This document shows, one piece after another, positions 1-47,665 of a stretch of DNA of 47,665 nucleotides. Each line of letters opens with the position of its first letter. Positions within the stretch are counted from its first letter, which is position 1. Origin of the DNA: Flavobacterium sp. (GTDB lineage: Bacteria > Bacteroidota > Bacteroidia > Flavobacteriales > Flavobacteriaceae); the NCBI GenBank assembly GCA_024644805.1, contig JAHEHC010000002.1:1840-49504 (forward strand), read 5' to 3'. Position numbers and translations under genes: made by a program. Under the pieces are notes generated by a model that saw only the letters and a program-made list of their open reading frames with translations, did not search any database and was not told the DNA's origin.

Positions 1-1895
1 ACACATACACCGGCCATATAACCTCCTAAAGGCTCTGCTCCGAAGATCAATCCAATGAGTACCGGGGTGGTAATGGTCAACAATCCGGGTAAGATCATTT
101 CCTTTAATGCTGCTTTGGTTGAAATATCAACACATTTTGCATATTCAGGTGTTCCAGTTCCTTCCATGATCCCGGGGATCTCTTTGAACTGACGTCTTAC
201 TTCATGTACCATTTCCATGGCTGCCTTTCCAACCGACTTCATCGCCAAAGCTGAAAATACGACTGGTATCATTCCTCCTACAAACAACATGGCCAATACA
301 TCGGCTTTGAAAATGTTTATCCCATCGATACCCGTAAAGGTCACATATGCAGCGAACAAGGCCAAGGCAGTCAATGCAGCTGATGCTATAGCAAAACCTT
401 TACCGACCGCTGCAGTCGTGTTCCCAACTGAATCCAAAATATCGGTACGCTCACGAACATGAGGTTCCAATTCACTCATTTCTGCAACACCTCCTGCATT
501 ATCGGCAATTGGCCCGAAAGCATCGATAGCCAATTGCATTCCTGTTGTTGCCATCATAGCTGAAGCCGCTAAGGCCACACCATAGAATCCTGCCAATTCA
601 TACGACCCGTAGATCGCAGATGCAAATAACAATACAGATGCAAAAGTAGATTTCATCCCCACTGCCAATCCTGCTATGATATTGGTTGCAGCTCCGGTTG
701 AACTGTTCCTTACAATATCCATAACCGGTTTTTTTCCCAAACTGGTGAAATGCGCAGTTACTATCGAGATCAAAGCTCCAACTGCTAATCCGATACAGGC
801 TGCATAGAACACATTCATAGCAGCTACCTCTTTAAATCCTTCACCGAAGAACTTCAGTTGCATGGTCTCAGGCAGCATCCAATTGATCAAAAAGTAACTG
901 GCGATCAAGGTCAATATAATAGCGGTCCAGTTCCCAAGATCCAACGATTTTTGAACCTGAGCCTCACGGGCTTCATTATTCTTTATCCGAACTAAGAATG
1001 TTCCAATTATAGAAGCCAACACACCAACACCGGCGATCACCAATGGTAGTAGAATTGGTCCAATTCCATTAAATCTTTCCGAAATTTGTCCAACAATAGA
1101 CATATCATTGATCACATAATTACCAAGTACCATAGCAGCTAATACAGTTGCAACATAGGAACCAAAAAGGTCGGCACCCATACCGGCAACATCACCCACA
1201 TTATCTCCAACATTATCGGCTATAGTAGCTGGATTACGAGGGTCATCTTCTGGAATTCCTGCTTCCACCTTTCCAACAAGGTCAGCTCCCACATCGGCAG
1301 CTTTCGTATAAATTCCTCCACCCACACGTGCAAATAGTGCAATAGATTCCGCTCCCAATGAGAACCCAGCCAATGTTTCAAGAACAATGACCATATTATA
1401 ATAATCATAACCATCATCTCCAATAAACTTCCCTAGAAAGAACCATAATAACAAACTCAATCCCAATACGGCCAATCCAGCTACACCCAATCCCATTACA
1501 GTACCACCACTAAATGACACCTTAAGTGCTTGCGGCAGACTGGTCTTTGCTGCTTCCGCCGTTCTGGCATTGGCATCGGTTGCTATACGCATACCTATAT
1601 TTCCAGCTGATGCTGAGAATATAGCACCAATTATAAAAGCAGGGACGATCATCCAATGTGTATCTACCATTGTTGATATTCCGTACAATAAAATAGATGC
1701 TATTACAACAAATACGAGTAGTAGTCTGTATTCAGCATTAAGAAAGGCAAGTGCTCCTTGTTTAATACTTTTTGATATGAATTGCATACGTTCACTTCCG
1801 GCAGATTGTTTTCTAACCCAGCTCATTTTGATGAGCATAAAGATCAAACCTAAGACTGATAATGCGATGGGTATATAAATAATGTTCTGTTCCAT
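1..1895 (-). CDS. hppA: K+-dependent membrane-bound ion-pumping pyrophosphatase (3' end outside window)
   Basis: This integral membrane enzyme hydrolyses pyrophosphate and uses the energy to pump H+ and/or Na+ out of the cytoplasm. About 631 codons are visible; the C-terminus lies off the left edge. Many hydrophobic segments are present. The substrate/Mg motif lies at about residues 200-235 (DVGADLVGKVEAG, then IPEDDPRNP, then DNVGDNVGD). GNTTAAVGKG near residue 491 has Ala where K+-independent enzymes have Lys, so K+ dependence is inferred. The sixth-helix stretch (GADLFGSYVATVLAA) lacks the glutamate usually used to tell Na+ from H+ pumps, so the ion is left open. The start is the ATG at 1895, with a promoter-like TACTTTTG 41 bases upstream. 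Confidence 0.96.
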   Translation of the reverse strand, partial: MEQNIIYIPIALSVLGLIFMLIKMSWVRKQSAGSERMQFISKSIKQGALAFLNAEYRLLLVFVVIASILLYGISTMVDTHWMIVPAFIIGAIFSASAGNIGMRIATDANARTAEAAKTSLPQALKVSFSGGTVMGLGVAGLAVLGLSLLLWFFLGKFIGDDGYDYYNMVIVLETLAGFSLGAESIALFARVGGGIYTKAADVGADLVGKVEAGIPEDDPRNPATIADNVGDNVGDVAGMGADLFGSYVATVLAAMVLGNYVINDMSIVGQISERFNGIGPILLPLVIAGVGVLASIIGTFLVRIKNNEAREAQVQKSLDLGNWTAIILTLIASYFLINWMLPETMQLKFFGEGFKEVAAMNVFYAACIGLAVGALISIVTAHFTSLGKKPVMDIVRNSSTGAATNIIAGLAVGMKSTFASVLLFASAIYGSYELAGFYGVALAASAMMATTGMQLAIDAFGPIADNAGGVAEMSELEPHVRERTDILDSVGNTTAAVGKGFAIASAALTALALFAAYVTFTGIDGINIFKADVLAMLFVGGMIPVVFSALAMKSVGKAAMEMVHEVRRQFKEIPGIMEGTGTPEYAKCVDISTKAALKEMILPGLLTITTPVLIGLIFGAEPLGGYMAGVC

Positions 1896-1935
1896 AGAAA
1901 TATAGTTAATTAATATCGTTTTAATTTTGAGTGTG

Positions 1936-1943
1936 CAAAAGTA
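1936..1943 (-). promoter_or_regulatory. -7 element TACTTTTG for hppA
   Basis: An exact match to the Bacteroidota -7 consensus TAnnTTTG on the minus strand, 41 bases before the hppA ATG. No clear -33 TTTG was found at the expected spacing, so this rests on the -7 element alone. Confidence 0.5.
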
Positions 1944-1984
1944 ATAAAATAGCTTGGGATACGAAACAGTAATTTAACAGGAAA

Positions 1985-4462
1985 TTAAAATGCGAATCCA
2001 AATGATCCTTTTATGCCAAATTTCCTGGCATTCGGATTGTCCAGGTAGTTTCCTCTGAAATTGAGATCGATCCTGAAGATCTTAAAAATATTCCCGACAC
2101 CGACACTCCATTCCCAATAGATATCTTCTGGGGCCTGATAGACAATATTGGAGGCATTCAAAGCAATATTCTCTTCTGAGATCTCACCATAGACCGCCCT
2201 GAATCCAATAACTTCTCTAAGGTTTAATTTTCTCAAGACCGGAATCCTACCAAACAACCTTCCTCCAAAATTATGCTGCATATGAAATGAGGCATAGGTG
2301 TCACTAACAAATTCATAATAATCCAATTGGTTGAACGTATTGTATATACTGAAAAGAGTCTGATTTCCGGGTATCGGACTTAATAGCCCCAATGGGACCT
2401 CTCCATAGATCTTTCCGGCTTCTATTGTTGTATACATACGTCCAAATCCACCTATATTCCATGGTTGGGTATATAATGCCTGCAATTTTTGATAGTTGAA
2501 ATCTCCATTGAATAGTCCGGTGAACCCATTCGAATAACTCAAGAACATGGTGGGGAAGCTACCTTCATTGATGATGTTTCGTTCTACCCCATAACCCGAA
2601 GTCTTCCTATTAGGGGTATAGTGCAATCCGAACTCGACCTGTGGCTGTCCAATTTCAGATTGGATATCACCATTTGAATCGTAATAATCCAAACTAAATG
2701 TATTGGTTGCAGACCGCAGTCTTCGATAGGAACCGGTTGCTCTGACTATAAAGTTCTTAAAAGGTTCAAATTCAAGTCCAATGGTGGAAAGATTGATTCG
2801 TGTTAATCGGTCGTTTGTTCCAATTGAGATCAATGAAGAAGAAGCCAGGTTCCTTCCCAACACATCATTAGAACTGGTCAAACTCGCCCCGATCTGTTCG
2901 ACATCCCTTCGATTTCCACCGAAGATGATGAATCTGGATTTTCTATCCAACAACCATTTCCCCGACAGCCCGTATTTGAATCGCTCATCCTTGAAGCCAT
3001 AGGCACCAAAACCCTCGAGTCTCCAAGTATCATTCTGACCGAAATAGGTCCTTCCTCCAGCCCGAATGCGAATTCCTTCCGCATCATTGAAACCAAAGGT
3101 TGAGAACACCGGTCCGAAATCGAAATTATTCATTTCATAGTAACCACTGGCCAATGTAGCCCCAACATTATATAAGGCCTTGAACCTTGGAACGGTCTTC
3201 AGGGTGTCGAGCATCTTATAGATCCCTTTTTCATCCTTACTGAGCTTTTCCATTCTTCGTTCAATCCAAAAATCGTCCGGACGGTTGTAGATCTCAAATT
3301 GATATGGATCCACATTTTCCTTATAGAATTTTTTATCCTTTGGTTTATCAAACTGATAGTTGTCGTACAAGGTGGTTCTTTTCCCGTAGATCCCCTTGGC
3401 TCCTTCTTTCTTCCTTAAACTGAAGTCACTGAGAAAATAATCCCTGGTGATCAAAAAAATAGAATCGTTCAATACGTCGAATTCCTGTTCGATATAGACT
3501 TCTCGCACCCAATTCAAATTGGCACTTTTTGAAGCTTGCATATTGATCTCTTTGATCGCCCAGGTGGTATCGTTCACCCAAAAATCGCCTTTGAAGGTGA
3601 GCTCATTCTTTCTTCTTGGGTAGTATATTATATTGTAACACCACTTATCGCCAATAAAAGCACTATCCAATAAAACATAGTTATAGACATCGACCCCCGT
3701 TTTTGAAAGGGGACTGGTAAAGGCCTTGTCAAAAAATTTCAGATAATTATCATAGACGTTGTATTCGCTATAGAGATCCTTAACAAAAGCGATCAGAGAT
3801 TGATTGTTCTCAAAACCCGAATTTTTATTACCGATGAGCTCTTCCTTTTCCTCATTCAGCAAATTATCTCCATACACTTCCGAAATTGCCTCATTGATAA
3901 AAATGGGCAAATAGGTGTTTCCGGTTATCTTGGAAGTATCCACCTGGTCGAAAACGAATTCCATCCCTCTGAATATCTTATTCTTGATGAGTGCACTATC
4001 GATCGTATTGATATCAAATTCGAGTTTTTCGTACTTATCGTACTGATATTGATTGAATTTTTTGACCCCATTCTCCCTTCTATTCTCCCAGATCTTCTCG
4101 AGAATATCTATCGCCGGATTGTTCTTCTTGGATTGTTTTCCGCTGATAAGCACAACCTCATCCAAAGCCGAAGCTTCTTCTTCCAGTATGATATCCAAAT
4201 TGTAGTTGCTGTGCTGGGTCAATTCGATGGTCTTTTCAGCAAAGCCGATAAAGGAGAAGATCACATATTGGTAGGTCTCATCACTTTCCATATAGAATCT
4301 TCCTTCCTCGTTGGTGATCGTCCCTTCATAGGAATCCTTAAAGATCACATTGGCATAAGCTATGGGTTCCCCGTCCACATCCTTGACCACACCACTGATC
4401 TTTGTTTGTGAAAAAACAAAGGTGGAAAACAAGATACATGATATTAGGGGTAAAAATTTCAT
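1985..4462 (-). CDS. Outer-membrane protein with carboxypeptidase-regulatory-like domain and DUF5686
   Basis: A Bacteroidota outer-membrane protein of unknown function. It opens with a signal peptide (about residues 1-18, ending SQT). A carboxypeptidase-regulatory-like (CNA-B type) domain follows at about 20-105 (GVVKDVDGEPIAYANV, then GTITNEEGRF), as also found at the N-terminus of TonB-dependent receptors. The rest, to residue 825, matches DUF5686 in character: many aromatic beta-strands, a barrel-like C-terminal half and a terminal aromatic residue (GFAF). No TonB plug is visible, so it is not a classical receptor. An upstream in-frame TTG (4465) immediately precedes the ATG at 4462; the ATG is preferred. 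It is transcribed alone, about 100 bases downstream of pdhB. Function is not established. Confidence 0.85.
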   Translation of the reverse strand: MKFLPLISCILFSTFVFSQTKISGVVKDVDGEPIAYANVIFKDSYEGTITNEEGRFYMESDETYQYVIFSFIGFAEKTIELTQHSNYNLDIILEEEASALDEVVLISGKQSKKNNPAIDILEKIWENRRENGVKKFNQYQYDKYEKLEFDINTIDSALIKNKIFRGMEFVFDQVDTSKITGNTYLPIFINEAISEVYGDNLLNEEKEELIGNKNSGFENNQSLIAFVKDLYSEYNVYDNYLKFFDKAFTSPLSKTGVDVYNYVLLDSAFIGDKWCYNIIYYPRRKNELTFKGDFWVNDTTWAIKEINMQASKSANLNWVREVYIEQEFDVLNDSIFLITRDYFLSDFSLRKKEGAKGIYGKRTTLYDNYQFDKPKDKKFYKENVDPYQFEIYNRPDDFWIERRMEKLSKDEKGIYKMLDTLKTVPRFKALYNVGATLASGYYEMNNFDFGPVFSTFGFNDAEGIRIRAGGRTYFGQNDTWRLEGFGAYGFKDERFKYGLSGKWLLDRKSRFIIFGGNRRDVEQIGASLTSSNDVLGRNLASSSLISIGTNDRLTRINLSTIGLEFEPFKNFIVRATGSYRRLRSATNTFSLDYYDSNGDIQSEIGQPQVEFGLHYTPNRKTSGYGVERNIINEGSFPTMFLSYSNGFTGLFNGDFNYQKLQALYTQPWNIGGFGRMYTTIEAGKIYGEVPLGLLSPIPGNQTLFSIYNTFNQLDYYEFVSDTYASFHMQHNFGGRLFGRIPVLRKLNLREVIGFRAVYGEISEENIALNASNIVYQAPEDIYWEWSVGVGNIFKIFRIDLNFRGNYLDNPNARKFGIKGSFGFAF

Positions 4463-4563
4463 CAATTATAGGTGTCTCCTGGAGCGAAAAAGGGGTTATC
4501 AGTAAAATATTCTTTTCTGATTCAGCATAGGTTAGTGTATTTTTTTTATGATCATTCAGAAGA

Positions 4564-5541
4564 TCATTTATATAACACCTTTTTTACTGCTTTTATTACA
4601 TCATTACTGTTGGGCAGCCATTCTGCAAGAAGCACAGGTGAAAATGGTGCCGGGGTATCAGCTGTATTTATTTTGATAATCGGGGCATCCAGATAATCGA
4701 AAGCATGCTGTTGCAAATGATAGGTGATCTCAGTGGCAACATTTCCAAAAGGCCATGCTTCCTCAAGAATTACCAATCTGTTGGTCTTTTTGACCGATTC
4801 CACGATCGTATTGTAATCCAACGGTCTTACAGTTCTGAGATCGATGATCTCACATTCGATATTTTCTTCTGCTAATAGATCAGCGGCTTTATAGGCCTCC
4901 TTGATGATCTTTCCAAATGATACTATGGTAACATCGTTGCCTGTTCTCTTGATCTCGGCAAGTCCCAATGGTATCAGATATTCTCCTTCCGGAACCTCGC
5001 CTTTATCACCATACATCTGCTCGCTTTCCATGAAGATCACCGGATCATCATCACGGATGGCACTTTTCAGTAATCCTTTTGCATCTTTTGGATTGCTGGG
5101 TACCACTACTTTAAGACCTGGACAATTGGCATACCAACTTTCAAAAGCTTGTGAGTGAGTAGCTGCCAACTGACCAGCTGAAGCTGTAGGCCCTCGAAAT
5201 ACAATTGGGATATTGAATTGGCCCCCGCTCATCTGTCGCATCTTTGCAGCATTATTGATGATCTGGTCTATACCTACCAGCGAAAAATTGAAGGTCATGA
5301 ATTCTATGATCGGGCGATTTCCATTCATCGCCGAACCAACACCGATACCGGAAAAGCCCAATTCGGATATGGGAGTGTCCAAGACCCTATCCGGGCCAAA
5401 TTCGTCCAACATCCCTTTAGAGGCCTTATAGGCACCATTGTATTCGGCTACTTCTTCACCCATCAGGTAAACACTGCCATCACGGCGCATTTCCTCGCTC
5501 ATCGCTTCACAAACTGCTTCTCTAAATTGAATAATCTTCAT
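4564..5541 (-). CDS. pdhB: Pyruvate dehydrogenase E1 component, beta subunit
   Basis: This is the beta chain of the thiamine-diphosphate-dependent E1 of the pyruvate dehydrogenase complex, which converts pyruvate towards acetyl-CoA in the cytoplasm. The protein is 325 residues, the normal length. The transketolase-like pyrimidine-binding domain occupies about 1-180 (FREAVCEAMSEEM, GEEVAEYNGAYK, DTPISELGF, IEFMTFNF, SQAFESWYA). The transketolase C-terminal domain is at about 195-320 (DLRTVRPLDYNTI, EEAWPFGNVATEI). The alpha subunit and E2 are not adjacent. The gene is divergent from etfBA across about 200 bases holding a 28-base palindrome and a TATTTTTG promoter element. A branched-chain keto-acid E1 beta is the main alternative; overall similarity favours PDH. 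Confidence 0.93.
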   Translation of the reverse strand: MKIIQFREAVCEAMSEEMRRDGSVYLMGEEVAEYNGAYKASKGMLDEFGPDRVLDTPISELGFSGIGVGSAMNGNRPIIEFMTFNFSLVGIDQIINNAAKMRQMSGGQFNIPIVFRGPTASAGQLAATHSQAFESWYANCPGLKVVVPSNPKDAKGLLKSAIRDDDPVIFMESEQMYGDKGEVPEGEYLIPLGLAEIKRTGNDVTIVSFGKIIKEAYKAADLLAEENIECEIIDLRTVRPLDYNTIVESVKKTNRLVILEEAWPFGNVATEITYHLQQHAFDYLDAPIIKINTADTPAPFSPVLLAEWLPNSNDVIKAVKKVLYK

Positions 5542-5604
5542 ATCTTCCTTTTAATTCTTTTTCTCAAAATTACTATCAGAATTCGAACTTCTTAAAAGCA
5601 ATGG

Positions 5605-5612
5605 CAAAAATA
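5605..5612 (-). promoter_or_regulatory. -7 element TATTTTTG for pdhB
   Basis: Reads TATTTTTG on the minus strand, an exact TAnnTTTG match 64 bases upstream of the pdhB ATG. No convincing -33 TTTG is visible. Confidence 0.45.
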
Positions 5613-5655
5613 CTATTATTTATATGTGAGTGACTATTTTTTGAGAAGAATTAAC

Positions 5656-5683
5656 AATAATAGTATGCATGCATATTATTATT
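5656..5683. promoter_or_regulatory. 28-base near-perfect palindrome between divergent pdhB and etfB
   Basis: The core TATGCATGCATA (5664-5675) is a perfect dyad. It is flanked by AATAATAG on the left and TTATTATT on the right, giving 13 of 14 arm positions complementary. It lies upstream of both divergent genes, upstream of the pdhB -7 element and about 60 bases before the etfB ATG. This is the expected place for a shared operator. The binding protein is unknown. Confidence 0.5.
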
Positions 5684-5743
5684 TTTGAAATATATCCGTA
5701 CCTTCGTAGCCCGATTTCAATCATTTAAATAGTACTTCAACTT

Positions 5744-6484
5744 ATGAAAATATTAGTGTGTATCAGTCATGTTCCCGACACCACTTCCAAAATCAATTTC
5801 AGCGATAATGACACTCGATTCGATACCAACGGTGTTCAGTTTGTGATCAACCCCAACGATGAGTTTGGCCTTACCAGGGCCATGTGGTTCAAAGAAAAGC
5901 AAGCTGCTGTTGTTCATGTTGTGAACGTAGGTGGACCGGAAACAGAACCTACTCTAAGAAAGGCCTTAGCTATTGGTGCAGATGAGGCCATTAGGGTAAA
6001 TGCCCTGGCAACAGATGGATTTTTTGTTGCTAAACAATTGGCCGCTATCGTTTCTGAAGGACAGTATGATCTGGTGATCGCCGGCAGGGAATCGCTGGAC
6101 TATAATGGTGGGATGGTTCCCGGGATGTTGGCAAAGCTGACCGGTGCTAACTTCATCAACAATTGCATACAGATCGAAGTGGATGGTGATCAGGTAAACG
6201 CAGCTAGGGAGATCGATGGCGGGAAGGAGAATTTAAGTTCTTCTCTACCCATGGTCATTGGCGGTCAAAAAGGAATCGTTCAGGAAAGCGATCTGCGTAT
6301 CCCGAACATGAGGGGTATCATGCAGGCTAGAACAAAACCACTTCATGTCAAAGACCCTGTTGAAGGGAGTGGACAAACAAAATCTGTTCGTTTTGAAAAA
6401 CCCGCTCCAAAAGGAGACGTGAAATTGGTAACTGATGTGGGAGATCTGATCGATCTATTGCATAATGAAGCCAAGGTAATTTAA
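5744..6484 (+). CDS. etfB: Electron transfer flavoprotein, beta subunit
   Basis: This is the small subunit of the cytoplasmic ETF heterodimer, which collects electrons from acyl-CoA and other dehydrogenases and passes them to ETF:quinone oxidoreductase. The 246-residue protein shows the family start (MKILVCISHVPDTTSKI), the nucleotide-binding core (NPNDEFGLTRA, ALAIGADEAIRV, LVIAGRESLDYNGGMVPGMLA) and the conserved loop LPMVIGGQKGI followed by LRIPNMRGIMQARTKP. It lies 26 bases upstream of etfA, so the two are almost certainly co-transcribed. The upstream 200 bases are shared with divergent pdhB. A weak -7-like TACCTTCG occurs at 5699-5706, one base off consensus. Confidence 0.95.
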   Translation: MKILVCISHVPDTTSKINFSDNDTRFDTNGVQFVINPNDEFGLTRAMWFKEKQAAVVHVVNVGGPETEPTLRKALAIGADEAIRVNALATDGFFVAKQLAAIVSEGQYDLVIAGRESLDYNGGMVPGMLAKLTGANFINNCIQIEVDGDQVNAAREIDGGKENLSSSLPMVIGGQKGIVQESDLRIPNMRGIMQARTKPLHVKDPVEGSGQTKSVRFEKPAPKGDVKLVTDVGDLIDLLHNEAKVI

Positions 6485-6510
6485 GTTGAATTCAGTATAA
6501 TAATTATAAT

Positions 6511-7479
6511 ATGTCAGTACTCGTATATACAGAATCAGAAGAAGGAACCTTTAAAAAAATTGCTTTTGAGGCGGTGTCCTACGCAAAAGGTATAGCAGAT
6601 CAATTGAATACCACAGTTACAGCAGTTTCAATAAATGGAAATGATATAAGTGAACTTGGAAAATATGGAGCTTCAAAAGTGATCAAGATAGCCCAGTCTG
6701 AACTTGCATCGTTCAATGCCGAAGCTTATGCAGAGGCCATCTCAGAAGCAGCCAAGAATGAGGGCTCGTCTGTAGTGATCCTTTCATCCAGTGCCAATTC
6801 AAAATTTCTGGCCCCATTGTTGGCTATCCATTTAGAAGCTGGATTTGTGCCTAATGTGATCGAATTGCCGCTGAACACGGAGCCTTTTACCGTAAAATCG
6901 AATGTGTTTTCCAATAAGGCTTTTGCTCATTCCGAGATCAACACTGCCACAAAGATCATAGGATTGGCAAAGAACTCCTATGGTTTGGTTGAAAATGAGA
7001 CCTCCATTACGGAAGAAGATTTTTCTCCATCGCTTTCAGATAGTGACTTCAATACAAAGGTGGTCTCAGTAGATAAGGCTACGGATAAGGTTACCATCGC
7101 CGATGCCGATATTGTCGTTTCCGGAGGAAGGGGAATGAAGGGACCTGAAAACTGGGGCATGATCGAAGAATTAGCCGAAACCTTAGGTGCTGCAACAGCC
7201 TGCTCCAAACCGGTAAGTGATATGGGGTGGAGGCCTCATGGTGAACATGTTGGTCAGACCGGTAAGCCCGTATCGTCCAATCTGTATATCGCAATAGGAA
7301 TTTCGGGAGCCATTCAACATCTTGCAGGAGTCAATTCTTCTAAAGTGAAAGTGGTGATCAACAACGATCCTGAAGCTCCATTCTTTAAGGCAGCAGATTA
7401 TGGCATCGTTGGAGATGCATTTGAAATCGTTCCGCAGTTAACAGAAAAATTAAAAGCATTTAAAGCCCAAAACGCATAA
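6511..7479 (+). CDS. etfA: Electron transfer flavoprotein, alpha subunit
   Basis: This is the large, FAD-binding subunit of ETF. At 322 residues it has the normal length. The N-terminal ETF domain spans about 1-190. The C-terminal FAD-binding domain shows the family signature: VSGGRGMKGPENWGMIEELA, then ATACSKPVSDMGWRPHGEHVGQTG, then YIAIGISGAIQHLAGV and INNDPEAPFFKAADYGIVGD. It follows etfB by 26 bases in one operon. No linked acyl-CoA dehydrogenase or ETF-QO is visible in the window, so its electron donor here cannot be read from context. Confidence 0.96.
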   Translation: MSVLVYTESEEGTFKKIAFEAVSYAKGIADQLNTTVTAVSINGNDISELGKYGASKVIKIAQSELASFNAEAYAEAISEAAKNEGSSVVILSSSANSKFLAPLLAIHLEAGFVPNVIELPLNTEPFTVKSNVFSNKAFAHSEINTATKIIGLAKNSYGLVENETSITEEDFSPSLSDSDFNTKVVSVDKATDKVTIADADIVVSGGRGMKGPENWGMIEELAETLGAATACSKPVSDMGWRPHGEHVGQTGKPVSSNLYIAIGISGAIQHLAGVNSSKVKVVINNDPEAPFFKAADYGIVGDAFEIVPQLTEKLKAFKAQNA

Positions 7480-7563
7480 ATTTTTATTATTTTGTGCTAA
7501 GTAAAAAGAGCTGAGGACAAAGGTTGATCATGTAATAAAAAGTCAGCTTTTTACGCAACATCG

Positions 7564-8190
7564 ATGAGTTTAGTACGACTAACCATAAAAGGTATTTCCT
7601 ATAGCCAGACGCAGAATGGTGCTTATGCATTAATTTTGAGCGAGGTAGAAGGTGAACGAAAGTTGCCTATCGTGATTGGAGCTTTTGAAGCACAATCCAT
7701 TGCCATTGCACTTGAAAAGGAGATCAAACCACCCAGACCCTTAACCCATGATCTTTTTAAGAATTTCGCCGATCGATTTGAGATCGTTGTTAAACAAGTA
7801 ATCATTCATAAACTGGTCGATGGGGTGTTTTATTCCAGTATTATTTGCGAACGTGATAAGATCGAAGAGATCGTCGATGCACGCACCAGCGATGCTATAG
7901 CTTTAGCATTGCGATTCAAAGCACCTATCTTTACCTATAAGAATATTCTGGATAAAGCCGGTATCTTCCTGAAGACCGAGACCAAAAAATCGGATAAGAA
8001 GGCTTCCAAAAAAGCAGATGCAGTCATCGAAGAATTGATCCAGGGGGATGACAAAGAATCTCGAAAACCAAGCAGTCAAAATTACAGCAAGTACAGTCGT
8101 AAAGAGCTCGACCAAATGCTCAAAGAAGCTGTTGCCAATGAAGATTACGAAACAGCAGCAGGTATTCGGGATGAACTTTCAAAACGATAA
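7564..8190 (+). CDS. Bifunctional nuclease family protein (DUF151) with C-terminal UvrB/UvrC motif
   Basis: The 208-residue protein is cytoplasmic. Residues about 1-135 form a bifunctional-nuclease (BFN/DUF151) domain: LPIVIGAFEAQSIAIALEKE, RPLTHDLFKNF and ARTSDAIALALRFKAPIFTY. A lysine-rich linker follows (about 137-175). The tail carries a UVR motif (RKELDQMLKEAVANEDYETAA then GIRDELSKR), a helical hairpin used for protein contacts in UvrB, UvrC and ClpC adaptors. Known BFN proteins have weak RNase/DNase activity in plants; the bacterial role is unclear. The gene is 84 bases after etfA, with the transporter gene starting 8 bases downstream, suggesting read-through. Confidence 0.88.
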   Translation: MSLVRLTIKGISYSQTQNGAYALILSEVEGERKLPIVIGAFEAQSIAIALEKEIKPPRPLTHDLFKNFADRFEIVVKQVIIHKLVDGVFYSSIICERDKIEEIVDARTSDAIALALRFKAPIFTYKNILDKAGIFLKTETKKSDKKASKKADAVIEELIQGDDKESRKPSSQNYSKYSRKELDQMLKEAVANEDYETAAGIRDELSKR

Positions 8191-8198
8191 TCTTACCT

Positions 8199-9911
8199 AT
8201 GCGAAAACTACTCTTATTACCCCTCTTCCTTTTGCTTCAACAATTCACTTTCGGGCAAAGTATTGAGAGGGAATGGCAATTTGAAAGTATTGAGAACGCA
8301 GAGGGTGAGTCCCAGTTTGAGATCAATTCCGAAACCGATTTTATAAAATTCAGTGAGGGTTCCTTTCACTATGAACTGAAATCCAAGGATAATTTGATCG
8401 CTTCAGGCAATTACCTGTCTCAAAATAACCTGCTGGTCTTCTTTTATACCCAACCTAAAGACACCATCAGGAACTACAGGATCACCGAGCTAACCGACTC
8501 GACCCTGGTATTTACTGAGAATCAAATTGCCTATAAATTCAAGACAGCATCAACTGTTCCAGTCGTTGAGGTTACTGAGGACAATGCCGAATCCACGCTG
8601 ATCCCAAGTCAGGGTTTGTCTTTTAACAGTATTTGGAGAGGAGTTCTGGGTATGATCACCCTGATATTCATTGCTTTCCTCTTCAGCAGCAACAGAAGGG
8701 GTATCAACTGGAAGACCGTTGGGATCGGACTTTCATTTCAGTTGCTTATTGCCATAGGTGTTTTGAAGGTTCCATTTATAAAGAAGGCCTTTGAAGCCAT
8801 TGGAAAGGTCTTTGTTAGCGTTCTTGATTTCACCAGAGCGGGCAGTGAGTTCTTATTCAACGGGTTCATGAATATCGATTCCTATGGATTCATTTTTGCT
8901 TTTCAGGTACTACCCACCATCATATTCTTCTCTGCATTGACCTCGGTCTTGTTCTATATGGGAGTTATTCAAAAGGTGGTGAAGGGGTTTGGCTGGTTAT
9001 TGACCAAGTTGCTGAAGATCTCAGGGGCAGAAAGTCTGAGTGTTGCCGGGAATATCTTTCTGGGTCAGACCGAGGCACCACTTTTGATAAAGGCCTATCT
9101 GGAAAAAATGAATAAATCAGAGATTCTTTTGGTAATGATCGGCGGAATGGCTACGGTAGCCGGTGCAGTTCTTGCTGCCTATATTGGATTTCTTGGTGGC
9201 GACGACCCCGTATTGCGCTTACAATTTGCGAAGCACTTGTTGGCAGCATCTGTGATGGCAGCACCAGGGGCCATCGTAATATCGAAGATATTATACCCTC
9301 AAACCGAGGATATCAATACCGAAGTGAAAGTGTCCTCAGAAAAAATAGGCGCTAATATACTGGATGCCATTGCCAATGGTACCACAGAAGGTTTGAAATT
9401 GGCCGTTAATGTAGGTGCCATGTTATTGGTGTTTGTTGCGTTCATCGCTATGATCAATGGAATTTTGGATTGGGTAGGTGGATTTGCATCCATCAATGAT
9501 TGGGTGGCTAATAACTCATCCTATCCCAAACTATCCCTTGAGGCCATACTTGGAACGGTATTCGCCCCATTGATGTGGTTGATCGGTGTGGCCAGTGAAG
9601 ATATGATGATGATGGGACAATTGCTGGGTATCAAATTGGTGGCCAGTGAGTTTGTGGGATACATCCAGTTGGCCGATCTGAAGAACATGGCCAATGCAAC
9701 CCATTTGAATTATGAGAAATCGGTGATCATGGCAACCTATATGCTCTGCGGGTTTGCCAATTTTGCCTCGATCGGTATTCAGATCGGAGGTATTGGATCC
9801 CTGGCTCCGGGTCAGCGAAAACAATTATCCCGATTTGGAATGAAAGCGCTTATTGGAGGTTCTATTGCCTCATTGGTATCGGCGACCATCGCCGGTATGA
9901 TCATTGGGTAA
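8199..9911 (+). CDS. nupC: Concentrative nucleoside transporter (NupC family) with N-terminal periplasmic domain
   Basis: An inner-membrane Na+- or H+-coupled importer of nucleosides. At 570 residues it exceeds the roughly 400 of simple bacterial NupC. The extra part is a signal-peptide-like start (residues 1-19, ending TFGQ) plus a beta-rich, lipocalin-like segment of about 110 residues. The transporter begins near residue 140. Family motifs include IDSYGFIFAFQVLPTIIFFSAL, GAESLSVAGNIFLGQTEAP, MIGGMATVAGAVLAAYIGFL, GVASEDMMMMGQLLGIK and TYMLCGFANFASIGIQIGGIG. Only 8 bases separate it from the nuclease gene. With thyA next, it fits a nucleoside/thymidylate supply theme. What the extra domain does is unknown. 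Confidence 0.92.
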   Translation: MRKLLLLPLFLLLQQFTFGQSIEREWQFESIENAEGESQFEINSETDFIKFSEGSFHYELKSKDNLIASGNYLSQNNLLVFFYTQPKDTIRNYRITELTDSTLVFTENQIAYKFKTASTVPVVEVTEDNAESTLIPSQGLSFNSIWRGVLGMITLIFIAFLFSSNRRGINWKTVGIGLSFQLLIAIGVLKVPFIKKAFEAIGKVFVSVLDFTRAGSEFLFNGFMNIDSYGFIFAFQVLPTIIFFSALTSVLFYMGVIQKVVKGFGWLLTKLLKISGAESLSVAGNIFLGQTEAPLLIKAYLEKMNKSEILLVMIGGMATVAGAVLAAYIGFLGGDDPVLRLQFAKHLLAASVMAAPGAIVISKILYPQTEDINTEVKVSSEKIGANILDAIANGTTEGLKLAVNVGAMLLVFVAFIAMINGILDWVGGFASINDWVANNSSYPKLSLEAILGTVFAPLMWLIGVASEDMMMMGQLLGIKLVASEFVGYIQLADLKNMANATHLNYEKSVIMATYMLCGFANFASIGIQIGGIGSLAPGQRKQLSRFGMKALIGGSIASLVSATIAGMIIG

Positions 9912-9935
9912 TCGTTAATAACTTTTAGAATAATT

Positions 9936-9956
9936 CAGATTTGATTTATAAATCTG
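9936..9956 (+). terminator. Possible weak terminator hairpin after nupC
   Basis: CAGATTT (9936-9942) pairs perfectly with AAATCTG (9950-9956) across a 7-base loop. It is followed by an interrupted T-rich run. It is AT-rich, short and lacks a solid U-tract, so termination would be partial at best. Confidence 0.3.
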
Positions 9957-10001
9957 AGCTTTGGATTTTCTTAATTTAGAATCCTGAAAATTAGATGGAG
10001 T

Positions 10002-10826
10002 ATGAAGCAGTATCATGACCTAGTCAACTATGTTTTAGAACATGGAACAGTAAAGAAGGATCGCACCGGAACCGGTACCAAGAGTGTCTTTGGGTATCAG
10101 ATGCGTTTCGATCTGGCAGCTGGATTTCCGATGGTCACTACCAAAAAACTCCATCTTAAGTCGATCATATATGAGCTGTTGTGGTTCCTGAAGGGGGACA
10201 CGAATGTCAAATATTTGCAGGAAAACGGTGTTCGGATCTGGAATGAATGGGCCGATGAGAATGGCGATCTGGGTCCTGTATACGGCTATCAGTGGCGCAA
10301 TTGGAATGGTGAAGAGATCGATCAGATATCGGAGATCATTCATAGTCTGAAGACCAATCCCGATAGCAGAAGAATGCTGGTCTCTGCTTGGAATCCGAGC
10401 GTGTTGCCAGATACTTCCAAATCCTTCAGTGAAAATGTAGCAAACGGGAAAGCTGCACTCCCTCCCTGTCATGCCTTCTTCCAGTTCTATGTGGCAGATG
10501 GCAAGCTGTCTTGTCAGTTGTACCAAAGGAGTGCCGATATCTTCTTAGGGGTACCATTCAATATTGCATCTTATGCCCTGTTCACTATGATGATGGCTCA
10601 AGTATGTGACCTGAAACCTGGTGAATTCATCCATACCTTTGGCGATGCACACATCTACAGCAACCATAAGGAACAGATCGACCTACAATTGTCCAGAGAA
10701 CCCAGGCCATTACCTAAATTAATGATCAATCCCGAGGTAAAGGATATCTTTTCTTTCAAATTTGAGGATTTCACTTTGGTCGATTACGACCCTCATCCGC
10801 ATATTAAAGGAATGGTGGCGGTGTAA
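10002..10826 (+). CDS. thyA: Thymidylate synthase
   Basis: Converts dUMP to dTMP using methylene-tetrahydrofolate, producing dihydrofolate that folA (1.7 kb downstream) recycles. The protein has 274 residues; catalytic Cys156 lies in [13 protein letters not shown]. Other signatures are [42 protein letters not shown] and [13 protein letters not shown]. Compared with the roughly 264-residue enterobacterial form there is an insertion of about a dozen residues ([12 protein letters not shown], 139-150) just before the catalytic loop, as in other Bacteroidota enzymes. The start ATG at 10002 gives the usual [12 protein letters not shown] beginning. Confidence 0.97.
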
Positions 10827-10867
10827 TAATTTTTTCGTTTATTTGTTTCTCTTAAAAATTCTGCCCT

Positions 10868-11302
10868 ATGAAGAATATATTTTTTGTTTTACTTGTTTTG
10901 ATCTCTACGTCACTCTTTTCTCAGGAACGGGAATGGGGAGATCTTGAGAAGAACGAACTGACCTTAAACGAGATCGCTCCTATTTGGCCAGGCTGCGAGA
11001 AGGGAAACGCCAAGACCAGAGATGCTTGTTTCAATAAAAATTTATCGGCTCATATCAGAAGTCATTTTAAATATCCGGCTAAAGAGTACAAAGAGAATAT
11101 TCAGGGTGTTGTTACTGTCGATTTCAATATCAACGAACAAGGAGGCGTAGACATTCTTAATGTAACGGGGCCAAGCAAGGGATTGAAGGATGAAGCTAAA
11201 AGGATCATTCTTGCGCTGCCAAAAATGAAGCCGGGTATGTTGGCTGGAAAACCACGCGCTATAAAATATACCGTACCTTTCAATTTTAAAACCGGAAAAT
11301 AG
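10868..11302 (+). CDS. Small exported protein with TonB C-terminal domain
   Basis: The 144-residue protein has a signal peptide (about 1-18, ending LFSQ) and no membrane anchor beyond it. Residues about 60-142 resemble the TonB C-terminal fold (FKYPAKEYKENIQGVVTVDF, NINEQGGVDILNV, then AKRIILALPKMKPG and a terminal KYTVPFNF). Two cysteines (in WPGCEKG and RDACFNK) could form a periplasmic disulfide. It cannot be a complete TonB, since there is no N-terminal ExbB/D-interacting helix or proline-rich spanner. Stand-alone TonB-C proteins are frequent in Flavobacteriia, and their role is unknown. It sits between thyA and the 2TM gene, all on one strand. Confidence 0.82.
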   Translation: MKNIFFVLLVLISTSLFSQEREWGDLEKNELTLNEIAPIWPGCEKGNAKTRDACFNKNLSAHIRSHFKYPAKEYKENIQGVVTVDFNINEQGGVDILNVTGPSKGLKDEAKRIILALPKMKPGMLAGKPRAIKYTVPFNFKTGK

Positions 11303-11336
11303 GTACCTTTACGGAAGGCATAAAAATATATAAGTT

Positions 11337-11759
11337 ATGTTTTCAAGAAAAAAAACCACCGAACCACAGGATATTGAGCAACGCGAGCAATATCAATATG
11401 CAAGAGCACGCATCAAACAGAAAAAGCGTCTCATGCAACATTTCATAGTCTTTTTGGGTGGTTCGATTATCGCTATCATCTTAGATCTTGTATTGGGAAT
11501 AGGAAATGATTTTTTCATAAAGAATTGGTTTGCCTGGTTTATCCTTATTTGGGCATTTATCCTGTTGGTGCATTTTTTCAATGTCTTTATTCTGAACCGG
11601 TTCATGGGAAAAGAATGGGAGGATCGTCAGCTTGAAAAATTAAAGTCAAAGCAAGAGCAGCGCATTTTAAAACTACAAAAGAAGGTGGAGAAGGAAATAC
11701 CATTACAGGAAGCAAAAAAAAAAGACCCCGACCCCATAAATCCGAAGGAAGATCAATGA
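11337..11759 (+). CDS. 2TM domain-containing membrane protein
   Basis: The 140-residue protein has a charged N-terminus and then a 2TM domain: RIKQKKRLMQHFIVFLGGS begins the first hydrophobic span (about 36-56), and WFAWFILIWAFILLVHFFNV forms the second (about 64-86). The signature FMGKEWEDRQLEKL follows. The C-terminal 45 residues are a lysine/glutamate-rich, coiled-coil-like tail. 2TM domains occur in Bacteroidota as stand-alone proteins or fused to LytTR histidine-kinase-type regulators; the function is unknown. Its stop overlaps the folA start (ATGA), so the two are translationally coupled. Confidence 0.82.
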   Translation: MFSRKKTTEPQDIEQREQYQYARARIKQKKRLMQHFIVFLGGSIIAIILDLVLGIGNDFFIKNWFAWFILIWAFILLVHFFNVFILNRFMGKEWEDRQLEKLKSKQEQRILKLQKKVEKEIPLQEAKKKDPDPINPKEDQ

Positions 11760-12238
11760 TCACGATCATTGCTGCTGCGGGAGAAAATAATGAGCTGGGC
11801 AAGGATAATGATCTTGTGTGGCATTTACCAGATGATTTCAAGAGGTTTAAACAACTAACAACCGGCCATCACATTATCATGGGTAGGAAAACCTATGAAT
11901 CCTTTCCAAAACCGCTACCCAATCGAACTCATATTGTGATCAGTAGAAACAAAGAGTATTCCAACGAGCAGGTTATGGTGGTCCATACTATGAATGATGC
12001 TCTTGCAATAGCCAAGGACGATTCCCAACCTTTTATCATTGGAGGCGGTGAGATCTATGCAATAGCTATGGAGATCGCTGATAAGATCGAACTGACCCGA
12101 GTACATAGTCAGTTTGAAGCAGATACTTTTTTTCCACCTATTCCCGGGGAACAATGGCAACTCGTTCAGAAGGAATTCCATGATATAGATGAGCGGCATC
12201 TTTATCCTTTCACCTATCTCACCTATATTAGAAAATAA
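11756..12238 (+). CDS. folA: Dihydrofolate reductase
   Basis: Reduces dihydrofolate to tetrahydrofolate with NADPH, regenerating the cofactor consumed by ThyA. The 160-residue protein is normal length. It shows the active-site helix DLVWHLPDDFKRFK with the catalytic Asp at 26/27, the NADPH-binding GRKTYESFPKPLPNRTHIVI, and FIIGGGEIYAIAM. The start ATG overlaps the stop of the 2TM gene by 4 bases. The chromosomal cluster thyA - TonB-C - 2TM - folA keeps the two folate-cycle enzymes close together. Confidence 0.97.
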   Translation: MITIIAAAGENNELGKDNDLVWHLPDDFKRFKQLTTGHHIIMGRKTYESFPKPLPNRTHIVISRNKEYSNEQVMVVHTMNDALAIAKDDSQPFIIGGGEIYAIAMEIADKIELTRVHSQFEADTFFPPIPGEQWQLVQKEFHDIDERHLYPFTYLTYIRK

Positions 12239-12251
12239 TTAATAAAAGGTG

Positions 12252-13097
12252 ATGAATTCGGTATTAGAACAAATAGCAGAACAAAACAATGTTCTCATTC
12301 GTAGAGTCGATCGATTATATGGCGGTGATATCAATAAGGCTTATTTAGTACAATCAGAATCAAATGACTATGTGGTTAAGATCAATAGTGCGCGTCTTTA
12401 CCCCAATATGTTTGAAACCGAGGCTATGGGGTTGAGCCTCTTGTCTTCTTCCAACAGCTTCAGGATCCCGGAAGTGGTCTCCGTAGGAGAATTTGATGGG
12501 CATTCCTATATCATGATGGAATATATAGCAACAGGATCTGCTTCAGGATCCTTCTGGAATGATTTTTCCCTTAACCTAGCCTCCTTGCATAAGAATACAC
12601 AGAAGTCCTTTGGATTGGATCATTCCAACTATATAGGAAGATTGCCCCAATACAACGGTGAGGAGTCGACCGCATCCGAATTCTATATTCAGCAGCGATT
12701 GGAACCCCAATTTAAGATGGCATTTGATAAAGGGTATGAATTTTACGATCTGGAGCGATTCTATTCGATCATTTCTGAAGAGATTCCCGATGAAGTACCT
12801 TCTTTGATCCATGGTGATCTATGGAGTGGAAATTATTTGATCTCCGATAAAGGCGAACCCACATTGATCGATCCAGCTGTTGCTTTTGCCCCAAGGGAAA
12901 TGGATCTTGCCATGATGCAGTTATTTGGAGGGTTCTCAACCGAAGTATATTCCCTATACAACGAACAATTTCCATTAATTGAAGAGTGGGAAGAACGCAC
13001 TAAGCTTTGGCAGCTCTACTATCTATTGGTTCATTTGAATTTATTTGGAAGCGGATACCTACATCAAGTCCAATCGATTGTAAAGCAGTATTCATAG
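12252..13097 (+). CDS. Fructosamine kinase-like protein (aminoglycoside-phosphotransferase fold)
   Basis: A 281-residue cytoplasmic kinase-fold protein of the fructosamine/ketosamine-3-kinase family, which phosphorylates sugar-amine adducts on proteins or small molecules and so promotes their removal. Motifs seen are GGDINKAYLV (glycine-rich loop), VVKINSA (ATP-binding Lys), the catalytic loop LIHGDLWSGNYLI and the metal-binding LIDPAVAFAPREMDLAMMQLF. An in-frame GTG lies directly before the ATG at 12252; the ATG is preferred. It starts 13 bases after folA, so it is probably co-transcribed. The actual substrate is not determined by the sequence. Confidence 0.88.
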   Translation: MNSVLEQIAEQNNVLIRRVDRLYGGDINKAYLVQSESNDYVVKINSARLYPNMFETEAMGLSLLSSSNSFRIPEVVSVGEFDGHSYIMMEYIATGSASGSFWNDFSLNLASLHKNTQKSFGLDHSNYIGRLPQYNGEESTASEFYIQQRLEPQFKMAFDKGYEFYDLERFYSIISEEIPDEVPSLIHGDLWSGNYLISDKGEPTLIDPAVAFAPREMDLAMMQLFGGFSTEVYSLYNEQFPLIEEWEERTKLWQLYYLLVHLNLFGSGYLHQVQSIVKQYS

Positions 13098-13105
13098 AAA
13101 AAGTT

Positions 13106-13113
13106 TATTTTTG
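13106..13113 (+). promoter_or_regulatory. -7 element TATTTTTG for fabD
   Basis: An exact TAnnTTTG match 20 bases upstream of the fabD ATG. A TTG at 13078-13080 is 25 bases away, longer than usual spacing. This allows fabD to be transcribed separately from the folA/kinase operon. Confidence 0.45.
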
Positions 13114-13133
13114 TCAACTTAAATACACCAATC

Positions 13134-14015
13134 ATGAAAGCATATTTATTTCCCGGTCAGGGGGCACAATTCAGTGGAATGGGCAAGGATCTGTATGATT
13201 CCTCCTCCAAAGCGAAAGAACTATTTGAAAAGGCTGATGAGATCTTAGGGTTCAAGATCACGAAGACCATGTTTGAAGGCAGCGCTGATGAACTGAAGGA
13301 GACCAAAGTGACTCAGCCGGCAATATTTTTACATTCTACCATCTTGGCTGAAGTGATGGGAGACCAGTTTCAACCCGATATGGTCGCCGGACATTCGTTG
13401 GGGGAGATATCTGCCTTGGTCTCCAACAAGTCATTGGCCTTTGATGATGGACTTCGATTGGTGTCAAAAAGAGCCCTGGCCATGCAAAAGGCTTGCGAAA
13501 TAAAACCTTCAACAATGGCAGCTGTTCTCGGTCTCGAGGACGATCTGGTTGAATCCATTTGCGAAAAGACACCCGGAATTGTTGTTGCTGCTAATTATAA
13601 TTGCCCCGGGCAATTGGTCATTTCAGGGGAGATTGATGCGGTGAATGCTGCTTGTGAGACCCTGACTGAGAATGGTGCGAGAAGGGCCTTGGTATTACCG
13701 GTTGGAGGTGCATTTCATAGCCCATTGATGGAACCAGCCCGTGAAGAATTGGCCGACGCCATTGAAAACACCCAGTTCAATACCCCTATTTGTCCGATCT
13801 ATCAAAATGTGAGCACTCAAGCCAATATCGATCCCGAAGAGATCAAGAAGAACCTCGTACTACAGCTAACTGCTCCGGTGAAATGGACCCAAAGTATGCA
13901 ACAGATGATAAAGGATGGTGGTAGAATGTTTATAGAAGTAGGACCGGGTAATGTGTTGCAGGGATTGATGCGTAAGATAGACCGTTCAGTAGAGACCCAG
14001 AAGGGAGAGATCTGA
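13134..14015 (+). CDS. fabD: Malonyl-CoA:ACP transacylase
   Basis: Transfers malonyl groups from CoA to acyl carrier protein at the start of fatty-acid elongation, in the cytoplasm. The protein has 293 residues, the standard length. It shows FPGQGAQFSGMGKDL at the N-terminus, the nucleophile elbow AGHSLGEISALV (catalytic Ser near residue 89), the catalytic-His region LPVGGAFHSPLM and FIEVGPGNVLQGLM at the C-terminus. It has its own promoter-like -7 element and is convergent with galE, whose end is 29 bases away; no clear terminator is visible between them. Confidence 0.96.
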   Translation: MKAYLFPGQGAQFSGMGKDLYDSSSKAKELFEKADEILGFKITKTMFEGSADELKETKVTQPAIFLHSTILAEVMGDQFQPDMVAGHSLGEISALVSNKSLAFDDGLRLVSKRALAMQKACEIKPSTMAAVLGLEDDLVESICEKTPGIVVAANYNCPGQLVISGEIDAVNAACETLTENGARRALVLPVGGAFHSPLMEPAREELADAIENTQFNTPICPIYQNVSTQANIDPEEIKKNLVLQLTAPVKWTQSMQQMIKDGGRMFIEVGPGNVLQGLMRKIDRSVETQKGEI

Positions 14016-14044
14016 TTCTATTTCCTTTAGTTTGTAACCTGCTA

Positions 14045-15067
14045 TTAATTGTTGTTTCTGATCTTTTGCTCCCATTTCCATGCTGAAAGTAAAGCTTCTT
14101 CCAGAGTCAATTCAGCTTTCCAATGCAATTCTGAGTTCGCTTTTTTTGTGTCGGCATAAACAGAGGTTACATCTCCCGGGCGTCTGTTCACGATCTTGTA
14201 ATTGATCTTCTGACCCGTAACCTTCTCAAAGGCATGTACCACTTCTAAAACAGAGTTTCCCTGACCCGTTCCAATATTGAAGATCTCGAACGAAACCATC
14301 TCTTTTTTATCAATGATCCTTTTTAATGCCACCACATGGGCTTTGGCCAGATCGACCACATGAATATAATCCCGAATGCAGCTACCATCCGGTGTATTGT
14401 AATCGTCACCAAATACCGAAAGTTGTTCTCTGACACCCGCAGCAGTCTGTGTTATGAAAGGCACCAGATTTTGTGGTATTCCCAGTGGTAGTTCGCCAAT
14501 TTCGGATGTTGGATGAGCACCAATTGGATTAAAATAACGAAGCGCAATCGATCTGATATCCGATATCTTACAGAGGTCCTGTATGATCTCCTCACTGATC
14601 TGTTTGGTATTTCCATAAGGAGAAATAGCCAGTTTGACCGGTGCTTCTTCCGTTATGGGTAACCTGTCGGGCTCTCCATATACCGTACAGGACGAACTGA
14701 AAATAAAATGATCGATGTTATGCTTTGTACAATTCTGTAAAAGATAGATCAGCGATGTTATATTGTTCTCGTAGTAGAATAGTGGTTTTTCGACACTTTC
14801 CCCTACCGCTTTACTGGCAGCAAAATGGATGACCCCGTCAATATTCTGATGGACTTCGAAATAATCTGAAAGTCCCTTCTTGTCTCTTAGATCAAGTTGT
14901 TTGAAGTGGGGTCTTTTATTACTGATCCTGGTAATCCCATCCAAAACATCAATGGAAGAATTGGACAGATTATCAATGATCGATACCTCATAACCAGCTT
15001 CCTGAAGTTCCACAACAGTATGGGAACCAATATATCCTAATCCACCGGTAACAAGAATTCTTTTCAT
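14045..15067 (-). CDS. galE: UDP-glucose 4-epimerase
   Basis: Interconverts UDP-glucose and UDP-galactose (or the N-acetyl forms) for polysaccharide and LPS synthesis. The protein has 340 residues with an extended SDR Rossmann fold: VTGGLGYIGSHTVVELQ at the NAD site, catalytic SSSCTVYGEP and YGNTK (the YxxxK pair), and LRYFNPIGAHPTSEIGE. It starts with an ATGA overlap on the stop of the aminotransferase gene, so the two form one operon, probably for surface-sugar nucleotide synthesis. Confidence 0.95.
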   Translation of the reverse strand: MKRILVTGGLGYIGSHTVVELQEAGYEVSIIDNLSNSSIDVLDGITRISNKRPHFKQLDLRDKKGLSDYFEVHQNIDGVIHFAASKAVGESVEKPLFYYENNITSLIYLLQNCTKHNIDHFIFSSSCTVYGEPDRLPITEEAPVKLAISPYGNTKQISEEIIQDLCKISDIRSIALRYFNPIGAHPTSEIGELPLGIPQNLVPFITQTAAGVREQLSVFGDDYNTPDGSCIRDYIHVVDLAKAHVVALKRIIDKKEMVSFEIFNIGTGQGNSVLEVVHAFEKVTGQKINYKIVNRRPGDVTSVYADTKKANSELHWKAELTLEEALLSAWKWEQKIRNNN

Positions 15068-16230
15068 TGATTACTCACAAAATTAATAATGGTATTGGTG
15101 ATATATTCGATCTGTTCGTCGTCCAATTCGGTATGCATGGGAAGGGAGATCACCTGATCTACCAATTTGTTGGTTACCTTAAAATCGTCTTCGTTGTATC
15201 GATCATCCCGATAGGCCTTTTGAGCATGTAAAGGAATGGGATAATACACGCCACAGGGAATTTCATGATCGTTCAGGTGCTTGACCAGGGCATCTCTGCT
15301 GGTATCAAGTACTCTAAGTGTATATTGGTGATATACATGACAATCGCAGGTGTTGGGATCGCAACTATCGGTATTGCAATAGCACGTTGGGGTTATGATA
15401 TTGGGAACACCTGAAAAGGCCTTGCTATACTTTTGTGCAGCGACCCTTCTGGCTTTATTATAAGCATCTAAATTGGGCAATTTCGCTCTTAATATGGTGG
15501 CTTGAATGGAATCCAGTCTTGAATTGACCCCAACCACATCATGATGGTATCGGGTATACATCCCGTGGTTCACAATTCCACGGATGATATGGGCCAGTTC
15601 GTCGTCATTGGTGAAAATAGCACCTCCGTCTCCATAACAACCTAAGTTCTTAGAAGGGAAAAATGAAGTAGAGGCCACATGCCCAATGGAGCCGGTCTTC
15701 TTTTTTGAGCCATCTTTAAAAGTATAGGTTCCCCCGATCCCCTGAGCATTGTCCTCAATAACGTACAGATCGTGTTCCTTGGCCATATCCATGATCGCAT
15801 CCATATTCGCAGCCAATCCGAATAAATGCACCGGAACAATGGCTTTGGTCTTAGGTGTGATCGCCCTTTTTATGGCATCGACATCGATATTGAACGTAAC
15901 CGGATCGACATCGACTAGTACAGGTGTCAATCCCAGTAGCGCAATAACTTCCACGGTAGCAGCAAATGTGAAATCGGCCGTGATCACCTCATCTCCGGGT
16001 TGTAGTCCCAGCCCCATCATGGTGATTTGCAGTGCATCGGTTCCATTGGCACAAGGAATGACATGCTTTACATCAAGATACTCTTCCAATTCCGTTTGAA
16101 ATTGGTGCACTTCAGGACCATTGATATAAGCCGTTGATTGGATCACCTCCAATACCGATTGGTCCACTCGATCTTTTATATGTTCGTACTGACCTCTTAG
16201 GTCTACCATTTGAATTTTTCTCATGGGCAT
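15064..16230 (-). CDS. DegT/DnrJ/EryC1/StrS-family PLP sugar aminotransferase with a cysteine cluster
   Basis: A PLP-dependent aminotransferase that typically converts a keto-sugar nucleotide to an amino sugar for O-antigen or capsule. It has 388 residues. Signatures are QFQTELEEYLDVKHVIPCANGTDALQ (family start), EDNAQGIGG and SFFPSKNLGCYGDGGA with the PLP Lys at 194. Unusually, residues 283-298 hold five Cys plus His (CYCNTDSC, then CDCH), just before the conserved VYHQYTLRV strand; this could be a metal site. The start could be the ATG at 16230 or 16224. It lies directly downstream of a promoter and is coupled to galE. The exact sugar substrate is unknown. Confidence 0.92.
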   Translation of the reverse strand: MPMRKIQMVDLRGQYEHIKDRVDQSVLEVIQSTAYINGPEVHQFQTELEEYLDVKHVIPCANGTDALQITMMGLGLQPGDEVITADFTFAATVEVIALLGLTPVLVDVDPVTFNIDVDAIKRAITPKTKAIVPVHLFGLAANMDAIMDMAKEHDLYVIEDNAQGIGGTYTFKDGSKKKTGSIGHVASTSFFPSKNLGCYGDGGAIFTNDDELAHIIRGIVNHGMYTRYHHDVVGVNSRLDSIQATILRAKLPNLDAYNKARRVAAQKYSKAFSGVPNIITPTCYCNTDSCDPNTCDCHVYHQYTLRVLDTSRDALVKHLNDHEIPCGVYYPIPLHAQKAYRDDRYNEDDFKVTNKLVDQVISLPMHTELDDEQIEYITNTIINFVSNQ

Positions 16231-16243
16231 AAAATAATTGTAT

Positions 16244-16271
16244 CAAAACTACGAAAATTGAAATCGGCAAA
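16244..16271 (-). promoter_or_regulatory. Promoter for aminotransferase-galE: TTTG-N16-TAGTTTTG
   Basis: On the minus strand, TTTG (16271-16268) is followed 16 bases later by TAGTTTTG (16251-16244), both matching the Bacteroidota -33/-7 pattern. The predicted start of transcription is only about 7-13 bases ahead of the aminotransferase ATG, so the leader is very short. Confidence 0.55.
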
Positions 16272-16319
16272 CAATGTAATTCAGCTAAGAAGTGTATTTT
16301 AGCATATCAGTTCTGCATC

Positions 16320-17558
16320 ATGCACTTCTTATATAACTTTTTAACACATATCAGTACGTTTTTCATTTGGGTCGCTCAACTTTTCAACCCCAAGATGAAA
16401 CTATTTGTAAAAGGCAGAAAACTGGTATTTGATCAGTTACGAACGGCTATCGATATTGATGACCAAACTATCTGGTTTCATTGTGCCTCTCTTGGTGAAT
16501 TTGAACAAGGAGTGCCTGTAATGGAGCGAGTCAAGAAGATGTATACTGGTCATAAACTGGTGATCACTTTTTTCTCGCCTTCGGGTTATGAGGTTAAGAA
16601 AAATGCTCCAATTGCAGACGTTATAACCTATTTGCCCCTGGATACTCCCAGGAATGTTCGAAAATTTTTAAAATTGGTTCATCCATCGGTCGTGGTTTTT
16701 GTGAAAAATGAGATCTGGCCGAATTATCTTTTTGAGATCAAAAAGAACAGCATTCCGGTCGTATTGATCTCTGCTTTATTCAGAAATGAACAATCGTTCT
16801 TCAAGTCATCAGGGCGTTTCATGCGAAAGGCTTTATTCTCATTCGATCATATTTTTGTTCAGGATCAACATTCATTGGAATTATTGAATGGCATCGAATA
16901 CCATGATGCGACCATTGGTGGAGACACCCGGTTCGATCGAGTATCAAAACAATTGGAACACGATAATACACTGGATTTCGTGTCAAATTTTAAGCAGGAA
17001 TCCATCTGTGTGGTCATGGGAAGTACCTGGCCCGAAGACGAACAATTGTATACCGCATATATAAATGATTCCCCTTCTGATGTAAAATTCATTATTGCTC
17101 CTCATAAGATCGATCGTACCAGAATCGATGCTTTTATTAAAACCGTGAATAAGAAATGGGTTCTGTTTTCTGAAATGGATGGCAAAGCTCTACCCGACTT
17201 CGATATATTGATCGTAGACACCATTGGCATACTTACCAAGATATATAGTTATGCAGATGTGGCTTATATTGGTGGAGCTATGGGAAAATCGGGCCTGCAC
17301 AATATTTTAGAAGCAGCAACATTTGGAATACCCATAGTAATTGGTAAAAATTTCAGCAAATTTCCTGAGGCTCTTCAACTACAACATATTGGAGGACTAT
17401 TCTCTGTAAAGAACTCGAATGAATTTTCAGAAATTCTCTCAAAACTGGTAATGGATCATGAATTCAGAAATAAGACCGGCATGATCTCGGGGCATTATGT
17501 GAACAGCAATACAGGAGCTACCGAAACCATCACTAAATTCTTTGAAGATCTGAATTAG
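16320..17558 (+). CDS. waaA: 3-deoxy-D-manno-octulosonate (Kdo) transferase
   Basis: A membrane-associated glycosyltransferase that adds Kdo to lipid A precursor, an essential early step in LPS synthesis. It has 412 residues, typical length. A hydrophobic N-terminus (about 1-22, FFIWVAQLFNP) anchors it. Family signatures are WFHCASLGEFEQGVPVM (active-site Glu), LVITFFSPSGYEVKKNA, VFVKNEIWPNYLFE and, in the donor-binding half, YIGGAMGKSGLHNILEAATFGIP. It is convergent with the repressor gene, leaving only 15 bases between the stops. Confidence 0.94.
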   Translation: MHFLYNFLTHISTFFIWVAQLFNPKMKLFVKGRKLVFDQLRTAIDIDDQTIWFHCASLGEFEQGVPVMERVKKMYTGHKLVITFFSPSGYEVKKNAPIADVITYLPLDTPRNVRKFLKLVHPSVVVFVKNEIWPNYLFEIKKNSIPVVLISALFRNEQSFFKSSGRFMRKALFSFDHIFVQDQHSLELLNGIEYHDATIGGDTRFDRVSKQLEHDNTLDFVSNFKQESICVVMGSTWPEDEQLYTAYINDSPSDVKFIIAPHKIDRTRIDAFIKTVNKKWVLFSEMDGKALPDFDILIVDTIGILTKIYSYADVAYIGGAMGKSGLHNILEAATFGIPIVIGKNFSKFPEALQLQHIGGLFSVKNSNEFSEILSKLVMDHEFRNKTGMISGHYVNSNTGATETITKFFEDLN

Positions 17559-17573
17559 AATAATGAGATCGTA

Positions 17574-18341
17574 TTAATCTTTTAGTTGGTTGATCTGACC
17601 TCTTAATTCATTCATGGATTGCTGAAGTTGTTTCAACAACACACTATTGGCTGGCTCATTGACACCAAAGCTCAGTTTGCTATTAACCTGCCATAATTCT
17701 TGAATGTCTTTCATATCGATCTCAATTGGAAGGTAATCTTCATTCAAGGAGATCAATTTAATTCTTGAACTGTTGCTGATTTTTTGGATCTTTTTTACCA
17801 AAACCGAATCCTGTAATACTACTATATAGATCTTTCCATCAGATAATTCAGTAATGCTGGACAATGCTCTTCCCAGCACCCAGTCGTTGGGTCTAATATT
17901 GGGCATCATACTATCTCCTTCCACCTGAAATCCGCGGTAGGTGGCATTTCTGAATTGAGGTATTGGTAAATTGAAAGCGGGAAGTGTTTCATACCATTCT
18001 GAGTCCTGAATATTATGAGGATATCCTGCCGCCGCTTTTTGGTTGACCAACAGAATGGTCTCTTCACCGTCTGGTTTTAAAGTGATCACCTTCGGACTCA
18101 CATCACTACTATTTAGGGTAACGTATTGTTCATGACTCTCGCCAAAAAGCCATAGTGGATTGATCTTGAATTTTTTAAACAATACCATGACAACCCTTCC
18201 AGAAAGTTTGGTCTTTCCACGTTCAATATCGGCAGTACTTCCCTTTATCTCCAATTCCTGTGCAAAAGCCTGCTGGGTCAGATGCAGATCTTCCCTGATC
18301 TTCTTGAAGCGTTGAATCTCAATTGAATTTATGACAACCAT
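17574..18341 (-). CDS. LexA/CI-like repressor: XRE helix-turn-helix plus S24 self-cleavage domain
   Basis: The 255-residue protein has an N-terminal XRE helix-turn-helix (about 6-60: RFKKIREDLHLTQQAFA, then GSTADIERGKTKLS) and a C-terminal S24/LexA-type peptidase domain. The Ser-Lys dyad appears intact: Ser144 in VEGDSMMPNIRPNDWVLG and Lys183 in DSVLVKKI. A candidate Ala-Gly cleavage site lies at 105/106 (KAAAGYP). The reading frame runs 25 codons further upstream, but those codons read through two operator palindromes and the promoter, so the ATG at 18341 is chosen. That start nearly coincides with the predicted transcription start, so the mRNA may be leaderless. No phage genes or umuDC are adjacent. 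Confidence 0.9.
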   Translation of the reverse strand: MVVINSIEIQRFKKIREDLHLTQQAFAQELEIKGSTADIERGKTKLSGRVVMVLFKKFKINPLWLFGESHEQYVTLNSSDVSPKVITLKPDGEETILLVNQKAAAGYPHNIQDSEWYETLPAFNLPIPQFRNATYRGFQVEGDSMMPNIRPNDWVLGRALSSITELSDGKIYIVVLQDSVLVKKIQKISNSSRIKLISLNEDYLPIEIDMKDIQELWQVNSKLSFGVNEPANSVLLKQLQQSMNELRGQINQLKD

Positions 18342-18344
18342 ATT

Positions 18345-18376
18345 CAAATATATCATGAAATTGGAATAATTCCAAA
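18345..18376 (-). promoter_or_regulatory. Repressor promoter: TTTG-N20-TATATTTG
   Basis: On the minus strand, TTTG (18376-18373) and TATATTTG (18352-18345) are separated by 20 bases and match the Bacteroidota -33 and -7 elements. The proximal operator palindrome (18361-18375) lies between them and would be occluded by bound repressor. Confidence 0.7.
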
Positions 18377-18397
18377 TGAAAATTGGAATTATTCCAT
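18361..18397. promoter_or_regulatory. Tandem operator pair in the repressor promoter
   Basis: TTGGAATAATTCCAA (18361-18375) and TTGGAATTATTCCAT (18383-18397) are two near-identical 15-base dyads whose starts are 22 bases apart, about two helical turns. One sits between the -33 and -7 elements, the other just upstream of -33. This arrangement is classic for autoregulation by a dimeric XRE repressor. The binding protein is inferred from position. Confidence 0.75.
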
Positions 18398-18453
18398 ATT
18401 TAATATTTTTAATCAATTAAGTGCTTTATGAAAAGAAACAGGTTAAAATTAAT

Positions 18454-18461
18454 TATCTTTG
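18454..18461 (+). promoter_or_regulatory. -7 element TATCTTTG for the small lipoprotein
   Basis: An exact TAnnTTTG match 30 bases upstream of the ATG at 18492, on the strand opposite the repressor. No clear -33 TTTG is visible. The operators lie about 57-93 bases further upstream, so control of this promoter by the same repressor is possible but less direct. Confidence 0.5.
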
Positions 18462-18491
18462 CATATTATTCACTAATCTATTTACCATATC

Positions 18492-18746
18492 ATGAAAAAG
18501 CTTATTTTAACATTTGCTTCATTATGTTTGATTCTGTCTATTTATTCTTGTAGAGAAACCAACAAAGAAAAAGCAGAAGATGCTATTGAGGAAGTAAACG
18601 AAGAAGTTGAAAAAACAATGGATGACGCCAAGGATGATGTCGACGAGGTTATCGATGAGGCAGGAGATGCCGTCAATGATGCCGGTGAGAAGATTGATGA
18701 TGCTAAGGATGTCATCGATGATGCAGAAGAGATCATTAAGAATTAA
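18492..18746 (+). CDS. Small acidic helical lipoprotein
   Basis: The 84-residue protein has a lipobox (LILSIYSC, Cys at about 20), so it is probably lipidated and anchored in the envelope. The mature part is almost entirely Asp/Glu/Ala/Lys in heptad-like order (VNEEVEKTMDDAKDDVDEV, then AGDAVNDAGEKIDDAKDV), predicting one long amphipathic helix. It has no recognised domain; the composition resembles apolipoprotein-like or YtxH-like stress lipoproteins. It is transcribed alone between a TATCTTTG promoter and a strong terminator. Confidence 0.78.
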   Translation: MKKLILTFASLCLILSIYSCRETNKEKAEDAIEEVNEEVEKTMDDAKDDVDEVIDEAGDAVNDAGEKIDDAKDVIDDAEEIIKN

Positions 18747-18763
18747 TGATTTTTTAAAAAAAT

Positions 18764-18797
18764 AAAAAAGCCCCCACCGATGGTGGGGGCTTTTTTT
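18764..18797. terminator. Strong bidirectional rho-independent terminator
   Basis: GCCCCCACC and GGTGGGGGC form a perfect 9-base GC-rich stem around the 3-base loop GAT. It is flanked by an A-run on the left and a T-run on the right, so it works in both directions. It ends the lipoprotein gene (plus) and the 18872-20430 operon (minus). Confidence 0.95.
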
Positions 18798-18871
18798 ATT
18801 CCAATCACATTATAATCAATCTGATTCGAAGAGTGGTGTCTGGGTATTTCGACCAATATATAGTACTTCAA

Positions 18872-19060
18872 TTAATATTTACCAGTTCTTCTCCTCTTAT
18901 TTGTCTCATTTAATGCCCAGGCTATCACAAAAAATCCTATCCCTGTTAAAATCGGGGGTATGATAATTTTGGATGAGTTAAATCCACCTAAATAGATCAT
19001 TACTATTCCTAAGATAATGAGCAGAGCAACAGATATTGAGATTATATTCTTTCTTCTCAT
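18872..19060 (-). CDS. Small two-helix membrane protein, unknown
   Basis: The 62-residue protein consists of two hydrophobic segments (about 7-25, ISVALLIILGIVMIYLGG; about 33-50, IPPILTGIGFFVIAWAL) between basic ends (MRRKN and KRRRTGK). No family is recognised. It starts 17 bases after the NTF2-like lipoprotein gene and reads towards the strong terminator, so it is the last gene of a three-gene operon. Codon pattern and position support it as real; its role is unknown. Confidence 0.6.
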   Translation of the reverse strand: MRRKNIISISVALLIILGIVMIYLGGFNSSKIIIPPILTGIGFFVIAWALNETNKRRRTGKY

Positions 19061-19077
19061 AATATATGATTAATATA

Positions 19078-19632
19078 TCATTCCTCGCTTTCCATTTCCG
19101 GTGCTGAAATGGAAAAACCTGTCTGTGCAAAGACTGAAAATGTGTCCCAATAGGATTCATCATTTACGATCTTACCATCCTCAACATACATGATGGTGAC
19201 TCCAACAACATCTTCGAAAGGTTTACCATTGCCTTTGATACCTCCTAACTCTCCAGTGAATGTACCATTGACCGACCAATGTACGACGGCTCTATTTCCA
19301 CAGAGATCATAGCTTTTCAGATCCAAGGTCATATCGGGATATGCCCCGTTAATGGCATTGAGTTCGTTCGATAGTTCATCATAGGAAGAACTGGTTCCAC
19401 CGGGACTGACCCTTGTGAAGTTCTCAGCATAGACATTTCCAGCAAGAGATATATCTTTTTGTTCCCAAAGCGCATCAATATGCCCCCAAAGTACTTTAAA
19501 ATCATCATCGGTAAGTGCTGCAGATTCTTCAATATCTCCTTGGTGTTCTTGATGCATCTCTTTACAGCCATAAGCGGCTAATACGAATATGATCGCCAAT
19601 ATCGGGCTTATTCTTTTTATAAAATTTTTCAT
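19078..19632 (-). CDS. NTF2/SnoaL-like lipoprotein
   Basis: The 184-residue protein has a lipobox (VLAAYGCKE, Cys at about 23), so it is an exported lipoprotein. Residues about 40-165 have the cone-shaped NTF2/SnoaL-like pattern: an N-terminal helix (DFKVLWGHIDALWEQKD), YAENFTRVSPGG, a helix (YDELSNELNAINGAYPDM), then strands including RAVVHWSVNGTFTGE and VVGVTIMYVEDGKIV, with a final YWD. Such folds are used by cyclases, isomerases and binding proteins; no catalytic set can be assigned. It is 21 bases downstream of the 19654-20430 gene and 17 bases before the small membrane protein. Confidence 0.8.
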   Translation of the reverse strand: MKNFIKRISPILAIIFVLAAYGCKEMHQEHQGDIEESAALTDDDFKVLWGHIDALWEQKDISLAGNVYAENFTRVSPGGTSSSYDELSNELNAINGAYPDMTLDLKSYDLCGNRAVVHWSVNGTFTGELGGIKGNGKPFEDVVGVTIMYVEDGKIVNDESYWDTFSVFAQTGFSISAPEMESEE

Positions 19633-19653
19633 CTTAAATTAAATTTCCGTTAA

Positions 19654-20430
19654 TTATTTTCCGCTCATGTTCTTATCATAGACCCAGATCTCATCCCAAC
19701 TGTTGGAGAATGTATCATCCAGACCTCTTATGTATGAATCCCAGGAATTATCTCCATGAACCTTCAAATAAGCATCTTTAAAACTGGCATCGTCGTTATC
19801 GAATTCTGTCCAGTTCTTATAGAATGCAACCCAGGCAATATGACGTCCAATATCTTTCCCCTGACGGAATTCATTGCTATAGAGCCCCCATGGAGCTTCG
19901 CTTTCCATTGCTTTAACTGCCTCACTCATCTTCTTCAAAAGAGGTTGTACCGTATACCCATGTCCTGAATTCACTTCAAAATATCTTAAATACAATATTG
20001 GATATTCAGAGTTGTCCCCGCTCATCATACTGGTATTGGACAATTTTTCCATGTCACGCCAATATTCGATGGTATGCATCTTCTTGACATAAGGCATCAC
20101 GTTGTCTCTCCAGTCTTCATCGTGACCTCCATCTGCAGGTCTACCGTCTAAATGAGAGAACATCAAAGGACCCATCTCCCATATCAAATTGCCAGAATTT
20201 GGTCCAGTCACGATATTATAGACCGCCGCTTCATAAGCACCTTCCTTATGATAGGTCTTATTGTGCTTTTTCATATTATCCTGTAGTGTTTTGAGCTTCG
20301 AATTTACCGGTGTAAGCATGACGCTTTCCCACATCTGGTACTCTTTTTTCTCGTCTTGGGCCTGTGTGTTGATCATCGCTCCGAAAACGAAGATCATTAA
20401 CATCAGTGTTGTTTTGATTTTTTTAATCAT
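19654..20430 (-). CDS. Exported protein, possible tandem dimeric alpha/beta-barrel repeats, unknown
   Basis: The 258-residue protein has a signal peptide (about 1-24, ending NTQAQ). Two halves look related. Each pairs a strand with a helix of basic/acidic repeats and a later aromatic strand: WESVMLTPVNSKLKTLQDNM to NLIWEMGPLMFSHLD, and YLRYFEVNSGHGYTVQPLLK to RHIAWVAFYKNWTEFDNDD. This suggests a duplicated ferredoxin-like (dimeric alpha/beta-barrel, NIPSNAP/EthD-like) fold, but that is inference. It is the first gene of a three-gene operon and is divergent from susC across 459 bases. No function is assigned. Confidence 0.7.
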   Translation of the reverse strand: MIKKIKTTLMLMIFVFGAMINTQAQDEKKEYQMWESVMLTPVNSKLKTLQDNMKKHNKTYHKEGAYEAAVYNIVTGPNSGNLIWEMGPLMFSHLDGRPADGGHDEDWRDNVMPYVKKMHTIEYWRDMEKLSNTSMMSGDNSEYPILYLRYFEVNSGHGYTVQPLLKKMSEAVKAMESEAPWGLYSNEFRQGKDIGRHIAWVAFYKNWTEFDNDDASFKDAYLKVHGDNSWDSYIRGLDDTFSNSWDEIWVYDKNMSGK

Positions 20431-20889
20431 AATAAAAAGTTTTAGTTAGTTAATTTGTTTAACCAAAATATAAGAAGGCAAATAAAAATAGAATAGGAGC
20501 TTTTACTTGATCAAATTATTGATTTGAAGTATTCCAAATATACACGTTTTTTTAAATCATTGATATTTTATTATGCATAATAAAATTGATCAATAAAATT
20601 TCCTCTTTATTATTACAATCTGGACTTCATCTCAAAATTGATCTTGTACTACCAGTCTATGACCAATCGCATCTAATATTCATATTCAATATGACATACG
20701 TTATTAACAATATTTAACATTTATTTTGTAAATTTATTCTCGATAAAGATTGAACCAATAGGGCTTGATGTAAATTAATTTTTAAGACTCCATTAAATCC
20801 TGTCTGAAAAAATATTTTGTATTAACCTAAATATAATCATACAAGCCTTATTGGTTTTGTTAACTGATTTATAACATAAATAAAACTTT
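20431..20889. other. 459-base AT-rich divergent intergenic region
   Basis: Lies between the exported-protein operon (minus) and susC (plus). It contains a 22-base perfect palindrome (20565-20586) and several TATTTTG-like stretches, none an exact TAnnTTTG match. No open frame of significance, RNA gene or SD sequence was seen. It probably holds both promoters. Confidence 0.5.
20565..20586. promoter_or_regulatory. 22-base perfect palindrome upstream of susC
   Basis: The left arm ATTTTATTATG is followed immediately by its exact reverse complement CATAATAAAAT, giving an 11-base-arm dyad without spacer. It lies about 135 bases upstream of the minus-strand operon start and about 300 bases upstream of susC. 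It could be an operator for either; the AT bias lowers its significance. Confidence 0.4.
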
Positions 20890-23800
20890 ATGAAAAAAAC
20901 CAAATTTTTATGGTTAGCACTAATGTTTTTTAATATTACTGTAGTATTAGCTCAAGAGAAAACAATCTCCGGTATGGTTTCCGATATTTCGGGAATGCCA
21001 TTGCCAGGAGTTAACATTATTGTGAAGAACACAACTAATGGAACACAATCTGATTTTGACGGAAATTATTCGCTTCAAGTTAATGTAGGTGAAACAATTG
21101 TTTTTAGTTATTTAGGTTTTAAATCAGTGGAGAAGCTTATTACAGCTTCTACAAACACAATAGATATAAATTTAGAAGAGGATGCAGCTGTATTGGAGGA
21201 AGTGGTTATTACTGGTTATTCAAGAAGAAATCAGACAGTTCAGACATCTGCTCTGGTTACAATTGCTGCATCAGAGATTTCTCAACTTGCTCCAACTACG
21301 AGTATAGATAATATACTTCAGGGAAAGGCGGCTGGTGTTCAGGTGACCTCAGCAAACGGTAAGCCTGGTGAAGGGGCCTTTGTGAGAATTAGAGGAATTG
21401 GGTCCTTAAGTGCTGGAGCCTCTTCCCCATTATATGTAGTGGATGGATCTATAATAAGAGAGCAAGAACTCAGTAATATTCCCAATAGTGATATTGAAAA
21501 TATTACCATTCTTAAAGATGCAGCCACAACAGCCAGATATGGATCAAGAGGATCCAATGGTGTTGTGATCATCACAACGAAATCTGGTGACAGAAAAAAA
21601 GATGCTGTCATTAATTTCAGTTCTAGATTTGGGGTTACTTCCAGAATTAACCCAAATTTCGATATGATGAATGCGGAACAGAAGTTTCTGTATGAGGCTG
21701 AATTATACGCTTTAGGTATTTCTGCGGCCAGTAATCTTCCTGGAGTTACAACAGCCCCCGGAAGTCCGGAAAGACAATTTCTACTGGATCATGAAACCGA
21801 TTGGCAAGATCTTATATTAAAAACTGGATTTATTCAAAATAATACCGTTTCATTTTCAGGTGGAGCAGAGAAGATGGATTATTTCTTTTCTGTTGGGCAT
21901 GATAGAAATACTGGTATTATTGATCAAATAGATGGTTTTGAAAGAATCAACACAAGGCTTAATTTGAATTTTGATGCCAAAGAATGGCTGACGTTAGGAG
22001 TCAATGTAGGGTATTCGCGATCTACCAGTGATGAACCACGAGACAGGAACAATGTTCAAAACCCATTTAGAGCAATGTATGATTACAATCCTTATGAAAC
22101 AGAATTCGAATTGGATGAATTTGGAAATATTGTTCTGGATGAAAATGGAGATCCTATATATACCGCAACGCATACACAATTCAATGTGAGGGGGGCTTTA
22201 TTATCGGAACCTGCCCTTGAAATTCAAAATAACTTATTGTCTAGTGTAGATGCTGAAGTACGATTCACAGAAAACTTTAGTTATGGTCTAAATGTCGCGA
22301 TCAGTAGCCTTAATAGGAGATTTGAAAGTTATTCAAAGCCCGGAGGTATATTGGATGCTCTCATTGGTGATCCTGATAATCCTGGAAATAAATTGGATAC
22401 TGGGACCTATCGATTTGATATGACCATTAGTAATAGGTTAAATTATGATCTAAGTGTAAACGATCACACTTTAAATGTATTAGGATTGTTTGAGTATAAT
22501 TACAATGAAAATAATGGCTATCGAGTAAGAAGCATCGGATTTCCATCAGAATTATTGACCACTCAAATAAATGCAGCCCAAGTGACTGAAGGTGAAACTA
22601 CCAGAGATAAGCTTACCCTAGTGTCTTATGGTTTATTTACTGATTACGATTATAAAGAAAAATATCTTGCATCAGCTTCTGTGAGGTACGATGGTTCATC
22701 GAACTTTGGTGCAGATAATCAATTCGGAATATTCTACAGCGGAAGTGTAGGTTGGAATATAGCCAAAGAAGATTTTTTTGATGTTAAATTCATTGATGAT
22801 CTGAAATTAAGAGCTTCCTACGGTACAGTAGGTAATCGAAATGGGATTACACGTTATGCTGCTCAAGATAACGTAGAATTTGATTCCTATCCGGGAGGTT
22901 CAGCAACAATTCCATCTAATATTGGTAACCCGGATCTTAAATGGGAAACCACGACAACGACAAATATTGGATTGGAGTTCAACCTGTTCAACAATAGGAT
23001 ACGAGGTGTTACAGATTATTTTATACGTAAAACAGAAGATTTATTATTTGCAATACCAACTGCTGATGAAGCAGGAGTAGGAGCTATTTTCGGCAACCTT
23101 GGAAAAATTGAGAATAGAGGATTGGAACTAGCATTACAAGCAGACGTTTTTAGATCAGATGATTTTAAATGGACAATCGGTGGGAACATCTTTTTCCTTG
23201 ATCATGAGATCGTAGAACTTCCGGATGGAGAGGATGTCACTCCGGACGATGCCTTTAATATACTATTTCAAGAAGGAGCAATGATCAACGAGCATTATTT
23301 AGTTAGATATGCTGGAGTTGACCCTAATACCGGAGCACCATTGTATTATGGAGCAGATGGTTTAACCTATAGAGCAGATGATCTCCCTGAAGGGGAAAAT
23401 AGAGTGTTACAGGGAAAATCTACAATTGCTGACAAAGAAGGTGGTTTTTTCTCTGATATACGATATAAAGGTTTCGGCTTAAGAACAGATTTTGTCTTTA
23501 AAGCCGGGAACTGGATCAATAACGTTGTGCGGTCCAATATGGTATCTGATGGAGTTAATATAGATGACAACCAGTCAACCGACGCCTTTAATTATTGGAG
23601 AAATGTGGGTGACACCAATGTGCATCCAAGCCCATTGTATCAAGATGAAATAATAGCGGTCAATTCGGATAGATTCCTTGAAAAAGGAGATTACATTCGT
23701 TTGAGAAATGTGACATTTTCATATACTGTTCCTAGTAAATTCCTTGATAAGACATTCTTCGATTCTTGTAGAGTATATATCCAGGGCCAGAACCTGTTAA

Positions 23801-23949
23801 CGTTCTCAAATTTCTATGGGGATCCTGAAGTAGGTATATCATCGGGTGAAACAATTAATTTTGCAGATACGGTTGCACCGGGTGAGGCAACTCTTTATAG
23901 TTATCCAAACACTAAATCTGTCCAGGTTGGCTTGGATGTAAGTTTCTAA
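20890..23949 (+). CDS. SusC/RagA-family TonB-dependent outer-membrane transporter
   Basis: An outer-membrane, TonB-powered import channel working with the SusD-like lipoprotein encoded next. It has 1019 residues. A signal peptide (about 1-21) is followed by the carboxypeptidase-like regulatory domain (about 23-105, ISGMVSDISGMPLPGVNI, GTQSDFDGNYSL). The TonB plug follows (about 110-225) with VRIRGIGSLSAGASSPLYVVDG and DIENITILKDAATTARYGSRG, then VVIITTKSG. The rest is a 22-strand barrel ending in an aromatic residue (GLDVSF). No polysaccharide lyase, glycosidase, protease or sigma/anti-sigma pair is nearby, so the substrate cannot be read from context. GC content is lower than in flanking housekeeping genes. 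Confidence 0.96.
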   Translation: MKKTKFLWLALMFFNITVVLAQEKTISGMVSDISGMPLPGVNIIVKNTTNGTQSDFDGNYSLQVNVGETIVFSYLGFKSVEKLITASTNTIDINLEEDAAVLEEVVITGYSRRNQTVQTSALVTIAASEISQLAPTTSIDNILQGKAAGVQVTSANGKPGEGAFVRIRGIGSLSAGASSPLYVVDGSIIREQELSNIPNSDIENITILKDAATTARYGSRGSNGVVIITTKSGDRKKDAVINFSSRFGVTSRINPNFDMMNAEQKFLYEAELYALGISAASNLPGVTTAPGSPERQFLLDHETDWQDLILKTGFIQNNTVSFSGGAEKMDYFFSVGHDRNTGIIDQIDGFERINTRLNLNFDAKEWLTLGVNVGYSRSTSDEPRDRNNVQNPFRAMYDYNPYETEFELDEFGNIVLDENGDPIYTATHTQFNVRGALLSEPALEIQNNLLSSVDAEVRFTENFSYGLNVAISSLNRRFESYSKPGGILDALIGDPDNPGNKLDTGTYRFDMTISNRLNYDLSVNDHTLNVLGLFEYNYNENNGYRVRSIGFPSELLTTQINAAQVTEGETTRDKLTLVSYGLFTDYDYKEKYLASASVRYDGSSNFGADNQFGIFYSGSVGWNIAKEDFFDVKFIDDLKLRASYGTVGNRNGITRYAAQDNVEFDSYPGGSATIPSNIGNPDLKWETTTTTNIGLEFNLFNNRIRGVTDYFIRKTEDLLFAIPTADEAGVGAIFGNLGKIENRGLELALQADVFRSDDFKWTIGGNIFFLDHEIVELPDGEDVTPDDAFNILFQEGAMINEHYLVRYAGVDPNTGAPLYYGADGLTYRADDLPEGENRVLQGKSTIADKEGGFFSDIRYKGFGLRTDFVFKAGNWINNVVRSNMVSDGVNIDDNQSTDAFNYWRNVGDTNVHPSPLYQDEIIAVNSDRFLEKGDYIRLRNVTFSYTVPSKFLDKTFFDSCRVYIQGQNLLTFSNFYGDPEVGISSGETINFADTVAPGEATLYSYPNTKSVQVGLDVSF

Positions 23950-23964
23950 TTTAAAATATTTATA

Positions 23965-25392
23965 ATGAAATATACAATTTATAAAATCTCGTTCATTTTT
24001 CTCTTTATTGGATTATTATCATCCTGTGAGAAAAATTTAGATCAATTACCATTTGATGAGTTTGCCACTGGCAATGCATTTAACACAGCTGATGATTTTG
24101 AAAATGCTTTACGTGGAGCTTATTCTGCTCTAACTCGTGGAGGTTTATACGGAAGCAGTGATGCAGGCTCTCTATTAAGCGCACCAGATGTTCTAAGTGA
24201 TAATGTAACCTTGGCCCAAGCGGGGCGTTTTACAAAAAGATATTTGCACGATTATGAGTATAATGCAAATACAACTATGGGTTTAAATTATGCCGATACT
24301 TATGTGTTAATATTTAGAGCCAATCAAATATTATTCTATGTGGAAAATTTTGAAGGTGAAAGTAAAGACAATATCATAGCAGAAGCAAAAGCCCTAAGAG
24401 CACTTGCACATTTCAATCTGGTGACACTTTTTGGAAAAATCCCAACCCAAACAGGAGATGCTAATTCAAGTCTTGGGGTGGCTTATGTTACCGAAGCTGA
24501 TCCAAACATTGAACCTTCAAGATTAACCGTTGGAGAGACCTATAATTTAATAATCCAGGATCTTGAAGATGCCAAGATTAAAATAAATCAAACCAATCCG
24601 GTAGGCAGAATGGGTAAAGATGCGGTTAGAATTTTATTATCCCGTGTATACCTGTATATGGGCCAATGGCAAAATGCACTTGATGCAACCAATGGAATAT
24701 CAGGAACAATAGCACCTCGTGAGGATATGGTTGGTGTTTGGGAAGACACAAATACTTCAGGTCTGGTATTTTATATACCAAACGCTGATCCAATACTAGG
24801 AAACAGTATAGGGGTCACTTGGAGCCAAGGATCTATGACCAGTTTAATTCCTGAATATGTAGTATCTAAACAATTAAATGACCTGTATTCCCCTGATGAT
24901 ATTCGTAAAGAAGCTTTCACCTTTTCGGGTACCAGTGGAAGTAATGAATACAACGGTATCAAGAAGTTATTTGGAAGAACAGGGCAAGCTAATGGTGAAG
25001 TAGACTATAAGATCTTTAGAGTGGCTGAAGTACACTTAAATAGGGCCGAAGCGTATTTTAATTTAGGAAATGAACCAGCTGCAAGAGATGCCTTAGACCA
25101 GTTAAGAATCAATAGATATACCTCCCCTCCAAGTGGTGAATCAGGACCTGCTCTTAGAGATGCCATTCGATTGGAAAGAAGACTAGAATTTGCGTTTGAA
25201 TACCAAAGATTCTTTGATTTAAAAAGATGGAATCTATCTGTGAATAGGACCATTGCCGGAGATCAGTCAGATGGATCTGGTACACCTTCAGATGTGTTGA
25301 CCTTAAATGCAGGAAGTAACAAATTTCAGCTTCCAATCGCACAAGAATCATTGGATGCAAATCCAAACTTACAACAGAATCCAGGCTATTAA
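23965..25392 (+). CDS. SusD/RagB-family nutrient-binding lipoprotein
   Basis: The surface lipoprotein lid of the SusCD importer. It has 475 residues with lipobox LLSSCEKN (Cys at about 21). Family features are LDQLPFDEFATGNAFNTADD, FENALRGAYSAL, the TPR-like helices (AEAKALRALAHFNLVTLFG, RILLSRVYLYMGQW, AEVHLNRAEAYFNLG) and the C-terminal signature RLEFAFEYQRFFDLKRWN, ending QNPGY. It starts 15 bases after susC in the same operon and is followed 15 bases later by a small lipoprotein gene. Confidence 0.96.
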   Translation: MKYTIYKISFIFLFIGLLSSCEKNLDQLPFDEFATGNAFNTADDFENALRGAYSALTRGGLYGSSDAGSLLSAPDVLSDNVTLAQAGRFTKRYLHDYEYNANTTMGLNYADTYVLIFRANQILFYVENFEGESKDNIIAEAKALRALAHFNLVTLFGKIPTQTGDANSSLGVAYVTEADPNIEPSRLTVGETYNLIIQDLEDAKIKINQTNPVGRMGKDAVRILLSRVYLYMGQWQNALDATNGISGTIAPREDMVGVWEDTNTSGLVFYIPNADPILGNSIGVTWSQGSMTSLIPEYVVSKQLNDLYSPDDIRKEAFTFSGTSGSNEYNGIKKLFGRTGQANGEVDYKIFRVAEVHLNRAEAYFNLGNEPAARDALDQLRINRYTSPPSGESGPALRDAIRLERRLEFAFEYQRFFDLKRWNLSVNRTIAGDQSDGSGTPSDVLTLNAGSNKFQLPIAQESLDANPNLQQNPGY

Positions 25393-25407
25393 TTTAAAAA
25401 ACAACTT

Positions 25408-25842
25408 ATGAAAAAAGCATATATATTAATCAGCTTAATAATTGTCACATTGTTTGTGTCATCGTGTGACACCTACGAGGATTACGATAAAGAGCGAAGT
25501 CCTGTTATAGGGTTTACCTTAGGAGTTGACTTTGAAATAGCATTATCTGAAAGCAATCCTTTGATTGATTTTCCAATTCCTTATTTTGTTTCAGAGGCAT
25601 CCTCATCAGATAGAACATTTCAGGTGGTGGTCGTAGCCGATGAGACAGAAGTTGCACCTGAGAATTATTCATTTGATGCTTCAGTAATAGTGCCCGCCAA
25701 CGAACGTACCGGAACACTATTATTCTCAGCAATGAACATTTCATTACCAGATGAATTTGCTCCGTTAACGTTGGCTTTTGAAGAAACTTCAGAAGTCACT
25801 TCAGGAGCTCGGTTAAATTTATTTTTAAGGAGCAGTGATTAA
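25408..25842 (+). CDS. Small SusE-position lipoprotein, DUF4843/Calx-beta-like
   Basis: The 144-residue protein has lipobox VSSCDTYED (Cys at about 20) and one beta-sandwich-like domain. The pattern FPIPYFVSEASSSDRTFQVVV, then VAPENYSFDASVIVPANERTG, then LPDEFAPLTLAFEET resembles Calx-beta/DUF4843-type domains found in third-position lipoproteins of SusCD operons. It lies 15 bases after susD and before a strong terminator, so it is the last gene of the operon. It is inferred to be a surface accessory binder for the unknown SusCD substrate. Confidence 0.75.
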   Translation: MKKAYILISLIIVTLFVSSCDTYEDYDKERSPVIGFTLGVDFEIALSESNPLIDFPIPYFVSEASSSDRTFQVVVVADETEVAPENYSFDASVIVPANERTGTLLFSAMNISLPDEFAPLTLAFEETSEVTSGARLNLFLRSSD

Positions 25843-25883
25843 TTCTCCTAGATTGATAAATTAATTCAAAATTTTAACATTAC

Positions 25884-25924
25884 AAAAGGTCGATTGGAAA
25901 TCTATCCAATCGACCTTTTTTTTA
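25884..25924 (+). terminator. Strong terminator of the susCD operon
   Basis: AAAGGTCGATTGGA (from 25885) and TCCAATCGACCTTT (from 25905) form a perfect 14-base stem around a 6-base loop. A run of T follows. It lies 40 bases after the last operon gene. The A-run on the left lets it work in reverse, for the lipoprotein gene at 26128-26505. Confidence 0.92.
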
Positions 25925-26127
25925 TTTTGGAAAATACCCGCGGTAGTCCTGTTACAATTTATTACAAATAAAACTAATTCACAATAGTATCCCGATTACT
26001 AAATGTTTCACCCCTAGAGCATTTAATTGCAGGTGCTCCACTATACGTGTCGTGATGAGGTAACCTTACAAAAAAGGAGCCCTAAACCTCAATGTAAAAA
26101 CATCATGAATTGTTTCTGTAAACTGAC

Positions 26128-26505
26128 CTACAGAGGATCTCCTACCTTAATATCGCAGCGATGCCCTGGCTGGCCATGTGCTGGATTCAGTTTTCCTGAC
26201 CCGGTATTATTTATAAGTGGAGAATTTTGATTATTTGTGTTGTTTTTTATTGGAGAAGAATCTAAGGGGGCTCCAACTTTTATATCACATCGATGTCCTG
26301 GCTGTCCATGTGCTGGATTTAAAGCAACATCTCCTTTAGTATCTGACGTGTTATCTTCAGAAACTTCTTTTGTGGTAGTGGTTTCAGTTTCGGTGGTAGT
26401 TTCTTTCTTTTCCTCTTTTTTGTCAGTACAAGAAACTGTTAGTCCTATAGTTAAAACTATCAGTATTACTGTTATTTTGCTTATTGCAGATCGTAAAGTA
26501 TTCAT
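26128..26505 (-). CDS. Lipoprotein with two PAHGQPGHRCDIKVG repeats
   Basis: The 125-residue protein has a lipobox (GLTVSCTDKK, Cys26), then a Lys/Glu/Thr-rich linker (27-58). Two 20-residue repeats follow, at 62-81 and 106-125, each LNPAHGQPGHRCDIKVG plus a short PL end; the last residues of the protein close the second copy. The repeats differ at many silent DNA positions, so the protein sequence is conserved by selection. Each has a His-x4-His-x-Cys spacing suited to metal or haem/thiol chemistry. Similar motifs occur in other Bacteroidota proteins of unknown function. It is a single gene, divergent from the cytochrome c gene. Confidence 0.82.
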   Translation of the reverse strand: MNTLRSAISKITVILIVLTIGLTVSCTDKKEEKKETTTETETTTTKEVSEDNTSDTKGDVALNPAHGQPGHRCDIKVGAPLDSSPIKNNTNNQNSPLINNTGSGKLNPAHGQPGHRCDIKVGDPL

Positions 26506-26870
26506 AATCGTTTTTTTTTCGTGATTTTGTAAAGCTACAAAATTCCTAAATAAGAAATCATAAAAGTCAGGATTTCATCTTTTACAAATAGGAACTCATC
26601 TAGTAACCATAAAAAATAATTTTGCGGCAATCGGGTTTTTTTAACTGATAAAATAATTACTTTTTAGTCTCTTACTCGATAAAATTCATGACTAATATCA
26701 TAGGATGTTGTTTTGTTGTGTTATATATTGGTTATATGATAGTACATTTTCTCTTCTCTTCTACTGACTGTCAATAAGATTAATAAAAATTTGTCTGATA
26801 ATATTTGAATCTGAATATCTCGGGCTTTCTAATTTATAGGTGAAAAAACATTAACTAAAACTTTAAGGTC
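26506..26870. other. 365-base AT-rich intergenic region
   Basis: Lies between the repeat lipoprotein (minus) and the cytochrome c gene (plus). No open frame, RNA gene or convincing hairpin was seen. Degenerate TAATATTTG-like stretches near 26799 could be a promoter but do not match the consensus exactly. Confidence 0.4.
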
Positions 26871-27293
26871 ATGAAAACAAAATTAATTAGTATCGCTTTA
26901 TTCTTGTTTTTTGGTTTTCAATCATTCACACAAAATGAGTGGATAGTTCCTGAAAAACATGTTTATACAGTAAACCCAACCCTCGAAACTGATTTTTTAA
27001 TGTTGGGTGAAGAGCTATATATCAAATATTGTCAATCCTGTCATGGAGAAGAAGGACATGGTGATGGTAAAACCTTAGAAAAATTTGATGTTGATGTGTG
27101 TGATTTTTCTATTGCTAAATTTCAATCTCAACCTGATGGTGTAATATTTTACAAAATCAAATTTGGACGTAGTAGTATGCCCAATCATTCTAAAAAGCTT
27201 CCTGATGATGTAGATCGATGGCTACTTGTAAACTATATTCGAACTTTAACGGAATGTGATACCATCACAAGATATTCAAAATCCATACATTGA
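26871..27293 (+). CDS. Exported class I cytochrome c
   Basis: The 140-residue protein has a signal peptide (about 1-20, ending SFTQ) and one haem-attachment site CQSCHGEEGHGDG (about 54-66). The likely distal Met ligand is in RSSMPNHSKKL, followed by the C-terminal helix DRWLLVNYIRTL. It should be periplasmic or surface-facing, carrying electrons. An extra Cys pair (DVCDF and TECDT) is present. No oxidase or dehydrogenase partner is adjacent, so the redox partner is unknown. The family is clear; the exact role is not. Confidence 0.9.
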   Translation: MKTKLISIALFLFFGFQSFTQNEWIVPEKHVYTVNPTLETDFLMLGEELYIKYCQSCHGEEGHGDGKTLEKFDVDVCDFSIAKFQSQPDGVIFYKIKFGRSSMPNHSKKLPDDVDRWLLVNYIRTLTECDTITRYSKSIH

Positions 27294-27424
27294 AATTAAA
27301 TAACTAAAAAATTGTAATCACTCTTTTTTCCAATGCTTAGGATGGTATATGCAGCCGGTAAGTTCCATTTCAAATATGATGAAAGAAAAATTCATTAATT
27401 TTAACCATCTAAACATTCATTATT

Positions 27425-27664
27425 ATGGGAAAAGGCGATAAAAAAACAAAGCGAGGAAAAATTACACGGGGAACATTTGGAGTTAGACGGCGTCGTAAAA
27501 AAACAAAAACTTTTGTAGTTGCAAAGAAAAAAGCAACACCTGCTAAAAAAACTACTCCGGCTACTAAAGCAAAAACAGCAACAAAAGCAAAACCGAAAGC
27601 AGCCGACAAAAAAAAGACAAAAGCAGCTGAGGAAAAAAAGGATGCTGATAAGACTGAATCATAG
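27425..27664 (+). CDS. Ribosomal protein THX-type with lysine/alanine-rich tail
   Basis: The 79-residue, very basic protein begins MGKGDKKTKRGKITRGTFGV then RRRRKK, which is the THX (S31/Thx) 30S ribosomal protein signature at about 1-28. THX normally is about 30-60 residues in Bacteroidota. Here a repetitive tail of Lys/Ala/Thr/Pro (about 30-79, KKATPAKKTTPATKAKTA) extends it, resembling histone-H1-like or nucleic-acid-binding tails. The start is fixed by the conserved N-terminus. It is monocistronic. Whether the tail changes function is unknown. Confidence 0.8.
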   Translation: MGKGDKKTKRGKITRGTFGVRRRRKKTKTFVVAKKKATPAKKTTPATKAKTATKAKPKAADKKKTKAAEEKKDADKTES

Positions 27665-27969
27665 TTGTCCATTCGCATAATTTAATATAAAGGGGTTATT
27701 TTTATAGGAATTAAGTTCTATTGTATATTGATTGTTATTTCCTTTTTCTTAGTAATTAATATATAATCTCCCGAAAACTTTTTAACCCGATTTACTTCAG
27801 TCAGATTTAGCTTTTTTCCAAGGGTCAATTCACCTTTATTATTTGGTTTTCAGTGGATACTTAGTTGTATATCTTTTTGAAGAAATAATTTTTGAATTTC
27901 GCTAAAGAAATAGAACCTGCCCAAAATCAATCCAGTGAACTCATCTTCTTCAGTAACAAGTGGGAATCT
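27665..27969. other. 305-base intergenic region, no feature seen
   Basis: AT-rich sequence between THX (plus) and the DUF1329 gene (minus), whose stops face each other. No gene, strong hairpin or repeat was recognised. No T-tract-backed terminator was found. Confidence 0.4.
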
Positions 27970-29349
27970 TTAGCGTATTCCTTCACGCCTAAGTGAAGCT
28001 GGTGTGAAATCTCTGTCAGTAAACTCCTGATTAAATTCATACATTTTTTCTTCATTATCTAAGCCCATGGCCAAATAACGACGAGAGTTAAAATCATGAT
28101 ACACTTCCAACGTACTCCAATGGGTCAAAATATCATAATAATTGATACAGTAAGCCACCGCATGACGAAACAACTCATTACGATTGTCATGCATATCAAC
28201 CAAATGAATTTGCCAGCTATCTTCATCAATATAGAAAGTACGCTTAGAATATAAATGTCGTAAGCCATCTTTTAATGTTGCTTCAACCACCCAAACACGG
28301 TGTTTTTCCCAACGCACATGTTCAGGGTTAATATGCCCAGCCTTCAAAATATCATGATACTTCAATATGCCACTATGAAGTTTATAACTGTTATAAGGTA
28401 TATAAATTTCTTTTTTACCCTTAAGCTCCCAGTTATAACGGTTTGGTGAACCATTAAACATATCAAAATCATCTGCGGTTCTTAAACCATCTGACGCAGT
28501 ACCTGGTGCATCATAAGCAACATTTGGTGCACGACGAACTCGACGTTGGCCTGTGTTATATGTCCAAGCTTGGCGTGGAGTTTTAATTTGATCCATTGGT
28601 TCATGAACTAAAAGTGCAGTACCTGCCAAACGGGCTGGGGTATTTATTTTTTGCTTATACTTAAACAATATATTTTCAATTGATAATGCCTCAGGTGTTG
28701 CATCTTTCATCGAATATTTTGGGAAAAACTTATCATCAAAACCAATAATAGTATAACTCCCATCTGGCATAGGCGCTGCCTGACCAACCCATCGTGAAAC
28801 GTTAACTCCCCGGAAACGCAACATATGATTCCAAATAACTTCAAGGCCATTATTTGGAACGGGGAATGGAATACCAATAGCTGATCCTTTAACCCCATTA
28901 CCACCTTCCACTAACTCAGCAGTAAAAGCGTATTTTTTTGTTGCTTCGTAAATATAATCAGGATATGAAGCAGTACGTCGGGATTGATAAACATTCATTT
29001 TAAAGCTATCAGGATAGACATCAAACATCTTCTGTTGTCCCTCACTTAAAAATGAACGATAAATGTCCAAATTTTCAATATCGATGGTAAACAACACTTC
29101 ATCACCTAGGAATGGGTCTGGATGATGGTCTCCTAATTCATAGCCTGCAGGTGGGTTAGTTATTGGGTCCCATGCAGGAATAGACCCATCGGTATTTCCA
29201 GCCATTTCAGCACCTAATGGTGTTAAATTATTTCCAAATTTATCTGCATTGGTTTGACTAATCTTATTACTGGTAATTGATGAGGTGAAAGACACCAATA
29301 TAAATGCAATCGCACTAGTAGCTAAAATTAATTTTTTCCAGTTATCCAT
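27970..29349 (-). CDS. DUF1329 exported protein, likely acquired
   Basis: The 459-residue protein has an N-terminal hydrophobic segment (about 8-26) acting as signal peptide. The DUF1329 domain follows: FGNNLTPLGAEMAGNTDGSIPAW, DPITNPPAGYELGDHHPDPF, TYNTGQRRVRRAPNVAYD, DDFDMFNGSPNRYNWELKGK, then SKRTFYIDEDSWQIHLVDMHDNR. This family has a LolB/LolA-like envelope fold and is common in marine and soil Gammaproteobacteria, where it is often next to DUF1302 and RND exporter genes. None of those partners is here. AT-rich, isolated and beside a tRNA locus, it is a plausible horizontal acquisition. Function unknown. Confidence 0.88.
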   Translation of the reverse strand: MDNWKKLILATSAIAFILVSFTSSITSNKISQTNADKFGNNLTPLGAEMAGNTDGSIPAWDPITNPPAGYELGDHHPDPFLGDEVLFTIDIENLDIYRSFLSEGQQKMFDVYPDSFKMNVYQSRRTASYPDYIYEATKKYAFTAELVEGGNGVKGSAIGIPFPVPNNGLEVIWNHMLRFRGVNVSRWVGQAAPMPDGSYTIIGFDDKFFPKYSMKDATPEALSIENILFKYKQKINTPARLAGTALLVHEPMDQIKTPRQAWTYNTGQRRVRRAPNVAYDAPGTASDGLRTADDFDMFNGSPNRYNWELKGKKEIYIPYNSYKLHSGILKYHDILKAGHINPEHVRWEKHRVWVVEATLKDGLRHLYSKRTFYIDEDSWQIHLVDMHDNRNELFRHAVAYCINYYDILTHWSTLEVYHDFNSRRYLAMGLDNEEKMYEFNQEFTDRDFTPASLRREGIR

Positions 29350-29546
29350 ATACAGTTATTATTTTTAGTGTTCTTATCCCGCAAATTTACTTATTAATTT
29401 ATTACACAGTCGCAATACTATAAGAAGAGAACAGATAATGATACAATAGATAAAAAAAAAGAAGATATATTTCAATATTATTGGGAATATTATCAAAGAG
29501 AAATCCGCAACATACTGAATAACAGTATAATTACGGATTTTTAAAG

Positions 29547-29561
29547 TACTGAAGGCGGGAA
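29547..29561 (-). repeat. Copy of the tRNA-Leu 3' end
   Basis: On the minus strand TCCCGCCTTCAGTA matches the last bases of tRNA-Leu (29789-29802), i.e. the end of the T-stem, the acceptor strand and the discriminator base. It lies about 240 bases downstream of the real gene, immediately next to hairpin module B. It could be a relic of a duplicated tRNA or an attachment site. Confidence 0.5.
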
Positions 29562-29609
29562 TTACCTTCGGTGAGTCCCGCTACAACATCTTGAAAAAAG
29601 CAAGACCAC
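29555..29609. repeat. Hairpin module, copy B
   Basis: Outer arms GCGGGA (29555-29560) and TCCCGC (29576-29581) enclose an inner stem ACC-ttc-GGT. They are followed by CAACATCTTGAAAAAAGCAA and GACCAC, which contains a second small hairpin (TCTTG/CAAGA). The same order is found in copy A, 72-78 bases away, with a different inner stem. Confidence 0.65.
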
Positions 29610-29626
29610 TCACAAACTACAGAACT

Positions 29627-29687
29627 GCGGGAATTTCGGTCAGAGACCGAGAGTCCCGCTTCAACATCTTGAAAAAAGCAAGACCAC
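29627..29687. repeat. Hairpin module, copy A
   Basis: Outer arms GCGGGA (29627-29632) and TCCCGC (29654-29659) are identical to copy B. The inner stem is TCGGTC (29636-29641) with GACCGA (29645-29650), 6 bases longer overall than in copy B yet still fully paired. The following 27 bases match copy B apart from one position (29660-29661). Confidence 0.65.
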
Positions 29688-29701
29688 AGATGTGGTCTTT
29701 T
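29680..29701 (-). terminator. Terminator-like hairpin AAGACCACA/TGTGGTCTT
   Basis: A perfect 9-base dyad (29680-29688 with 29691-29699). On the minus strand it is followed by GC and six T. It also leads into T-rich sequence on the plus strand. It could be a backup terminator for the tRNA transcript. Confidence 0.55.
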
Positions 29702-29702
29702 G

Positions 29703-29755
29703 TTTGTTCCTCTCAAAAATGCTAGAACAAGTTCTGCATTTTTTCGAGAAACAAA
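29703..29755. repeat. 53-base imperfect long hairpin
   Basis: TTTGTT pairs with AACAAA, CTC with GAG, AAAAATGC with GCATTTTT, and AGAAC with GTTCT around a 2-base loop: 22 pairs in all with two small internal mismatches and one bulge. It lies between the tRNA terminator and the hairpin modules, with no coding role. Confidence 0.6.
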
Positions 29756-29783
29756 AAAGCCATGACTTTCGTCTTGGCTTTTT
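29753..29783. terminator. Terminator of the tRNA-Gly/tRNA-Leu transcript
   Basis: AAAAAGCCA and TGGCTTTTT enclose an inner GAC-tttc-GTC stem. On the minus strand the stem begins 6 bases after the tRNA-Leu 3' end and ends in a T-run, as expected for a tRNA operon terminator. It is symmetrical. Confidence 0.85.
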
Positions 29784-29788
29784 ATCTG

Positions 29789-29874
29789 TACTGAAGGCGG
29801 GACTTGAACCCGCACGAGCATTGCTGCTCATTGGATTTTAAGTCCAACGTGTCTACCAATTCCACCACTTCAGC
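29789..29874 (-). tRNA. tRNA-Leu (anticodon TAA)
   Basis: An 86-base class II tRNA. The acceptor strand GCTGAAG pairs with CTTCAGT (one G-T pair), the discriminator is A, and the anticodon stem TTGGA/TCCAA holds loop CTTAAAA with TAA at 29840-29838. A long variable arm (GAGCAGCAATGCTC region) and T-arm GCGGGTTCAAGTCCCGC are present. CCA is not encoded. It follows tRNA-Gly on the same strand. Confidence 0.96.
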
Positions 29875-29902
29875 AACTATTATTGGTAGTAATCAATTCA
29901 AA

Positions 29903-29927
29903 GCTCATTGAGCTTGTCGAAATGAGC
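29903..29927. repeat. REP-like palindrome abutting tRNA-Gly
   Basis: GCTCATT (29903-29909) pairs with AATGAGC (29921-29927) around the loop GAGCTTGTCGA. The same loop core occurs in the palindrome inside mutS (32398-32420). The right arm overlaps the last 3 bases of tRNA-Gly, so this element lies exactly at the mature 3' end in the Gly-Leu spacer. Confidence 0.7.
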
Positions 29928-29997
29928 GAAAAACGGGATTCGAACCCGCGACCCCCACCTTGGCAAGGTGGTGCTCTACCAGCTGAGCTATTTTCGC
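29925..29997 (-). tRNA. tRNA-Gly (anticodon GCC)
   Basis: A 73-base tRNA with acceptor GCGAAAA/TTTTCGC, discriminator T (normal for Gly), D-arm AGCTCAGCTGGTAGAGC, anticodon stem-loop CCACCTTGCCAAGGTGG giving GCC, and T-arm GCGGGTTCGAATCCCG. CCA is not encoded. It is the first gene of a two-tRNA transcript with tRNA-Leu. Confidence 0.96.
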
Positions 29998-30014
29998 AGT
30001 ATCAGAAAATAGCT
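29986..30014. repeat. Inverted repeat linking tRNA-Gly 5' end and its leader
   Basis: AGCTATTTT (29986-29994, inside the 5' end of tRNA-Gly) has a perfect inverted copy AAAATAGCT (30006-30014) in the leader. In the precursor RNA the leader could pair with the 5' acceptor/D region and compete with tRNA folding. Confidence 0.5.
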
Positions 30015-30041
30015 TTCTAAGATCAAAGGGTAAATAACCTC

Positions 30042-30079
30042 ATGCTCTACTCCCGAGGACTCGGGAAGCTATTTTCGCA
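30042..30079 (-). pseudogene. tRNA-Gly 5' fragment interrupted by a palindrome
   Basis: TGCTCTAC and AGCTATTTTCGCA, which are the D-arm and 5' acceptor of tRNA-Gly (plus-strand view), reappear here. They are joined by the palindrome TCCCGAGGACTCGGGA in place of the D-loop bases CAGCTG. No anticodon arm or T-arm is present, so this is a partial copy, not a functional tRNA. Confidence 0.6.
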
Positions 30080-30179
30080 TTTTATTCTAGAACTTCGCTT
30101 CAATGACAAAGCGGTGGCAAATTTAAAACATTTAGAACAATTGCCATCTATTTTTTAAAAAAAAGCGAACTTGAAATCA

Positions 30180-32816
30180 CTATTTCTTAAACTTGATATT
30201 GGCCTTGGGCTGAAGCATCCTCTTGATCTCATTCAATTTCATCAAAGCCTCTACCGGGGTCAACGTATCGATGTCGATGTCCAATATCTCATCACGTAAT
30301 TCCTCCAATAAGGGATCGTCCAGCTTGAAGAAACTTAATTGCATTTCCTCTTTGGACAATTCCTTGAGCTCGTCGGTGAGCTCTTCCGATGAATGGGACT
30401 TCTCCAATCTCTTTAATATCTTATGCGCTCGCTGTAACACCTGTTTGGGCATCCCTGCCATCTTGGCCACATGGATCCCAAAACTGTGGTGAGATCCCCC
30501 GGGAACCAATTTCCGTAGGAATAACACCTTATCCTTAAGTTCCTTGACCGACACATTGTAGTTCTTGATGCGATCGAAGGTTTCTGTCATCTCATTCAGC
30601 TCATGATAGTGAGTAGCAAATAAGGTCTTGGCCCTGGTTGGGTGTTCATGCAGATACTCGCTAATGGCCCAGGCAATTGAGATCCCATCATAGGTGCTGG
30701 TACCCCTTCCTATCTCGTCCAACAACACCAGACTTCTATCCGAGATATTATTCAAAATACTGGCGGCTTCATTCATCTCCACCATAAAAGTCGATTCGCC
30801 CATCGATATATTATCACTGGCTCCCACTCTGGTGAATATTTTATCCACTAAGCCCAACCGAGCTTCCTTGGCAGGCACAAAACTTCCGATCTGTGCCATG
30901 AGGACGATCAATGCAGTTTGCCTCAATATGGCCGATTTACCACTCATGTTGGGACCGGTGATCATGATGATCTGTTGCATATCCCGATCTAGGAACACAT
31001 CATTGGGAATGAATGGAGTGTCGGATGGTAATTGCTTTTCTATGACCGGATGTCGCCCTTCCTTGATATCAATTTCGTAGGTGTCATCGATCAAGGGTCT
31101 GGAATAATTGGACCCGATTGCCTGAGTTGCGAACGATGACAAGCAATCCAATGTTGCAATTCCTTTGGCGTTTTGTTGAACCTCGGGAATGAACTGAGCC
31201 ATCCACGAGATCAATTCACCGAAAAGTTCCTGTTCCAATATTCCGATCTTTTCCTCTGCTCCCAGGATCTTGGATTCGTATTCTTTTAGTTCTTCTGTGA
31301 TATATCGTTCGGCACTGACCAAGGTCTGCTTTCTGATCCATTCCTCAGGCACCTTGTCCTTATGAGTGTTTCTCACTTCGATATAATAACCAAAGACATT
31401 ATTGGATGCGATCTTTAACGAACTGATCCCAGTCCTTTTTGCTTCACGCTCCAGCATAGTATCCAAATAATCCTTTCCTCCTGTGGCAATGGACCTCAAT
31501 TCATCCAATTCCTCATCCACTCCTTTGGCGATAACATTTCCCTTTTGAATAGATACCGGAACCTCTTCTTTTAATGTATTTCCGATCCGTTCCCTGAGGA
31601 TCTTACAATCCATCAATTGTTCCCCGATGATCCTCAATGATTCATTTTTAGCACCGGAGATCCGTTCCTTTACAGGTAGAATTGCCCCCAATGATCTTTT
31701 AAGTTGATTGACCTCTCTGGGGTTGACCTTACCGGTTGCTATCTTGGATATGAGTCGTTCCAGATCTCCGATCTGTTTTATTTGGATCTGTATCGTTTCC
31801 AACACCTTCTCATCGTCTATCAAATAACTTACCACCTCATGCCGTTCGGTGATCTTATCTTTGCTTTTCAGTGGAAGAGCGATCCATCTCTTTAGCAGGC
31901 GTCCACCCATTGGTGAAATGGTCCTGTCGATGACGTCCATCAAGGTCACCGCTTGTTGAGCCGTTGAATAATATAACTCCAGATTCTTTATCGTGAAACG
32001 ATCCATCCAAACATGATCGTCTTCCGTGATCCTGGATATCTTTGAAATATGCTGCAATCTGTCATGGCGCGTCTCACTCAGATAATGCAAGGCTGCACCT
32101 GATGCAATGATCCCATCTTCCATATCCTGTATTCCAAAACCTTTTAAAGAACTGGTTCTAAAATGCTTGTTCAATGTTTCAACAGCATAGTCTATCTGAA
32201 ACACCCAATCCTCCAGATAGAACACATGGTATTCATCGCCGAACAATTCGTTGAATAGTTTCCTTTTTTGCTTTGAAAATAGGATCTCAGAAGGTCGGAA
32301 GTTTTGTAATAATTTGTCAATATATTCGGATGAACCCTGAGCAGTAAGAAACTCACCGGTCGACACATCCAAAAACGAGACCCCAATATTATTTTGGGAG
32401 GCTGAGCTTGTCGAAGCCTCAAAATGGATAGCCGCCAAAAAATTATTCGATTTGGCCAGCAGAATATCATCGTTCAGAGCCACCCCAGGTGTCACCAATT
32501 CGGTGACCCCTCTCTTGACTATCTTTTTGGTCTTTTTCGGATCTTCAAGCTGATCACAAATGGCTACCCGACATCCGGCTTTGACCAATTTCGGCAAATA
32601 AGTATTCAATGAATGATGGGGGAATCCTGCCAATTCGGTCATATCGCCACCATTATTTCGTGCAGTGAGTGTTATGTTCAATATTCCTGCAGCACGAACA
32701 GCATCGGCTCCAAAGGTCTCATAGAAATCGCCCACTCTGAACAATAGCAATGCATCAGGATACTTAGCCTTGATCGTATTGTATTGTTTCATCAATGGAG
32801 TTACTTTCTTCGTCAT
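30180..32816 (-). CDS. mutS: DNA mismatch repair ATPase MutS
   Basis: Recognises mismatches and starts methyl-independent repair. It has 878 residues, normal length. The mismatch-reading Phe-x-Glu is in [13 protein letters not shown]; the ATPase has Walker [33 protein letters not shown] and [20 protein letters not shown], and the C-terminus has helix-turn-helix/dimer elements. Residues about 133-140 (EASTSSAS) are encoded by an in-frame REP-like palindrome (32398-32420), an insertion in the connector of the N-terminal part. The gene is divergent from the trmH-like gene. No mutL is adjacent. Confidence 0.97.
32398..32420. repeat. REP-like palindrome inside mutS
   Basis: GAGGCT (32398-32403) and AGCCTC (32415-32420) are complementary arms around GAGCTTGTCGA-type sequence, the same core as the element at 29903-29927. 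The arms extend outwards by ATTTT/AAAAT across small mismatches. It is read in frame in mutS as the residues EASTSSAS. Confidence 0.7.
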
Positions 32817-32914
32817 AATGGAATGTAGCTGAATGAGCTAAAGTAGAAAAAAGGTTGGTTTTTTAAAATGCATTTCATTGTAAATATTGACTTTTATCAA
32901 CAATTTTCAAATCG

Positions 32915-32922
32915 TACCTTTG
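32915..32922 (+). promoter_or_regulatory. -7 element TACCTTTG for the trmH-like gene
   Basis: An exact TAnnTTTG match 20 bases upstream of the ATG at 32943. TTG at 32887-32889 is 25 bases away, slightly longer than usual spacing. Confidence 0.5.
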
Positions 32923-32942
32923 CTTTTTCATAATAGACCTAA

Positions 32943-33482
32943 ATGAAATTTAGAAAATTAAAGAATAGTGAGCTCGACCGGATCTCTGCTGAAGAATATA
33001 AGTCTTCCATAAAAACGCCTCTCATCGTTATCCTGGATAATATTAGAAGTCTGAATAATATAGGATCGGTATTTCGTACGGCAGATGCTTTCCTGATCGA
33101 GAAGATCTATCTCTGCGGAATCACGGCGCAACCCCCACATAAGGATATACATAAGACCGCTTTGGGGGCTACCGATAGTGTGGAATGGGAATATGTTGAG
33201 AATATAGCAGAACTTCTTCAAAGCCTAAAGGATCGAAACGTTGTAATCCTTAGTATAGAACAATCTGAGGGTTCAATACCACTTAATGATTTTAAGGTTA
33301 AAAATGAAACGACCTATGCTGTTATATTTGGGAATGAGGTAAAAGGTGTCTCTCAAGAAGTTGTCTCAAAAAGCGATGCTGTTATCGAAATTCCACAATG
33401 CGGTACCAAGCATTCTTTGAATATATCAGTGAGTACCGGTGTGGTGATTTGGGATCTGTTCTGCAAGTTGAAAAGTCTTTGA
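32943..33482 (+). CDS. TrmH/SpoU-family RNA 2'-O-methyltransferase
   Basis: A 179-residue protein of the SPOUT knot-fold methyltransferases that add a 2'-O-methyl group to tRNA or rRNA using S-adenosylmethionine. The three SpoU motifs are visible: LDNIRSLNNIGSVFRTADAF (motif 1), VIFGNEVKGVSQEVV (motif 2) and IPQCGTKHSLNISVSTGVVIW (motif 3, with the SAM-binding Asn-Ile-Ser). It lacks an N-terminal RNA-binding extension. Its exact target (for instance Gm18 of tRNA) is not decidable. It is divergent from mutS. Confidence 0.92.
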   Translation: MKFRKLKNSELDRISAEEYKSSIKTPLIVILDNIRSLNNIGSVFRTADAFLIEKIYLCGITAQPPHKDIHKTALGATDSVEWEYVENIAELLQSLKDRNVVILSIEQSEGSIPLNDFKVKNETTYAVIFGNEVKGVSQEVVSKSDAVIEIPQCGTKHSLNISVSTGVVIWDLFCKLKSL

Positions 33483-33562
33483 GTTTGTTAGTTATTTTTT
33501 TCAATATGTCTAGCTTCCATCTTAAATCTCCTGACTTCAGACTTCACGCTTCCCTTTTCCAA

Positions 33563-34684
33563 TTATGATCCAATTATCTTCTTGAGTATCCTGATATAAT
33601 CTGCCCTGTTCTTAATAAAATCCATATCAGAAATATCAATGATCCTGATACTGTCATTGTGTTGGTTCTTGATAAAATCCATATACCCCTGGTTGATCTT
33701 ATTCAGGTAAGTGGCCTCGATCTCTTGCTCAAATGACCGCCCCCGTTGTTTGATATTCTCCAGCAACCGATCGGTGTTTTGATAAAGATAAATGTACACA
33801 TCGGGGTTGGGCAGCTCCTTGTACATGATGTGGAAGATCTTCTTATACAAATTGTATTCTTCTTCCTGCAAGGTGATCTTAGCAAAGATCATCGATTTGA
33901 AACAATCGTAATCGGCTATAACATTATCCTTGAACAGATCGTATTGGGTGAGATCGTCCAGTAATTGCTGATAGCGATCGGCCAGAAAGGACATTTCCAA
34001 TGGGAAGGCAAATCGCACCGGATCCTTATAGAACATAGGCAGGAATGCATTCTCCTTGAATCGTTCCAATATCAGTTTTGCATTGAATTCAGAAGCCATC
34101 ATCGAAGCCAGACTGGTCTTACCGGCACCGATATTCCCTTCTATGGCGATATATCTAAATCCGGACAGGTCGAATTCTTGTTTTGGATTTCTTAATAATT
34201 TCGAATGCAAATTTAGTTCACTATTGTCAATGGTGTCTCTTAAAAGGGACTCTATGGTTTCATTCAGAACAGGGTGGATCAATTGCTTGTTCAATCGAGC
34301 TAAGGGCACCAGAACGAACTTTCGATGATGCAACTCGGAATGTGGTAATATCAATCGATCGGTCTCCATACAAACATCATCGTAGAATAAAATGTCGATA
34401 TCAATAGTTCGGGAAGTGACCTCTTTAGATGCTTCTCTAACACGACCCATATCCTTTTCAATAGTTAGTATGAGTTCCAGGACCTCCAATGGAGAAAAGT
34501 GGCTAGACACCTGAATCACGCAGTTCAGAAAATCATCCCCCTTGAAGCCCATGGCCGGTGTTTGATAGACCGGTGAAATGGACTCTACATTCCCTACTTG
34601 TTCAAATATTGCATTGACGGCCAATTGAAGCTGTTCGAATTTATTGCCTAAATTGCACCCCAGAGATAGGTATATGTCATGAAT
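33563..34684 (-). CDS. folK: FolK (HPPK) fused to deoxynucleoside kinase; start codon uncertain
   Basis: A two-domain enzyme of about 373 residues. The N-terminal HPPK domain (about 1-150) pyrophosphorylates hydroxymethyl-dihydropterin in folate synthesis (YLSLGCNLGNKFEQLQLAVN, YQTPAMGFKGDDFLN, then SRTIDIDILFYDD). The C-terminal deoxynucleoside kinase (about 170-373) shows the P-loop IEGNIGAGKTSLA and SFLADRYQQL. The conserved FolK start lies upstream of the first standard in-frame start (TTG 34624) and there is no ATG/GTG/TTG up to the stop TAA, so the left edge 34684 is the ATT codon. An ATG at 34680 is one base out of frame; an indel there would restore MT-IYLSLG. It sits between mutS/trmH and the transporter gene. 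Confidence 0.88.
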   Translation of the reverse strand: MHDIYLSLGCNLGNKFEQLQLAVNAIFEQVGNVESISPVYQTPAMGFKGDDFLNCVIQVSSHFSPLEVLELILTIEKDMGRVREASKEVTSRTIDIDILFYDDVCMETDRLILPHSELHHRKFVLVPLARLNKQLIHPVLNETIESLLRDTIDNSELNLHSKLLRNPKQEFDLSGFRYIAIEGNIGAGKTSLASMMASEFNAKLILERFKENAFLPMFYKDPVRFAFPLEMSFLADRYQQLLDDLTQYDLFKDNVIADYDCFKSMIFAKITLQEEEYNLYKKIFHIMYKELPNPDVYIYLYQNTDRLLENIKQRGRSFEQEIEATYLNKINQGYMDFIKNQHNDSIRIIDISDMDFIKNRADYIRILKKIIGS

Positions 34685-34766
34685 GGGTTTGATGAAAGGA
34701 TCTGATTAAGAATTATTGACGAAAATAATTAAAAGTAATTAGCATTGCTATTTTAAAACTGAAAAT

Positions 34767-35468
34767 GTGAGCTTACTAAATTCAAAAGATAAAGGATTAG
34801 CACAACGGATCTATCTGATTTTGGCCGGGCTCTTTATAGCATCATTGGTCGTCTCCAATTTGATATTCCAAAAATTCTTTTATTTTGATTTCTTCGGAAT
34901 CCATACCTTCGAGATCTCCGTGGGAATTTTGCCCTATCCCATAACATTCTTAATTACCGATATCATCAGTGAGGTCTATGGAAAGAAGAAGGCTAATCAA
35001 GTGGTGACAGCCGGGATCTTTGCGTCTTTCTTCTCCATGCTAATTGTTTATATCTCAGGGGCTGTCCCAGCAACTGAATGGAGTCCCATAGACAATCAGT
35101 TGTTCGATAAGGTATTTGGTGCAACGGTCATTGCGGTCTTTGCATCCATGATGGCCTATCTGTTGGCACAATATATCGACATTCAGATATTTCATTTCTG
35201 GAAAAGGGTCACTAAGGGAAAACACCTGTGGCTTAGGAATAATTTCTCTACATTTTTTTCCCAGTTCGTGGATACTTTCACGGTGCTCTTCTTACTATGT
35301 AGTTTTGGGAAAATAGACTGGGCTTTGTTTGGAGCCTTATTATTTAGCGGGTTTGCCTTTAAGGTGATGGTTGCTATGACAGACACACCCTTCTTGTATA
35401 TTGCGGTGTATTTTTTCAGAAAAAGGTTCAACCTGAAAAGAGGTGAGGAGATCGAAGCATTTTCATAA
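34767..35468 (+). CDS. Queuosine precursor transporter (YhhQ/VUT family)
   Basis: The 233-residue integral membrane protein has six hydrophobic segments and the family motifs FFGIHTFEISVGILPYPITF, then TDIISEVYGKKKANQVV, and ATVIAVFASMMAYLLAQYIDIQIFHFWKR, then WLRNNFSTFFSQFVDT. It is thought to import precursors of the tRNA modification queuosine (preQ0/preQ1). The start is GTG (34767), since the overlapping ATG (34765) runs straight into a stop. Its stop is 6 bases from the convergent DUF2797 gene's stop. No queuosine biosynthesis gene is adjacent. Confidence 0.9.
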   Translation: MSLLNSKDKGLAQRIYLILAGLFIASLVVSNLIFQKFFYFDFFGIHTFEISVGILPYPITFLITDIISEVYGKKKANQVVTAGIFASFFSMLIVYISGAVPATEWSPIDNQLFDKVFGATVIAVFASMMAYLLAQYIDIQIFHFWKRVTKGKHLWLRNNFSTFFSQFVDTFTVLFLLCSFGKIDWALFGALLFSGFAFKVMVAMTDTPFLYIAVYFFRKRFNLKRGEEIEAFS

Positions 35469-35474
35469 TAGTAC

Positions 35475-36269
35475 TCAGTTCACTGTGATCCGTACCACAT
35501 AACCCTCATTACTTCTAACATTGAACACGGTGCCATCACCGAATATCAGATATTGCCCTTTAATCCCTTTCAGGACACCCGTATAATCAGGGGTCTTATC
35601 CAAATTGAGACTCTTAAGCTTGGTGGGGTATTCCAATACCGGAAAATTTAAATGGGTCTCGGTATTGTTCTCTATGTAATATTCTAATGCCTCATTGGGT
35701 AGGTAGTTCTTCAGCTTCTGTTTCCAATCGTTCAGGTCCTCATCCTTGATCTCATTCTTAAGCATGGTGCGCCAATTGGTCTTGTCACTTACCTTATCTT
35801 TAAGAGCCACTTCGGTGATCCCGGCCAGATACCGATTGGGCACCTCAACAATTTCGATGGCCTCATGAGCTCCTTGATCGATCCATCGAGTTGGGACCTG
35901 AGATTTTCTGGTCACTCCTACCTTTACATCACTGCTGTTAGCCAAATAGACCACGTGGGGTTGTAGCTGCACTTTTTTTTCAAATTCCAGATCACGGTCC
36001 TCTTTATTCAAGTGAGCCGTACTCAGTTCAGGCCGGATCACCCAATCGGCCACCTGTGGCACCTTATAGAAGCAATCATAACAATAGCCCATTCTAAAGA
36101 TCTTTAGATCCTGGCCGCAGTTCAAACACTGAAATTTTTTGAATTCAATGCTAATATTCTTGTCCAGTAACTGATTGATATTCAGAAAATCAGTCTCAAA
36201 TACTAAAAAATATTGAATGGGGTCACCATTCTCGGTCTGCATCTTTGTTAAAACTCCCTCGTAATACAT
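35475..36269 (-). CDS. DUF2797 protein with four-cysteine zinc-binding motif
   Basis: The 264-residue cytoplasmic protein belongs to DUF2797, whose function is unknown. Cys48, Cys51, Cys63 and Cys66 (CLNCGQDLKIFRMGYCYDCF) form a CxxC-x11-CxxC zinc-ribbon-like site. Later parts include HVVYLANSSDVKVGVTRKSQ and RWIDQGAHEA, which resemble the GIY-YIG pattern with a Tyr-x-Ala and Lys-x-Gly step, but the catalytic Arg/Glu set is not clear. The start ATG (36269) is in a 45-base gap to the divergent GH3 gene. Confidence 0.82.
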   Translation of the reverse strand: MYYEGVLTKMQTENGDPIQYFLVFETDFLNINQLLDKNISIEFKKFQCLNCGQDLKIFRMGYCYDCFYKVPQVADWVIRPELSTAHLNKEDRDLEFEKKVQLQPHVVYLANSSDVKVGVTRKSQVPTRWIDQGAHEAIEIVEVPNRYLAGITEVALKDKVSDKTNWRTMLKNEIKDEDLNDWKQKLKNYLPNEALEYYIENNTETHLNFPVLEYPTKLKSLNLDKTPDYTGVLKGIKGQYLIFGDGTVFNVRSNEGYVVRITVN

Positions 36270-36314
36270 ATGAAGAAAATCACTATTTTTATTCCATAAA
36301 TATAGGATAAAATA

Positions 36315-37829
36315 ATGCCAATACCCATAGTAAATTCTATTGCCTCATGGTTCCTTAAAAAGAGGATTCATCAAATAGAATTGTTCTTAAAATATCCTAT
36401 TGAAGTTCAGGAAGAGCTTTTGAAGAATTTACTGTTAAAGGCCAAGAACACCAAGCTTGGAAAGCAATACGATTTCGACAGTATTAAAACCTACGAGACA
36501 TTTATAGAACGTGTTCCCGTTACTTCCTATGAAGATAATGAATCGCAATACCAAAGAGCCAGAAAAGGAGAAGCCAACATCTTTTGGCCTTCCAATATTA
36601 AATGGTTTGCAAAATCCAGCGGTACCACCAACTCAAAGAGTAAGTTCCTTCCGGTAAGCAATGAATCGTTGGAGGATTGTCATTATGCTGCCAGTAAGGA
36701 TCTGCTTTGCCTTTACTTGAACAACAATCCCAATTCCCAATTATTTCTGGGCAAGAGTCTGCGTTTGGGAGGTAGTAAGGAGCTCTATATGAAGAATGGA
36801 ACTTTTTTCGGGGATCTCTCGGCTATTTTGATCGATAATATGCCATTCTGGGCCGAGTTCAGTAGTACCCCCAGTAGTGAGGTTTCGCTCATGTCTGATT
36901 GGGAAACCAAGATTCAGGCTATAGTCAATGAGACCATCAAGGAGAATGTCACCAGTTTGGCTGGGGTTCCCTCCTGGATGCTGGTCTTGCTGAACAATGT
37001 TATCGAAAATACAGGAAAAGAGAATCTATTCGAACTTTGGCCCAATCTTGAGGTCTATTTCCATGGTGGAGTGAATTTCGACCCCTATGTCGATCAATAT
37101 AAGAAGATATTGCCTAAAGAAGATTTCAGATACTATGAGATCTATAATGCTTCTGAAGGATTCTTTGCCATTCAGGATCGAAATAACAGTAATGAATTGC
37201 TGTTAATGCTCGATTATGGGATCTTTTATGAATTCATACCAATGGACACCTACGGTTCCGAAAATGAAACCGTGATCCCATTGAGTCAGGTTGAAATGAA
37301 TAAGAACTATGCGATCGTCATCACGACCAATGCCGGGCTATGGAGGTATAAGATCGGTGATACGGTTCGTTTTACATCCATCAATCCATACCGACTTAAA
37401 ATTACCGGAAGGACCAAGCATTTCATCAATGTGTTTGGTGAAGAACTCATCATCGAGAATGCCGAAAAGGCATTAAAGAATGTGGCCAGGATTACCAAAG
37501 CTGAAATTGTAGACTATACCGTAGCTCCCATCTTTATGAAAGACAGAGAAAAGGGATCTCATGAATGGATCATAGAATTTAAAAAACCTCCAGGTGATTT
37601 TAATCAATTTGCTTCCTTGTTGGATTCTCATTTGCAACAGGTGAACAGCGATTACGAAGCAAAACGGTTTAATGATACCACCTTAAATTTTCCGACCATA
37701 CATCGAGGAAGAAGAAATTTATTTCATGATTGGCTGAAACAAAACAATAAGTTAGGAGGTCAACACAAGGTGCCTCGATTGTCGAACAGCAGGGAATACA
37801 TAGAAGAATTGATCAAACTTAATAATTGA
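36315..37829 (+). CDS. GH3-family acyl-adenylate synthetase-like protein
   Basis: The 504-residue protein resembles the GH3 family, known in plants for conjugating auxin or jasmonate to amino acids by ATP-dependent adenylation. The adenylate-forming ATP loop is seen as WFAKSSGTTNSKSKFLPVS. Other parts include YFHGGVNFDPYVDQY, YNASEGFFAIQD and the C-terminal hinge-like YKIGDTVRFTSINPYRLKITG, then FGEELIIENAEKAL. In bacteria the substrate is unknown. It is divergent from DUF2797 and ends at a strong terminator shared with clpX. Confidence 0.9.
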   Translation: MPIPIVNSIASWFLKKRIHQIELFLKYPIEVQEELLKNLLLKAKNTKLGKQYDFDSIKTYETFIERVPVTSYEDNESQYQRARKGEANIFWPSNIKWFAKSSGTTNSKSKFLPVSNESLEDCHYAASKDLLCLYLNNNPNSQLFLGKSLRLGGSKELYMKNGTFFGDLSAILIDNMPFWAEFSSTPSSEVSLMSDWETKIQAIVNETIKENVTSLAGVPSWMLVLLNNVIENTGKENLFELWPNLEVYFHGGVNFDPYVDQYKKILPKEDFRYYEIYNASEGFFAIQDRNNSNELLLMLDYGIFYEFIPMDTYGSENETVIPLSQVEMNKNYAIVITTNAGLWRYKIGDTVRFTSINPYRLKITGRTKHFINVFGEELIIENAEKALKNVARITKAEIVDYTVAPIFMKDREKGSHEWIIEFKKPPGDFNQFASLLDSHLQQVNSDYEAKRFNDTTLNFPTIHRGRRNLFHDWLKQNNKLGGQHKVPRLSNSREYIEELIKLNN

Positions 37830-37946
37830 ATTTAAATTTCTGTATATAAATTTCTGATCTAAATGTTTGGTAATCTTTTTCTTACACCTTATATTTGACT
37901 CAAAATATTGAGAACTAACTAACCATTCTCAAAATTTCAAAAAAAA

Positions 37947-37974
37947 ACCTCTGATGCATTTCAGAGGTCTTTTT
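37947..37974. terminator. Bidirectional terminator between GH3 and clpX
   Basis: ACCTCTGA (37947-37954) and TCAGAGGT (37961-37968) form an 8-base stem around a 6-base loop, with an A-run on the left and a T-run on the right. It serves convergent GH3 (plus) and clpX (minus). Confidence 0.9.
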
Positions 37975-37994
37975 ATTTTATATAAGTCGGTTTT

Positions 37995-39227
37995 TTATGA
38001 AACCGCTTTTAATTTTTTAATTGTAGACTTATTGAGTTTCTTTTCAGCATAATCTCTGGTCACATGCAACTCTTTATCATCCGTGCCAGGTAATTCGAAC
38101 ATAGCGTCGGTAAGCACCGCTTCACATAAGGATCTTAATCCACGGGCTCCCAATTTATATTCTACCGCCTGCTCTACGATGAATTCAAGGGCTTCATCGG
38201 TGATGACAAATTCGACATCGTCCATCTCGAACAGCTTTTTATATTGTTTGATGATGGCATTTTTAGGTTCCGTGAGAATGGCTCTCAAGGTTCCTTTATC
38301 CAATGGATCCATGTATGTTAGTACCGGAAGACGACCAATGATCTCTGGGATCAGCCCAAAATCCTTAAGATCCTTTGGAATGATATACTTCAATAAATTG
38401 TTTCTTTCCAGCGTCTTTTCCTTCTTCGAAGCGCTAAATCCAACAGCTTGAAGGTTTAATCGCTTTGATATCTTTCTCTCGATCCCGTCAAAGGCTCCGC
38501 CAGCGATGAATAGGATGTTCTCGGTATCAACCTCTATGAATTTTTGATCGGGATGTTTTCTTCCTCCTTTTGGGGGAACATTGACTGTAGTTCCTTCCAA
38601 CAGTTTCAGCAGGGCTTGCTGAACACCTTCTCCACTAACATCTCTTGTGATAGAAGGGTTGTCACTTTTTCGAGCGATCTTATCGATCTCATCGATGAAT
38701 ACGATTCCGTTCTGGGCTTTCTCCAGATTGTAATCGGCAGCCTGTAATAACCTGGTAAGTATGCTCTCAACATCCTCTCCCACATAACCTGCTTCTGTCA
38801 ACACTGTAGCATCTACAATGGCCAAAGGCACATTCAGCATGCGGGCAATGGTTCTGGCCATCAAGGTCTTCCCGGTTCCTGTTTCACCGACCATGATGAT
38901 ATTGCTTTTCTGAATTTCGACATCATCATCGGTCTTCACTTGCAATAATCTCTTATAATGGTTATAGACTGCAACCGACATGATCTTCTTTGAGTGATCC
39001 TGGCCTATAATATATTCATCCAAAAAGGCCTTGATGGCCTTCGGTTTCTTTAGCATCAATTCCTTACTCAATTCAGAATTGGTGGAATGCAAGGCTTCTT
39101 CAGCAACAATCCCATGTGCCTGCTCAATACAACGGTCACAGATATGGGCGTCCAAACCTGCTATCAACAGGTTGGTCTCCGGTTTCTTACGACCACAAAA
39201 TGAACATTCTAATTCTTCTTTTGACAT
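37995..39227 (-). CDS. clpX: ATP-dependent Clp protease ATP-binding subunit ClpX
   Basis: The hexameric AAA+ unfoldase that feeds substrates into ClpP. It has 410 residues, usual length. The zinc-binding domain at the N-terminus has [17 protein letters not shown] and HICDRC. The ATPase shows Walker [12 protein letters not shown], Walker [15 protein letters not shown], the sensor [11 protein letters not shown] region and arginine-finger segment. It lies 44 bases after clpP in the order tig-clpP-clpX. Confidence 0.97.
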
Positions 39228-39271
39228 AATTCCTTTCTTGTTCTATTGGAATAAATATAATAGAATTGAAT

Positions 39272-39943
39272 TTATCGGGCTAAAATCTCATCGATCATCC
39301 CATATTTCAAAGCCTTATCGGATTTCATCCAATAATCTCTGTCGCCATCTTCATAGACCCTTTCATAGGTTTGTCCTGAATGATTTGCAATGATCTTATA
39401 AAGTTCTTCTTTCAAGATCAGGATCTCTCTGGCGGTGATCTCGATATCACTGGCTTGTCCCTGAGCCCCTCCCAATGGTTGATGGATCATGACCCTGGAA
39501 TGGGTAAGTCCACTTCTTTTCCCTTTCTGACCGGCACAAAGCAATACGGCGGCCATAGATGCAGCCATTCCTGTGCAGATGGTAGCCACGTCGGGCTTTA
39601 TGAATTGCATGGTATCATAAATTCCCAAGCCCGCATAAACACTTCCCCCAGGGGAATTGATATAGATCTGAATGTCTTTTGATGCGTCTGTACTTTCCAG
39701 AAACAACAATTGAGCCTGGATAATATTGGCGATCTGATCATTGATGCCTGTTCCAAGGAATATGATCCTGTCCATCATCAACCTTGAAAAGACGTCCATG
39801 GCAACGATGTTCATTTGACGTTCTTCGATGATGTTTGGGGTGAATCCCATAGGATATAGACTGCTTACCAACGAATCGTAATACATGCTATTGATCCCTT
39901 GGTCCTTGGTTGCAAATCTTTTAAACTCTTTTCCGTAATCCAT
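39272..39943 (-). CDS. clpP: ATP-dependent Clp protease proteolytic subunit
   Basis: The serine protease chamber of the ClpXP/ClpAP complexes. It has 223 residues with a longer N-terminal stretch (about 30 residues before the core). The triad is recognisable: Ser in TGMAASMAAVLLCAGQKGKR, His in RVMIHQPLGGAQGQ and Asp in YEDGDRDYWM. Substrate-channel segments IYINSPGGSVYAGLGIYDTM are intact. It lies between tig and clpX, which is the standard order. A weak -7-like TATCTTTA sits at 40002-40009. Confidence 0.96.
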   Translation of the reverse strand: MDYGKEFKRFATKDQGINSMYYDSLVSSLYPMGFTPNIIEERQMNIVAMDVFSRLMMDRIIFLGTGINDQIANIIQAQLLFLESTDASKDIQIYINSPGGSVYAGLGIYDTMQFIKPDVATICTGMAASMAAVLLCAGQKGKRSGLTHSRVMIHQPLGGAQGQASDIEITAREILILKEELYKIIANHSGQTYERVYEDGDRDYWMKSDKALKYGMIDEILAR

Positions 39944-40026
39944 AAGGTATTATCTAAATTTATTAATTTCTTAAAAGCCCGATATTCTTTGATTTAAATG
40001 CTAAAGATAACCATTTTATAGTAGAT

Positions 40027-41349
40027 TTAACTATAGGCTTCTTTCACGAATTTATCATAGGTGATCTCCTTGGTCTTCAGTTTTGCATTTTCCTTAATGA
40101 ATTGAAGCAATTTCTGTGATTTAAGTTGATCGTTTATCCTCTTTACCTCATCCTGATTGGACATGATACGAGCCACTATTCCATCCATTTCCTCATCGGA
40201 AGGGTTTGATTGTCCGTATTGCGCCATTTGAAATCGGATCATATTCTTGGTATAGTCCTTCAATTCGTCGAAGGTAACCTGCAAATCATTTTCGCTGAAG
40301 ATCTTCCCTTCGATCAACTGATAGCGAAGTCCCTTTTCGCTTTTTTCATATTCAGCTTTAGCTTCTTCTTCCGTCATCGGATTTTCTCCTGTATTCATGA
40401 TCCAACGCTGTAAAAATGCATTTGGCAGATCGAATTTGGTATTGCCAATAAGTGATTCAACTGCATCATCCATCAACTTCTGATCGCTGTGTTGAACAAA
40501 TTGTTTTTCAGCATCCTCTTTGATCTTAGCTCTGAATTCCTCCTCATTGCTTACGGCGTCTTTTCCGAAGATCTTATCGAATAGATCCTGGTTCATTGCA
40601 GCCAATTCACGTTGATTAACTTCCTTGATCTCAAATTTCACCTCGATATCCAAACCATGGGCATCGTCATGTGAAACCCCTAAGTAGGTTTGATTCTGAT
40701 GATCGTCTGCAAATAAGCCCTTGGTCTTAAGCACTACGACATCACCTACCTTAGCACCCAATAATGATTTTTGTTGTTTTTTTCCCTTGATGATATCCAA
40801 GGAGATCGTGGTCTCTTTATTGATCTCTTTTTCCTCTGAATTAAACACCCCGGTTATCTCATCATCATCTTCCACCACTTTCTTGGAGATCAATTTCCCA
40901 AATTGTTTTCTGATAGATGTTATTTGATTATCGATCATGGTATCATCGGCTACGATCTTATAATGGGTGATCGCTTTATTTCCTTTTACATCTACCTCAA
41001 ACTGAGGGGCCAGCCCCAATTCAAATTCAAATGCAAAATCGTTGGCATCCCAATTGATTTCAGCATCATTCTTTGGAAGAGGATTTCCCAAGACCTCAAG
41101 TTTCTCATCAACAAGATATTTGTGCAGGGAATCCTGTAATAATTTATTCACCTCATCGATCAATACTGCTTTTCCATATTGTTTCTGGATCATTCCCATG
41201 GGAACATGTCCCTTTCTAAACCCTGGAATATTGGCCGTTTTCTTATAATTATTCAAAATATCCTTTACTTTATCTGAATAATCTTCTTTCTTGATCTCTA
41301 CAGTGACCAGCGCATTCAGGCTATCGATCTCTTTTTTTGTAATATTCAT
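40027..41349 (-). CDS. tig: Trigger factor chaperone
   Basis: A ribosome-associated folding chaperone and prolyl isomerase. It has 440 residues, near normal (about 430-450). The ribosome-binding motif is GFRKGHVPMGMIQKQYG (about 41-57). The PPIase-like middle segment and C-terminal helices follow, with the usual long acidic regions. The start has a full promoter (TTG-N17-TATTTTTG) about 40 bases upstream. It is the first gene of the tig-clpP-clpX proteostasis cluster. Confidence 0.95.
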   Translation of the reverse strand: MNITKKEIDSLNALVTVEIKKEDYSDKVKDILNNYKKTANIPGFRKGHVPMGMIQKQYGKAVLIDEVNKLLQDSLHKYLVDEKLEVLGNPLPKNDAEINWDANDFAFEFELGLAPQFEVDVKGNKAITHYKIVADDTMIDNQITSIRKQFGKLISKKVVEDDDEITGVFNSEEKEINKETTISLDIIKGKKQQKSLLGAKVGDVVVLKTKGLFADDHQNQTYLGVSHDDAHGLDIEVKFEIKEVNQRELAAMNQDLFDKIFGKDAVSNEEEFRAKIKEDAEKQFVQHSDQKLMDDAVESLIGNTKFDLPNAFLQRWIMNTGENPMTEEEAKAEYEKSEKGLRYQLIEGKIFSENDLQVTFDELKDYTKNMIRFQMAQYGQSNPSDEEMDGIVARIMSNQDEVKRINDQLKSQKLLQFIKENAKLKTKEITYDKFVKEAYS

Positions 41350-41382
41350 CTTCTGAAAATTGATTTATTTTAAAAATGAGTG

Positions 41383-41410
41383 CAAAAATACGATTAATAA
41401 CCGTACTCAA
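41383..41410 (-). promoter_or_regulatory. Consensus promoter for tig: TTG-N17-TATTTTTG
   Basis: On the minus strand TTG (41410-41408), 17 bases, then TATTTTTG (41390-41383). Both elements match the Bacteroidota housekeeping promoter at a good spacing. It lies about 34 bases ahead of the tig ATG, and is the clearest promoter in the window. Confidence 0.75.
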
Positions 41411-41438
41411 CAAGCTTTAACAATTGTAATTCAGAAGC

Positions 41439-41783
41439 TTATTTTTTGTCCTTGATCATCTTGTGTAGAATGGACTGAAGTATGGACAATAGCAAGCTGA
41501 AAAGCAATGCCCACCAAATGGTAGATACCGAAAATCCACTTAAGAAATAATCTGCCATTAGAATTATAATCGCATTGATGATCAATAAGAAAAGTCCCAG
41601 CGTGATAATAGTAACTGGCAGGGTTAATAGAATCAGTATCGGTCTTACAATGACCTTCAGCAATCCGATGACCAATGCCACCAAAATTGCATACCAATAA
41701 CCGGCTACTTCAACACCAGGTAGCACTTTTGCCAAAATAACCACTGCAACGGCAGTAAGTAATAATTTTAAGATCCATTTCAT
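41439..41783 (-). CDS. Small membrane protein of the phage-holin family 4 (PF04020-like)
   Basis: The 114-residue protein has four hydrophobic segments: LLLTAVAVVILAKVLPGVEV, then YWYAILVALVIGLLKVIVRP, VTIITLGLFLLIINAIIILM and IWWALLFSLLLSILQSI. The spacing and the NxxxxxP turn fit a bacterial household family related to phage holins but not itself phage-derived. The role is unknown. The gene sits between the hydrolase and tig, all on the minus strand and 14 bases after the hydrolase stop, so it is probably in the pdxJ operon. Confidence 0.82.
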   Translation of the reverse strand: MKWILKLLLTAVAVVILAKVLPGVEVAGYWYAILVALVIGLLKVIVRPILILLTLPVTIITLGLFLLIINAIIILMADYFLSGFSVSTIWWALLFSLLLSILQSILHKMIKDKK

Positions 41784-41797
41784 CGATACGATATTTT

Positions 41798-42565
41798 TTA
41801 TAAAGATATAAAATTAGAGACGACCGCATAAAATTCATCCGGATTTTCTGCATGCAACCAATGTCCGGCATTCGAGATGGTTTTTATTTCCACATTGGTA
41901 AAATGCTTACGGATCAATTGTTCATCTTCCGACTGAATATAATCTGAGACATCACCTCTTAAAAACAAGGTCTCACCATTAAATTTGGCAGTATCAGCCA
42001 ATGGTTTACCAATTTCTTCAATATTCTCGATCAGAACTGGCAAGTTGATCCTCAGTGCCAGTTCGTCCTGATATTTCCAATAGAGATTCTTCGCCAAGAA
42101 TTGGCGAACACCAAAATCTGTAATATATTCAGCAAGAACATCGTTGGCCACCTTTCTGGTCCTTACCATATCAAAATCCAATGCAGATAGTGCCTTTAGG
42201 ATCGTTTGATGGTGTGGCGGGTAAAATTTTGGCGAGATATCGGCTATGATCAGTTTTTCGATCATTTCTGCATGCTGTGAAGCAAATAGCATGGCTGTCT
42301 TTCCTCCCATCGAATGCCCCAAAAGGATACATTCTTCAATCTTATGGAATTCGCAGTAGGCAATAAGATCATCCGCCATGACCTCATAATTGAACTCCTT
42401 GCTGTGAAAGCTTCTCCCATGATTTCGTTGATCGATAAGATGGACCTCACAACCCAACTTTGAAAATGAATTACCCAGAGTTTTCCAATTATCTCCCATT
42501 CCCAAGAATCCGTGAAGGATCAGAAATGGTTTCCCTTGACCGAAAACCTTTGAATGTAAAATCAT
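41798..42565 (-). CDS. Alpha/beta-fold hydrolase (YbfF-like)
   Basis: The 255-residue serine hydrolase has the oxyanion segment LHGFLGMGDNWKTLG, DQRNHGRSFHS and the nucleophile elbow LGHSMGGKTAML. The acid is in LRGDVSDYI or nearby, and the catalytic His is in NAGHWLHAENPDEF. Its Ser/His set is intact. The substrate is not evident. Its ATG overlaps the pdxJ stop by one base (TGATG), so the two are translationally coupled. Confidence 0.88.
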   Translation of the reverse strand: MILHSKVFGQGKPFLILHGFLGMGDNWKTLGNSFSKLGCEVHLIDQRNHGRSFHSKEFNYEVMADDLIAYCEFHKIEECILLGHSMGGKTAMLFASQHAEMIEKLIIADISPKFYPPHHQTILKALSALDFDMVRTRKVANDVLAEYITDFGVRQFLAKNLYWKYQDELALRINLPVLIENIEEIGKPLADTAKFNGETLFLRGDVSDYIQSEDEQLIRKHFTNVEIKTISNAGHWLHAENPDEFYAVVSNFISL

Positions 42566-43278
42566 CAGATCAATTTTTTCAGATAACTTTTAATGACCTG
42601 CTCCAATCCCAAATACAACGATTCACATATAAGGGCATGTCCAATGGAAACCTCCAAAAGGAATGGCACATTGTTCTTAAAGAAGAGGATATTCTCCAAA
42701 GAAAGATCATGCCCGGCATTGACACCCATATCCAACTCATTGGCCAACATGGCGCATTCGATATAGGGTTTTATGGCCTCTTCGTTTCCATGAGCATATT
42801 GTTTGGCGAACTCTTCGGTATACAGTTCGATCCTATCGGCTCCAGTTGCTGCAGCCCCTTCGATCATTGAAAGCACAGGATCTACAAACAAAGAAGTTCG
42901 GATCCCATTATTTTTGAATTCAGTGACCCATTCTTTTAGTCGATCCTTATGGGTGTGGGTGTCCCATCCTGCATTGGATGTGATCGCATCAACAGCATCA
43001 GGCACCAAGGTCACTTGAGTGGGTTTTATCTCAAGGACCATATCCATAAACGAATCGATGGGATTTCCTTCGATATTATATTCCGTAGTGATCACTGGCA
43101 ATATTTCATAGGCATCCCGGTATCGAATATGTCTTTCATCGGGCCTGGGGTGAATCGTTACTCCTTGCGCTCCAAATCTTTGAACATTTATTGCAGCTTG
43201 TACGACATTGGGTGTATTGCCTCCTCTGGCATTTCGCAAAGTGGCAATCTTATTAATGTTAACGCTTAATTTTGTCAT
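42565..43278 (-). CDS. pdxJ: Pyridoxine 5'-phosphate synthase
   Basis: Condenses 3-amino-2-oxopropyl phosphate with deoxyxylulose phosphate to make pyridoxine phosphate (vitamin B6 pathway). About 237 residues, normal length. It opens MTKLSVNINKIATLRNARGG, with GVTIHPRPDERHIRYRD, then DPVLSMIEGAAATGADRIELYTEEFAK and VNAGHDLSLENI. An in-frame start 19 codons upstream exists but includes the promoter region; the ATG at 43278 gives the family start. It is divergent from the CBS gene and couples to the hydrolase (TGATG). Confidence 0.95.
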   Translation of the reverse strand: MTKLSVNINKIATLRNARGGNTPNVVQAAINVQRFGAQGVTIHPRPDERHIRYRDAYEILPVITTEYNIEGNPIDSFMDMVLEIKPTQVTLVPDAVDAITSNAGWDTHTHKDRLKEWVTEFKNNGIRTSLFVDPVLSMIEGAAATGADRIELYTEEFAKQYAHGNEEAIKPYIECAMLANELDMGVNAGHDLSLENILFFKNNVPFLLEVSIGHALICESLYLGLEQVIKSYLKKLI

Positions 43279-43296
43279 AGTCTTAACTAAGAAACT

Positions 43297-43304
43297 TATC
43301 TTTG
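43297..43304 (+). promoter_or_regulatory. -7 element TATCTTTG for the CBS-nadK operon
   Basis: An exact TAnnTTTG match on the plus strand, with TTTG at 43271-43274 (22 bases upstream). The gene starts at 43381, giving a leader of about 70 bases. It lies within 18 bases of the opposing pdxJ element, so the two promoters overlap. Confidence 0.6.
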
Positions 43305-43314
43305 TAACCGGGTA

Positions 43315-43322
43315 CAAAAATA
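43315..43322 (-). promoter_or_regulatory. -7 element TATTTTTG for pdxJ
   Basis: On the minus strand an exact TAnnTTTG match, with TTG at 43348-43346 (23 bases upstream). The pdxJ ATG (43278) is about 37 bases downstream. Divergent to and interleaved with the CBS promoter. Confidence 0.55.
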
Positions 43323-43380
43323 CAAGTTGTATCAAGGTTTTACATCAATATTTTAACTAATTTGCGATAAATATCAAATT

Positions 43381-44037
43381 TTGAATACCGAACAATATAT
43401 AACCAATGAAATTGCTCCTTTTGATGTTTCCTCAAAAATTCTAGAGGTTCAAAGTGCTTTCAATCAATTAACATTTTCCCATATTCCCATAAAAAAGGAA
43501 GGGGCTTATATAGGCTGTATTTCCGAGAACGATGCTTACAGTTTTGACGAAGAGAAATCCTTAACCGATTATTTGTTTGCATTGGATACATTTTTTGTCA
43601 CCAAAAAAACCAACTGGTTGGATATTCTTGAAGCATTTGCGGTTAACGAATCCAATATAATGCCGGTTTTGGGAAAGAATAATAAATACCTGGGTTATTA
43701 TGAACTTTTGGATATCATGACCTTATTCCACGACACCCCCTTCTTAAATGAAACTGGTGGTATTATAGTCGTTGAAAAAACAGCTAAGGATCATTCTTTC
43801 AGTGAAATTAGTCAGATCATTGAATCCAATGATGCTAAGATCCTGGGAGCCTTCATTTCGAATATTGATAATGATATAATCAGGACCACCATTAAGATTG
43901 GGCACATCGGAATGAATGCTATCGTTCAAACCTTTAGGAGATATAATTATCATGTTGTATCCAACCATGATGAAGATAAGTTTTTAGATGATCTTAAGGA
44001 TCGATCCAATTATTTAGACAAGTATCTTAATATTTAG
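43381..44037 (+). CDS. CBS-domain protein
   Basis: The 218-residue cytoplasmic protein has two CBS motifs (about 15-130: FNQLTFSHIPIKKEGAYIGC, then SENDAYSF; FAVNESNIMPVLGKNNKYLG, YYELLDIM), a fold that binds adenine nucleotides. The C-terminal half (about 135-218) is an ACT-like or unknown domain (GIIVVEKTAKDHSFSEISQI). The start is TTG: no ATG/GTG lies between it and the preceding in-frame sequence, and the first residues match the family. The gene is 3 bases before nadK, so a link to NAD(P) level control is possible but not shown. Confidence 0.83.
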   Translation: MNTEQYITNEIAPFDVSSKILEVQSAFNQLTFSHIPIKKEGAYIGCISENDAYSFDEEKSLTDYLFALDTFFVTKKTNWLDILEAFAVNESNIMPVLGKNNKYLGYYELLDIMTLFHDTPFLNETGGIIVVEKTAKDHSFSEISQIIESNDAKILGAFISNIDNDIIRTTIKIGHIGMNAIVQTFRRYNYHVVSNHDEDKFLDDLKDRSNYLDKYLNI

Positions 44038-44040
44038 AGG

Positions 44041-44925
44041 ATGAAGATCGGCATATACGGACAGTTTTATCACGAGGACTCTGAACAATACATTCAATAT
44101 ATCCTTGATACCTTACAAAAGAGGGATGTACATATTGTGATCGAAGAAGAATTTCTCAAAGACATCAATAAAAACGAGGAGATCTCCAAACGATTTACAA
44201 GTCTTAAATCTTTTAAATCAATAGACAGCTCCTATGACTTTTTTATTGGAATCGGTGGTGATGGAACGATTTTAAAATCGGTCACCTTTGTTGGCGATCT
44301 GGGAATACCTATCATAGGAATCAATACTGGCAGGTTAGGATTTTTAGCTACCATACAGAAAGAGAAGATCACTGAATGCCTGAATCATATATTAAGTGGA
44401 AACTATTATTTGTCGGAACGATCTCTTTTAACAGTATCCACCGACCCTGAGGACACTTGGGTTTTCCCGTTGAACTTTGCACTGAATGAAGTTGCAGTAA
44501 ATAGAAAGAATACTACCTCCATGATCAAGGTTGAAACAAAGATCAATGGAGAACCATTAACATCGTATTGGTCGGACGGACTCATAGTATCTACCCCAAC
44601 AGGATCAACTGGTTATTCATTAAGCTGTGGAGGACCCATAATCGACCCTAAGACTCAAAGTTTGGTGATCACTCCCATTGCACCTCATAACCTGAGTGTT
44701 CGTCCGTTGATCATTCCCGATAATTGCGTTATTTCCCTGACCATTTCGGGCCGTGAAAAATCGTACTTGGTCTCGTTGGACTCCCGAATTGCCACTCTTG
44801 AGAATCATACAACCATAATAATTAAAAAAGCGCCATTTAAGATCAATTTGGTCCAATTGAAAGAGGATCGATTTATAAAAACGCTCAGGGAGAAATTATT
44901 ATGGGGTGAAGACAAGCGCAATTAG
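44041..44925 (+). CDS. nadK: NAD kinase
   Basis: Phosphorylates NAD to NADP. It has 294 residues, normal length. The catalytic GGDGTILKSV, the family loop NTGRLGFLA, NEVAVNRKNTTSMIKVE and the second glycine-rich motif SDGLIVSTPTGSTGYSLSCGGPI are all present. It starts 3 bases after the CBS gene, in one operon, and is followed by an intergenic gap with its own promoter for the DUF6089 gene. Confidence 0.96.
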   Translation: MKIGIYGQFYHEDSEQYIQYILDTLQKRDVHIVIEEEFLKDINKNEEISKRFTSLKSFKSIDSSYDFFIGIGGDGTILKSVTFVGDLGIPIIGINTGRLGFLATIQKEKITECLNHILSGNYYLSERSLLTVSTDPEDTWVFPLNFALNEVAVNRKNTTSMIKVETKINGEPLTSYWSDGLIVSTPTGSTGYSLSCGGPIIDPKTQSLVITPIAPHNLSVRPLIIPDNCVISLTISGREKSYLVSLDSRIATLENHTTIIIKKAPFKINLVQLKEDRFIKTLREKLLWGEDKRN

Positions 44926-45000
44926 ACAATAAATCCGATTAATAATTGTTAAACATCTTAGAGAATTTTGCATCATATCAATAGAAGCAAAGTTTATTAT

Positions 45001-45008
45001 TATATTTG
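45001..45008 (+). promoter_or_regulatory. -7 element TATATTTG for the DUF6089-uppS-bamA run
   Basis: An exact TAnnTTTG match 17 bases ahead of the ATG at 45025. No -33 TTG is visible at usual spacing. Allows separate expression of the envelope genes from nadK. Confidence 0.5.
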
Positions 45009-45024
45009 CAAACTTTTAGTGTTC

Positions 45025-45720
45025 ATGAAGTATTTCGCTATCATTTTAGTTTTCTTATGTACCACGTTGGGGGTCAATTCACAAACCTATGAAATAGGAG
45101 GTTTGATCGGAGGGACCAACTATATTGGAGATGTTGGAAAAACAAATTATATAGCCCCTAATAACATGGCATTCGGAGCGATCTTCAAATGGAACCGAAG
45201 CGCAAGGCATTCTTTCAGGGGGTCATTAATGGTGGCCAGCATTAGTGGCGACGATAGTGAATCAAAGGAAAGCAGAAGAAAAGAACGAGGATATAAATTC
45301 ACCAATACCATCATGGAGCTTTCCATTGGACTGGAATTCACCTTTTGGGATTTCAGTATGTATAGTGGTCAACCAGCACAGACTCCATATCTTTACACGG
45401 GATTGACTTACTTTGGATACAATTCCCTGGCCAAGGATCCACAAACCAATGTGATTGAAGATTATGATAAATCAGGTGCAATTGCAATACCAATGGTGGT
45501 AGGTTATAAAACAACCATCGGAACCAAATTGGTCCTTGGATTTGAAATTGGTGCCAGATATACCCTCACCGACAATTTGGATGGAAGTAATCCCTTGGGT
45601 AGCTTAGAAGATAATGACAGTCTTAATTTTGGTAATACTGTCAGTAAAGATTGGTATGTCTTTACCGGTGCAACACTTACCTTTACTTTTGGAAGAAGAC
45701 CCTGCTATTGTAATTTTTAA
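45025..45720 (+). CDS. DUF6089 outer-membrane-type protein
   Basis: About 231 residues with a signal peptide (about 1-19, ending GVNSQ) and then a repetitive pattern of amphipathic beta-strands (YEIGGLIGGTNYIGDVG, FGAIFKWNRSARHSFRGSL, TNTIMELSIGLEFTFWDF and a C-terminal WYVFTGATLTFTFGRRPC). This fits a small barrel of the OmpA/OmpW type seen as DUF6089 in Bacteroidota. A TTG at 44968 extends the frame upstream but covers the promoter; the ATG at 45025 fits the signal peptide. It lies just before uppS and bamA, consistent with envelope assembly. Confidence 0.85.
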   Translation: MKYFAIILVFLCTTLGVNSQTYEIGGLIGGTNYIGDVGKTNYIAPNNMAFGAIFKWNRSARHSFRGSLMVASISGDDSESKESRRKERGYKFTNTIMELSIGLEFTFWDFSMYSGQPAQTPYLYTGLTYFGYNSLAKDPQTNVIEDYDKSGAIAIPMVVGYKTTIGTKLVLGFEIGARYTLTDNLDGSNPLGSLEDNDSLNFGNTVSKDWYVFTGATLTFTFGRRPCYCNF

Positions 45721-45723
45721 AGT

Positions 45724-46464
45724 ATGACTCTTAAGGATCAGATCGATACAAATAAAGTTCCACGTCATGTTGCTGTGATCATGGATGGCAATGGAAGATG
45801 GGCAAAAAAAAGAGGCCTGTTTCGGACTAAGGGGCATGAGAATGGCGCTAAAGCAGTTAAACAGGTCGTTGAAGCCTGTGGAGAGATCAAGATTCCCTAT
45901 CTTACCTTATATGCATTTTCAACAGAAAATTGGAATCGACCAAAGATCGAGGTTGAATTATTGATGACCTTATTGATTTCATCATTGAAAAAAGAATTGA
46001 AGAACCTACAGAAGAATGATATTCGGTTAATGGCAATCGGAAATATAAATGAGTTACCCAACAAGGTTTTAAAAGAGCTTTTAGAGGTTATTGATAAGAC
46101 AAAAAACAACAAGCAATTAACCTTAACACTGGCTTTGAGCTATGGTTCCAGACAAGAAATAATAAAAACTATCCAAGAGATTAGTCTTAAAGTTAAAAAT
46201 AACCTAATTTCGCCCGAAAATATTGACGATTCGCTAATTAATAATCATCTTTACACCCAAAATTTACCAGATGTTGATCTTTTAATAAGAACCAGTGGTG
46301 AACAACGGGTAAGTAATTTTTTACTTTGGCAAATTGCCTATGCTGAAATGTATTTTACTGAAACTCTTTGGCCGGATTTCAATAAAGAAGATCTATTTGA
46401 AGCAGTATTAAATTATCAAAACAGAGAACGCAGATTTGGAAAGACCAGTGAACAACTTAATTAA
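45724..46464 (+). CDS. uppS: Undecaprenyl diphosphate synthase (isoprenyl transferase)
   Basis: Makes the long-chain isoprenoid carrier for peptidoglycan and surface polysaccharides. It has 246 residues, standard. It shows the catalytic start VIMDGNGRWAKKRG, HENGAKAV, the TLYAFSTENWNRP block, and the C-terminal LLIRTSGEQRVSNFLLWQIAYAE with LWPDF. It lies 3 bases after the DUF6089 gene; bamA starts within its end. Confidence 0.96.
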   Translation: MTLKDQIDTNKVPRHVAVIMDGNGRWAKKRGLFRTKGHENGAKAVKQVVEACGEIKIPYLTLYAFSTENWNRPKIEVELLMTLLISSLKKELKNLQKNDIRLMAIGNINELPNKVLKELLEVIDKTKNNKQLTLTLALSYGSRQEIIKTIQEISLKVKNNLISPENIDDSLINNHLYTQNLPDVDLLIRTSGEQRVSNFLLWQIAYAEMYFTETLWPDFNKEDLFEAVLNYQNRERRFGKTSEQLN

Positions 46465-47665
46465 TAGTCAGCTATCTATCTCCTATAAAAAGGCATTTTT
46501 CACCTTAATCATAGCTCTAATCACAGTCCTAAATCTAAATGCTCAGCAGAAGGAACTCGACAGTGGTAAGAAATATACGATTAACTCCATCACCGTTACC
46601 GGAACTCAAAGCTTTAACGAAAAGACCGTAATAGCATTCACCGGGTTAAAGAATGGGGATCAAGTCTACATCCCAGGTGAAAAATTAAGCAACGTTACCA
46701 AAAAACTTTGGGAGCAAAATCTATTTAGTGACATCGCCTTTTATGTGACCAATGTAGATGGAGATCAGGTCGATCTTGAGCTATTCATCGTCGAACTACC
46801 AAAGATGAATGAGGTAACCATCGAAGGGCTTAGAAAAGGGAAGATAAAAGAGATCATCAAGGACAATGATCTAATCGCCGGAACCAAGATCACCAAGAAC
46901 CTGCTTACTACGACTAAGAACTATATCGTCAATAAATATAGAAAAGATGGATTTTTAAATACCGAAGTGATCATGACGACCACTCCATTCATCGATTCTA
47001 CCGGCGCTGAAGTTGCAAGGAATCTTCATATCAAAGTTGACAGAAAAGAACGCGTAAAGGTCGAAACCATCAAGTTTAACGGTAACAAGGCCATTTCAAG
47101 TGGCAAGCTACGGAAAGCGATGAAGAACATAAAAAGAAAGAATGTCCTTCGTTTTTATAAAAGATCCAAATATTCTGAAGAATCTTTAAATGAGGATAAA
47201 GCTTCCATCATTAAAAAATATAAAGCCAGTGGGTATCGGGATGCACGTATCATAAAAGACACACTCATCATCAAAAATGATAAAAATGTAGCTCTGAACT
47301 TCGATATCGAAGAGGGTAGAAAATATTATTTTGGAGATATCAGATTCATCGGAAACAGCATCTATACCAACAGACAATTAATGCAGACCCTCGGTATATC
47401 TAAAGGAGATACCTATAATGGGGTTCTGTTGCAAGAGAGAATTGAGGATAACACCGATCCTGAAGCCAATGACCTGACCAACCTTTACCAGAACAATGGG
47501 TATCTATTCTCAAGACTAAACCCTGTTGAAGTGGCGGTTAGAGGGGATACCATCGATTTCGAGATCAGGATCCATGAGGGAAAAATGGCCTATTTCGATC
47601 ACGTAACCGTAATTGGAAACGACAAGACCAACGACCATGTGATCTACAGAGAGCTGCGTACCCGA
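46448..47665 (+). CDS. bamA: Outer-membrane assembly factor BamA (3' end outside window)
   Basis: The central outer-membrane channel that folds beta-barrel proteins. About 406 residues are visible: a signal peptide (to about 32, LNLNAQ), then successive POTRA repeats (INSITVTGTQSFNEKTVIAF, then LPKMNEVTIEGLRKGKIKEI, VETIKFNGNKAISSGKLRKA, GDIRFIGNSIYTNRQLMQTLG). The barrel lies off the right edge. No ATG fits; GTG at 46448 gives a normal signal peptide and overlaps the uppS stop by 17 bases, implying coupled translation. Confidence 0.9.
   Translation, partial: MNNLINSQLSISYKKAFFTLIIALITVLNLNAQQKELDSGKKYTINSITVTGTQSFNEKTVIAFTGLKNGDQVYIPGEKLSNVTKKLWEQNLFSDIAFYVTNVDGDQVDLELFIVELPKMNEVTIEGLRKGKIKEIIKDNDLIAGTKITKNLLTTTKNYIVNKYRKDGFLNTEVIMTTTPFIDSTGAEVARNLHIKVDRKERVKVETIKFNGNKAISSGKLRKAMKNIKRKNVLRFYKRSKYSEESLNEDKASIIKKYKASGYRDARIIKDTLIIKNDKNVALNFDIEEGRKYYFGDIRFIGNSIYTNRQLMQTLGISKGDTYNGVLLQERIEDNTDPEANDLTNLYQNNGYLFSRLNPVEVAVRGDTIDFEIRIHEGKMAYFDHVTVIGNDKTNDHVIYRELRTR

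Follow-up and report, generated by a model that had tools for sequence, protein, structure and literature searches.

An in-frame REP-like insertion in the mutS gene of a member of the Flavobacteriaceae

The mutS palindrome and its setting

The window (the whole stretch of DNA that was analysed, 47,665 nt) belongs to genome G000, a 2.2-Mb draft in 182 contigs which is 87.64% complete. Judged by its MutS protein, G000 is placed in the Flavobacteriaceae, and the nearest named relatives by this protein include Altibacter, Halomarinibacterium, and Aequorivita (79-81% identical). The relevant features are as follows, with all positions counted in the window.

29903..29927: second copy of the palindrome, GCTCAT-TGAGCTTGTCGAA-ATGAGC, between tRNA-Leu and tRNA-Gly
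30180..32816, minus strand: mutS, 878 aa; the insert lies within MutS domain II (PF05188, residues 125-257)
32397..32417, minus strand: net insert GCT TCG ACA AGC TCA GCC TCC (ASTSSAS), 21 nt, separated from the conserved HF by one codon
32398..32420, plus-strand reading: palindrome GAGGC-TGAGCTTGTCGAA-GCCTC inside mutS, by direct reading; one of six copies in G000
32403..32415, plus strand: 13-nt core TGAGCTTGTCGAA of the mutS palindrome; on the coding strand of mutS it is TTCGACAAGCTCA, part of ASTSSA

The mutS product matches the NCBIfam MutS model with 1016.9 bits (cut-off 480). The gene had been called essential in the original prediction, which does not hold, as mutS is normally not essential. 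The full mutS palindrome is GAGGCTGAGCTTGTCGAAGCCTC (32398-32420), and the reading frame runs through it as EASTSSAS. It had been proposed to share its core with a REP next to tRNA-Gly, and this is confirmed: the 11-nt core GAGCTTGTCGA has two exact matches in the window (29910-29920 and 32404-32414), 2,494 nt apart. Taken alone, two core copies in one window are weak evidence, because 7 of 100 shuffled windows reach two matches when up to one mismatch is allowed (mean 0.49 matches of the 11-nt core).

The right arm of the second copy overlaps the final 4 nt of tRNA-Gly (29924-29997, minus strand), and that arm (29924-29927) is thus built partly from the tRNA's own end bases. In the mutS copy, the outer arm GAG (32418-32420) is the codon preceding the insert. 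The arms of the repeat may partly derive from flanks that were already present before insertion.

Other repeats were seen in the vicinity. Beside tRNA-Leu, the region 29546-29805 has two 37-nt direct repeats at 29573-29609 and 29651-29687 (97% alike), and the 18 nt at 29546-29563 nearly repeat the 3' end of tRNA-Leu; this looks like a local duplication at a tRNA. A different small hairpin, CCCGAG-GA-CTCGGG, was found by eye in the interval separating tRNA-Gly from the mutS 3' end (30052-30065). When region 29300-33000 was compared to Rfam, only the two tRNAs passed the thresholds; the one other match, to STnc400, was at chance level (25.8 bits, threshold 80) and was rejected.

A repeat with a fixed core and covarying arms

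The 13-nt core TGAGCTTGTCGAA occurs six times in G000, compared to 0 for a control with the reversed pattern; for the 11-nt core, the counts are six and two. The six copies share the core and have different, largely self-complementary arms, and in all six the three pairs adjoining the core are complementary. In the genus, 62 core copies are found in 9 of 19 genomes (control: 0), and the family Flavobacteriaceae has 570 copies in 96 of 249 genomes, with up to 37 per genome (control: 15 copies in 14 genomes). The core is not specific to the genus of G000. Across the phylum, 130 of 296 genomes have it (at most 45 copies in one genome), but many of the single matches at this level are due to chance, because about 49 genomes also have the control pattern.

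Covariation of the arms was analysed in 184 distinct copies (all 62 from the genus and 122 of the 570 family copies, from 30 other genomes of the family; copies with less than 30 nt of flanking sequence are omitted). Counted outward from the core, pairs 1, 2, and 3 are complementary in 167, 154, and 151 of these copies (shuffle means 123.7, 55.6, and 61.9), and none of 500 shuffles reached the observed value for any of the three. At arm positions two and three, the pairs are of several types. The signal is weak for pairs 4 and 5 (88 and 59 of 184 paired; 6 and 12 of 500 shuffles attain these values) and is gone at pair 6, so that the demonstrated covarying stem is short. The folding energy is unremarkable, with z about -1.5 for the two copies in the window (range -1.05 to -1.79). 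A stem of 8 bp would require two G-A pairs within the core, and the DNA energy model did not form them. The real evidence for the element is the covariation of the arms across copies, rather than folding energy. Chance as the origin of the palindrome is ruled out by the control counts together with the arm covariation. The original assignment as a REP-like element is supported.

By a mechanical ORF rule, 140 of the 184 copies lie between genes (92 flanked by genes of the same direction, 38 in convergent and 10 in divergent gaps), 28 are inside ORFs, and 16 are unresolved. For the 130 measurable copies, the closest 3' end of a gene is a median of 53.5 nt away; intergenic copies in such positions could act as an RNA hairpin. 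Sixteen copy pairs are found within 150 nt, and seven of these are opposite-oriented and 44-46 nt apart. The repeat is thus an imperfect palindrome in the range of 20-40 nt with many dispersed copies, as expected for a REP, even though six copies in G000 is a low number; it is also mostly extragenic, near gene 3' ends, and more often convergent than divergent. The original prediction had called for a genome-wide count of copies and of those inside genes; only the mutS copy of the six in G000 is inside a gene (ORFs of at least 120 aa with a start codon). TGTC is found directly before the stem in 59 of the 184 copies, compared to about 1.1 per flank position, and in none of the six G000 copies, mutS copy included. 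With respect to a CCA tail, the bases after the stem showed no CCA consensus among the 184 copies.

The insertion in MutS and in other proteins

The turn between the conserved HF and G[VI]SF has 12 codons in G000 compared to 5 in relatives without the insert, and the segment is absent from the mutS of relatives, as had been anticipated. The palindrome had been described as an insert of eight residues, EASTSSAS. The in-frame reading of these residues stands; the net insert comprises only seven residues (21 nt), and the same 7-residue gap is seen between E. coli MutS and G000 MutS. The codon preceding the insert is GAG in G000, whereas relatives have GGN (Gly), and the left edge of the G000 insert is therefore less certain. 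In a structure model, which is poor (mean pLDDT 55.1 from 22 sequences, confidence below 50 at residues 135-140), the insert lies between the predicted strands 126-132 and 144-150 of domain II, which fits the proposed expansion of a loop in the N-terminal part. The nearest other MutS is 83% identical, and the compared sequences hold no close strain pair with and without the exact insert. This is a real in-frame REP-like insertion in mutS. It is probably neutral for MutS. That it records a recent spread could be substantiated only in part: the arms are intact, but the insert is on G000's own long branch.

Beyond what had been predicted, the same codon boundary carries an insert in other genera. 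The same insert follows the same codon in G126 and G249, which belong to other genera, and in G017 from the same genus. In G126 and G249, as in G000, it is exactly 21 nt long (giving a turn of 12 codons), and its orientation and frame are identical. The insert in G017 has the same core at the same codon boundary, with different arms and four further codons. G005, the sister of G017 (100/100 support), has a second, slightly different palindrome at the MutS turn (L328), which apparently lies inside the remnant of the first, while G017 has only one. A more worn version, with 2 of 12 core bases changed, is present in G182. G417 and G259 are doubtful carriers, as four bases are changed and they are no better than G080, which is otherwise without likeness.

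A MutS match was obtained in 387 of 397 genomes, and the loops were drawn from the best ~150 of the 387. Thirty loci were taken (L457 yielded no loop, L455 was left out), together with six rows with long spans. The tree of 136 rows omits L433, L434, and L457, and a set of 89 rows was chosen from these to keep all expanded loops. Longer loops are present in 38 of the 89 rows and require at least 14 changes; as the rows were picked for expanded loops, 38 of 89 is not a frequency. Most of these loops show no palindrome by eye. Aequorivita lipolytica (L042:3001-5640) has a different palindrome, TTCCCGC-GCAG-GCGGGAA, in frame in the same MutS turn, and its close sister L041 has a 5-codon loop. Similarly, G342 (L439) has TTCCG-GCTCAGG-CGGAA in this turn, and its genus-mate G142 has 5 codons.

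Further genes carry in-frame copies when compared to orthologues; these comparisons rest on part of the orthologue rows, namely those fitting the search expression. In purL of G012, RLPFDTSTSSAYHSAQGKPWEK corresponds to RLEELKPWEK in G011, and at another site in purL of G120, EEHFDKLNVTSRKLGFDK corresponds to EENNKQLGFDK in G049 (three orthologues compared). The leuS gene of G070 has an in-frame copy in the editing domain. In metG of G015, the segment exceeds that of most genus-mates by just 2 codons, and this copy may be a replacement instead of a clean insertion. With mutS, purL, and leuS, in-frame insertion into conserved protein genes, a trait of Rickettsia palindromic elements, is observed against orthologues. 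Further ORFs with copies encode a sortilin-like protein (in G005; the surrounding peptide is the same in G015 and G017), a CusB-like adaptor (in G012), and, in G017, NamZ and BshC. All three arm pairs are present in 13 of the 28 intragenic copies, and six have at most one; the latter may be native sequence rather than insertions.

Two side observations concern other genes. The leuS editing-domain loop before VFTTRPDT (L399, L401, L417) varies in length and has different repeat-like inserts in several genera, and it looks like a second landing place. In G008 (L222:1883-2638), the element is at the junction of a GIY-YIG and an arsenate-reductase domain within one continuous ORF, which may be a fusion created by the repeat.

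Origin of the insertions and relation to known repeats

We consider it very likely that a REP-like repeat of the Flavobacteriaceae was inserted as a 21-nt unit in the turn that joins strands one and two of MutS domain II. Directly observed are the additional 21 nt and the frame in which they are read, as well as the occurrence of this insert at the same codon position in non-sister lineages. The inserts of the carriers would then represent separate gains. The repeat may move, or be copied, via a single strand that forms a hairpin, and the machinery for this would be one other than a resident Y1 (RAYT/IS200) transposase. Insertions would be retained only at sites where the 21 nt, read in an open frame, give a small, polar, and flexible peptide (STSS) in a turn, so that MutS still works. 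The turn may recur as a landing site since it is tolerant, and possibly also because it is preferred by the insertion step.

The agreement of the four carriers in orientation, frame, and codon boundary could also be due to a single ancient insertion in the family ancestor, which was inherited by the carriers and lost exactly many times elsewhere; the loops of many genus-mates, 4-5 codons above the family norm, could then be worn remnants. However, carriers G000, G017, G126, and G249 are scattered in MutS trees built without the loop (136 rows; 89 rows), and a single clade of the four is rejected (p-AU 6.58e-18, quick tree). Parsimony on the loop-free tree gives at least four changes for the four carriers and five with G182, counts which cannot tell gain from loss. 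Loops of 23-24 residues, without insert, are found in 98 of 136 tree rows and in both other-family rows that were read (L035, L036), so that many exact losses of 21 nt would be required. In addition, the codon before the insert fits the carrier's own relatives in three cases (GAT in G126 and G249, a Gly codon in G017). An ancient insertion is thus quite improbable, and parallel insertion is likely because the carriers do not form a clade. A parallel gain in several lineages is well supported, albeit not proved at the strain level; the short loop might possibly have been copied between lineages by recombination. Convergent selection for a Ser/Thr-rich MutS turn, with the palindrome as a by-product, would be in line with the small polar residues in which other expanded loops are likewise rich. 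It is contradicted by the codons for STSS, which are TCG ACA AGC TCA in G000, G017, and G126 and TCA ACA AGC TCA in the fourth carrier; such codon identity speaks against convergence at the protein level. The same residues encoded by unrelated codons in distant MutS proteins, which the original prediction had named as the finding that would make the palindrome a coincidence, were thus not encountered. As the same 13-nt core is also dispersed outside genes, with covarying arms, we regard convergence as hardly conceivable.

The size of the repeat, its hairpin and 3'-end placement, and the seven opposite-oriented pairs would also suit a classical REP that is mobilized in trans by a RAYT (Y1, PF01797) transposase, for which a search had been suggested. 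Y1 proteins occur in 96 of 249 family genomes, and core and Y1 lean together slightly (Y1 matches in 44 of 96 core-bearing genomes and in 52 of the 153 others; Fisher p = 0.08). Nevertheless, the PF01797 profile has no match in G000 (88% complete), in G005 (97% complete, 19 copies), or in G017, nor is there a Y1 match in the three core-richest family genomes (G220, G277, G249). Over the 249 genomes, high copy number is unlinked to Y1, which is present in 7 of 18 genomes with at least 10 copies compared to 89 of 231 others (p = 1.0). Among 49 loci around Y1 matches, the core is present in L188 only, which is from G129 (a genome with 13 copies), and a related motif was seen in two further loci. 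A resident RAYT is not supported, given its absence from G000, G005, and G017, the unlinked copy number, and the rarity of the core beside Y1, and these Y1/PF01797 searches yielded no mobilizing enzyme for the repeat. A RAYT might possibly have been lost or have gone unrecognized, but mobilization by such an enzyme is unlikely. We would give about as little weight to a functional insert, in which the hairpin or the extra peptide would tune mutS expression or activity (mutator control), by analogy to a speculation of Di Nocera et al. on REPs in repair genes. A repair gene is hit repeatedly here, and REPs are reported in excinuclease, uvrD, recBCD, polymerase I, and dnaE2 genes (PMC3733652); on the other hand, purL, leuS, and metG, which have no repair role, are also hit, and the hairpin in the G017 mutS copy is weak. 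Returning to the preferred reading of a REP-like repeat inserted as a 21-nt unit, one may speculate that the MutS domain II turn is a true target, at which a Y1-free machinery would put hairpin repeats from unrelated families at a single codon boundary in different genera; we hold this only tentatively and lean against it.

An intragenic REP-like element is of a known kind. The original prediction had considered intragenic REPs as rare, which needs qualification, as REPs inside DNA-repair genes and tRNA synthetases are a published class (Di Nocera, De Gregorio and Rocco 2013; PMC3733652). As described there, CGTC-tagged REPs have no dedicated transposase and include members in Bacteroidetes; in recB of two Xanthomonas species, REPs are found at about the same site; RPE-4 and RPE-6 are CGTC REPs; and the spread of REP-like repeats without RAYT is an open question, according to the conclusions of that paper. 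Like CGTC-tagged REPs, the repeat described here is a short palindrome near gene 3' ends with some intragenic copies, including insertions in a repair gene and a tRNA synthetase, and the TGTC before the stem in a subset of its copies is a stated CGTC variant. It differs by its fixed core with variable arms, by the lack of TGTC in all G000 copies, and by the lack of a CCA tail consensus. CGTC-tagged REPs have an unpaired tag at one end (CGTC, or the variants TGTC and CCTC), a stem of 8-9 bp, and a loop of 4-5 nt; of the stem of the present repeat, three outer covarying pairs are demonstrated.

With REP/RAYT systems (TnpA-REP), for which Bacteroidetes subclasses are listed in PMC6006769, the repeat has in common the hairpin size, the opposite-oriented pairs, and the extragenic placement, and it is set apart by its Y1-free richest genomes, its copy number unlinked to Y1, and its rarity beside Y1 genes. 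Rickettsia palindromic elements had been named as the main parallel, a fair comparison in that these palindromic repeats are translated in frame within conserved protein genes (PMC2229807). Classical elements of this type are 105-146 bp long, unlike the 21-nt mutS insert. In the one tested product described in that review, a guanylate kinase, the enzyme was active with changed substrate affinity.

In the literature listings and main-text passages covered, the TGAGCTTGTCGAA core was not found described as a repeat, nor was a REP in mutS. The main text of PMC3733652 contains neither mutS nor any of the Flavobacteriaceae terms used (its intragenic REPs are listed in Additional file 3), and none of the listed texts containing the core letters concerns a bacterial repeat, as judged by title and the start of the abstract. 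The design with fixed core and variable arms and the missing tag at the mutS copy were not encountered in the literature covered, nor was the repeated use of a single MutS codon boundary, which looks new.

Several lineages appear to have acquired an identical 21-nt unit in a 5-codon MutS turn, and unexpanded relatives are at hand for comparison, so that the length of the unit is fixed. The turn is thus a place for testing insertion, target choice, and tolerance, and the repeat represents a source of new peptide sequence for conserved proteins outside Rickettsia.
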